From Candidatus Gastranaerophilales bacterium (GTDB lineage Bacteria; Cyanobacteriota; Vampirovibrionia; Gastranaerophilales; Gastranaerophilaceae): DNA of 35,991 bases. The notes under the pieces were generated by a model, which saw only the letters and a program-made list of their open reading frames with translations, was not told the DNA's origin and made no database searches. Made by a program: the position numbers and the translations under genes. The DNA lies in assembly GCA_944325075.1 (NCBI GenBank), contig CALUYU010000020.1, positions 1-35,991 of the forward strand. Direction: 5' to 3'. Positions 1-35,991 of this stretch are shown here, one piece after another. The first letter of the stretch is position 1, and each line of letters begins with the position of its first letter.

Positions 1-102
1 GTGAAAAATTTGAAGAAAGGTATTTTTGACAAAAACCCTTGTCTCCCTTGAGGTTCGTTACCCCCCCCCCCCCGTATTCCTCGCTATACTTGACTTTTCC
101 AT
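1..102 (-). CDS. 5' end of a prepilin-like gene, out of frame (G13), runs off the window
   Basis: Minus-strand ATG at 102-100, preceded by a strong SD (AGGAGGT) and a TTGAAA-16-TATAAT promoter. The first codons read MEKSSIARNT, then a run of G, then TAA at 60-58. The same promoter, SD and codons are found at the gene starting at 28072, where the tract is one base shorter and the frame stays open into a complete prepilin-like protein. Downstream of the tract, positions 1-60 match the other copy almost base for base, so this looks like a paralogue in its OFF state rather than noise. The rest of the gene lies left of the window, so its pilin domain cannot be confirmed. Confidence 0.65.
61..73 (-). 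repeat. Homopolymeric G13 tract (C13 on plus), candidate phase-variation switch
   Basis: Thirteen consecutive C on the plus strand, read as G on the coding strand, beginning in codon 10 of the truncated prepilin-like gene. At 13 G the frame meets TAA directly after the tract. Losing one base, or gaining two, restores the frame seen at 28072. Long G tracts are classic slipped-strand mispairing sites. A sequencing length error is possible at such a run. Confidence 0.75.
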
Positions 103-124
103 GTATCTACCTCCTTTTTCTTTT

Positions 125-152
125 ATTATATATTATTTTTTTATTTTTTCAA
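125..152 (-). promoter_or_regulatory. Sigma-70-type promoter of the truncated prepilin-like gene
   Basis: On the minus strand, TTGAAA (152-147), a 16-nt spacer, then TATAAT (130-125), about 22 nt upstream of the ATG. The same arrangement with the same spacing is present at 28122-28095. Confidence 0.7.
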
Positions 153-173
153 GTATCTGTTTTTAATTTACGT

Positions 174-250
174 CTCACGACTCATAGTGCTTTCTTTTTT
201 GCCTACTTTTTTCTTTTAGCCAAAGAAAAAAGTAGGTTTGCAAGGGGGGA
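174..250. repeat. Hairpin repeat family B, copy 1
   Basis: Begins CTCACGACTCATAGTGC and contains a 15-bp perfect inverted repeat, CCTACTTTTTTCTTT (202-216) with its complement at 222-236, followed by a G-rich run. Related copies lie at 336-394 and 28144-28203. Copies 1 and 3 lie at the same distance upstream of the two paralogous prepilin-like starts. An open frame at 39-275 crosses this repeat and I do not treat it as a gene. Confidence 0.7.
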
Positions 251-262
251 AAATATAATTTT

Positions 263-290
263 AATGTTGGGCTGAAAGCCCAACCTACAT
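263..290. repeat. Palindromic repeat family C (VGWAFSPT type)
   Basis: Perfect palindromic core GTTGGGCTGAAAGCCCAAC plus a CTACAT flank. Other copies occur at 471-494, 7921-7944, 27690-27715 and, in variant form, elsewhere. In the other orientation it encodes VGWAFSPT. Confidence 0.75.
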
Positions 291-335
291 CAACTAAAAA
301 AATCCATTTTAAGTCACTAAAGGGTAAATCAAATC

Positions 336-394
336 TCACGACTCATAATGCTTTCTTTTTGCTTCCTTTTTCTTTGCGCTAAAGAAAAAGGAAG
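336..394. repeat. Hairpin repeat family B, copy 2
   Basis: TCTCACGACTCATAATGC followed by a 14-bp perfect inverted repeat, CTTCCTTTTTCTTT (362-375) against 381-394. It shares its stem sequence exactly with 28171-28203 and is followed by a GGGGGGCGTAGCCCCC palindrome. Confidence 0.7.
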
Positions 395-429
395 TTTTCA
401 AGGGGGGCGTAGCCCCCTCCTACATCACG

Positions 430-494
430 TTGCACTGTCTGAAACGCGTAGAAATAATATTAAAACCAAAGTAGGTTGGGCTTTCAGCCCAACA
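430..494. repeat. Composite repeat: AT-rich lead-in plus palindrome C
   Basis: The block before the palindrome (reading ALSETRRNNIKTK in the open frame) resembles the minus-strand sequence near 28290-28350 (AFSEAHSNNTKTK). The palindrome at 471-494 reads VGWAFSPT. The frame at 348-530 is open but consists entirely of repeats, so no gene is called. Confidence 0.55.
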
Positions 495-540
495 TTAGTT
501 TTTTGTGTGCAGTTGGCTGAATATTTTTAACGGCGGTTAG

Positions 541-561
541 ATCCTGAATCAAGTTCAGGAT
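541..561. repeat. Short form of repeat family D (ATCCTGAA inverted repeat)
   Basis: ATCCTGAA (541-548) and TTCAGGAT (554-561) form a tight hairpin. The same ends bound ~80-bp elements at 8033-8110 and 27778-27855, so this looks like an internally deleted copy or the minimal unit. Confidence 0.6.
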
Positions 562-575
562 GACAGTTAGTTCTC

Positions 576-615
576 AAGCAAAAAACGTGAGAAAATTTTC
601 TCACGTTTTTTGCTT
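576..615. terminator. Terminator downstream of metK, 20-bp perfect palindrome
   Basis: Perfect inverted repeat with arms 576-595 and 596-615, core AACGTGAG / CTCACGTT flanked by A and T runs. It lies just past the metK stop on the minus strand and can work in both directions. Confidence 0.85.
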
Positions 616-632
616 AAATTTAAATAAATAAT

Positions 633-1913
633 TTATCTTGTACAAGAACAACTTGAAGAACAAGCTTGAGCCTTTAAGGTATCAGCTTTATCAATTTGCT
701 CCCAAGGAACATTAATATCAGTTCTGCCCATATGTCCGTATGCAGCAAGCAACTGGTAAAATTTCCCGCCGTTTTTAGCCGGAAGTCCTCTTAAATCAAA
801 TTGGCTTATAATAGCGGCCGGTCTAAGATCAAAGTTATCTGATACAAGTTTAGATATTTCATCATCTGAGATTTTCCCGGTACCAAAAGTATCAACCATA
901 ATTGATACCGGTTCTGCAACACCGATTGCATAAGCAAGCTCAATTTCGCACTTATCAGCCAAACCTGCTGCAACAATATTTTTTGCAACATATCTAGCCG
1001 CATATGCAGCAGAACGGTCAACTTTTGTAGGATCTTTACCGGAAAATGCACCACCACCGTGACGAGAATATCCGCCATAGGTATCAACAATAATTTTACG
1101 TCCGGTTAATCCTGCATCACCCTGAGGGCCACCAACAACAAATCTCCCTGAAGGGTTTACAAGTATTTTAGTGGAACTATCAAGGGCAATAGGTGATTCA
1201 TTTTCAAACACATAATCTATAACGTATTTTTTTACATCATTTTTTATAATTTCCTGAACCTTCTTATTATCAGAAACACCGTTAATTTCAGGATCATGCT
1301 GTGTTGAAATCAAAACAGTATTAATCTTAGCCGGTTTACCGTCAACATATTCAACCGTAACCTGAGATTTTCCATCAGGTCTTAAGTAAGAAAGAATGCC
1401 TTGTTTTCTAACCTGAGCAAGTCTATACGAAAGTTTATGAGCCAAGCTGATAGGCAGCGGCATAAGTTCAGGAGTCTCATTACAAGCATATCCAAACATA
1501 ATCCCCTGATCACCAGCACCTATATTTTCAGTTTCTAAAGCAGAAGTATCTGAATTATCTGATCTTGCTTCCAACGATTTATTAACTCCGCCGGCAATAT
1601 CGCAAGACTGTTCATCAATACTTGTAAGAACCGCACAAGTATCAGCATCAAACCCGCCTCCGCGTGTACCGGTATAACCAATATTTTTAATAGTGTTTCT
1701 TACAACTGACGGAATATCTACATAACAATCAGATGTAATTTCTCCGCAAACAAGCGCCATTCCAGTAGTAACAGTCGTTTCTGCTGCAACTCTTGACTGC
1801 GGATATTTTGTCAAAAATTCATCCAAAATAGCGTCAGATATCTGATCACATACTTTGTCGGGGTGACCTTCGGTTACTGATTCCGAGGTGAATAAAAATC
1901 TTCTTGGTGTCAT
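633..1913 (-). CDS. metK: S-adenosylmethionine synthetase
   Basis: Makes S-adenosylmethionine from methionine and ATP in the cytosol. Family signatures are clear: [18 protein letters not shown] near residue 16, [12 protein letters not shown] near 132 and [13 protein letters not shown] near 260. The frame opens at a TTG at 1919, but the ATG at 1913 has the better SD spacing (AGGAG about 9 nt upstream), giving 426 residues. That is longer than the ~384 of E. coli, partly through an insertion before the ATP-binding motif and partly through a C-terminal tail ending CSSSCSCTR, which I do not know from this family. It follows lgt by 105 bp, so it may have its own promoter. A GCCGG/CCGGC hairpin sits in that gap, but I recognise no SAM riboswitch class. 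Confidence 0.97.
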
Positions 1914-2018
1914 TTCCAATTTCTCCTTAATTTATTTTGTACAAGCCGGTAAGTTTTTTAATTCCAACCCGGCCACTTCATTATTACCAATGTAGTTTAC
2001 ATCAGAAAAATATTAAAA

Positions 2019-2834
2019 TCAAATTTTTATTGTATTTTTATTTTTTTTGCAATGTTTCTTAATAATATAAGCAATTCCGGCTGAACCAAAGATTATAAAT
2101 ATACCGGACACGATCTGCGCAATAGGTATTCCGTTAATATTAAGCGCACTATCTAACCTGAGGCTTTCAATCAAAAGTCTTGCACAAGAATATAGTATCA
2201 GATATGCAAACAGAGTTATCCCCGGAATTTTAACTGCGAATTTCTTCATCAAGGCCAGTAATAATATAAAAATAAGAGCATCAAGAATACTTTCATACAA
2301 AAAAGTGGGATGAAAGTAAGAAAAATTTAAATAATCAACCGGTCTGCTTGCGGGTGGAATATATAGTTTCCACGGAAGGTTTGTTGGCGAACCAAAGGCC
2401 TCCGAATTAAAAAAGTTTCCCCAGCGTCCGATACTTTGGGCGATAGCTGTACCACATGCAAAAGCATCAAGAGTATTTAATATTCCAAGTCGATTTTTTT
2501 TTGCTAGCAAAATTAACGCAATCGTACCGGCAATCAACCCTCCATGGATAGATAGACCACCTTCTCTAAAATCCAATATTTCCAGCGGGTTATAAAAATA
2601 ATACACCGGATTAAGAAGACAGTAATATAATCTGGCTCCTAATATTCCGGCAATCAGAAAATATGCAGAAAAATCCCATATTCTATCATAATTTTTATCA
2701 GGATTGTAATATCTATATATTTTATAAGAAATTATAATCCCAACCAAACATGAAACCGCCAGAATTATACCGTAATAATAAATAGAGAAACTTCCAATAG
2801 AAAAAAGAACATCACCTGGTGATTGAAAAATCAT
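2019..2834 (-). CDS. lgt: Prolipoprotein diacylglyceryl transferase
   Basis: Inner-membrane enzyme that transfers diacylglycerol from phosphatidylglycerol to the lipobox cysteine of prolipoproteins, the first step of lipoprotein maturation. The protein (271 residues) is strongly hydrophobic with several membrane spans. It carries the family signature SIGRWGNFFNSEAFGSPTN near residue 135 and FREGGLSIHGGLIAG near residue 90. The ATG at 2834 lies 5 bp after the stop of a putative lipoprotein gene, so the enzyme and a likely substrate share a transcript. Length and motifs are ordinary for Lgt. Confidence 0.96.
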   Translation of the reverse strand: MIFQSPGDVLFSIGSFSIYYYGIILAVSCLVGIIISYKIYRYYNPDKNYDRIWDFSAYFLIAGILGARLYYCLLNPVYYFYNPLEILDFREGGLSIHGGLIAGTIALILLAKKNRLGILNTLDAFACGTAIAQSIGRWGNFFNSEAFGSPTNLPWKLYIPPASRPVDYLNFSYFHPTFLYESILDALIFILLLALMKKFAVKIPGITLFAYLILYSCARLLIESLRLDSALNINGIPIAQIVSGIFIIFGSAGIAYIIKKHCKKNKNTIKI

Positions 2835-2838
2835 AATT

Positions 2839-3429
2839 TTACTCTTCTGTTAGTGTATTGTTTATTTTTAGCTCCAGATCCTTTATGTGAGTTTCAACTT
2901 CCTCAACATCCTCAGCATTTTGGTTCCTTACCAGATATTCATTGTAATTTCTAATTGAATCCTTCAAAAGCTCATCAGCATAAGTTTTTGTGGAATCTGA
3001 CAGTTTAACGTCTTTAATTTCTGAATTATCATCAGCAGTCTCAGATTTTTTCAAAGTTCCGTTGTCATCAAGAGTAAGTATACCTGAATTCAGGTCTGCA
3101 ACGATGTTTTCTTCAGCAACAGCCAGAGAATAGTAGCTATCCGGAAAATCCGGATTCAGAGTTATTGCTTTTTTATAAGCCTCAAGTGCATTTACGTAAT
3201 CTTCCGATTTTGTATAAGCAACAGCTAAATTATAATGAGATTCAAAAACGGATTCATCCAGGTCAATGCTTGATTTAAGCCTTTCTATAGCTTCTTCATA
3301 GTTTCCCTGATCCATAAAACTCATTGCCTTATTATTAAGCTCCTGAACCGCAAAACTATTTATACATGCAGTAGTAACAACCGAAATTGATAATACACAA
3401 ACAAGTAATAATGCTTTTTTCATATACAT
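2839..3429 (-). CDS. TPR-repeat protein, probable lipoprotein
   Basis: An N-terminal MKKALLLVCVLSISVV hydrophobic segment ends in TTAC, a loose lipobox, so an exported lipoprotein is likely (the -3 position is T instead of the usual L/V/I). Two or three tetratricopeptide units follow (FMDQGNYEEAIERLKSSI; YTKSEDYVNALEAYKKAI), then a charged C-terminal half. The frame opens at a TTG at 3450, but an AGAGGG SD points to the ATG at 3429 or the one at 3423. Direct linkage to lgt supports the lipoprotein reading. The specific role is unknown; TPR lipoproteins often scaffold envelope complexes. A structured RNA element precedes it at 3530-3710. Confidence 0.8.
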   Translation of the reverse strand: MYMKKALLLVCVLSISVVTTACINSFAVQELNNKAMSFMDQGNYEEAIERLKSSIDLDESVFESHYNLAVAYTKSEDYVNALEAYKKAITLNPDFPDSYYSLAVAEENIVADLNSGILTLDDNGTLKKSETADDNSEIKDVKLSDSTKTYADELLKDSIRNYNEYLVRNQNAEDVEEVETHIKDLELKINNTLTEE

Positions 3430-3529
3430 CAACCCTCTCTTTACTCTCAAGATTAATAAGAGTTTACAACAAAATTTATTTTAAGTCAATTGTATTTAAG
3501 GATAATAACTGAAAAGGCATTAACTTTAA

Positions 3530-3710
3530 ACAAAAACAAAACCTTGCCCAAGGAGGATTGAACAAGGTGATATATCAAACGTGAAAACCATTATTATGCA
3601 AATTTTAGATTATTTTTTTAGAAGCAAGCTCATCATATTTTCAACCAAACCCGCTCTAAGAAAAATCTTGTCGCAACCCCGAAAAAAGTGCCTGGATATG
3701 ATAAGCTTGT
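3530..3710 (-). ncRNA. Candidate ~180-nt structured RNA or attenuated leader
   Basis: On the minus strand a promoter places the start at about 3710. The RNA would then begin with a 14-nt arm (3709-3696) that pairs with 3638-3625 with a single G-U, closing a 57-nt loop. The element ends in an intrinsic-terminator-like hairpin, ACCTTG (3567 side) with CAAGGT, followed by TTTGTTTTTG; the hairpin loop carries AUCCUCC. It is either a free-standing RNA or a leader of the TPR-lgt transcript with conditional termination. I cannot place it in a known family; 6S RNA, SRP RNA, T-box and the SAM riboswitch classes I know do not fit. Short open frames inside look incidental. Confidence 0.45.
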
Positions 3711-3716
3711 ATATAT

Positions 3717-3745
3717 AATATAGCGTATTTATCAGAGTTTTTCAC
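3717..3745 (-). promoter_or_regulatory. Promoter of the candidate structured RNA
   Basis: Minus strand GTGAAA (3745-3740), 17-nt spacer, TATATT (3722-3717). The predicted start near 3710 coincides with the first base of the 14-nt stem. Confidence 0.5.
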
Positions 3746-3782
3746 CCTCCCGGAGAATAAACTTTTAAATTAAATCTAACTC

Positions 3783-4799
3783 TTAAGAATTAGTATTTTC
3801 TGATATTTTAGCACTTGAAAGATCCTTCATTGAAATATTAAATTTCAAAAGATAAAATCCGCCTAAAATGGTTAATATTATAATTAAAATTCCCTGGTGG
3901 ACAGTTGAAATCGCAAGTGTTGTAGACTTTTGAACCCCGAAAATTCCAAGCGCCAGAATATATGCATATTGATAAGGTCCGAGAAAAACAGAGGTAGACG
4001 GAATCATTGTTGAAAAAGAGATTAAGCTGATTACAAATAAACTCGCTGCAAAACCTAACCCTAAATTAAAACTGCATAAAATTAAATATGCAACATAAGC
4101 TTCTATCCCCCAGATAACAAGACTTGATATAAGAGCTATCATTGAGTATTTGAAACTATTTAAAACTTCAAACCCTTCCATAAAAGAATTTGCATATCCG
4201 CATAACTTATCAACTATATTCAGGGCAATTTCTCCGGCCTTTTGAGGGAAATATCTGCACAAAAGTTTTAACTTTTCACAAATCAGATCAATTTTATTAA
4301 ATTTAAATATAAGATAAAATACAAGCAGGCTGCCGATAAAAAGAGCCCCGATACCGTACGATAAGTTCAATATCCACTCTTGCCTGCAATACAAAAGGAC
4401 AGCTGCAAGAAGGATTAAAAATACAGTAATTCCATCCAGCGTTCTTTCTAAAATAATAGAACCGAAAACTTTCATTTTCTTTTCCTGCTTAACCTGGCCC
4501 AGATAATAAGCCCTATACATATCTCCTGCCCGGGCAGGCAAAAATATATTAAGCATACTGCCTACAATAAAAACCTCGCCCAAATGTATTGCAGAATACT
4601 TAGGATTATACATTAATAAAGCCTTCCATCTGATTCCGCGCAAATACATTGTTAGAATATAAAAAATTACTATTGCCCATAGATTTTTAAAATTAAAACT
4701 TTTAAATGTATAAAACAGTTCATGCCAGTTAATTTTATAAAAAATCAACACCAGCAGCAACAATGTTATAACCAATGGTATAATTTTTCTCTTTTTCAT
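3783..4799 (-). CDS. Flippase-like integral membrane protein (LPG synthase TM / YbhN-like family)
   Basis: A 338-residue polytopic membrane protein with about eight hydrophobic spans. It carries the hallmark region of the lysylphosphatidylglycerol-synthase transmembrane family: LRGIRWKALL near residue 54, then NIFLPARAGDMYRAYYLG near residue 88. The C-terminal aminoacyl-transfer domain of MprF is absent, so it is more likely a lipid or lipid-linked-glycan translocation or support protein than a synthase. The ATG at 4799 has no SD. A TGnTACAAT extended -10 ends 7 nt before it, so the transcript is probably leaderless. It is divergent from the thioesterase gene. Substrate unknown. Confidence 0.85.
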   Translation of the reverse strand: MKKRKIIPLVITLLLLVLIFYKINWHELFYTFKSFNFKNLWAIVIFYILTMYLRGIRWKALLMYNPKYSAIHLGEVFIVGSMLNIFLPARAGDMYRAYYLGQVKQEKKMKVFGSIILERTLDGITVFLILLAAVLLYCRQEWILNLSYGIGALFIGSLLVFYLIFKFNKIDLICEKLKLLCRYFPQKAGEIALNIVDKLCGYANSFMEGFEVLNSFKYSMIALISSLVIWGIEAYVAYLILCSFNLGLGFAASLFVISLISFSTMIPSTSVFLGPYQYAYILALGIFGVQKSTTLAISTVHQGILIIILTILGGFYLLKFNISMKDLSSAKISENTNS

Positions 4800-4806
4800 A
4801 TTTTAT

Positions 4807-4815
4807 ATTGTAACA
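4807..4815 (-). promoter_or_regulatory. Extended -10 promoter for the flippase-like gene
   Basis: Minus-strand TGTTACAAT with TACAAT at 4812-4807; no good -35. The expected start falls at or next to the ATG at 4799. Confidence 0.5.
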
Positions 4816-4895
4816 TAAGAATAGCGAATAAGAAGTTTATTAAGCAATAAACAAATATATGGACAGATTAATAACTTATCGTAAAATTAAAGAAC

Positions 4896-4924
4896 TTGCC
4901 CGAAAAATTTATACATGCTATAAT
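4896..4924 (+). promoter_or_regulatory. Sigma-70 promoter of the thioesterase operon
   Basis: TTGCCC (4896-4901), 17-nt spacer, TATAAT (4919-4924). The start should fall about 4931-4932, which is the ATG itself. The TTG that would extend the reading frame upstream is the -35 box. Confidence 0.75.
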
Positions 4925-4931
4925 CAGATTT

Positions 4932-5357
4932 ATGAAACATATATTTGAACATAAAGTTTATTATTCGGACACAGATGCATATGGCGTTGTATGGCACGGA
5001 GCTTATTTACGCTGGCTTGAGATCGGACGTGTAGAATTATGTGAACAATTTGGGCATAACTTGGATGAACTTGCTGCTCGTGATATTCTGCTTCCGGTTG
5101 TAAATCTTAACGTAAAATACAAAATGTCCGCCAGATTAAACGATATTGTTATTATAGAAACGGAAATTTCTAAGTTCAACGGATTAACCGTAACATTTAA
5201 ACAATATGTTAAATCAAAAGAGACAGGTAAAATATTTATAGAAGCAGATATCGATGTTGTTGCAATTTCAAATACAACCGGCAAACTATACCGGAGAATG
5301 CCTCAGGTGCTTGCCGAAACATTTGAAAAGGAATTGAAATGTCTTCAACCCGTCTAA
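4932..5357 (+). CDS. Acyl-CoA thioesterase, hotdog fold (YbgC/FadM-like)
   Basis: Small hotdog-fold thioesterase that hydrolyses acyl-CoA (or acyl-ACP) thioesters. The 4HBT active-site motif is present near the N-terminus: YYSDTDAYGVVWHGAYLRWL, with the catalytic Asp in SDTDAYG. I place the start at ATG 4932 (MKHIFEHKVYY), not the upstream TTG at 4896, because that TTG is part of the promoter. The mRNA appears leaderless, with no SD. The gene overlaps the next one by 19 bp in another frame, indicating translational coupling. In Proteobacteria ybgC goes with tol-pal, but here it precedes an RNA-modification gene and coaE, so a CoA-linked role is conceivable. Substrate chain length cannot be read from sequence. 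Confidence 0.88.
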   Translation: MKHIFEHKVYYSDTDAYGVVWHGAYLRWLEIGRVELCEQFGHNLDELAARDILLPVVNLNVKYKMSARLNDIVIIETEISKFNGLTVTFKQYVKSKETGKIFIEADIDVVAISNTTGKLYRRMPQVLAETFEKELKCLQPV

Positions 5358-6076
5358 ATAAATATATAGCAGCATCAGGGATTTGTTCAAGGCGGAAAGC
5401 TGATGAACTTATTGAATCCGGTGTTGTGTATGTAAATGCGCAAAAGATTACTGAATTAGGATACCTGGTTCAGGAAAAAGATAAGGTTTTTATAAATAAC
5501 AAACTTATAAGACCGGTTAAACATCTTTACTATAAATTCTTTAAACCCGCCGGCTACATAACAACCAGCAGCGATGAAAAAGGACGGAAAACTATTTACG
5601 ATATTCTTCCTGAAAATTTAAGTGGGCTAAAACCGGTAGGAAGATTAGATAAAGATTCTACAGGCTTGCTAATCATGACTAATGACGGAGACTTAATCAA
5701 TGAACTTACCCATCCGTCTGTTAAAGTACCCAAAGTTTATCTTGTCAGCATAAATAGTCTCATACATGAACACGAATTGGAGCAAATGGCTAACGGAATT
5801 GAAATTGAAAAGGGGAAAATTGCTTATGCAGATATTCAGGTTCTTGAGGCTGACAAGAACAAAACAATGATGCGTATTACACTTTATCAGGGAATGAACA
5901 GACAAATAAGAAAAATGTTTGAATACTTTGGCTATGAAGTTAAGTCATTAAAAAGAATACAGCACGCAACCATTCAACTGGAAGGACTTAACCGCGGAGA
6001 GGTTAAACCAATTAAGCCCAGAGAAATAAAAGAATTAAAAAACTTTTTAACCAGGACTATCAAAAATAATGATTAA
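5339..6076 (+). CDS. RNA pseudouridine synthase, RluB/RsuA family
   Basis: Converts a specific uridine in rRNA to pseudouridine. An S4 RNA-binding domain occupies residues 1-60 (RLNKYIAASGICSRRKADEL), followed by the catalytic domain with YKFFKPAGYITT and the signature GRLDKDSTGLLIMTNDG, whose Asp is the catalytic residue. RQIRKMFEYFGYEV lies in the C-terminal part. At 245 residues it is a standard RsuA/RluB/RluE/RluF-type enzyme. Whether the target is 23S U2605 (RluB) or 16S U516 (RsuA) cannot be decided; most non-proteobacterial homologues are annotated RluB. It overlaps both neighbours (19 bp upstream, 8 bp with coaE), so this is a tight three-gene operon. Confidence 0.93.
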   Translation: MSSTRLNKYIAASGICSRRKADELIESGVVYVNAQKITELGYLVQEKDKVFINNKLIRPVKHLYYKFFKPAGYITTSSDEKGRKTIYDILPENLSGLKPVGRLDKDSTGLLIMTNDGDLINELTHPSVKVPKVYLVSINSLIHEHELEQMANGIEIEKGKIAYADIQVLEADKNKTMMRITLYQGMNRQIRKMFEYFGYEVKSLKRIQHATIQLEGLNRGEVKPIKPREIKELKNFLTRTIKNND

Positions 6077-6650
6077 AATAGCAATAACCGGAAATATTGC
6101 CTCAGGAAAAACTGAAGTTCAAAAGATTATTGAAAAACTGAGCTACAAGGTCATTGATACAGATAAAATCGGCCATGACCTTCTTGACAAACTCCCCGAC
6201 ATAAAAAAAGAATTTTCTAGTTATGACGTATTTGAAAGTTCAGGGAAAATCTCAAGAGAAAAACTTGGTAAATTGGTCTTTTCAAATCCGGAACTCAAAA
6301 AGAAACTGGAATCAATTATTCACCCGGAAATAAAAAATGAACTGCTTAAATTCTTTGAAGAAAACAAAAGCGAACCGGTTATTTTTGCCGGTATCCCGCT
6401 TTTGTTTGAGACTGATATGAGAGAGATTTTTGATAAAGCTCTTTTTATTTATACGGATGATGAAATTCGTAAAAAAAGACTACTATTGAGGAATAATTAC
6501 ACTCCCGAGTATGCTGAAATCCGAATGAATTCCCAGATGCCCCAGGATGAAAAAAAACTTTTATCTGATTATATTATATACAATAACGGAACCCTTTCTG
6601 AGTTGGAAAACTCTGTAACAACCTTTTTACAGGAACGGTTTATGCACTAA
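6069..6650 (+). CDS. coaE: Dephospho-CoA kinase
   Basis: Catalyses the last step of coenzyme A synthesis, ATP-dependent phosphorylation of the 3'-hydroxyl of dephospho-CoA. The N-terminal P-loop reads GNIASGKTEV (family consensus GxxGSGKS, here with Ala for Gly), then IDTDKIGHDLLD, and the middle region KLESIIHPEI is typical. Length 193 fits the family. It starts 8 bp before the end of the pseudouridine synthase gene and its 3' end overlaps the convergent hydrolase gene by 11 bp. Confidence 0.93.
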   Translation: MIKIAITGNIASGKTEVQKIIEKLSYKVIDTDKIGHDLLDKLPDIKKEFSSYDVFESSGKISREKLGKLVFSNPELKKKLESIIHPEIKNELLKFFEENKSEPVIFAGIPLLFETDMREIFDKALFIYTDDEIRKKRLLLRNNYTPEYAEIRMNSQMPQDEKKLLSDYIIYNNGTLSELENSVTTFLQERFMH

Positions 6651-7464
6651 CCGGAACAAATATGCTCATATTTTGAGACTGTTTAACATTCCGGTTGATA
6701 AAATCACTTGCAGCAGTACCATCACCAAGCGTAATTTCTACATGTCCGAAATCATTGCTGTAACCGGCATCTCCTCTTGGGTAAACAAGAACGCACCCGG
6801 CAGGAAGTTTGGCAACATCAACGCTGCTTGGATCTATTTCTTTAAAATGAGGATTATTTCTTAAACTGCTCTTGAGCTCCCAAGCATCACCACGTGCCCC
6901 TGCAATACCTAATCTGGCCATTGCATCACTTACGTATCTTGAGCAAAAACCGGTTGAACCCGATTCAACATGTGAGGCAACCTCTTTGGCCAATTTTTGT
7001 GCAAGTTCTGAATTGTATCCTGCATCTTTAAGAGATGTATATTTTACGGCCGTATTAAATTCATAATCGCGGTATATGTTAGATTTAGCAGGTAATGATT
7101 TTCTGAAAGAAGGCAGTTTAAATTCAGGTAACTTCAATTCCGGCAGCTTAAACCAAGAGTTATTAGAAGAATTTAAAGAGTTATAAGTATCAAATCTAAA
7201 CGGATTTGTAAATGCCATATAGTCATAGCTGTCAAAATATCCGGATTGAGGTTTTGGATTTACCGGCTTATCATAATCTCCGGATCTTAATGTTGAAAAT
7301 ATGTCACCGCACAAATCCGATGAATAATTTAAATATGAAACATAAGGCTTATAAAACGAAAATATAGGCATCTGCGGCCAAAAAGAGTATGAAGCAGGTG
7401 ATTCCCAACCTGCCGAAAAATATTTAGACCTTAATCTGTTAAAATCTATGCTTAAAGTATCCAA
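6640..7464 (-). CDS. CHAP/NlpC-like cysteine hydrolase with an aromatic, low-complexity N-terminal half
   Basis: 274 residues. The C-terminal ~130 residues resemble a CHAP or NlpC/P60-type amidase or peptidase: TGFCSRYVSDAMARLGI supplies a candidate nucleophile Cys near the start of a helix, and FGHVEITLGDG supplies a candidate His, with PAGCVLVYPRGDA between. The N-terminal half is rich in Tyr, Phe, Ser and Pro and has a LPELKLPEFKLPSF repeat. There is no convincing signal peptide. The start is a TTG at 7464 with GGAG 8 nt upstream and no better ATG. A peptidoglycan substrate is inferred from the fold only. Confidence 0.7.
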   Translation of the reverse strand: MDTLSIDFNRLRSKYFSAGWESPASYSFWPQMPIFSFYKPYVSYLNYSSDLCGDIFSTLRSGDYDKPVNPKPQSGYFDSYDYMAFTNPFRFDTYNSLNSSNNSWFKLPELKLPEFKLPSFRKSLPAKSNIYRDYEFNTAVKYTSLKDAGYNSELAQKLAKEVASHVESGSTGFCSRYVSDAMARLGIAGARGDAWELKSSLRNNPHFKEIDPSSVDVAKLPAGCVLVYPRGDAGYSNDFGHVEITLGDGTAASDFINRNVKQSQNMSIFVPVSA

Positions 7465-7566
7465 AATTTTTACTCCAATATCCCGTAATTTACCCTTATA
7501 TATAAATAAAGTTATTTTGATGATAAAAATTGCCGCTTATTAAAAAAAATTTACAATAAATATTGA

Positions 7567-7595
7567 TTGAATAAAAATAAAAAACATTGTATAAT
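7567..7595 (+). promoter_or_regulatory. Sigma-70-type promoter of the 7879 prepilin-like gene
   Basis: TTGAAT (7567-7572), 17-nt spacer, TATAAT (7590-7595). Transcription would start near 7602, leaving a leader of about 275 nt before the ATG at 7879. Confidence 0.7.
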
Positions 7596-7634
7596 TAGAA
7601 AGGGAAGTTTAAGTTGGAGGTAAAAGTAAAATAT

Positions 7635-7688
7635 ATGCAAAACCCAATCATAGCGACAATTTTCCTGATAGGGGGGGGGGCAGACTAA
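7635..7688 (+). CDS. Upstream ORF (17 codons) containing a G10 tract
   Basis: GGAGG at 7616-7620, then ATG at 7635, reading MQNPIIATIFLIGGGAD and a TAA at 7686-7688. The tract of 10 G sits in codons 13-16. With 9 or 12 G the same frame would stay open for another 60 codons to a TAA at 7861-7863, just before the SD of the next gene. With 11 G it stops soon. The peptide itself is hydrophobic and unrecognised. The SD-to-ATG gap (14 nt) is long, so translation is likely but not certain. Confidence 0.45.
   Translation: MQNPIIATIFLIGGGAD
7671..7680 (+). repeat. Homopolymeric G10 tract in the prepilin leader
   Basis: Ten G in a row, followed within 40 nt by GACAAGGGTTTT, a string also found just after the G tract at 28032-28043 and 61-73. 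Tract length decides how far the upstream ORF is translated. Confidence 0.7.
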
Positions 7689-7689
7689 G

Positions 7690-7862
7690 AACTTAAACCC
7701 TTATCGGACAAGGGTTTTGCGTGTTATTATTAATAGGTTTTCCTCGGAAAATTTTCTTGAACTCAGGATTGACGAATGGAGGGAATATTCCGTTTACAAT
7801 CCGGGGGATATTTTTAGGCGAAGGATTTCTCTTTCGCCGTTTTGTGCTGCTTATTTTTTTTA
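7690..7862 (+). promoter_or_regulatory. Structured leader RNA with terminator-like hairpins
   Basis: Between the upstream ORF and the SD I see an AAACCCTT (7695-7702) / AAGGGTTT (7710-7717) stem, a TTTTCC/GGAAAA stem near 7739-7750, a GGATTG/CAATCC stem from about 7767 to 7802, and GGCGAAGG (7817-7824) / CTTTCGCC (7831-7838) followed by a T-rich run ending in eight T. The last is a good intrinsic terminator placed just before the SD. It could be an attenuator or an unknown riboswitch. The c-di-GMP-I riboswitch signature is not present. Confidence 0.5.
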
Positions 7863-7878
7863 ATAAAAGGAGGTATCT

Positions 7879-9075
7879 ATGAATAAATTGTTCAAAAAAG
7901 CGGGGAACGAAGAAAACAATGTAGGTTGGGCTTTCAGCCCAACAATGAAATTATGTTGGGGTAGAAACCCCAACCTACATAAAAACTGCGATGACCTCAT
8001 AGGGAAAAAGTCGATAAATAGTTCCCCATGTCATCCTGAAATTGCAGCTCCTCTTGTTGCCGACGAAAAGGAGGCTTACAAGGGAGGGGGCTCGCAGAGT
8101 ATTTCAGGATCTTACCACCAACAAAAATGTTCTGCCAACTGCTCTCAAAAATCTAATGTTGGGGGCACACTTCAGGAAACCCCAACCTACAATAATATTT
8201 CGTTGAATACCAATGAGCGCAGCATAATAGGGCAGTGCCTCAGTCACCATTCGCCTCGTCGAATTGCGTTTACACTCGCTGAAGTTTTTTCACCATACTA
8301 CTGCTCGCCTCGCAAGGCTGCATTTACGTTAGCCGAGGTTCTTATAACCCTTGGCGTAATCGGTGTTGTTGCCGCAATGACTCTGCCTGCACTTATACAA
8401 AATTATGAAAAAATGGTTACGGTAAACAGATTAAAGGTAACATTTAATATTATGAGTAATGCAATAAGGATGGCTGAAGCTCATAACGGGGAAATTGGAG
8501 AATGGGATTTGGTCAGTAACGCAAGGAAAGAATATGAAGCAGCGTCAGATAAAGCATTAAGGGTACAAATAGCCAAAGAATATATCCTCCCATATTTAAA
8601 TGCAGCACAATTAACAGAAACAACAACACTTGCACAAATGGGCTATAAAACACCTTTTGCATATCCGGATGGTTCGATATATGCCCCGGTTACTGCAGCC
8701 GGCCCTGCTATAAGACTAAATAACGGTACAATAATATTATTAGCCGGGCAACTAGGTAGTGTTCCGGATCCAACTACGGGAAAACAAATAACCATAGGAA
8801 TGACTTTTTACATGGATATAGACGGCCCTAAGGGTAAAAATACAATTGGAAAAGATATTTTTGTTGCCGCTCTCCCCTTCGCAAATAAGACCAAATTCAT
8901 GATGGATGAGAAATGGACCTTAACCGGAAGCGGAAGTGGAAACCTTAATATGATTAAAGTAGAAAGCAAAAATAGAGATGATTTAATTAGGAATTGTAAA
9001 GAAAGACCAAGTTATTGCGGAAGACTGATACAGGCTGACGGGTGGGAAATTAAAGATGACTATCCATGGTGGTAA
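7879..9075 (+). CDS. Prepilin-like protein with long repeat-built leader
   Basis: 398 residues. The prepilin N-methylation/cleavage motif AAFTLAEVLITLGVIGVV, with hydrophobic helix and Glu5, starts at Phe149, far from the N-terminus; processing would be by the prepilin peptidase encoded at 10991. The first ~148 residues come largely from genomic repeats: VGWAFSPT (palindrome C), CWGRNPNL, and CHPEIAAPLVADEKEAYKGG (element D). A second AFTLAEV copy sits at residues ~130-136. The globular part ends with paired Cys and the motif GWEIKDDYPWW. The start ATG 7879 has a strong SD (AAAGGAGGT) and the leader is open throughout, so translation of the leader is plausible but unusual; class III or type II prepilin leaders are normally under ~30 residues. 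Likely a minor pilin or pseudopilin. Confidence 0.8.
   Translation: MNKLFKKAGNEENNVGWAFSPTMKLCWGRNPNLHKNCDDLIGKKSINSSPCHPEIAAPLVADEKEAYKGGGSQSISGSYHQQKCSANCSQKSNVGGTLQETPTYNNISLNTNERSIIGQCLSHHSPRRIAFTLAEVFSPYYCSPRKAAFTLAEVLITLGVIGVVAAMTLPALIQNYEKMVTVNRLKVTFNIMSNAIRMAEAHNGEIGEWDLVSNARKEYEAASDKALRVQIAKEYILPYLNAAQLTETTTLAQMGYKTPFAYPDGSIYAPVTAAGPAIRLNNGTIILLAGQLGSVPDPTTGKQITIGMTFYMDIDGPKGKNTIGKDIFVAALPFANKTKFMMDEKWTLTGSGSGNLNMIKVESKNRDDLIRNCKERPSYCGRLIQADGWEIKDDYPWW
7921..7980. repeat. Two palindromic C-family repeats inside the prepilin-like CDS
   Basis: GTTGGGCTTTCAGCCCAAC within 7921-7944 and the variant GTTGGGGTAGAAACCCCAAC within 7953-7980. Both are in frame and encode VGWAFSPT and CWGRNPNL. 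Similar peptides occur in the 27002-28072 gene. Confidence 0.75.
8030..8111. repeat. Repeat family D element inside the prepilin-like CDS
   Basis: About 80 bp bounded by ATCCTGAA (8033-8040) and TTCAGGAT (8103-8110). It is nearly identical, apart from orientation on the plus strand, to 27778-27855, and both are read in the same frame relative to the host gene. It is MITE-like in size and ends, but no target-site duplication is evident. A C-family variant follows at 8156-8192. Confidence 0.7.
8251..8340 (+). repeat. Tandem copy of the prepilin motif coding segment
   Basis: 36-nt units at 8251-8286 and 8305-8340 both encode SPR(R/K)xAFTLAEV. DNA identity is only about two thirds, so the duplication is old or the motif was acquired twice. 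Only the second unit is followed by the hydrophobic pilin helix. Confidence 0.7.
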
Positions 9076-9104
9076 AAATTTATAGAACACTAAAACCGGC
9101 AAAC

Positions 9105-9133
9105 AAAAACGGGATTAAATGAGTCCCGTTTTT
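9105..9133 (+). terminator. Intrinsic terminator after the prepilin-like gene
   Basis: AAAAACGGGA (9105-9114) pairs with TCCCGTTTTT (9124-9133), a 10-bp perfect stem with a T run. Confidence 0.85.
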
Positions 9134-9235
9134 AGCTTGTTGTCTAATACATTTGGATGAGATTTTGGAACATAGTTAAAGTTACGAAATTTAAAGTCGA
9201 ACAAATAAACATACACATTTTATTTGGAGCTCAAA

Positions 9236-10903
9236 ATGTCAGAACAAATTTTAGCACAACCCTTTATCTCAATAGATAACGAAAAAAATCAAAAGGCAAA
9301 AAAACATTTAGAACAAGCAAGAATTTGCCATGAAAGATATTTAATCAGAAAAGATAGTATAGATTTACAGGAAGCGATAACAAATTATATTGACGCCGTA
9401 AAGTACGACCCGACAATTCCGGAAACATATTACCGACTGGCAACACTAATGTGGGAACAGGGCCAGATAAGCATTAATACAGCCATAGATCAGTGTAAAA
9501 CCGCAGTATCACTTGCGCCTGATAACATGAATGCACATTTATATACAGGCTTTTTTATGCAGATGGCAGAAAAATATCCGGAAGCCGTTAATGAATTTAA
9601 ATCAGCTATAAAAAACGGGAAACTTAAATCCGCCCGCCCAAGATTAGTTTTATCACAGGCTCTGCTTGAAAAAATAAATTCCAAACAGGGTAATGTGTGT
9701 GATTACATGAGCTTTATTTATTACTTTTTGTCAGGAAGTTTAATGCTGGCATGGGATAGACCTATGCTTAAAATGTTATACAAAAAGCTTTCCGATGATA
9801 TTAGCGTTTTCAGCTATAATACTGTCGGAAATTTCTTAGAAAAATTTAAGCTCTATGACAAAGCAGAAGAACTATACCGTAAGGCCGTTACCGGAACAAA
9901 CCACACACAATTGTTTTATGACAAAATGGGAGATCTTGCCCTTAAAAATAAAGAAATAGACCTTTGTGCAGACTGCTACAGAAAAGTTCTGGAATCAAAT
10001 CCGCTTAACAGAGACGTATTAATAAAACTTGCGACTGTTTTACAGACATATTTTCCGGATAACACAACAGAGGCAATAGAATGCTATGAAAAATTACTTG
10101 AATTTGATATTGAATCAGCATCTATTTACTATGAATTAGGTCATTTATATTTACGTAAAGAGGATAAAATTAATTCTATAAGCGCATTTAAACTTGCACT
10201 TGAAAGAGACAGTGAAAATCCTTATTACAATAACTCACTTGCATATGCTTATTCAAAAGCTGAGTTATATGATGACGCAATTGAACATTACCAAAAAGCA
10301 ATTGCAATAAATCCTGATAACGAATGGACATCAATCGTTTGCCAGGCACTTGGCGCAATTTATGCTGAAGTTAACGGCAACATAGAAGCGGCTGTTGCTA
10401 CATATCAGGCGGGAATAATTTTAAATCCGGCAAATTATGAACTATATATTGCGCTTGGCGACACATACATGGCCGATTACGACCTAGATAAGGCTATAAA
10501 AGCATATTGTGATGCAATACTTGCGGATCCGCAGGATTACCGTGGGTATTCAAAGGCAGCCATTGCTCTTTACGAAAAAGACTACATAGAAGAAGCGCTT
10601 GTCGCATATCACAAGTCCATAGAACTTAATCCTGAAAACGCGTTTGCGCAAAATAATTTAGGTATTCTCTATCTTGACGGTCTGGGCGATGCAGAAGAAG
10701 CGCTTGAGTATTTTGAAACTGCAATTGAACTGGATTCTGAATATACACTTGCCTACTTCAACGCAGGCCGTGCAAGTCAGGCAATGGGATTTACAAATGA
10801 TGCCGCAAATTACTATCAAATGGCTATTAATCTTAATAAAGAAACAAATGAACTCGATGAAGAAGATATAATGAACAGACTCAGAAAATTATTTGAAGTG
10901 TAA
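9236..10903 (+). CDS. Large TPR-repeat protein
   Basis: About 555 residues made almost entirely of tetratricopeptide repeats, roughly 12-13 units, for example YRLATLMWEQGQ near residue 65, FKSAIKNGKLKSARPRLVLS near 125, YDDAIEHYQKAIAINPDN near 345 and EEALEYFETAIELDSEY near 490. There is no signal peptide or membrane segment, so it is cytosolic or peripheral. The frame opens at a TTG at 9224, but GGAG there is the SD for the ATG at 9236 (MSEQILAQP). TPR arrays bind partner proteins. It lies between the prepilin-like gene and the prepilin peptidase operon, so a pilus-assembly role (compare PilF/PilW) is possible but only by neighbourhood. Confidence 0.88.
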   Translation: MSEQILAQPFISIDNEKNQKAKKHLEQARICHERYLIRKDSIDLQEAITNYIDAVKYDPTIPETYYRLATLMWEQGQISINTAIDQCKTAVSLAPDNMNAHLYTGFFMQMAEKYPEAVNEFKSAIKNGKLKSARPRLVLSQALLEKINSKQGNVCDYMSFIYYFLSGSLMLAWDRPMLKMLYKKLSDDISVFSYNTVGNFLEKFKLYDKAEELYRKAVTGTNHTQLFYDKMGDLALKNKEIDLCADCYRKVLESNPLNRDVLIKLATVLQTYFPDNTTEAIECYEKLLEFDIESASIYYELGHLYLRKEDKINSISAFKLALERDSENPYYNNSLAYAYSKAELYDDAIEHYQKAIAINPDNEWTSIVCQALGAIYAEVNGNIEAAVATYQAGIILNPANYELYIALGDTYMADYDLDKAIKAYCDAILADPQDYRGYSKAAIALYEKDYIEEALVAYHKSIELNPENAFAQNNLGILYLDGLGDAEEALEYFETAIELDSEYTLAYFNAGRASQAMGFTNDAANYYQMAINLNKETNELDEEDIMNRLRKLFEV

Positions 10904-10921
10904 CTTTCTTAATTTTATTAA

Positions 10922-10956
10922 ACCGGAATTTTCTTAACGAAAAAGAAAATTCCGGT
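10922..10956. terminator. Bidirectional terminator between convergent genes
   Basis: ACCGGAATTTTCTT (10922-10935) pairs perfectly with 10943-10956, a 14-bp stem followed by a T run on the plus strand. It serves the TPR gene and probably the prepilin peptidase gene. Confidence 0.85.
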
Positions 10957-10990
10957 CTTTTTATTTTTATTTCTGCATAATCTTTATTAA

Positions 10991-11995
10991 CTAAAAATTT
11001 ACTATAAGCAAAAGTAACCCAGCAATTGCAAGTGCCGGCCCAAATGGCAGGTATGTTAAAGTATTTTTGTTCTTTAAGCCCTTAATAACTTCCAGGCAGG
11101 CCCAAATACCAAGAACAACCATCCCCGCAGTAGCCAAAATCAGATATAAACTATTATTTAATAAAGTTGTTTTATGTTGAACAACAAACATTCCGGCCGC
11201 GTATATAAAAAATAAAATAAGAGAAATAATAGTTTTCCAATCTTTATTTGCTGCAAGCTTTTTTATAAATAACGGCAATGTGAATATAATCTGTATAGCA
11301 ATACTTAAAATAACAATCCATATAATATTTTTCCAGCCAAAAACAGCTCCTAGCCCTGCCGCAATATAAGTATCACCTTCCCCGAAAGCTCTCTCTCCCG
11401 CAATCAGGTACCCGATACGTGCAGCAATTTCCATTATAACAGCACCTAAAATAAGTCCTAATAAAGACACCGTCATAGGATTAGTAAGGCACCACTCGGT
11501 TGTCGGCACAAAACCGACAATTGTATTTACCTTAACCAATATTTGGACAATAGTAAGATAAAAATTATAAAACAGCCCTATTGCAATCAGAGAATATGTA
11601 TGCGCGTCAAATACAACTCTTTCCTTTATATCCGTAACTGAAATAACAACCAGCAAACACATAATTATCAAAGCAAATATAGTGTCAATGCTAAGCCCGT
11701 AAACCATAAAAACAGCAACGAATAAACATCCGGTGATAAATTCTATAATCGGATACTGAATACTTATCGGCTCATGGCAAAAATAGCATTTCCCTCTTAA
11801 CAGAATATAAGAAATAATAGGAATATTATGCCACCACTTAAGACGGTTAGAACATTTCGGACATTTTGAAGGCGGCAAAACAATTGATTCCCCGCTGAAG
11901 GCCCTTAGAATAACAACATTAAGAAAACTTCCGAATATTGTTCCTATACAAAATACAAAAAATAAAATTCCAAATAATAATAAATACATGTTCAT
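10991..11995 (-). CDS. pilD: Type IV prepilin leader peptidase / N-methyltransferase
   Basis: Membrane aspartyl protease that cleaves prepilin leaders before Phe and methylates the new N-terminus. It has the N-terminal cytosolic domain with two zinc-binding CxxC pairs (CPKCSNRLKWWHNIP and CYFCHEP). The catalytic aspartates are in VTDIKERVVFD and in GEGDTYIAAGLGAVFGW, the A24 GxGD motif. About eight membrane spans follow. An ATG at 11995 with GAGG 9 nt upstream is preferred over the TTG at 12010; length is then 334 residues, longer than typical PilD (~290), with an extra hydrophobic C-terminal segment. It starts 11 bp after the sigma factor stop, so the two are one operon. It is the obvious processing enzyme for the prepilin-like genes in this window. 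Confidence 0.95.
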   Translation of the reverse strand: MNMYLLLFGILFFVFCIGTIFGSFLNVVILRAFSGESIVLPPSKCPKCSNRLKWWHNIPIISYILLRGKCYFCHEPISIQYPIIEFITGCLFVAVFMVYGLSIDTIFALIIMCLLVVISVTDIKERVVFDAHTYSLIAIGLFYNFYLTIVQILVKVNTIVGFVPTTEWCLTNPMTVSLLGLILGAVIMEIAARIGYLIAGERAFGEGDTYIAAGLGAVFGWKNIIWIVILSIAIQIIFTLPLFIKKLAANKDWKTIISLILFFIYAAGMFVVQHKTTLLNNSLYLILATAGMVVLGIWACLEVIKGLKNKNTLTYLPFGPALAIAGLLLLIVNF

Positions 11996-12006
11996 ATAAA
12001 ATATCC

Positions 12007-12780
12007 TCAATATCTTTTAATTATTTCATACATTTTATTAAGGGCTTTTTTAAGCCTTCTCGAAACCTGCATCTGGGAAAGATTAAGTTTTTCAGAGATT
12101 TCTCTCTGGTTAAGTTCCTCATAAAAACTCAACTCCAATACCTCTTTTAAATCCGCAGGAAGTTTTTCAATAGCGCTTTCAATCATCAGCTTATCTTCAT
12201 ACGAATTCCAGAATTCCTGATAATCACCAGACGGAATCTTATCCAAAAGCGAAATGTCCTCATTATCAGAAGAAATTGTCTGGTCAAGAGAAATCATTGT
12301 TTTATACTGCTCAACCTTCATTACCTCTTCAACCTTTTCCAGAGGAATATTAATATATTGCGCAATCTGGGTATTTGTCGGATCAATATTCCCGGCTTCT
12401 TTAAACTCTTTTCTGGCGTTATAAATTTTGAACATTATCTCCTGAAGTTTACGCGGGGTTTTTATGAGTGCTGCTTTATCCCTTATGTAATGCCTGATTT
12501 CGCCCTTGATAAAATAATTTGCATAAGTATAAAACTTTGCATTTTTATCAGGTTCAAAAAATTTAACGGCCTTAATTAAGCCGACAGCTCCGACCTGGAC
12601 AAGATCTTCCATAGGCGATAGTGCCTGAAATGCAAGAGGAGCAGCAATTTTTTTTACAAGATCCATTCCAAGCTCTATAATCCTTATATGAAGCATCCTC
12701 TTTTTTTTCTCGTCCTTACAGGTTTTATATAAAATTATCAGTTCATCAATATTACTATTGGCTTTTGTGTCAGCTTTCAA
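12007..12780 (-). CDS. Alternative sigma factor, sigma-70 family (SigB/SigF/SigG type)
   Basis: 257 residues with regions 2, 3 and 4 but no region 1.1. Region 2 includes MEDLVQVGAVGLIKAVKFFE and FYTYANYFIKGEIRHYIRD. Region 3 has DPTNTQIAQYINIP. Region 4 is LPADLKEVLELSFYEELNQ plus the helix-turn-helix QREISEKLNLSQMQVSRRLK. The layout matches group 3 factors such as cyanobacterial SigF and Bacillus SigB/F. The start is a TTG at 12780 with GGGAG 6 nt upstream. It is cotranscribed with the prepilin peptidase; in Synechocystis SigF controls pilus genes (established knowledge), which fits. No anti-sigma gene lies next to it. Confidence 0.92.
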   Translation of the reverse strand: MKADTKANSNIDELIILYKTCKDEKKKRMLHIRIIELGMDLVKKIAAPLAFQALSPMEDLVQVGAVGLIKAVKFFEPDKNAKFYTYANYFIKGEIRHYIRDKAALIKTPRKLQEIMFKIYNARKEFKEAGNIDPTNTQIAQYINIPLEKVEEVMKVEQYKTMISLDQTISSDNEDISLLDKIPSGDYQEFWNSYEDKLMIESAIEKLPADLKEVLELSFYEELNQREISEKLNLSQMQVSRRLKKALNKMYEIIKRY

Positions 12781-12876
12781 AATATTCTCCCAGATTAATT
12801 TAAGTATATCACCCGTAAATTATTATGTAAAATAATTAAGTTTATGTAATATTTTATCTCCATATTTTAATTTTAT

Positions 12877-12884
12877 GATATGAT
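12877..12884 (+). promoter_or_regulatory. Possible extended -10 promoter of gatC
   Basis: TGATATGAT with TATGAT at 12879-12884 and no clear -35, about 36 nt upstream of the gatC ATG. Confidence 0.35.
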
Positions 12885-12919
12885 TTATTAGAAGTAAAAC
12901 TTTAAATGGAGACGAAACA

Positions 12920-13201
12920 ATGATAACAATAAAAGATGTTGAACATGTTGCAAAATTGGCCCGTCTGGAATTAACAGATGATGAAAAAGAATTATACACA
13001 AAACAACTAGGCGATGTCTTAAAGTATGTAGATCAAATGAATGAAGTTGATACATCAAATGTAAAACCAATGACTCAGGTAATTGATTTTGTAAACGTTA
13101 TGAGAGAAGACAAAGTTGTTTACGAACAAACCAAAGAAGAATTAATGGCAAACGCACCGGAAGAAGAAAACGGATTTTTTAAAGTTCCTAAAATTAATTA
13201 G
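12920..13201 (+). CDS. gatC: Asp/Glu-tRNA amidotransferase subunit C
   Basis: Small subunit of GatCAB, which amidates misacylated Glu-tRNA(Gln) and Asp-tRNA(Asn). The whole 93-residue protein is GatC-like: VEHVAKLARLELTDDEKE at the N-terminus, QLGDVLKYVDQMNEVDTSNV in the middle, and a C-terminal EENGFFKVPKI. SD GGAG is 8 nt before the ATG. gatA and gatB are not adjacent, so the subunits are encoded separately in this genome. A pyrG gene follows after about 110 bp. Confidence 0.95.
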   Translation: MITIKDVEHVAKLARLELTDDEKELYTKQLGDVLKYVDQMNEVDTSNVKPMTQVIDFVNVMREDKVVYEQTKEELMANAPEEENGFFKVPKIN

Positions 13202-13314
13202 TAATTTTTACTTGTAATTCTTAAATTATTTAATAAAAAATTTTACTTTAATTTTTATATTTATTACAAAGCCAGAAAACGAAACTTTATAGATTGGAAT
13301 TTAAGGGGTATAGC

Positions 13315-14919
13315 ATGACAAAATATATTTTTATTACAGGCGGAGTTGTAAGCTCACTAGGCAAAGGAATAATAGCAGCATCTTTAGGCAGACTTTTAAG
13401 AGCAAGAGGATTTTCAGTAATAAATCAAAAATTTGATCCGTATATAAATGTAGATCCGGGAACAATGAGCCCTTTTCAGCATGGAGAAGTTTTCGTAACA
13501 GATGACGGAGCAGAAACAGACCTTGACCTTGGACACTATGAAAGATTTACAGACACTAATTTGGGGAAATATAATAATGTAACATCCGGCAGTGTTTATC
13601 AGCATGTCATCGAAAAAGAACGACGCGGAGATTACCTTGGAGGAACTGTTCAGGTTATCCCGCATATAACAAACGAAATTAAAGCGAGAATTGTTGCAGC
13701 AACCAAACAGTTCAAACCTGATTTTCAACTAATAGAAATCGGCGGAACAATCGGTGATATCGAAAGTTTACCTTTCATTGAAGCAATAAGACAATTTAAA
13801 TCAGAAATCGGAATTGGCAATGCGGTCTCAATCCACTGCACACTTTTGCCTTATCTTCCTACATCCGGAGAACTTAAAACAAAACCGTCTCAACATAGTG
13901 TCAGCGTTTTGAGAAGTTACGGTATTCAGCCGGAAATTCTAGTTTGCAGAACAAGCAAACCTATTCCGAAAACAGAAAAAGAAAAACTTGCACTTTTCTG
14001 TTCGGTCTCAAAAGAAGCTGTTCTTGAGTGCCGCGATATGAAAAGTATTTATGAAGTACCTCTTGCAATGGAAGAACAAAATATGGCAGGAGTTGTATTG
14101 AAAATACTTCAGGTTCAGGATCGGAAACCGGATCTTGAAGCTTGGAAAAGACTTGTAAACAATATAAAAAATCCGAAAAATACTATTACTGTTGCGATTG
14201 CAGGGAAATATACAAAACTTTCCGATGCGTACATATCAGTTGTGGAATCCTTAAAACATGCCGGGTATGCAGATGATGTAAAAGTTGATATAAAATGGAT
14301 TAACTCTGAAGATTGTGTTGACTTTAAAGCCTGCAAAGAATTGATGAAAGACATAAATGCAGTCGTTGTACCGGGAGGATTTGGTATCCGCGGAATAGAA
14401 GGGAAATTAAACGTAATCAGATATGCCAGGGAAAATAATCTACCGTTTTTAGGCTTATGCCTTGGTATGCAATGTGCGGTTATAGAATATGCAAGAAATG
14501 TTTTAGGACTAAAAGAGGCAAATTCAACAGAATTTGACGAAAATTCTCCTGCTCCGGTTATAGATTTAATGATTGAACAGAAAAATGTGCAAGGTTACGG
14601 CGGTACAATGAGATTAGGGGCGTATGAGTGCGTATTGAAAAAAGGTTCTGTTGCCTACAAGGCTTATGGAAAAGAAAAAATATCAGAAAGACATCGTCAC
14701 AGATATGAGGTTAATAATGAATATATAAAGGCCCTATCAGATGCAGGCCTGGTATTTTCAGGGATGTCTCCTGACGGAATGCTCGCGGAAATTGTTGAGC
14801 TTCCAAAACTAAATTGGTTTGTCGCCTCACAATTCCACCCTGAATTCAAATCAAGACCGGATCGTCCGCATCCGCTTTTTAAGGGGCTTATAGACGCGGC
14901 AATCAAAATAAAAAAATAA
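13315..14919 (+). CDS. pyrG: CTP synthase
   Basis: Aminates UTP to CTP using glutamine. The N-terminal synthase domain begins [17 protein letters not shown] and includes [19 protein letters not shown]. The C-terminal class I glutamine amidotransferase domain has [14 protein letters not shown], the nucleophile Cys in FLGLCLGMQ (near residue 385) and the His-Glu pair in [11 protein letters not shown]. The ATG at 13315 with AAGGGG just upstream is preferred to the TTG at 13294; length is 534, standard for the family. Confidence 0.98.
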
Positions 14920-15030
14920 AAAATTACCTTGATATAGATTATTTATAAATATAATATTATGTTACACTTTTTTAAAATATAGCAAAAAAAAATATTTACA
15001 ATTGTTTAATGGATGGGGGATATAAATCCA

Positions 15031-16014
15031 ATGAAAATAGCAAGAATAACACCAATAAGTTTTAGGTCGGCAAACAATCGTCCGGAAAAAGTTTCGCCCA
15101 AACAGTCCGATACACAGCAGGCAGACCGCCGGGAAAATTCATTTGGGAATAAAATCGGCAGCAAATCTATTCAATATGTAATAGCCGCTTCAATTCTTGC
15201 TATCTCTGCCGCAACATATATTGTCGGGAGGAAAAAAGGTTGGTTTTCATTGGCAAAGAAATCTAAAATAAAACAAGACAGGACAGAAGACATGATACCT
15301 GAAGTAATGCAAAGGAATGACAATAATATTATCCCAAACAACAATAATGCAACAGAAAATATAATGCAGCCGATTGATCATTACACAAACTTTGCCAGAA
15401 AGCTTGATTATGAAATAGATGGAGATGTAAGAAAAGCAGAAGAAGATTATGCATTTATTGATATGCTCACATATGAGCAATATGACATTAAACAAGATCT
15501 AAAATCAAGCGCCCGCCCAAGACGCTATAAAAAAGATTTTGTAAAATATCTAAGAAAATTTGATAATGACGACCGCATAAAAGTAGGGGAAACCACAGTA
15601 ACGCAAAACTGGTACAGCGGACACCCAAGAACAATTTACACATTTGAAGAAGGCCTTAACGGAGAATTAGTATCAATCAAAGAATGCCCAAAAGATAAAA
15701 AAGGCAAATATAGAGTATTAACGTTTAACCCTAAAAAATACTCAGAAGAAACAAACATACATTATTTAGAAAAAGTTGAATTTTTTGATGCCCAAACAGA
15801 CAAACTTGAAAAAAGCATTACTATTCCTGAAAACAGAGCATTTCACAATGCAGTAATAATGAATCCAAAAACCGGGACTCCAAGAATTATTTTAAACAGA
15901 ACGGCAGAGCCGGATAATTTCTATTATGAATTAACTGCATTTGACAAAAAAGATGGGAAACCAATTTTTAAACTTGACACAAAAAATAAAACGTTGTCAA
16001 CAGATTTAAAATAA
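15031..16014 (+). CDS. Hypothetical protein, one membrane segment, N-terminal P-x-F motif
   Basis: I do not recognise the family. The N-terminus reads MKIARITPISFRSANNRPEK, then a polar stretch, a single hydrophobic span near residues 50-66 (YVIAASILAISAATYIVG), an Asn-rich linker (NNNIIPNNNN) and a charged C-terminal domain of about 210 residues with alternating beta-like pattern. The ATG at 15031 is preferred (GGGGGA upstream) over 15013. The P-x-S-F near the start resembles the N-termini of the proteins at 31578 and 35351. Membrane-anchored with a soluble C-terminal domain; side unknown. Confidence 0.7.
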   Translation: MKIARITPISFRSANNRPEKVSPKQSDTQQADRRENSFGNKIGSKSIQYVIAASILAISAATYIVGRKKGWFSLAKKSKIKQDRTEDMIPEVMQRNDNNIIPNNNNATENIMQPIDHYTNFARKLDYEIDGDVRKAEEDYAFIDMLTYEQYDIKQDLKSSARPRRYKKDFVKYLRKFDNDDRIKVGETTVTQNWYSGHPRTIYTFEEGLNGELVSIKECPKDKKGKYRVLTFNPKKYSEETNIHYLEKVEFFDAQTDKLEKSITIPENRAFHNAVIMNPKTGTPRIILNRTAEPDNFYYELTAFDKKDGKPIFKLDTKNKTLSTDLK

Positions 16015-16025
16015 ATTTTTATACC

Positions 16026-16054
16026 TTGACTAGCAGATATATTCCTAGTATTGT
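16026..16054 (+). promoter_or_regulatory. Promoter of the MFS transporter gene
   Basis: TTGACT (16026-16031), 17-nt spacer, TATTGT (16049-16054); predicted start near 16061, with SD GGGAGA before the ATG at 16086. Confidence 0.65.
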
Positions 16055-16085
16055 GTATATAGGGATTTGATTATGGGAGAATTTA

Positions 16086-17471
16086 ATGGAAGAGAATAAT
16101 AATTTAAAAAAATTTTCGACTGCACAATTTCTTAACTTCTGCCTTGGATTTTTTGGACTTCAATTTGCCTGGCAGATGAGAATTATATTGTCAGGGCCAG
16201 TAACAGAAAGTTTAGGGGCATCCCCGTTTTTATATGGTTTAATATGGCTGGCCGGTCCATTTACCGGAATGGTTGTACAGCCTATAGTGGGAGCACTAAG
16301 TGATAAGACCATTTCTCCTTTTGGAAGAAGAAGACCATATCTTCTTGGCGGAGCATTAATCGCCGCTCTTGCATTATGGATTTTTCCCAATTCTGCTTCT
16401 GTTGCAAATTTATTACATAATCTGACCGGAATAAATCTTCCGCCGCTGACCGCTTTATTAATTGCGGCTATAATGATCTGGATTATTGATGCTTGTGTAA
16501 ATATCGCGCAAGGTCCATATAGAGCATTAATACCTGATGTTATGCCAGCAGAGCAGCACTCTCTTGCAAATTCCTACATAAGCCTTGCGATTGGTTTGGG
16601 TTCAGTAGTCGCAGCAGGAACCGCTCCGTTTTTAAAATGGGCTTTTGATTATCAAATGTCTATTGCATCCCAGTTTATAATGGCGGCATTGGCGTTTACT
16701 CTGGGCATGATTTGGACTTGTTTAACTATAAAAGAAAAATCAACAGTAAAAGATACAGCAGAAACGACTGCACAAAAAAAAGAAGAAGAAGGTACGTTTT
16801 GGCAGTCTTTGAAAGAATTTTTTGAACTTTCACCGGAAGTTTCAAAAATATGCTTAATGCAATTTTTCACCTGGATAGGAACTATGTGCATGATGATATT
16901 CTTTACCCAATATTCAGTGCACACTGTTTTCGGGGTTCCGGATATGACTACAGTAGACGGAATTACTGCAAAATTATACGAAAACGCAACACTTACAGGA
17001 ACCAATTTTTCTTCTGTATGTTTTGCAATATTCAACCTGGTATGTTTTTTGGTGGCTATACCGATTGGAATTATATCTGCAAAGTATGGGAATAAAAAAG
17101 TTCATATTATATCAATGATATCCATGATTTTTGCATATCTTGGAATGGCTGTTTCAAAGAACTTATATTTTGTAGCAGCAATGATGGGGCTTGCCGGAAT
17201 AGGATGGGCAAGTATTTGTGCATTACCTTTTGCAATGCTTTCTCGATATATCAAAAAAGGTACAGAAGGATCTGTTATGGGAATTTTTAATATATTTATT
17301 GCCGGCCCGCAGGTTTTTGTTTGTACGCTTGTTGCCTGGATAATCTCAAAATGCGAATTTTCTGTTGAAAATAATCTAGTAAATTATCATTGGGAATATA
17401 CTTTTTACATAGGAGCCCTCAGTCTTTTACTCGCAACCATTGTTGCATATACTGTAAAAGAAAAAGAATAG
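16086..17471 (+). CDS. MFS transporter, sugar-type (GPH/SLC45-like)
   Basis: 461 residues with 12 predicted membrane spans and a central charged loop near residues 218-240. The first half has FGLQFAWQMRIILSGPVTE, GPFTGMVVQPIVGALSDKT and GRRRPYLLGGA, the arrangement of the glycoside-pentoside-hexuronide and sucrose/SLC45-type transporters, where this region is close to the R-x-G-R-R-R-P motif. Substrate is therefore probably a sugar or glycoside, driven by a cation gradient; this is family inference. No glycosidase is next to it. A radical SAM gene follows after 32 bp on the same strand. Confidence 0.85.
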   Translation: MEENNNLKKFSTAQFLNFCLGFFGLQFAWQMRIILSGPVTESLGASPFLYGLIWLAGPFTGMVVQPIVGALSDKTISPFGRRRPYLLGGALIAALALWIFPNSASVANLLHNLTGINLPPLTALLIAAIMIWIIDACVNIAQGPYRALIPDVMPAEQHSLANSYISLAIGLGSVVAAGTAPFLKWAFDYQMSIASQFIMAALAFTLGMIWTCLTIKEKSTVKDTAETTAQKKEEEGTFWQSLKEFFELSPEVSKICLMQFFTWIGTMCMMIFFTQYSVHTVFGVPDMTTVDGITAKLYENATLTGTNFSSVCFAIFNLVCFLVAIPIGIISAKYGNKKVHIISMISMIFAYLGMAVSKNLYFVAAMMGLAGIGWASICALPFAMLSRYIKKGTEGSVMGIFNIFIAGPQVFVCTLVAWIISKCEFSVENNLVNYHWEYTFYIGALSLLLATIVAYTVKEKE

Positions 17472-17503
17472 TAGAAATTAACAAGTAACTGAAGAGAAAT
17501 AAA

Positions 17504-18916
17504 ATGACTGAAATAGATACTAAAAAGAAAAAAATTTTATTAATTTACCCTCCATCCCCGGTTATGAACCGCGAGGATCGCTGCCAGCAGCCAACAAAAG
17601 AATTACTTGTTATTCCGCCTCTTCCGCCAAGTGATTTAATGTATTTGGCAGCAGTTTCGGAACAATGCGGTTTGGAGGCAAAAATTGCCGACTACAGCTT
17701 AGGCGGGAATTTTGAGGATGATTTAAAAGAATTTAAGCCGGACTATTTACTGGTAAATGTAGCAACGCCGACTTTTAAAAATGATATTGGAGCTTTTACG
17801 ATAGCAAAAGAAATTTGCCCTAATGTCGTTACAATTGCAAAGGGGGCTGCATTTTTAACTGTTGCATTTGAGGTAATGTATTTTGCAAAGGATCTTGATT
17901 ATATTATATATGGAGAAGCTGAAGAAACATTAAAAGAACTTCTTGAGGACAAAAAACCTGAAAACATTTTAGGCATATACTACCGCGATGACTTACGTGT
18001 AAAATTTACCGGAGCAAGACCGTTTATTGAAAATTTAGATTCACTGCCGTTTCCGGCAAGACATTTAGTTGATAATAATCTTTACAGACGGCCGGACACA
18101 AATGAAGTCCAAGCGGTTATAAAAGTGTCAAGAGGTTGCCCGTTTCACTGTTTCTTTTGCCTTGCAACGCCTACAGCCGGTGCAAAGGTTCGGAAACGGT
18201 CGCCGCAGAATATCGTTGATGAAATAAAAGAATGTGTAAATGTGTATGGAATTAAAAATTTCTTATTTTGGTCTGATATATTTAATATAGATAAAGATTG
18301 GGTAATGGAATTGTGCCGGTTGATAATTGACAACGGGCTTAAAATTACCTGGTCAGCAAATACAAGAGCCGACACAGCAGATGAAGAAATGGCCGAAATG
18401 ATGTATAAAGCCGGATGCCGGCTTGTCAGCATCGGGGTAGAAAGCGGTTCTCAGGAAATGCTTGACCATATAGGGAAAAAAATTACTCTGGACGATGTCC
18501 GCCTGACAGTAAAAATCTTCAAAAAATTCGGGATAAAAATATATAATTATTTTGTTATAGGCCTGCCATGGGAAACAGAAGAAACTGTTGAGGATACAAT
18601 AGATTTTGCAATAGAACTTGATAGTGATTTTATAAGTTTTTATACAGCAACACCGCTTCCGGGAACAAAATTTTACGAATATGCAAAAGAACACAATTTA
18701 ATTGATGCAGATACATCCTTTAAAAGCGCATACTTTTACCCATCAGTTAACACTCATCACTTAACTAAAGCTCAGGTGTTTAAGCTTCATAAAAGGGCAT
18801 TAAAAAAATTCTATCTCCGACCAACATATATTATTAAAATGTTGTTGAAGATTAGATCATTTACGGAGTTTAAAAATTACTTCCATGCCGGAATGAACTT
18901 GTTGTTAAGACGATAA
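17504..18916 (+). CDS. B12-binding-domain radical SAM protein
   Basis: 470 residues. The N-terminal half matches a cobalamin-binding domain (LLIYPPSPVMNRED; PPLPPSDLMYLAAV) though the DxHxxG histidine motif is not clear. The radical SAM core has RGCPFHCFFC, the CxxxCxxC ligands of the 4Fe-4S cluster, near residue 210. It continues with the expected strands (SIGVESGSQEMLDHIGK; YNYFVIGLPWETEET). The family includes many methyltransferases and MiaB-unrelated hopanoid, lipid and bacteriochlorophyll enzymes; substrate here is unknown. No partner gene gives a clue. Confidence 0.88.
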   Translation: MTEIDTKKKKILLIYPPSPVMNREDRCQQPTKELLVIPPLPPSDLMYLAAVSEQCGLEAKIADYSLGGNFEDDLKEFKPDYLLVNVATPTFKNDIGAFTIAKEICPNVVTIAKGAAFLTVAFEVMYFAKDLDYIIYGEAEETLKELLEDKKPENILGIYYRDDLRVKFTGARPFIENLDSLPFPARHLVDNNLYRRPDTNEVQAVIKVSRGCPFHCFFCLATPTAGAKVRKRSPQNIVDEIKECVNVYGIKNFLFWSDIFNIDKDWVMELCRLIIDNGLKITWSANTRADTADEEMAEMMYKAGCRLVSIGVESGSQEMLDHIGKKITLDDVRLTVKIFKKFGIKIYNYFVIGLPWETEETVEDTIDFAIELDSDFISFYTATPLPGTKFYEYAKEHNLIDADTSFKSAYFYPSVNTHHLTKAQVFKLHKRALKKFYLRPTYIIKMLLKIRSFTEFKNYFHAGMNLLLRR

Positions 18917-19153
18917 CGGCAACGTCTGGCCGAAAGTCCAACATCCTTTTTACACCAGATAAGGCGAGATCATGCGATAAAATAGGGGCTGTAATTTCAG
19001 AATGACCTTTAGAGTTACTTATTAAAAGTATTTCACTGAATACTATATCCCAGAGACACGCGGAAATGTTTATGCACAAAGACCAATCGTTTCAAAACAT
19101 GTAAATTTATTCCATTATGCATAAGCACAAAAAATTAGTCAGATAAAAATTTT
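18917..19153. other. Intergenic region with degenerate repeat copies
   Basis: The minus strand near 18990-19005 (GTCATTCTGAAATTACAGCCC) resembles the start of repeat family D at 8030, and 18928-18950 resembles a decayed palindrome C (TTGGACTTTCGGCC). An open frame across it on the minus strand has no SD and I do not call it a gene. No clear terminator was found. Confidence 0.4.
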
Positions 19154-20458
19154 CTAATATGAATTAAATTCTTTTACGAACGAGTCAACCCACTTAACTA
19201 AACCGGCCATTTCGTATGGTTTTGGAAGGTATAAATCTGCCCCGCATTTTAATATCGATTCTTTATCATGGAATACTGAGGTTACGATAAGCTTACTATT
19301 TTTTAATTCCGGATTTTTCTTTATCTTTTTACAAAACTCAAGTCCTGGACGAGTTTCATAGTCCCCGGTATCAAGAATTATTACAGCCGGCATAAATGAC
19401 AAATCAAATGATGAAAAAGTATTTACAATTTTTGTCTCATACCCTTGTAAACTTAAAATAGTAGTCAACAAAAGATTTAACGCCTCATCCTGCTCGACAA
19501 TAAGTATTTTTTTATTATAAGTTTTTTGGAAAACAGCATTTTCTGCGGAAAGCTTGGTTCTTTCAATTAAATAATTAGACTTATCCGGCAGCCTTGCAAG
19601 GTTGTGAATATTAATTAAATCAGCCAGTAAATCATAAACATCTTTATATTCTCTGGTTTTATACGTAACAATACCAATTGTTGTATGCACAAACTCAGAA
19701 CGTTTCCCGGCCTGACTGTCACCTTGCATAATAGTAAAACCTCTTTCCAAATCGGCGTTTGAGTAAAATTTAGTGACGACTGAGTCAAAAGCAAAAATCA
19801 AAAATTTTGCAACTTTTTCCGCTTTTAACTCATCTGTTACAACCAAAAACTGATCATCATCAAGACTTCCAAGATAATCCTGCTCATTCAAAGTTGAGGC
19901 GATAATTGCAGAATAAGTTTGAGAAAGCTTATCCGATGCAAGTTTAGTATAAACTTCCATGTAATTTTTGTAATTTTCAATATTAATAAGCATGCAAGCC
20001 CAATTTTTTCCTGAAGAAAGAACCCTTTTAAGCGCACGCATAGAATAATTTTTATTGGGCAGCATTTTTTTATCATCAAGGTTTGTTTCAAATTCCCGCC
20101 TTAAATGCGCCCTTATTCTCATAACGAACTCATCAGAATTAATCGGCTCACTGATAAAATCATCAGCCCCGCTTTCAAGAATTTTTAACTTATCAGAAAT
20201 ATCCGCAGATTTGGAAACAGCAACAATAATAGGCCGCATATTATACGTAAGAGCACGGATTTCCCTGCAATATTCATCCAAATCCGCCCCTAGGCTATCC
20301 GAAACAATAATTAAATCAGGTTCTTTATCCTGAATAAACTTCATTGCAGAAATAAAATTTTTTGAAATAATAACGGAAGAATAGTCATTTTCAAGCAACT
20401 TCTTATACTTAACAGAAAGTTCCCGTCTTTTATCAATGATTAAAGTTACTGTTTGCAT
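19154..20458 (-). CDS. Response regulator: REC, degenerate GGDEF-like domain, REC
   Basis: 434 residues. The first receiver (1-120) keeps the phosphoacceptor Asp (IIVSDSLGADLDEY) but has Glu in place of the conserved Lys (FISEPINSDEF). The middle ~180 residues resemble a GGDEF fold with the signature degraded to LDDDQF, so no diguanylate cyclase activity is expected. The C-terminal receiver (~315-434) looks intact: ILIVEQDEAL, VIILDTGD and LYLPKPYE. The start has a GAGGG SD and overlaps the end of the kinase gene by 13 bp, so the kinase most likely signals to this protein. There is no DNA-binding domain, so output is probably by protein contact. Confidence 0.85.
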   Translation of the reverse strand: MQTVTLIIDKRRELSVKYKKLLENDYSSVIISKNFISAMKFIQDKEPDLIIVSDSLGADLDEYCREIRALTYNMRPIIVAVSKSADISDKLKILESGADDFISEPINSDEFVMRIRAHLRREFETNLDDKKMLPNKNYSMRALKRVLSSGKNWACMLINIENYKNYMEVYTKLASDKLSQTYSAIIASTLNEQDYLGSLDDDQFLVVTDELKAEKVAKFLIFAFDSVVTKFYSNADLERGFTIMQGDSQAGKRSEFVHTTIGIVTYKTREYKDVYDLLADLINIHNLARLPDKSNYLIERTKLSAENAVFQKTYNKKILIVEQDEALNLLLTTILSLQGYETKIVNTFSSFDLSFMPAVIILDTGDYETRPGLEFCKKIKKNPELKNSKLIVTSVFHDKESILKCGADLYLPKPYEMAGLVKWVDSFVKEFNSY

Positions 20459-21189
20459 ATTTCCCTCGCCTGATTTTCAATATTACATACCGGAAATCTG
20501 ACTTCAAAAGTCGTAATAAAAGATTTACCGTCATCTTTAGCAAGAGAATCTACAGAAATTTTCCCTTTCATTTTCTCAACAAGATTTTTAGTTATATAAA
20601 GCCCGAGGCCGCTGCCCTGAACCTTTCTTGTAAGAGGGTTATCAATTCTTGAAAACTTATCAAATATACGTTCTCGATCCTCCGGTTTTATTCCTACACC
20701 GGTATCGGAAATTTTTATTGAGACGAACTCACAGTTTTCGCAGGAAGTAATTTTAATCGTTATATCGCTGTTTTCAAAAGAATATTTAGCAGCATTTTCA
20801 ATCAGGTTCATCATAACCTGCTGGAATTTATCACGATCAACCAAAACTGTAGGAGTTTTATTGCTTACATCCACAACAAACTTTCTTGAAGGATATTGAT
20901 TTTTAACAATTGATACAACAGTATTAATTATAGGCTTAATATCCGTTTCCTTATAAATCAACATGTCTTTTGAACTTTGGAGTTTTGTTACAGAAAGCAT
21001 GTTTTCAACAAGAGTTATAAGTCGATTTGACTGTTCCTCAATAATTTTCAGGAATTTCTTTTTACTCTCGTCGTCAAGGCGATCCCAAGAAGCAAGCATT
21101 GTCTGTGAAAAGCCGCGAATTGATGTTAAAGGAGTACGCAATTCATGACTGACCGTTGATATAAAATCTTCATAAGTTTGTTCATTCAT
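20446..21189 (-). CDS. Soluble histidine kinase core (HisKA-HATPase), no sensor domain
   Basis: 247 residues consisting only of the catalytic core. The H-box ISTVSHELRTPLTSIRGFSQ is at residues 10-29, with phospho-acceptor His16. The ATPase domain has NLIENAAKYSF (N-box), ISDTGVGIKPED (G1), FDKFSRID (F) and GSGLGLYITKNLVEKM (G2). No membrane span, PAS or GAF domain is encoded, so the input must come from another protein or the second receiver. The ATG at 21189 has no SD; an extended -10 (TGATACAAT, TACAAT at 21201-21196) lies 6 nt upstream, so the mRNA is probably leaderless. First gene of an operon with the regulator. Confidence 0.92.
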   Translation of the reverse strand: MNEQTYEDFISTVSHELRTPLTSIRGFSQTMLASWDRLDDESKKKFLKIIEEQSNRLITLVENMLSVTKLQSSKDMLIYKETDIKPIINTVVSIVKNQYPSRKFVVDVSNKTPTVLVDRDKFQQVMMNLIENAAKYSFENSDITIKITSCENCEFVSIKISDTGVGIKPEDRERIFDKFSRIDNPLTRKVQGSGLGLYITKNLVEKMKGKISVDSLAKDDGKSFITTFEVRFPVCNIENQAREICKQ

Positions 21190-21195
21190 AAGTTT

Positions 21196-21204
21196 ATTGT
21201 ATCA
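21196..21204 (-). promoter_or_regulatory. Extended -10 promoter of the histidine kinase gene
   Basis: Minus-strand TGATACAAT ending 6 nt before the ATG; no recognisable -35, as a terminator T run occupies that place. Confidence 0.5.
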
Positions 21205-21214
21205 AATTTTTCGC

Positions 21215-21290
21215 AAAAAAAAAAGCCGTCTTAGATAAAACGGCTACCAGACTTGGGGAGGAGGTATGAAAAACTTAGCGTTTTCCATAT
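21215..21290 (-). ncRNA. Candidate small RNA with an anti-Shine-Dalgarno stretch
   Basis: On the minus strand: a weak GAAAAC/GTTTTTC hairpin, an unpaired ACCTCCTCCCCAAG, and AGCCGT (21245-21240) with ACGGCT (21229-21224) followed by ten T, a clean intrinsic terminator. No protein gene ends there on this strand, so the terminator needs a short transcript. The C-rich stretch is complementary to SD sequences. The 5' end is a guess; an AT-rich region upstream lacks a strong -35. On the plus strand the same bases could be read as an SD before an 18-codon ORF (21266-21322), the alternative reading. Confidence 0.45.
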
Positions 21291-21386
21291 CTTATATATT
21301 TATATACGGAATAAGGAATTAAAACTTTTAACAAAAGAAATAAATATCATCTATTTGATGTAGATAAAATTATCTTACATATCAGG

Positions 21387-21414
21387 TTGAAAAATTTCCC
21401 GGGATCATTATAAA
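21387..21414 (+). promoter_or_regulatory. Promoter of the DnaJ-like operon
   Basis: TTGAAA (21387-21392), 16-nt spacer, TATAAA (21409-21414). Start predicted near 21421, one base from the ATG at 21422; no SD, so probably leaderless. Confidence 0.65.
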
Positions 21415-21421
21415 TAAATGT

Positions 21422-22522
21422 ATGGAAATAAAGACTAAAAAGAATTATTATAACATTCTCGGAGTAACCCCGGACAGTGAAGCAGCAGAAGTAAAAGCTG
21501 CTTACCGGTCTTTGGCCAGAAAATACCATCCGGATATAAATAAAGCGCCTGAAAGTGCACAAAAGTTTAAAGACATACTGGAAGCTTACGAAACACTTTC
21601 AGATACAACCAGACGGAAACAATACGACATGGTAAACGGGTTCTATAAAACGCCCAAAAACAGTTTTGCCGGAAATAATTTTAAAAAGGCAAGTCAGGAA
21701 AATTCCAAAACAACATTTAAACAAACTTCAAACAATCAAAATAAAAAAAACAAAACTCAAAATAATCAAAATACAACAAAGAGTAATACAACCACTCAGG
21801 ATGAGATTTATCGCCAAAAATTTTTTAAAAACAGGATTAACTCAATCCTTGATGAAATAATTAAAAATCATAACCATCAAAACAAAAAAAATAAACCGCA
21901 AAACGGCGATGATATAAAAACAGATATTACAATCAGCTTGTCAGAGTCAATTAAAGGCACTGAAAGAGTTCTTAACATAATCCACAAAGAACTTTGCCCA
22001 CACTGCAGAGGCCGGAAATTTATCAACGGCACAAAATGCCAAATATGCAGCGGAAGCGGAGTATTTAACTCCACAAGAAAAATTACGGTCAAAATTCCGG
22101 CCGGAATAAAAAACAACTCAAAACTCAGACTTGCAGGAGAAGGCAATCCCGGATTTTGGGGCGGAGAAAACGGGAACATCTATATAACAGTTAAAATAAA
22201 ACAGAATTCAAATATTGAAATTCATGACAATAACATCCTGGTTAAACTTCCGATAACCCCGTTTGAAGCTGTACTTGGAGGCTCAGTACCTATTTCTGTT
22301 TTAGATAAAAAATTAACACTGACACTTCCTCCCATGACCAACTCAGGGCAGAAATTCCGTATGGCAAATCAAGGTTTAAAGACAAATGAAAAATTTGGTG
22401 ATATAATTGTAACCGTAGAAATTCAGCTCCCGAAAAACTTGTCACAGGACGAAATAAGAATGTATGAAAAGCTGAAGAAAATGTCAAGCGGATCAATAAG
22501 AGAAAATATTACCAATGAATAA
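21422..22522 (+). CDS. DnaJ-like co-chaperone with a half zinc finger
   Basis: 366 residues. The J domain at the N-terminus (YYNILGVTPDSEAAEVKAAY, then KYHPDINK with the HPD tripeptide) would stimulate DnaK ATPase. A long Asn/Lys/Gln-rich linker (residues ~80-160) replaces the Gly/Phe region. The central domain has CPHCRGRKF and CQICSGSG, only two of the four CxxCxGxG units of classical DnaJ, so one zinc site. The C-terminal peptide-binding domains follow (GEGNPGFWGGENGNIYI; TPFEAVLGGSVPI). It is therefore an accessory J-protein rather than the main DnaJ. It overlaps queE by 8 bp. Confidence 0.88.
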   Translation: MEIKTKKNYYNILGVTPDSEAAEVKAAYRSLARKYHPDINKAPESAQKFKDILEAYETLSDTTRRKQYDMVNGFYKTPKNSFAGNNFKKASQENSKTTFKQTSNNQNKKNKTQNNQNTTKSNTTTQDEIYRQKFFKNRINSILDEIIKNHNHQNKKNKPQNGDDIKTDITISLSESIKGTERVLNIIHKELCPHCRGRKFINGTKCQICSGSGVFNSTRKITVKIPAGIKNNSKLRLAGEGNPGFWGGENGNIYITVKIKQNSNIEIHDNNILVKLPITPFEAVLGGSVPISVLDKKLTLTLPPMTNSGQKFRMANQGLKTNEKFGDIIVTVEIQLPKNLSQDEIRMYEKLKKMSSGSIRENITNE

Positions 22523-23189
22523 TGCGTACATAAGAGAAATATTTTTATCAATTCAGGGCGAGGGCCCTCACGTAGGGGAAGAACAGTTATTTATCCGGTT
22601 TTGCAGCTGCAACTTAAAATGTAAATATTGCGATACGGATTTTGAAACGTCAAAGGCCACTGAATACACGCCGGAAAAACTTTTGGATACTGTAAACTCA
22701 TACGGTAAAAACCTTACAATATCCCTAACCGGCGGAGAACCTCTGCTATCACATAAATTTTTAAAAGAATTCTTACCAATGGCGCGTAAATGCGGACACA
22801 CTATTTATCTGGAAACAAATGCTACCTTACCGGAATTTTTAGCAGAGCTTACAGACTTTATTGACATTGTTTCCGCTGATATCAAGCTGGAAAGCGCAAC
22901 GGGTGAAAAAATAAATCCTGACATATTTGAAGAATTTTTTAGTATTGCTAAATCCAAAGAACTCTTTGCCAAAATTGTATTTAACAATAATATTACCCAA
23001 GATGAAATAAATAACGCAATCAAAATAGCAAAGCAGAATAATTGTGAGATAATCCTCCAACCGGAAATGACTAATGATAAATTTAGCGTTACTACAGAAT
23101 TTTGCGAAAAGATTTTTAAAATGTTTAAAAGTAAATATCCTAAGACAAGACTTATCCCCCAAATGCATAAATTTTTGAATGTAAGATAG
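22515..23189 (+). CDS. queE: 7-carboxy-7-deazaguanine synthase
   Basis: Radical SAM enzyme converting 6-carboxy-tetrahydropterin to 7-carboxy-7-deazaguanine in queuosine/preQ0 synthesis. N-terminal SIQGEGPHVGEEQLFIRF is the family substrate region and CNLKCKYCDTDF supplies the CxxxCxxC cluster ligands near residue 33. SLTGGEPLL and VSADIKLES follow in order. Length 224 is normal. Its start overlaps the DnaJ-like gene by 8 bp. The other que genes are not in the window. Confidence 0.94.
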   Translation: MNNAYIREIFLSIQGEGPHVGEEQLFIRFCSCNLKCKYCDTDFETSKATEYTPEKLLDTVNSYGKNLTISLTGGEPLLSHKFLKEFLPMARKCGHTIYLETNATLPEFLAELTDFIDIVSADIKLESATGEKINPDIFEEFFSIAKSKELFAKIVFNNNITQDEINNAIKIAKQNNCEIILQPEMTNDKFSVTTEFCEKIFKMFKSKYPKTRLIPQMHKFLNVR

Positions 23190-23190
23190 A

Positions 23191-23219
23191 TTGCCAAAGC
23201 CTAAACTTTATAGTAAAAT
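23191..23219 (+). promoter_or_regulatory. Promoter of the def-fmt-aroH operon
   Basis: TTGCCA (23191-23196), 17-nt spacer, TAAAAT (23214-23219), directly after the queE stop; AGAGG SD precedes the def ATG. Confidence 0.7.
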
Positions 23220-23245
23220 ATACTTTATAAAAGAGGTAATTAACT

Positions 23246-23809
23246 ATGGCTGTAAAAAATGTATTAACATATGGAACTCCGTCTTTAAGAGAGCCTTCCA
23301 AAGAAGTTCATAAAGTATCGAAAAAGATTGCAGATCTTGTGCAGGATCTTCTTGAGACAATGTACGCAAAAAATGGCGTGGGTCTAGCCGCCCCGCAGAT
23401 CGGAATAAACTACCGTGTGTTTGTTATAGATGTTTCTTCTAATGATGAACCGCTTAAACCTATGATTTTTATTAACCCCAAAATTATAAAAAAATCCGGA
23501 GCCTGCATAAGTAATGAAGGCTGCCTGAGTTTTCCGGAAGCATACACTGATGTGCGCCGCTACAAAAATGTTATGGTAAAAGCCCTTGACATTAACGGAA
23601 GGCCGTTTACATTAGAGGCAAAAGACGGCTCATTGCTTGCAAGAGCAATCCAGCATGAATTTGATCATCTTAACGGAATATTATTTATAGACCACTGTGT
23701 TAACAGATTTGAAGCAGACAATGTTCTTCAAAAATTTAATCTTCCACCGGTCGAGCCCGATAGGCTTTTAGATGAACCTGAATTGGAGGAAGAATTAAAA
23801 AATGATTAA
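23246..23809 (+). CDS. def: Peptide deformylase
   Basis: Removes the formyl group from the N-terminal methionine of new proteins. All three metal-site motifs are present: GVGLAAPQIG (motif 1, near residue 46), EGCLSFP (motif 2, with the metal Cys, near 91) and QHEFDHLNG (motif 3, HExxH, near 136). Length 187 is normal. The gene overlaps fmt by 8 bp, the classic def-fmt pairing of deformylation and formylation. Confidence 0.97.
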   Translation: MAVKNVLTYGTPSLREPSKEVHKVSKKIADLVQDLLETMYAKNGVGLAAPQIGINYRVFVIDVSSNDEPLKPMIFINPKIIKKSGACISNEGCLSFPEAYTDVRRYKNVMVKALDINGRPFTLEAKDGSLLARAIQHEFDHLNGILFIDHCVNRFEADNVLQKFNLPPVEPDRLLDEPELEEELKND

Positions 23810-24713
23810 AATAATCTTTTTTGGTACTCCGCAGATAGCCCTGAAATCACTTGAGTATTTGTATAATTCTGAAAATATTGAAGTGTCCGCAGTTGTTACG
23901 CAACCTGATAAACCGGCAGGCCGCGGACATAAATTAACAATGTCCCCGATAAAAGAGTTTGCGATTAACCACAGTATTCCGGTCTTTCAGCCAAAATCAA
24001 TCAGAAAAGAACCTGAAATCCAAGAAGAACTGAAAAAACTTAACCCGGATTTTTTTGTAACATTTGCGTTCGGGCAAATATTATCCCAGGAAGTACTGGA
24101 TATTCCTAAGTTCGAAACAATTAACCTTCATGCATCGCTTTTGCCTAAATACCGAGGAGCAAACCCTATTCAACGTGCAATTATTAACGGAGATAAAGAA
24201 ACGGGAATTTGTACTATGATTACAGAGTTGGGCCTTGATTGCGGCGATGTCTGTAAAAAAATTACAATCCCAATCTCTGAAGAGATGAATTGTGAAGAAT
24301 TGTGTGAAGAAATTAGTGAAAAGTCACCCAAACTTATAGAAGAAACTCTTCTTGGATTATTCAACCATACAATTAAGCCTGAAAAACAATGTGAAGAAGG
24401 TGTTTGCATGGCCAATAAGTTGAATAAAGAAGAAACAGAAATAAATTTTGAAAGACCTGCAAATGAAATACACAATTTAGTAAGAGGAATTTATAAATCT
24501 CCTTCAGCATACTTCAAGCACAACGGAAAAATCATAAAAGTTATGAAAACCTGCGTTTGTGAAGGGAAAGGGACGCCCGGAGAATTTGTGGAAGTAACAA
24601 AGGAAGGTATAAAAGTAGCATGCGGCAAAAATTGCATTATGCTAATAAAAGTAAAACCTGAAGGTAAGGGAGAAATGCCAGCCAGAGACTGGTATAACGG
24701 ATTAAAAAAATAG
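23802..24713 (+). CDS. fmt: Methionyl-tRNA formyltransferase
   Basis: Formylates initiator Met-tRNA with 10-formyl-tetrahydrofolate. The N-terminal domain starts IIFFGTPQIALKSLEYL. The catalytic region is INLHASLLPKYRGANPIQRA near residue 107, with the Asn-His pair, and ELGLDCGDV follows. The C-terminal OB-like domain begins about residue 205 (IHNLVRGIYKSPSAYFKHNG). Length 303 is standard. It is translationally coupled to def and followed after 12 bp by aroH. Confidence 0.97.
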   Translation: MIKIIFFGTPQIALKSLEYLYNSENIEVSAVVTQPDKPAGRGHKLTMSPIKEFAINHSIPVFQPKSIRKEPEIQEELKKLNPDFFVTFAFGQILSQEVLDIPKFETINLHASLLPKYRGANPIQRAIINGDKETGICTMITELGLDCGDVCKKITIPISEEMNCEELCEEISEKSPKLIEETLLGLFNHTIKPEKQCEEGVCMANKLNKEETEINFERPANEIHNLVRGIYKSPSAYFKHNGKIIKVMKTCVCEGKGTPGEFVEVTKEGIKVACGKNCIMLIKVKPEGKGEMPARDWYNGLKK

Positions 24714-24720
24714 GGGGGGG
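24713..24720 (+). repeat. G8 tract doubling as the SD of aroH
   Basis: Eight G beginning with the last base of the fmt stop codon and ending 5 nt before the aroH ATG. No other SD is visible, so the run itself must serve. Changes in tract length would shift SD-to-start spacing without altering any protein. Confidence 0.5.
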
Positions 24721-24725
24721 ATTAA

Positions 24726-25079
24726 ATGATTACAAAAGGCATAAGAGGAGCGATTACGGTTGATGAAAACACTCCGGAGGCTATTAAAGCCGCAACGGTA
24801 GAGTTGATGAAGCAATTAGTTAAAAAAAATGCCATTATTGAAAAGCATATTTCTCATATAATATTTACGGTTACCAGTGATCTGGATGCTGCTTATCCGG
24901 CAAAATTTGTAAGAAGCGAATTGGGCTGGAATAATACGGCTATGGTGTGTATGCCGGAACTTTCAGTTCAAAATTCCATTGAAAAATGTATTCGTGTAAT
25001 GATTATTATGAACTGTCTTGACAACTTTATTCCAAAATATGTCTACCTTAAAGGTGCTGAAAATTTAAGGGCACTCTAA
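24726..25079 (+). CDS. aroH: Chorismate mutase, AroH type
   Basis: Converts chorismate to prephenate for phenylalanine and tyrosine synthesis. The 117-residue protein has the AroH-fold signature IRGAITVDENTPEAI at the N-terminus, with the Arg that binds substrate, then FTVTSDLDAAYPAKFVRS, and CIRVMIIMN near residue 95. This is the monofunctional trimeric Bacillus-type mutase, unrelated to AroQ. Cotranscribed with def and fmt, which is an unusual pairing; no other aromatic genes are nearby. Confidence 0.95.
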   Translation: MITKGIRGAITVDENTPEAIKAATVELMKQLVKKNAIIEKHISHIIFTVTSDLDAAYPAKFVRSELGWNNTAMVCMPELSVQNSIEKCIRVMIIMNCLDNFIPKYVYLKGAENLRAL

Positions 25080-25153
25080 ATTTTCAAAATCATATTTCAT
25101 GAATGGCATAAAAATAATCTCTGTCAGGGAATTTCAAAAAGTCAGTTTTTAAC

Positions 25154-25260
25154 AAAAAAAAAACTCTATCTTTTGATAGAGCTTTGGAATCTTTTTCGAT
25201 TCCTCGTGTGTAGAAGGTTAGTGTGTAGTAGTAGGTAGTGTAGTTAGTGTGTATGTTATA
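25154..25260 (-). ncRNA. Candidate small RNA with a G-poor ACACAC-rich 5' region
   Basis: On the minus strand, GATAGAG/CTCTATC (25181-25164) followed by ten T is a good terminator. Upstream is a second hairpin, GGAATC/GATTCC (25203-25186). Before that ~50 nt are nearly free of G and contain repeats of CACACTAAC and CTACACAC, which would be single-stranded. No gene ends here on the minus strand. A weak TATAAC -10 at 25260-25255 lacks a -35, so the 5' end is uncertain. The layout is that of a trans-acting small RNA. Confidence 0.45.
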
Positions 25261-25525
25261 TCTCGTGTTTATTTAATTCGTTATTGCTTACATTTATATA
25301 AAGTATTTTTTTAGTATATAATTGCTATATCTTAAGTATTTTGTTACAAAACTTAATAATTCAAAAAACTAAAAAATTCAAAAATGACAAATAAAAATGC
25401 CAAGAATTATGCCAATACGTCTTAAAATAAGAAAATTAATATAAAAATTTTTATTTTTAAATATAAAAAATTTGAAAAACGATATATAAGTGAATTTCTT
25501 AATCTATTCTTAATATATTAAAGTA
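25261..25525. other. AT-rich intergenic region upstream of glnA
   Basis: About 265 bp of very AT-rich sequence with no plausible gene, strong hairpin or recognised repeat. I looked for a GTA-N8-TAC NtcA-type site and did not find a convincing one. Confidence 0.5.
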
Positions 25526-25554
25526 TTGACCTTTAAAAAAAAAAGTATTCTAAT
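25526..25554 (+). promoter_or_regulatory. Promoter of glnA
   Basis: TTGACC (25526-25531), 17-nt spacer, TCTAAT (25549-25554), start near 25561, about 42 nt before the ATG; SD AGAGGG at about 25591. Confidence 0.7.
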
Positions 25555-25602
25555 AGAAAGATAATAAAAAAAAGTAAAACCAAGAAATGAAAGAGGGATG
25601 TT

Positions 25603-26967
25603 ATGAAAGAATTTATGCACACAAGACTGGACAACAAACAATTTAGCGATGAGGAAATTAAAAGACTTATCAAAGAATACAATATCAAATTTATAAAGCT
25701 GCAATTTGTTGACATAAACGGTCAGGTAAAAAACATGACAATCCCGTCCGAGCATATTGATAAAGCACTTGATAACGAAATTATGCTGGATGGCTCCTCT
25801 ATTAAAGGGTTTAGAAGTATAGAAACCTCTGATATGTTTTTCCATCCGGATAAAAATACATTCCAAATCTTACCTTGGCGTGAACAGGGGGGAATACACT
25901 CAGCAAGGCTGATTTGTGATATATACAATGCTGACGGAACTCCATTTGAAGGCTGTCCGCGCTGCAACCTCAAAAGGGTTATGAAGGAAGCTGAAAAAAT
26001 GGGATTTTCAATGAATATGGGGCCTGAAGCAGAATTTTTCCTTTTTGCAAAAGATAAAGATGGAAAAGTAACAACAACAACCCAGGATAGAGCCGGCTAT
26101 TACGATGTTGGGCCGGAAGATCTTGGAGAGGATGTAAGATCTGATATTGTCTTAACATTGCAGGAAATGGGATTTGACATTGAAGCATCCCACCATGAAG
26201 TTGCTGACGGACAGCATGAAGTAGATTTTAGATATGCTGATATACTTACAACAGCAGATAATGTGGCAACTTTCAAAATTGCAGTTAAGGCAATTGCAGC
26301 AAAACACAATCTACACGCAACATTTATGCCAAAACCTATATATGGAATTAACGGTTCAGGAATGCACTGCAATGTATCTCTTTTCAAGGACGGAAAAAAT
26401 GCTTTTTACGATCCGAAAGCAGAATATGAACTTTCTGAAACGGCAAAATATGCAATTGGCGGAATGCTAAAACACGTAAAAAGTATAACAGCAATTCTCA
26501 ACCCGACAGTAAACAGCTACAAACGGCTTGTACCTGGATATGAAGCTCCGGTATATCTAGCCTGGTCGCTTGCTAACAGAAGTGCATTACTTAGAGTTCC
26601 GGCAAAACGCGGCAACTCAACAAGAGTTGAACTTAGATCTCCGGATCCTTCCTGCAATCCTTACTTAGCTTTTGCAGCCATTTTAGAGGCATGTCTTGAC
26701 GGGGTTAGAAATAAAATAGAACCGCCGGCACCGGTTGAAAGCAACATTTATAAATTAACAACCAAAGAACGCAAAAAACAAAGAATAGATTCTCTCCCGG
26801 GCAGTTTGGCTGAGGCTATTGAATATCTTGATAAATCTCTTGTCGGCCGTGCAGCCCTTGGAGAACACGCATTTAATGAATTTATGTCAGCAAAACGTAA
26901 AGAGTGGGATTCATTTAGAACATATGTCTCACAATGGGAAATTGACCGATATCTTGAAAGATACTAA
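25603..26967 (+). CDS. glnA: Glutamine synthetase, type I
   Basis: ATP-dependent synthesis of glutamine from glutamate and ammonia. 454 residues, with the beta-grasp domain first (FVDINGQVKNMTIPSEHIDK; MLDGSSIKGF), then the catalytic domain: GPEAEFFLF (metal Glu), GQHEVDFRYAD, NGSGMHCNVSLF (metal His), VPGYEAPVYLAWS and RVELRSPDPSCNPYLAFA. The C-terminal part NIYKLTTKERK resembles the GSI-alpha subclass of Firmicutes, so control is more likely by feedback or regulator binding than by adenylylation; the adenylylation-site pattern of the beta subclass is not seen. It is monocistronic, with a terminator directly after. Confidence 0.98.
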   Translation: MKEFMHTRLDNKQFSDEEIKRLIKEYNIKFIKLQFVDINGQVKNMTIPSEHIDKALDNEIMLDGSSIKGFRSIETSDMFFHPDKNTFQILPWREQGGIHSARLICDIYNADGTPFEGCPRCNLKRVMKEAEKMGFSMNMGPEAEFFLFAKDKDGKVTTTTQDRAGYYDVGPEDLGEDVRSDIVLTLQEMGFDIEASHHEVADGQHEVDFRYADILTTADNVATFKIAVKAIAAKHNLHATFMPKPIYGINGSGMHCNVSLFKDGKNAFYDPKAEYELSETAKYAIGGMLKHVKSITAILNPTVNSYKRLVPGYEAPVYLAWSLANRSALLRVPAKRGNSTRVELRSPDPSCNPYLAFAAILEACLDGVRNKIEPPAPVESNIYKLTTKERKKQRIDSLPGSLAEAIEYLDKSLVGRAALGEHAFNEFMSAKRKEWDSFRTYVSQWEIDRYLERY

Positions 26968-26970
26968 ACT

Positions 26971-27003
26971 AAAAAAGCCTCCCTTATTGCGGGAGGCTTT
27001 TTT
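26971..27003. terminator. Bidirectional terminator between glnA and the prepilin-like gene
   Basis: AAAAAAGCCTCCC (26971-26983) pairs perfectly with 26991-27003, a 13-bp stem with flanking A and T runs. Its right arm includes part of the stop codon of the convergent gene. Confidence 0.9.
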
Positions 27004-28072
27004 ATAACCAGGGATAGTCATCAGGAATTTTCCAGCCATTTTTCATTATAAGTGCAGCACACCCCCAACGTCTTCCCGTATCAATATTATAACATTGATT
27101 TTTTAAGCCCTCAATGGAGTTAGAGGAGGTAGCAAATATAGGATCTACAGCAGGTTTATTTCTGTCATAAATAAATAAAAAACTATTAGAACCGTCATAC
27201 CTTCCACGATCACATTTAGAATAATTAAGACAAAAGAATATATATAGATTATCGTTGCTTGATTCTTCAGTCAGACTTGAAAAGTAACTATTAAAACCAC
27301 TTCCGTCAAGAAAAGCCACCCTATAATAAGCACGACTTACGTCCACGCCTTCTTCTTTTATAAGTTTGATGTATTTTGTAATATAAGTTTTATACCAATT
27401 CTCAATATAAGCGGCGTTGGTAGAATTTTCCCCATGCTGAGACTCTAATGGGATGTCATTATGTTCAGCAAGTGACATAGTTACAGCCTGATTCATTATT
27501 GAGTAAAATTTTTGGAGCTTAACTTCAACAACCTGTCGTTTATACTTTGATATTATAGTCGGCAAAGTCATCGCGGCAACAATCCCGATTATGCCTAGGG
27601 TTATTAAAACCTCTGCCAGGGTAAAAGCAGCTTTGCTAGGTGTGGAGTCAGCTTTTTGTAGGTTGGGGGTTCTAACACAACAATATTTTAATGTTGGGCT
27701 GAAAGCCCAACCTACTTTATCTAATACCTCTTTCCCTGATACAGTACAGATTGTCACACATTTTTGTTGGTGGCTAGATCCTGAAATACTCTGCGAGCAC
27801 CCTCCCTTGTAAGCCTCCTTTTCGTCGGCAACAAGAGGAGCTGCGAGTTCAGGATGACATTGTAAATTTATTATTGATCTTTTTCCTATGAGTCCCACAC
27901 AGTTCAATGTATGTTGGGGTTTCACCCCAACATAATATTTATTTATAACTGATACAGAAAACTTTGATTTTGAGAAAAATTTGAAGAAAGGTATTTTTGA
28001 CAAAAACCCTTGTCTCCCTTGAGGTTCGTTACCCCCCCCCCCCGTATACCGTGCTATACTTGACTTTTCCAT
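27002..28072 (-). CDS. Prepilin-like protein with in-frame G12 tract and repeat-built leader
   Basis: 356 residues. ATG 28072 has a strong SD (AAAGGAGGT) and promoter. A Gly run from the G tract occupies residues 11-14. Residues 15-148 include repeat-derived segments: CHPELAAPLVADEKEAYKGG (element D), then VGWAFSPT (palindrome C) and CCVRTPNLQ. The prepilin motif AAFTLAEVLITLGIIGIV starts at Phe150, with the hydrophobic helix and Glu at position 5. The globular part ends with CAALIMKNGWKIPDDYPW, matching the other prepilin-like gene's GWEIKDDYPW. Tract length here keeps the frame open (ON); the paralogue at 102 has one more base and is closed. A likely minor pilin or pseudopilin for the prepilin peptidase at 10991. 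Confidence 0.82.
   Translation of the reverse strand: MEKSSIARYTGGGGNEPQGRQGFLSKIPFFKFFSKSKFSVSVINKYYVGVKPQHTLNCVGLIGKRSIINLQCHPELAAPLVADEKEAYKGGCSQSISGSSHQQKCVTICTVSGKEVLDKVGWAFSPTLKYCCVRTPNLQKADSTPSKAAFTLAEVLITLGIIGIVAAMTLPTIISKYKRQVVEVKLQKFYSIMNQAVTMSLAEHNDIPLESQHGENSTNAAYIENWYKTYITKYIKLIKEEGVDVSRAYYRVAFLDGSGFNSYFSSLTEESSNDNLYIFFCLNYSKCDRGRYDGSNSFLFIYDRNKPAVDPIFATSSNSIEGLKNQCYNIDTGRRWGCAALIMKNGWKIPDDYPWL
27658..27715. repeat. C-family palindromes inside the prepilin-like CDS
   Basis: GTTGGGCTGAAAGCCCAAC within 27690-27715, preceded by a half-copy at 27658-27681. On the coding strand they read VGWAFSPT then VRTPNLQ, the same order as in the 7879 gene. A further C variant, GTTGGGGTTTCACCCCAAC, lies in the same CDS near 27913-27931. 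Confidence 0.7.
27778..27855. repeat. Repeat family D element inside the prepilin-like CDS
   Basis: Ends ATCCTGAA (27778-27785) and TTCAGGAT (27848-27855); the body is almost the same as 8033-8110 in reverse. Flanking sequence on one side (CTATGAGG-like, encoding IGK(R/K)SI) is also shared with 28215-28262 and 7990-8028, so the conserved unit is longer than the element. Confidence 0.7.
28032..28043 (-). repeat. Homopolymeric G12 tract in the prepilin-like CDS (ON length)
   Basis: Twelve C on plus, G on the coding strand, spanning codons 10-14. At this length the frame continues through GGTAACGAACCT into the full protein. One base more gives the TAA seen in the paralogue at 61-73. Confidence 0.8.
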
Positions 28073-28094
28073 ATATCTACCTCCTTTTTCTTTT

Positions 28095-28122
28095 ATTATA
28101 TACTATTTCTTATATTTTTCAA
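28095..28122 (-). promoter_or_regulatory. Promoter of the 27002-28072 prepilin-like gene
   Basis: Minus strand TTGAAA (28122-28117), 16-nt spacer, TATAAT (28100-28095), giving a leader of about 16 nt. Confidence 0.75.
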
Positions 28123-28143
28123 GTCTTGGGTTGAATTTTTAAT

Positions 28144-28362
28144 CACACGACTCATAGCGCTTTCTTTTTGCTTCCTTTTTCTTTGCGCTAAAGAAAAAGG
28201 AAGTTCAGGATGACATAGGATATTATTTATCGACCTTTTACCTATGCGGCCCACACAGCGGAGCGTTATAGGAAGTCCCTCAGGGACAAACCCCCAACCT
28301 ACTTTTGTTTTAGTATTATTGCTATGCGCCTCAGAAAATGCAGTGTTATAATGCAAAAACAA
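28144..28362. repeat. Composite repeat region upstream of the prepilin-like gene
   Basis: Starts with hairpin family B copy 3 (28144-28203; arms 28171-28184 and 28190-28203), fused to a half D element (TTCAGGAT from 28204), then an IGKRSI-encoding block, a C variant near 28263-28310 and the AFSEAHSNNTKTK block. An 88-codon minus-strand frame (28362-28096) spans it and mirrors the order of leader modules in the prepilin-like proteins, but it has no SD and no pilin domain. I read it as a repeat array or detached leader remnant. Confidence 0.55.
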
Positions 28363-28387
28363 ATTTTAGACATTAAAACATTTTTTA

Positions 28388-28396
28388 TGCTAAAAT
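28388..28396 (+). promoter_or_regulatory. Extended -10 promoter of recJ
   Basis: TGCTAAAAT with TAAAAT at 28391-28396; a TTAGAC at 28366 lies 19 nt upstream. SD GGGAAGA precedes the ATG at 28416. Confidence 0.5.
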
Positions 28397-28415
28397 AGCA
28401 TTAGGGAAGAGTAAT

Positions 28416-30785
28416 ATGACTGTTAAAGAATGGATCTTCAACAAAACAGACACGGCGGAAAAGTCTTTAATTAAAAGACTTTTGTATTCCCGTGGAATAG
28501 AAACAGATGAAGATATAAAGGAATTTCTTAACCCGCTAGAGATGCCTCTAACACATCCAAAAGCTTTTTGCGATATGGAAAAAAGTGTGAAACGGATATC
28601 CACAGCAATTGAAAATCAGGAAAAAATTGTAATATATGGTGACTTTGATGCTGACGGAGTAACCTCAACCTCTCTATTATATAAGACTTTAACCTATCTT
28701 AATGCAAATGTAAGTTATTTTATTCCGGATCGGGAAAAAGAAGGGCATGGATTTGACACAAAAGCTCTTGTAAAATTAATGACTGCATTAAAACCCAAGT
28801 TAATAATATCAGTTGATTGCGGTATAAGCAATTTTGAAGAAGTCAATTTTATAAAAAGTTTCAAGATAGATGTAATAATAACAGACCACCACGAGGCTCC
28901 GGAACGATTGCCTGAAGCGTTTGCAATTATTAACCCTAAGGCTCCGAACGCATTGGATGAAAAACTTTCAGCCAAACAAATCCGCTATCTGACAGCGCTT
29001 GCAGGAGTAGGAGTTGCTTTTAAACTGGCTCAAGGGCTTCTGGAATACTATAATAAGCTGGAATATATTTCTTCAATTCTGCCCTATGCCGCAGTAGGAA
29101 CAGTTGCCGATGTAGTACCGCTTATCGGCGAAAACAGATATATTGTAACCAAAGGGCTAGAACTAATTTCTTCAGGCAAACATTACGGATTAAAACGCCT
29201 TATTGAATCCGCCGGGTATAATGTTGAAAAGGCCCTAACAGCTGAAACCATAGCTTTTGGTGTCGCACCGAGAATTAATGCCTCCGGCAGACTTGATACT
29301 GTAGAAGCTGCTATCAAACTGCTTATCTCCGAAAATCCTCAGGAAATTGAAATGGCAGTGCATAACCTCAACGAATTTAACAGAATCCGCCAGACACTTT
29401 GTCAGGAAACCTTTGAGCAGGCAGATGATATGGTTAAAAAAGAGGGAAATAAAAATCCTGCAATAATTCTGTTTAATTCAAAATGGCATGTCGGTATAAT
29501 AGGAATTGTTGCCTCAAAGTTGGTCGAAAAATATTACAAACCAACATTTCTTATGACATATTCAGAAGAAACAAAACAAATAAAATGCTCCGCAAGAAGT
29601 ATTGAGGGAGTCCATTTGTATGAAGTTATAAACGAAATAGGTGACATGCTGGATGGCTATGGGGGGCACTCACTTGCCGCAGGGTTATCCTTTTCTCCGG
29701 AAAAAACACCGTTTAAAAGTGTAAAAGAGCAGCTTAACAGAATAATTAAAGAAGCCACAAACGGGACTTCTCTAAAACCATTTATAAAAATAGATCTTGA
29801 ATTATCTCCGGATGAAATAAATTTAGAACTGGTAAATGAAATATCCCAGCTTGAACCTTTTGGGGCCTCAAATCCAAGCCCGATTTTTGCCTTAAAAAAT
29901 TGCACACTGAAACAAAAAAGGCTCATGGGCGATAATAAAAACCACCTCCGCTTAATCCTTGAAGCAGGTGGAAATGAATTTACGGCTATCCGCTGGCAGG
30001 AAGGGGATATTTCACTATCTCCTGATGATCCGCTTGATTTGGCATTCCATCCGCAAATAAATGAATTTAACGGAAATACCAGTGTTCAGCTTATAATTGA
30101 TGATATACATTCCCCGTATCTCAAGGAAGATGAAGTTTCGGAAAATACAATAAAAATATACGACCACAGAAAAAAAACAGGCATTTTATCCCAGGTAAAT
30201 GATTATGTCAGGGGTTCAAAACTGAATATACGTATTTTTGCGGAAAATAAACAAATTTGTGACGAACTATTACCGTATAAAGACTTAAGCAACAGAATTA
30301 TTTCAAGAACAAATACAGAACATTGCGACGCGTTGATGTTTTTTGACTACCCTGCCGATCGTGAAACTTTCGAGTCCGTAATTCAAAATTCCTCACCTCA
30401 AGCAATCCACTTTATGAATTACAATATAAAGTATTTTGATGACAAAGAATTTTTAAAAACGATAACCGGTATGCTGAAATTTGCTTGCAACAATAATGAC
30501 GGGAAAATAGAACTTGTAAGATGCGCAAGCTTTCTTGGGAAATCTGTCAAACTTATTACAATGTTTTTTGACCTGCTTAACTCAATGGGAATTATTTCGA
30601 TTAAATCAAAAATGCCAGATTATTACATAGTTGAAATAAAATCTATGGAAAACATGCCATCTGTACTTAAAAATCCGGCATATGAAGAAATCCTTAATAC
30701 GGCAGAAGAATGTGAGATTTTCCAGAAAATGCTTCTGGAAGATGACTTAAATGATATTGACAATATTTGTAAAATGATAATATAA
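28416..30785 (+). CDS. recJ: Single-strand DNA-specific exonuclease RecJ
   Basis: 5'-3' exonuclease of recombination and mismatch repair. The DHH phosphoesterase motifs are in order: VIYGDFDADGVTSTSLLYK near residue 72, SVDCGISN near 130, TDHHEAPE near 155, and AAVGTVADVVPL near 228. The DHHA1 region contains GYGGHSLAAGLSF near 415, followed by the OB domain to about 570. The remaining ~210 residues are a C-terminal extension as in longer RecJ proteins of Firmicutes and related groups; it has no obvious nuclease motif. Length 789. Followed on the same strand by a small gene after 24 bp. Confidence 0.95.
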   Translation: MTVKEWIFNKTDTAEKSLIKRLLYSRGIETDEDIKEFLNPLEMPLTHPKAFCDMEKSVKRISTAIENQEKIVIYGDFDADGVTSTSLLYKTLTYLNANVSYFIPDREKEGHGFDTKALVKLMTALKPKLIISVDCGISNFEEVNFIKSFKIDVIITDHHEAPERLPEAFAIINPKAPNALDEKLSAKQIRYLTALAGVGVAFKLAQGLLEYYNKLEYISSILPYAAVGTVADVVPLIGENRYIVTKGLELISSGKHYGLKRLIESAGYNVEKALTAETIAFGVAPRINASGRLDTVEAAIKLLISENPQEIEMAVHNLNEFNRIRQTLCQETFEQADDMVKKEGNKNPAIILFNSKWHVGIIGIVASKLVEKYYKPTFLMTYSEETKQIKCSARSIEGVHLYEVINEIGDMLDGYGGHSLAAGLSFSPEKTPFKSVKEQLNRIIKEATNGTSLKPFIKIDLELSPDEINLELVNEISQLEPFGASNPSPIFALKNCTLKQKRLMGDNKNHLRLILEAGGNEFTAIRWQEGDISLSPDDPLDLAFHPQINEFNGNTSVQLIIDDIHSPYLKEDEVSENTIKIYDHRKKTGILSQVNDYVRGSKLNIRIFAENKQICDELLPYKDLSNRIISRTNTEHCDALMFFDYPADRETFESVIQNSSPQAIHFMNYNIKYFDDKEFLKTITGMLKFACNNNDGKIELVRCASFLGKSVKLITMFFDLLNSMGIISIKSKMPDYYIVEIKSMENMPSVLKNPAYEEILNTAEECEIFQKMLLEDDLNDIDNICKMII

Positions 30786-30809
30786 TGAAAAAATAATAGG
30801 AGAGTTTTC

Positions 30810-31256
30810 ATGCAAAATACAAATAAAACAAGACTTACAATACTGGTTATATTGACAATTTTATCAGCAGGATTCTTTGTTTCTACAATTATTCCTAACT
30901 CACCTTTTATAGAACCGAATTACTGCTTTGATACAGAAAAAGCTAAAGCAATGTATGCCTCATCTGACATAAATGCTAAAAATAAATTTATTGAAAAAAG
31001 AAATAATCAGTGCAAAAGCTTACTAAAAGGCGCGCAAAAACCAAAAGATGTCTATGAACAACTTGATAATTGCGCACTTTTAGATTCTGCAATTGATGCT
31101 TCTAACCATTATATTGCCATGAAAAAAGGGAATGCTTCTGCTATAAAATCCCAGATAGAAGATATTGAAAAAGTTGTTGATGCCTTCTCTTACTGCCCTC
31201 AGTATGGCGATGTGGTAAATGCACTGAAAAAAGACAAAGCAGCTGCCGGCAAATAA
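30810..31256 (+). CDS. Hypothetical small anchored protein
   Basis: 148 residues, no family recognised. One N-terminal hydrophobic segment (LTILVILTILSAGFFVSTII, residues ~9-28) would anchor it in the membrane or act as a signal sequence. The rest is helical, Lys- and Ala-rich, with four Cys (in NYCFD, NQCKS, NCALL and SYCPQ) that could form two disulfides if exported. SD AGGAGAG precedes the ATG. It sits right after recJ and ends at a strong terminator, so they may share a transcript, though no functional link is evident. Confidence 0.7.
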   Translation: MQNTNKTRLTILVILTILSAGFFVSTIIPNSPFIEPNYCFDTEKAKAMYASSDINAKNKFIEKRNNQCKSLLKGAQKPKDVYEQLDNCALLDSAIDASNHYIAMKKGNASAIKSQIEDIEKVVDAFSYCPQYGDVVNALKKDKAAAGK

Positions 31257-31304
31257 AATAAATTTTTTGATTTGTATAACCGGCGGAAAAATTAAACTTT
31301 AAAT

Positions 31305-31337
31305 AAAATGGTAAACCCAACTCTGGTTTACCATTTT
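31305..31337 (+). terminator. Intrinsic terminator after the small anchored protein
   Basis: AAAATGGTAAACC (31305-31317) pairs perfectly with 31325-31337, a 13-bp stem. The following ~240 bp to 31577 are AT-rich without a gene. Confidence 0.85.
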
Positions 31338-31577
31338 ATTTTGTTTACTAATAAATATTTATTTAAACATAGAGTTTATTACAATTTTTGTAAACTTTCT
31401 GTTATATTTGTAGTATAAAACTTGAATTTATAAAAAATATTAAGTATGATAAATACACTTATTGATATAAGTTCGTAAAAAAACTTAAACATTACCCAAA
31501 AAATAGCAATAAGTCAAACTGAAAATTTTTAATAAATGTATATGTGTAGTTAGTTATGAATAATGTAAAGTAGGGAT

Positions 31578-33749
31578 ATGTCAGTAAAAGCAATCACTGC
31601 GGCTGAAGTTAACGCCGCCAAAAACAGAAAACAAAACAATTTTAAAAACAAAAACAACAACCCAAATCAATCAACACCGTCATTTCAAGGGTTAGCAAAT
31701 CTTCCGGTCGCTGTTGCGGATGCGATAAATAACGGAGGTTTCGCATTTTCATTCATTGCCCAGGACGGATTTGGCATGGCTCTACCGCGTGTAGTTGAAG
31801 GGATTAACAGAAGAGAAGTTAATCCGGAAACAGGTAAGAAAGAAGGCCCGTATAACTGGGCTTTTGCCCGTCGAGAAGGAATCCGCGAAATTTTAAGCGG
31901 TCCAAGTGCTTTTATTATCCCGGCTATAATCCTTAAGTTTGTAAAAAAATATTCCGGTCAGGCAAATAATGTTCCTGTAAGCATGATTCAGGGACTCGGA
32001 AATAACTTCATGAACTATGCAGCTGAAAATACGGCTACCCTTGATGACGTTGTTAAGACTCGTGAAGGATTTTATCAGAGGGTATTCAAAAATGTTCTTA
32101 ACACAACTCTTAACGGACAATTAAGTGAAGATAAGCTGAATGAACTTTCTAAATCATACATGCAGAGGGCAATAGAAATTGAATCTGCAAAAGATAACAA
32201 AAAATCTTTATGGAAAAAAATTACCGGAGCCAAAGTAGAAGGTTCACCGGAAGATTTAACCGATAGTTTACTCAGAGACTTTATGTCGCTCAAGAAAAAA
32301 TATCTGGATCCTTCTGTAAATGAAGGTTCAGCACAAATCGTTGTTAATCCGGAAAAAATAGGTAAATATGGTGTTGAACTTGTTGATAAAGATAAAGAAG
32401 GTATAGGATTTAAGAAGCTGCTCAAGACAATGACTGACTTTACCGATGATGTAATAGACTCAACCGGTAAAGCCATGGAAAAAGCAAAAAATGGCTTTAA
32501 CAAACAGGAAGCTGAAGAATTTTTGAAGAATTTTGTAGCACGCAGAAGCGGTTCAAGAATTATAACCAATCTTGGTATGTGGTCTGCTGTTGTTGGCTTT
32601 TATGCATTAATTCCTCACTTATATTCAATCGGTTTGGGTGGAAAAAATCCTGCATTTATGAATAAACATAATAAGGCTAATAATACAGAAAAAGCACAAA
32701 ACACCCCGGAACCTGCAAAAGACGAAACTAAAAAAGAAGACAAAGATAAAAAGGATGTTAGTTTCGGAGGAAGGGAACAAATATTTGCAAGAACAGCCGA
32801 ACGTGTGACTAAATCAGATAAACTGAAAAATATCCTAAGTCATTTTGAATTTGATGATGCCTCAATGTCAGTACCTGCCATGCTTGCACTTCTGTTCGGA
32901 TTTTGCCTTCCAACAAGGCTATTAAAGGCTAAAGAGTTCGACAAATATGATGTTAAAGAAACTTTGGCGCGTGATGTTACATCATTTGGTGCGATCTTAT
33001 TTGCGGCGCATGCAATATCAAGAGCATTCTCAAACTTATTCTCAAAAATTTCCGGGCTTGCACTGAATATTAAGCCTGAAAATCACAACAAAAACCTCTG
33101 GAATAAATTTAAAAATTACTTCTCTCCAATGGGTGGTATAAATGTACTTGATAACAGACAACTTGATTCTAAATATACTAATATTCATCTATATAAAGAT
33201 GGAGTCAGCGGGTGTTTGGATTTTGTATCCGGCAACAACGGCAACTTACGGAAATTTTTACGGCTGGACAAAACCGTTGAAGAAAATGCTAAAATCATTG
33301 TTGGAAAAGAGATTAAAGATGCAACGGAAGAAGAAATTAAGACTGCATTTAAAAATATCACAACAGATAAGGCAAAAGCTGCGCTTAAGGCAATTGAAGA
33401 TGTGTTCAAAGATAGTAAAAACAAATATGTTAAACATGCAAAACTTTATAACAGTATGTTTACATTCTTGTCAACAATCGTACTTGTACCTTCATTTATG
33501 ATCTGGCTTGCAAGAACTTGTGACCGTATGACCCGGAACGCAAGGGCCAGAGATGAACAGCTTGCAGCAGAAAAGAAAAACAATAATGAAGCAAGTAATA
33601 CCAGCGCGAAAGAACCTGAAACCAATGCAGAAAAGCAACCTGACAAAACACAAAATCAGGATCAAACGCTTACACAAAAACTTGCAGTAAAAAATATCCC
33701 GCAATCTCCGGCTATAAAACCAACTATGCAAGGATTTTTGAACACTTAA
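31578..33749 (+). CDS. Large hypothetical membrane protein with N-terminal P-x-F motif
   Basis: 723 residues, family unknown. The N-terminus is an Asn/Lys-rich disordered stretch leading to STPSFQGLANLPVAVAD. Hydrophobic spans are near residues 104-122, 330-355, 430-450, 467-486 and 627-650, separated by charged regions; a Lys/Asp/Glu-rich linker with VSFGGREQIF lies near 365-400. The C-terminus is again disordered (Asn, Glu, Gln, Lys). A TPSF motif near the N-terminus resembles P-x-F motifs in the 15031 and 35351 proteins. The short gap between AGGGA and the ATG is tight but no other start fits better. Probably an envelope-associated, lineage-specific protein. Confidence 0.75.
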   Translation: MSVKAITAAEVNAAKNRKQNNFKNKNNNPNQSTPSFQGLANLPVAVADAINNGGFAFSFIAQDGFGMALPRVVEGINRREVNPETGKKEGPYNWAFARREGIREILSGPSAFIIPAIILKFVKKYSGQANNVPVSMIQGLGNNFMNYAAENTATLDDVVKTREGFYQRVFKNVLNTTLNGQLSEDKLNELSKSYMQRAIEIESAKDNKKSLWKKITGAKVEGSPEDLTDSLLRDFMSLKKKYLDPSVNEGSAQIVVNPEKIGKYGVELVDKDKEGIGFKKLLKTMTDFTDDVIDSTGKAMEKAKNGFNKQEAEEFLKNFVARRSGSRIITNLGMWSAVVGFYALIPHLYSIGLGGKNPAFMNKHNKANNTEKAQNTPEPAKDETKKEDKDKKDVSFGGREQIFARTAERVTKSDKLKNILSHFEFDDASMSVPAMLALLFGFCLPTRLLKAKEFDKYDVKETLARDVTSFGAILFAAHAISRAFSNLFSKISGLALNIKPENHNKNLWNKFKNYFSPMGGINVLDNRQLDSKYTNIHLYKDGVSGCLDFVSGNNGNLRKFLRLDKTVEENAKIIVGKEIKDATEEEIKTAFKNITTDKAKAALKAIEDVFKDSKNKYVKHAKLYNSMFTFLSTIVLVPSFMIWLARTCDRMTRNARARDEQLAAEKKNNNEASNTSAKEPETNAEKQPDKTQNQDQTLTQKLAVKNIPQSPAIKPTMQGFLNT

Positions 33750-33876
33750 AATATCAAATGCGGAAAAGTAGTGTAGATTGGATTTACCAATCGACTTAAA
33801 TGGAACGGCGTTTTGAAATTTATAAAAAGACACCGATTGGATTATTTTGAATGGCAAGCTTGAGTTATATAGATAA

Positions 33877-34101
33877 CTAAATAATTCTTTTCACAACATA
33901 AAATTTAACATCTAAATATGTAAAATCATCTCTTGTTTTTACAAGATAAAGATGGTATATAAAGTTCTAAATGCTTTGTTAAATAATCCCACAAATTTTA
34001 TTACAGCAGTTTTATTATCTTTAGCAATATAATCCGAAATTATTTTAATGTCATTATAGGCTTTACTTGTAATTTCAAGTTTTAAATCAATTATAGTTCA
34101 T
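33877..34101 (-). pseudogene. Frameshifted ParE/RelE-family toxin remnant
   Basis: Downstream of the Fic gene. Translated in pieces it reads LEITSKAYNDIKIISDYIAK in one frame, then KTRDDFTYLDVKFYVV in another, separated by a one-base shift near 33950 where the first frame hits TAA. These are typical of ParE/RelE toxins (N-terminal helix pair, then the K-T-R-D-D-F turn). The ATG overlaps the Fic end but the first codons are also out of frame. No antitoxin gene survives next to it. The 130 bp between 33750 and 33876 hold nothing recognisable. Confidence 0.6.
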
Positions 34102-34696
34102 CTGTTTTATAAACAAAATAACCTTCATAACTATAACTTGCATCAATTCCTTTCATATAAATTTCTCTATTATTTACATCAAAAGTTAATGCTTGTTTTA
34201 AAAGTTCTCGTATTTCAACATTTTTAATAGGGCTGCGTTCCATTGCCAAAAGATAATCTTCCTTATCGACTTTAGACCAATCAACGACTTTAGCGAGTTC
34301 TTTTTTAAATAATAAATCAAGCCAAATTCGTGTACTTCTACCATTCCCCTCCCTAAAAGGATGTGCCACATTCATCTCAACATATTTTTCAATAATTTCC
34401 TCATAGGTTGATTGGGGCATATTATCAATATGCTCTAGAGCCTGTTTTAAATACATTACAGGTGCAAATCTAAAACTACCCTTTGCAATATTTACAGTTC
34501 TAATTTCGCCCGCGAAAGTATAAATATCTTCAAAAAGATATTTGTGTATCTTTGCTAAAGACTCAAATCTTCCTGCTTCTAAAGAATCAAGAATACCTTT
34601 TTCAAAAAGCTCGATAGCTTTTTTCTTACTAATTCTTTCTTCTTCTCTTGCAAGTTCTGCCGATTCGGTTATACCCAGTTTATTTTCTAAAACCAT
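34091..34696 (-). CDS. Fic-domain protein, class III (C-terminal inhibitory motif)
   Basis: 201 residues. The Fic catalytic motif [14 protein letters not shown] (HPFx[D/E]GNGRxxR) near residue 117 points to AMPylation or a related nucleotide transfer to a target hydroxyl. FRFAPV near residue 75 forms the flap. At the C-terminus SYSYEG matches the autoinhibitory [S/T]xxxE[G/N] motif, which places it in class III, as in the Neisseria NmFic type where oligomer state controls activity. Strong SD AGAGG before ATG 34696. The broken ParE-like gene beside it suggests a mobile or defence-type locus. Target unknown. Confidence 0.9.
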
Positions 34697-34816
34697 ATAA
34701 ACCTCTTTACCTTATTGTAACACAAAAATATATAATTTAACGATTTTACAAGAGGTTATGTATGTTGGTCAGGTATGCCAAACCGGCAATTATTATTAGG
34801 GTAACAAACTGGACAT

Positions 34817-34873
34817 TTGTAAAAGAACACATGGTTTGATTTCTTATTACAGATGGTTTGATTATTTTGGGAC
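34817..34873. repeat. Direct repeat, left copy (~57 bp)
   Basis: Starts GTAAAAGAACACATGG and ends GATTATTTTGGG; it holds ATGGTTTGATT twice. The near-identical second copy is at 35916-35972. A C-family variant follows at 34881-34905. Confidence 0.8.
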
Positions 34874-34876
34874 ACT

Positions 34877-35281
34877 TTGTGTTGGGGTAGAAACCCCATC
34901 CTACAAACTTTAGGATTTACCAATGGATTTGAAGCTGAAAATCAGAACCTTTTGGGATATACACATATCTCTAGTGGAGGGAAGGAATACATAACAAACC
35001 ATCCTTACTATGTATTGCAACAAGCATGCATTCTTGCAGATCAAAATAAAGATGCAATTGTCAGCATAGATTCTAAAAACAAAATCTCAATAAACAAGCG
35101 TAACTCATACTTAATCTAATAACCTTATTCGCAATCTTAAGGCAGTAGGTCTGGCTTTTTGAATGATTATTACAAAAATGGCGGTGCTCCGTTAGTTGAT
35201 TTTTCACCGAATATGTATTTGAACGAAGCCTCTCTTGAACAGTGGATTAAGATGATTAAAAAACAACCAATATTATATTAA
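34877..35281 (+). pseudogene. Decayed gene, unrecognised
   Basis: An open frame from 34877 to 35119 begins inside a repeat (CWGRNPIL) and continues LGYTHISSGGKEYITNHP, then stops. From about 35150 another frame reads GFLNDYYKNGGAPLVDFSP and NEASLEQWIKMIKKQPILY to a stop at 35281. The two pieces look like parts of one former protein with stops and frameshifts between. No family recognised. Confidence 0.45.
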
Positions 35282-35350
35282 TTCAAATAGCAAAAAAAAA
35301 ATTTTACAGTTTTATATATTCATGTAATACAGCAAAGGAAATATTAATAA

Positions 35351-35887
35351 ATGAGAATAGACAATAACTACACCCAAAGACAACCAAATTTTGGCAGACT
35401 GAAATCTATAACATACCAAAGTCATTTTAATCCTGATCTTTACCCTGAAGAATTTGCAAAACTTTTGAATACTGTCAAAGAATCAAAAGCGTTCAATGAA
35501 TTTTTCAAACAGTATGATGTAGATATGTATTTTCATGAGGGGGAAGCTATTTTCCAAAGGGAATATATTTACATGATATTAAAAACAAAAGTCCCCAAAA
35601 CTAAAGGTAACAACTTACGTCCAACACTATATATTGGTGCTGATCAGGGATTTAAGGAACCAATATGTTCCACTTATACTCTGCTTAATAGATTAACCCA
35701 AAAAATTAAAAATATAGAATTTTCAGATTTAAAATATAAACTTGATGATGCATTAAAAGAATTGGAAGAGAATGGGAAAAAGAAAAACACCAAAACGAAA
35801 GTTGATGAGATTACAGATAATCTCCTTTCACCGAAAAAGTCTGAAAAGAAAACTTTCTTTGAAAAACTATTTGGCTGGTTAAAATAA
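35351..35887 (+). CDS. Hypothetical soluble protein with N-terminal Q-P-N-F motif
   Basis: 178 residues, family unknown. The N-terminus MRIDNNYTQRQPNFGRLKSI carries the P-N-F-G motif; then a compact ~100-residue domain with an alternating pattern (FNEFFKQYDVDMYFHEGEAI; YIYMILKTKVPKTKGN), and a Lys-rich C-terminal tail. No signal peptide or membrane span. No clear SD (AAGGAAA upstream). It lies between the two copies of the 57-bp repeat, so it may belong to a transposed or duplicated segment. Expressed status uncertain. Confidence 0.6.
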   Translation: MRIDNNYTQRQPNFGRLKSITYQSHFNPDLYPEEFAKLLNTVKESKAFNEFFKQYDVDMYFHEGEAIFQREYIYMILKTKVPKTKGNNLRPTLYIGADQGFKEPICSTYTLLNRLTQKIKNIEFSDLKYKLDDALKELEENGKKKNTKTKVDEITDNLLSPKKSEKKTFFEKLFGWLK

Positions 35888-35894
35888 TTAGTAA

Positions 35895-35972
35895 GTAGGT
35901 TGGGCTTTTAGCCTATGTAAAAGAACACATGGTTTGATTTCTTGTTACAGATGGTTTGATTATTTTGGGCAA
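35895..35972. repeat. Decayed C-family repeat and right copy of the direct repeat
   Basis: GTAGGTTGGGCTTTTAGCC (35895-35913) is a broken palindrome C, and 35916-35972 repeats 34817-34873 with few differences. Confidence 0.75.
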
Positions 35973-35991
35973 CATAAATTTAAAATATTAA

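Follow-up and report, generated by a model that had tools for sequence, protein, structure and literature searches.

A poly-G tract as a putative translational switch in the leaders of a prepilin-like gene family of Candidatus Gastranaerophilales

Introduction

Does the run of 12 G residues close to the start of a prepilin-like gene of Candidatus Gastranaerophilales act as a translational ON/OFF switch, and is a near-identical copy with 13 G residues a natural example of the opposite state? That G-runs can cause phase variation through frameshifts is textbook biology. Most known poly-G contingency loci belong to proteobacterial pathogens and commensals adapted to a host, a genome such as that of Neisseria distributing some 15-20 of these tracts among many functions. 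The lineage under study is an uncultured, non-photosynthetic cyanobacterial branch of animal guts. Both copies lie in the window, which is the entire contig C20 (35,991 nucleotides) of a fragmented MAG of 2.26 Mb. A sequence-only reading of this window had proposed slipped-strand phase variation of a pilin-type surface protein. Here, we analyze the two copies, the family of similar modules in the genome, and their counterparts in related genomes.

Results and Discussion

Two copies of the module in the window

The tract of the gene starting at position 28072 (Table 1) is separated by 29 nt from the ATG (28072-28070, minus strand), and the reading frame crosses it without interruption (...TAT ACG GGG GGG GGG GGT AAC GAA...). 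On the minus strand, the gene from 28072 reads MEKSSIARYTGGGGNEPQGRQGFLSKIP... and continues for 356 codons without a stop, ending at 27002; it adjoins recJ, whose named near relatives come from MAGs of Candidatus Gastranaerophilales. The copy at the left edge of the window, with the ATG at 102-100, reads MEKSSIARNTGGGG and then encounters a TAA abutting the tract, which gives a peptide of 14 aa. Base 1 of the window is a contig end and the body of the left-edge gene lies beyond it, approximately 19 codons behind the tract (bases 1-60) being present. The SD sequence, the TATAAT box, the first codons, and the sequence following the tract are common to both copies. Thus, the sequence-only reading was exact in assigning G12 and G13 to the two tracts, with one copy open and the other closed by a stop that abuts its tract, and in describing a shared promoter, SD sequence, and flanks.

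Table 1. Features of the candidate switch modules and of the prepilin peptidase gene in the window
Feature	Coordinates	Strand	Basis or remark
-35-like TTGAAA, 16 nt from -10	28117..28122	-	read by eye
-10 TATAAT	28095..28100	-	in 53/54 type-A modules
Shine-Dalgarno GGAGG	28080..28084	-	kept among modules
Prepilin gene of 356 aa, putatively phase-variable, ON in the assembly, coordinates including stop	27002..28072	-	PF07963, TIGR02532, PF20318 matches
G12 tract (C12 on +), ON (multiple of 3)	28032..28043	-	sequence read, exact position
Leader, 135 codons, from tract to prepilin motif, in part dispersed palindromic repeats	27626..28031	-	
Class III (prepilin) signal, AA^FTLAEVLITLGIIGIVAAMTLP; F codon 27625-27623	27559..27631	-	
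Left-edge copy, 14-codon OFF frame, ends with TAA (58-60)	58..102	-	
G13 tract (C13 on +), OFF	61..73	-	exact position
Shine-Dalgarno GGAGG of left-edge copy	110..114	-	
G10 tract of type-B module	7671..7680	+	32 type-B tracts in genome, 28 of them G10
Prepilin gene behind type-B tract, own SD and ATG	7879..9075	+	PF07963, 23.7 bits
Prepilin peptidase	10991..12010	-	only PF01478 match in genome

Prepilin identity of the product

The earlier description of the 28072 product as prepilin-like was confirmed by profile searches, in which the protein scored above the cut-offs for PF07963 (23.0 bits, cut-off 21.2), TIGR02532 (19.4 bits, cut-off 16.3), and PF20318, a family of unknown function (34.6 bits). 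Its class III signal comprises the cleavage/methylation motif with E5 and a hydrophobic helix. The mature part was modelled with AlphaFold2 from 7 sequences (pLDDT 79.4, pTM 0.77); the model predicts a helix over mature residues 3-55 followed by several strands, a pilin-like arrangement. A Foldseek comparison of the predicted pilin domain with solved structures (PDB) returned nothing similar (best E 0.6). An identity with the competence minor pilin ComGD was not supported by the NCBIfam equivalog model (33.6 bits vs a cut-off of 70). Type IV prepilins typically have short leaders of about 5-30 residues; the leader of the 28072 protein has 149 residues, and the gene is therefore termed prepilin-like with an extended leader.

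For processing and assembly, the genome encodes a sole prepilin peptidase, together with homologues of the assembly ATPase (several T2SSE ATPase genes). The peptidase gene is adjoined by a gene for a sigma-70-family factor (12007-12780) that might control pilus genes.

A genome-wide family of poly-G modules

A search of the genome with the 166-bp leader revealed at least 40 copies. Pattern searches identified 58 tracts of at least 9 G following TAC and 33 following ATA, one of the latter (L144) being reassigned to type A upon locus-by-locus reading. In total, there are 59 assembled instances of the type-A module (promoter, SD, start, and poly-G) and 32 type-B tracts. The type-A tracts range from G10 to G18 with the mode at G13 (G10, 1; G11, 3; G12, 11; G13, 35; G14, 7; G15, 1; G18, 1); these are assembled values that may carry consensus errors, and each species is represented by a single genome in the collections. 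Contig ends interrupt 31 of the 59 copies, 21 of them downstream and 10 upstream of the tract, so some genes may have been counted twice; the number of distinct type-A genes is at least 49 (28 complete copies and 21 promoter-side ends). The genome contains 128 runs of at least 9 G vs about 0.6 expected from base composition, and thus the tracts are not due to chance. PF07963 has at least 150 matches in the genome. The two copies in the window, which the sequence-only reading had set against each other as a natural pair, are both real, but they are two among the 59 instances rather than a pair.

Several other assignments were considered and rejected. A silent-cassette system of the pilE/pilS type, in which the silent copies lack promoters and a single locus is expressed, is not the case here, as TATAAT precedes the start in nearly every type-A module. 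A phage or mobile origin of the module found no support in scans of genome collections and viral contigs, no module copy being found in the latter. The G8 run at 24713-24720 is not a module; it is an intergenic run ahead of a chorismate mutase gene.

Type-B tracts are all G10 (28 tracts) or G11 (4 tracts), and from their ATG the frame would be OFF. A clear SD sequence is absent in many type-B copies, and for some of the pilins behind them there is a start of their own. In the type-B module of the window (7635-9075), the ATG and G10 are followed by a frame-0 ORF of approximately 60 codons that ends just before the separate SD and ATG of the prepilin gene; similar ORFs of 60-66 codons occur in other type-B copies. 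This arrangement may hint at translational coupling.

Frame logic of the type-A copies

In 38 type-A copies, the tract is followed by 650 nt of sequence or more. In 33 of them, one frame is open from the tract to the prepilin motif, compared with 0.24 expected when the leaders are shuffled with their length and composition preserved. The open leaders between tract and motif comprise 45 to 154 codons. The frame of the motif is open for a median of 359 codons, and the other two frames for a median of 11 and a maximum of 35 codons. In 47 of 54 copies, the tract is immediately followed by TAA, and thus one OFF phase (G13) stops there. Of the 28 copies located well inside contigs, 23 are open, 6 of them ON and 17 OFF. 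Since the OFF copies are open from the tract to the motif, they are intact genes and not decayed ones. Most type-A copies are OFF and a minority ON; a bias to OFF beyond chance is not significant in this genome, the ON share (6/23) being no different from one third. The modules display four characteristic features of contingency loci: (i) a tract of at least 9 G lies in the 5' coding region, (ii) a change by one unit toggles between the full ORF and an early stop, (iii) the out-of-frame gene is intact, and (iv) tracts within conserved flanks differ in length from copy to copy or from species to species.

The early codons of the leader show no synonymous excess (10 synonymous vs 502 non-synonymous pairwise changes), so it is not conserved at the protein level. 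The possibility that it forms a conserved peptide domain was rejected on the same grounds, and the leader looks like a tolerant spacer. A dispersed palindromic repeat is present in 30 of the 38 leaders. Palindromic repeats of the GTTGGGCTGAAAGCCCAAC and TGTCATCCTGAAC types occur both between genes and in frame within prepilin leaders and are reminiscent of Rickettsia palindromic elements; the sites in the window are 266-284, 475-493, 7925-7974, 27693-27711, and 27913-27931. Many leaders (L121, L127, L168, L169, and others; 8269-8340 in the window) also contain the prepilin motif in one to three incomplete copies (FTLAEVFSPYYYSPRKVAFTLAEVLITLG), and thus may offer more than one cleavage site.

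Recurrence in other genera and evolution of individual loci

Within the family, 63 of 145 genomes, representing 21 of the 41 genera sampled, have the pattern of an SD sequence, an ATG, 20-40 nt, and G9, with the reversed pattern used as a control being near zero. Elsewhere in the phylum, the pattern is at background: most genomes have none, and the maximum of 7 is not far above the control. In three genomes of other genera, one frame leads from the tract to a prepilin motif at 16 of 20 (G154), 16 of 16 (G033), and 5 of 5 (G091) loci, in total 37 of the 41 loci read; of these 41 loci, 7 are ON. The sequences flanking these tracts are unrelated to those of the studied genome. The motif often follows the tract by only 2-36 codons in the same frame, and several tracts stand 2 to 20 codons ahead of it, within an ordinary prepilin leader. 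In other genera, three loci (L201, L203, and L215) have an SD-ATG-polyG arrangement ahead of open frames without a prepilin motif, one being glycosyltransferase-like and one reductase-like as judged by eye; genes other than prepilins may be switched too.

The number of poly-G tracts follows the number of prepilins within the genus (Spearman rho 0.89, P 0.0006, n=10), prepilin-poor genomes being almost devoid of poly-G runs. Across the order, the correlation is weaker because of G037, which has 92 prepilin candidates and zero runs of at least 9 G. Large prepilin repertoires thus also exist without a poly-G switch.

Comparison of tract lengths in related genomes, which had been suggested as a check of the phase-variation proposal, revealed differences at two orthologous flanks (12 vs 14 G and 12 vs 13 G). 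The sister-species orthologue of the pilin beside recJ (69% identical) has G13 and is also ON, because a T is absent. One copy in the genome G011 has an interrupted tract (GGGGAGGGGGG) and is presumably locked OFF. The 1.5-kb upstream flanks of L280 in G011 and L028 in G000 are 98% identical, and the module and the pilin behind them differ, which reflects either cassette exchange or chimeric assembly. The orthology of L283 and L002 was discarded since the flank was on the wrong side.

Proposed mechanism and alternative explanations

With the tract, its frames, the intact OFF genes, the size of the family, and the recurrence across genera established, we consider it very probable that the poly-G tract is a translational ON/OFF switch located in a type IV prepilin-like leader, and that the genome has at least about 50 genes of this kind. 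Less favorable to this view are the location of 31 of the 59 copies at contig ends, the early leader codons with no synonymous excess, an ON share indistinguishable from one third, the type-B tracts at G10 and G11, and the negative Foldseek result. The slipped-strand phase variation put forward by the sequence-only reading is the interpretation best backed by the sequence, given the intact OFF ORFs, the closed wrong frames, the variable tracts with conserved flanks, and the recurrence with unrelated sequences in other genera. In the proposed mechanism, transcription would start from the conserved TATAAT promoter and translation from the SD and ATG 29 nt before the tract, and replication slippage would reversibly alter the number of G residues. 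At lengths divisible by three (G12), reading would continue through the leader into the prepilin, G13 would lead to TAA at once, and G10, G11, and G14 would lead to a stop within a few dozen codons. Whichever prepilins are produced would be processed by the single prepilin peptidase and displayed on the surface. Since each copy would switch alone, with most copies OFF, a population would contain many combinations of exposed pilins. At any moment, a cell probably presents only a small and shifting subset of its pilins, and the benefit is probably evasion of host immunity or phages, or variation of adhesion. Tentatively, this picture might extend to 50 to 100 independently switched prepilins per genome in this family, mostly OFF, giving a nearly unique pilus to each cell, with pilin bodies also exchanged between near-identical modules; such a repertoire would be among the largest single-theme phase-variable repertoires known.

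The intact state of the OFF genes would also fit a tract that is simply tolerated, polymerase or ribosome slippage mixing the frames so that the G13 genes are steadily expressed at a low level and tract length tunes only the dose. Transcriptional slippage can indeed arise at runs of 10 to 18 G. Nevertheless, tolerance by itself does not account for tract lengths that differ from copy to copy, for a design that recurs within different flanks, or for the stop abutting the tract in one phase, and we regard it as unlikely. Another explanation treats the SD-ATG-polyG unit as a short leader peptide or an untranslated control element, the pilin being started downstream and the frame of the tract being irrelevant. 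This layout holds for several type-B copies, including the gene at 7879-9075, whose separate SD and ATG both lie downstream of the tract, and it agrees with the lack of protein-level constraint on the leader codons. For the type-A copies, it is very unlikely in view of the large excess of frames open to the motif over the shuffled expectation, as well as the short in-frame distances between tract and motif in other genera.

The module could instead be mainly a recombination site, at which pilin bodies are swapped behind a common promoter and tract with the G-run as the crossover point. The L280/L028 case, in which different pilins follow nearly identical flanks, points in this direction, but chimeric assembly at repeats explains it equally well; moreover, the frame logic would be superfluous, and every copy has its own promoter. 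We consider such a main role extremely unlikely, although recombination could act in addition to the switch. The idea that true tract lengths are uniform and the OFF state is a homopolymer-calling artefact draws on the fragmentation of the MAG, with many copies at contig ends. It is hardly credible, as calling errors would not do away with the runs of at least 10 G themselves or with their identical placement in dozens of genes and several genera, and internal copies far from contig ends also range from G10 to G14.

Comparison with known phase-variable systems

The sequence-only reading knew of no description of such a switch in this lineage, and a limited search of the open-access literature agrees: the combination of phase variation with Gastranaerophilales gave nothing in open-access full text, the combination with Melainabacteria gave one flagellin survey only, and combinations with cyanobacteria gave no open-access title or abstract on poly-G pilin switching. 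Within the literature searched, the scale, the target, and the lineage appear to be undescribed. If the switching is true, combinatorial pilus variation in gut commensals is directly testable with existing metagenome reads, and there is a warning for annotation: gene callers will take most such pilins for pseudogenes or place their starts wrongly.

The nearest pilus-related case is Neisseria pilC1/pilC2, where a G or C run within the ORF, with tracts of about 9-20, frameshifts a pilus-related gene (PMC5953494). The likeness lies in a long in-ORF G/C run that switches by frameshift; however, Neisseria has two pilC genes encoding a pilus-retraction/adhesion protein, whereas the studied genome has at least about 50 prepilin genes. 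At an equal threshold of at least 9 G, meningococcus, gonococcus, and N. lactamica have 15.4-19.4 poly-G tracts per genome (PMC5953494), compared with 128 in the studied genome. The Opa repertoire of Neisseria, with about 11 genes (PMC3745409) switched by CTTCT repeats (PMC5953494), is similarly a family of surface proteins encoded at scattered sites, in which a repeat within the reading frame switches every member on its own. In Opa, the repeat is a pentamer and the product an outer-membrane protein, whereas here a G-run precedes a prepilin and the family is several times larger. Neisseria pilE/pilS shares with the present family the variation of pilins, but it operates by gene conversion, with silent cassettes donating sequence to a single expressed locus, whereas here each copy has its own promoter, SD sequence, and start.

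The phasomes of Campylobacter and Helicobacter include many poly-G/C contingency genes per genome, turned ON and OFF by slippage and having mixed functions. In contrast to this mixture, a large majority of the examined loci in Gastranaerophilales are prepilins. Thus, what appears to be new is the copy number within one protein family, the target, which is the prepilin itself with the tract in its leader, and the lineage: an uncultured gut cyanobacterial lineage would devote dozens of such switches to a single family of proteins.
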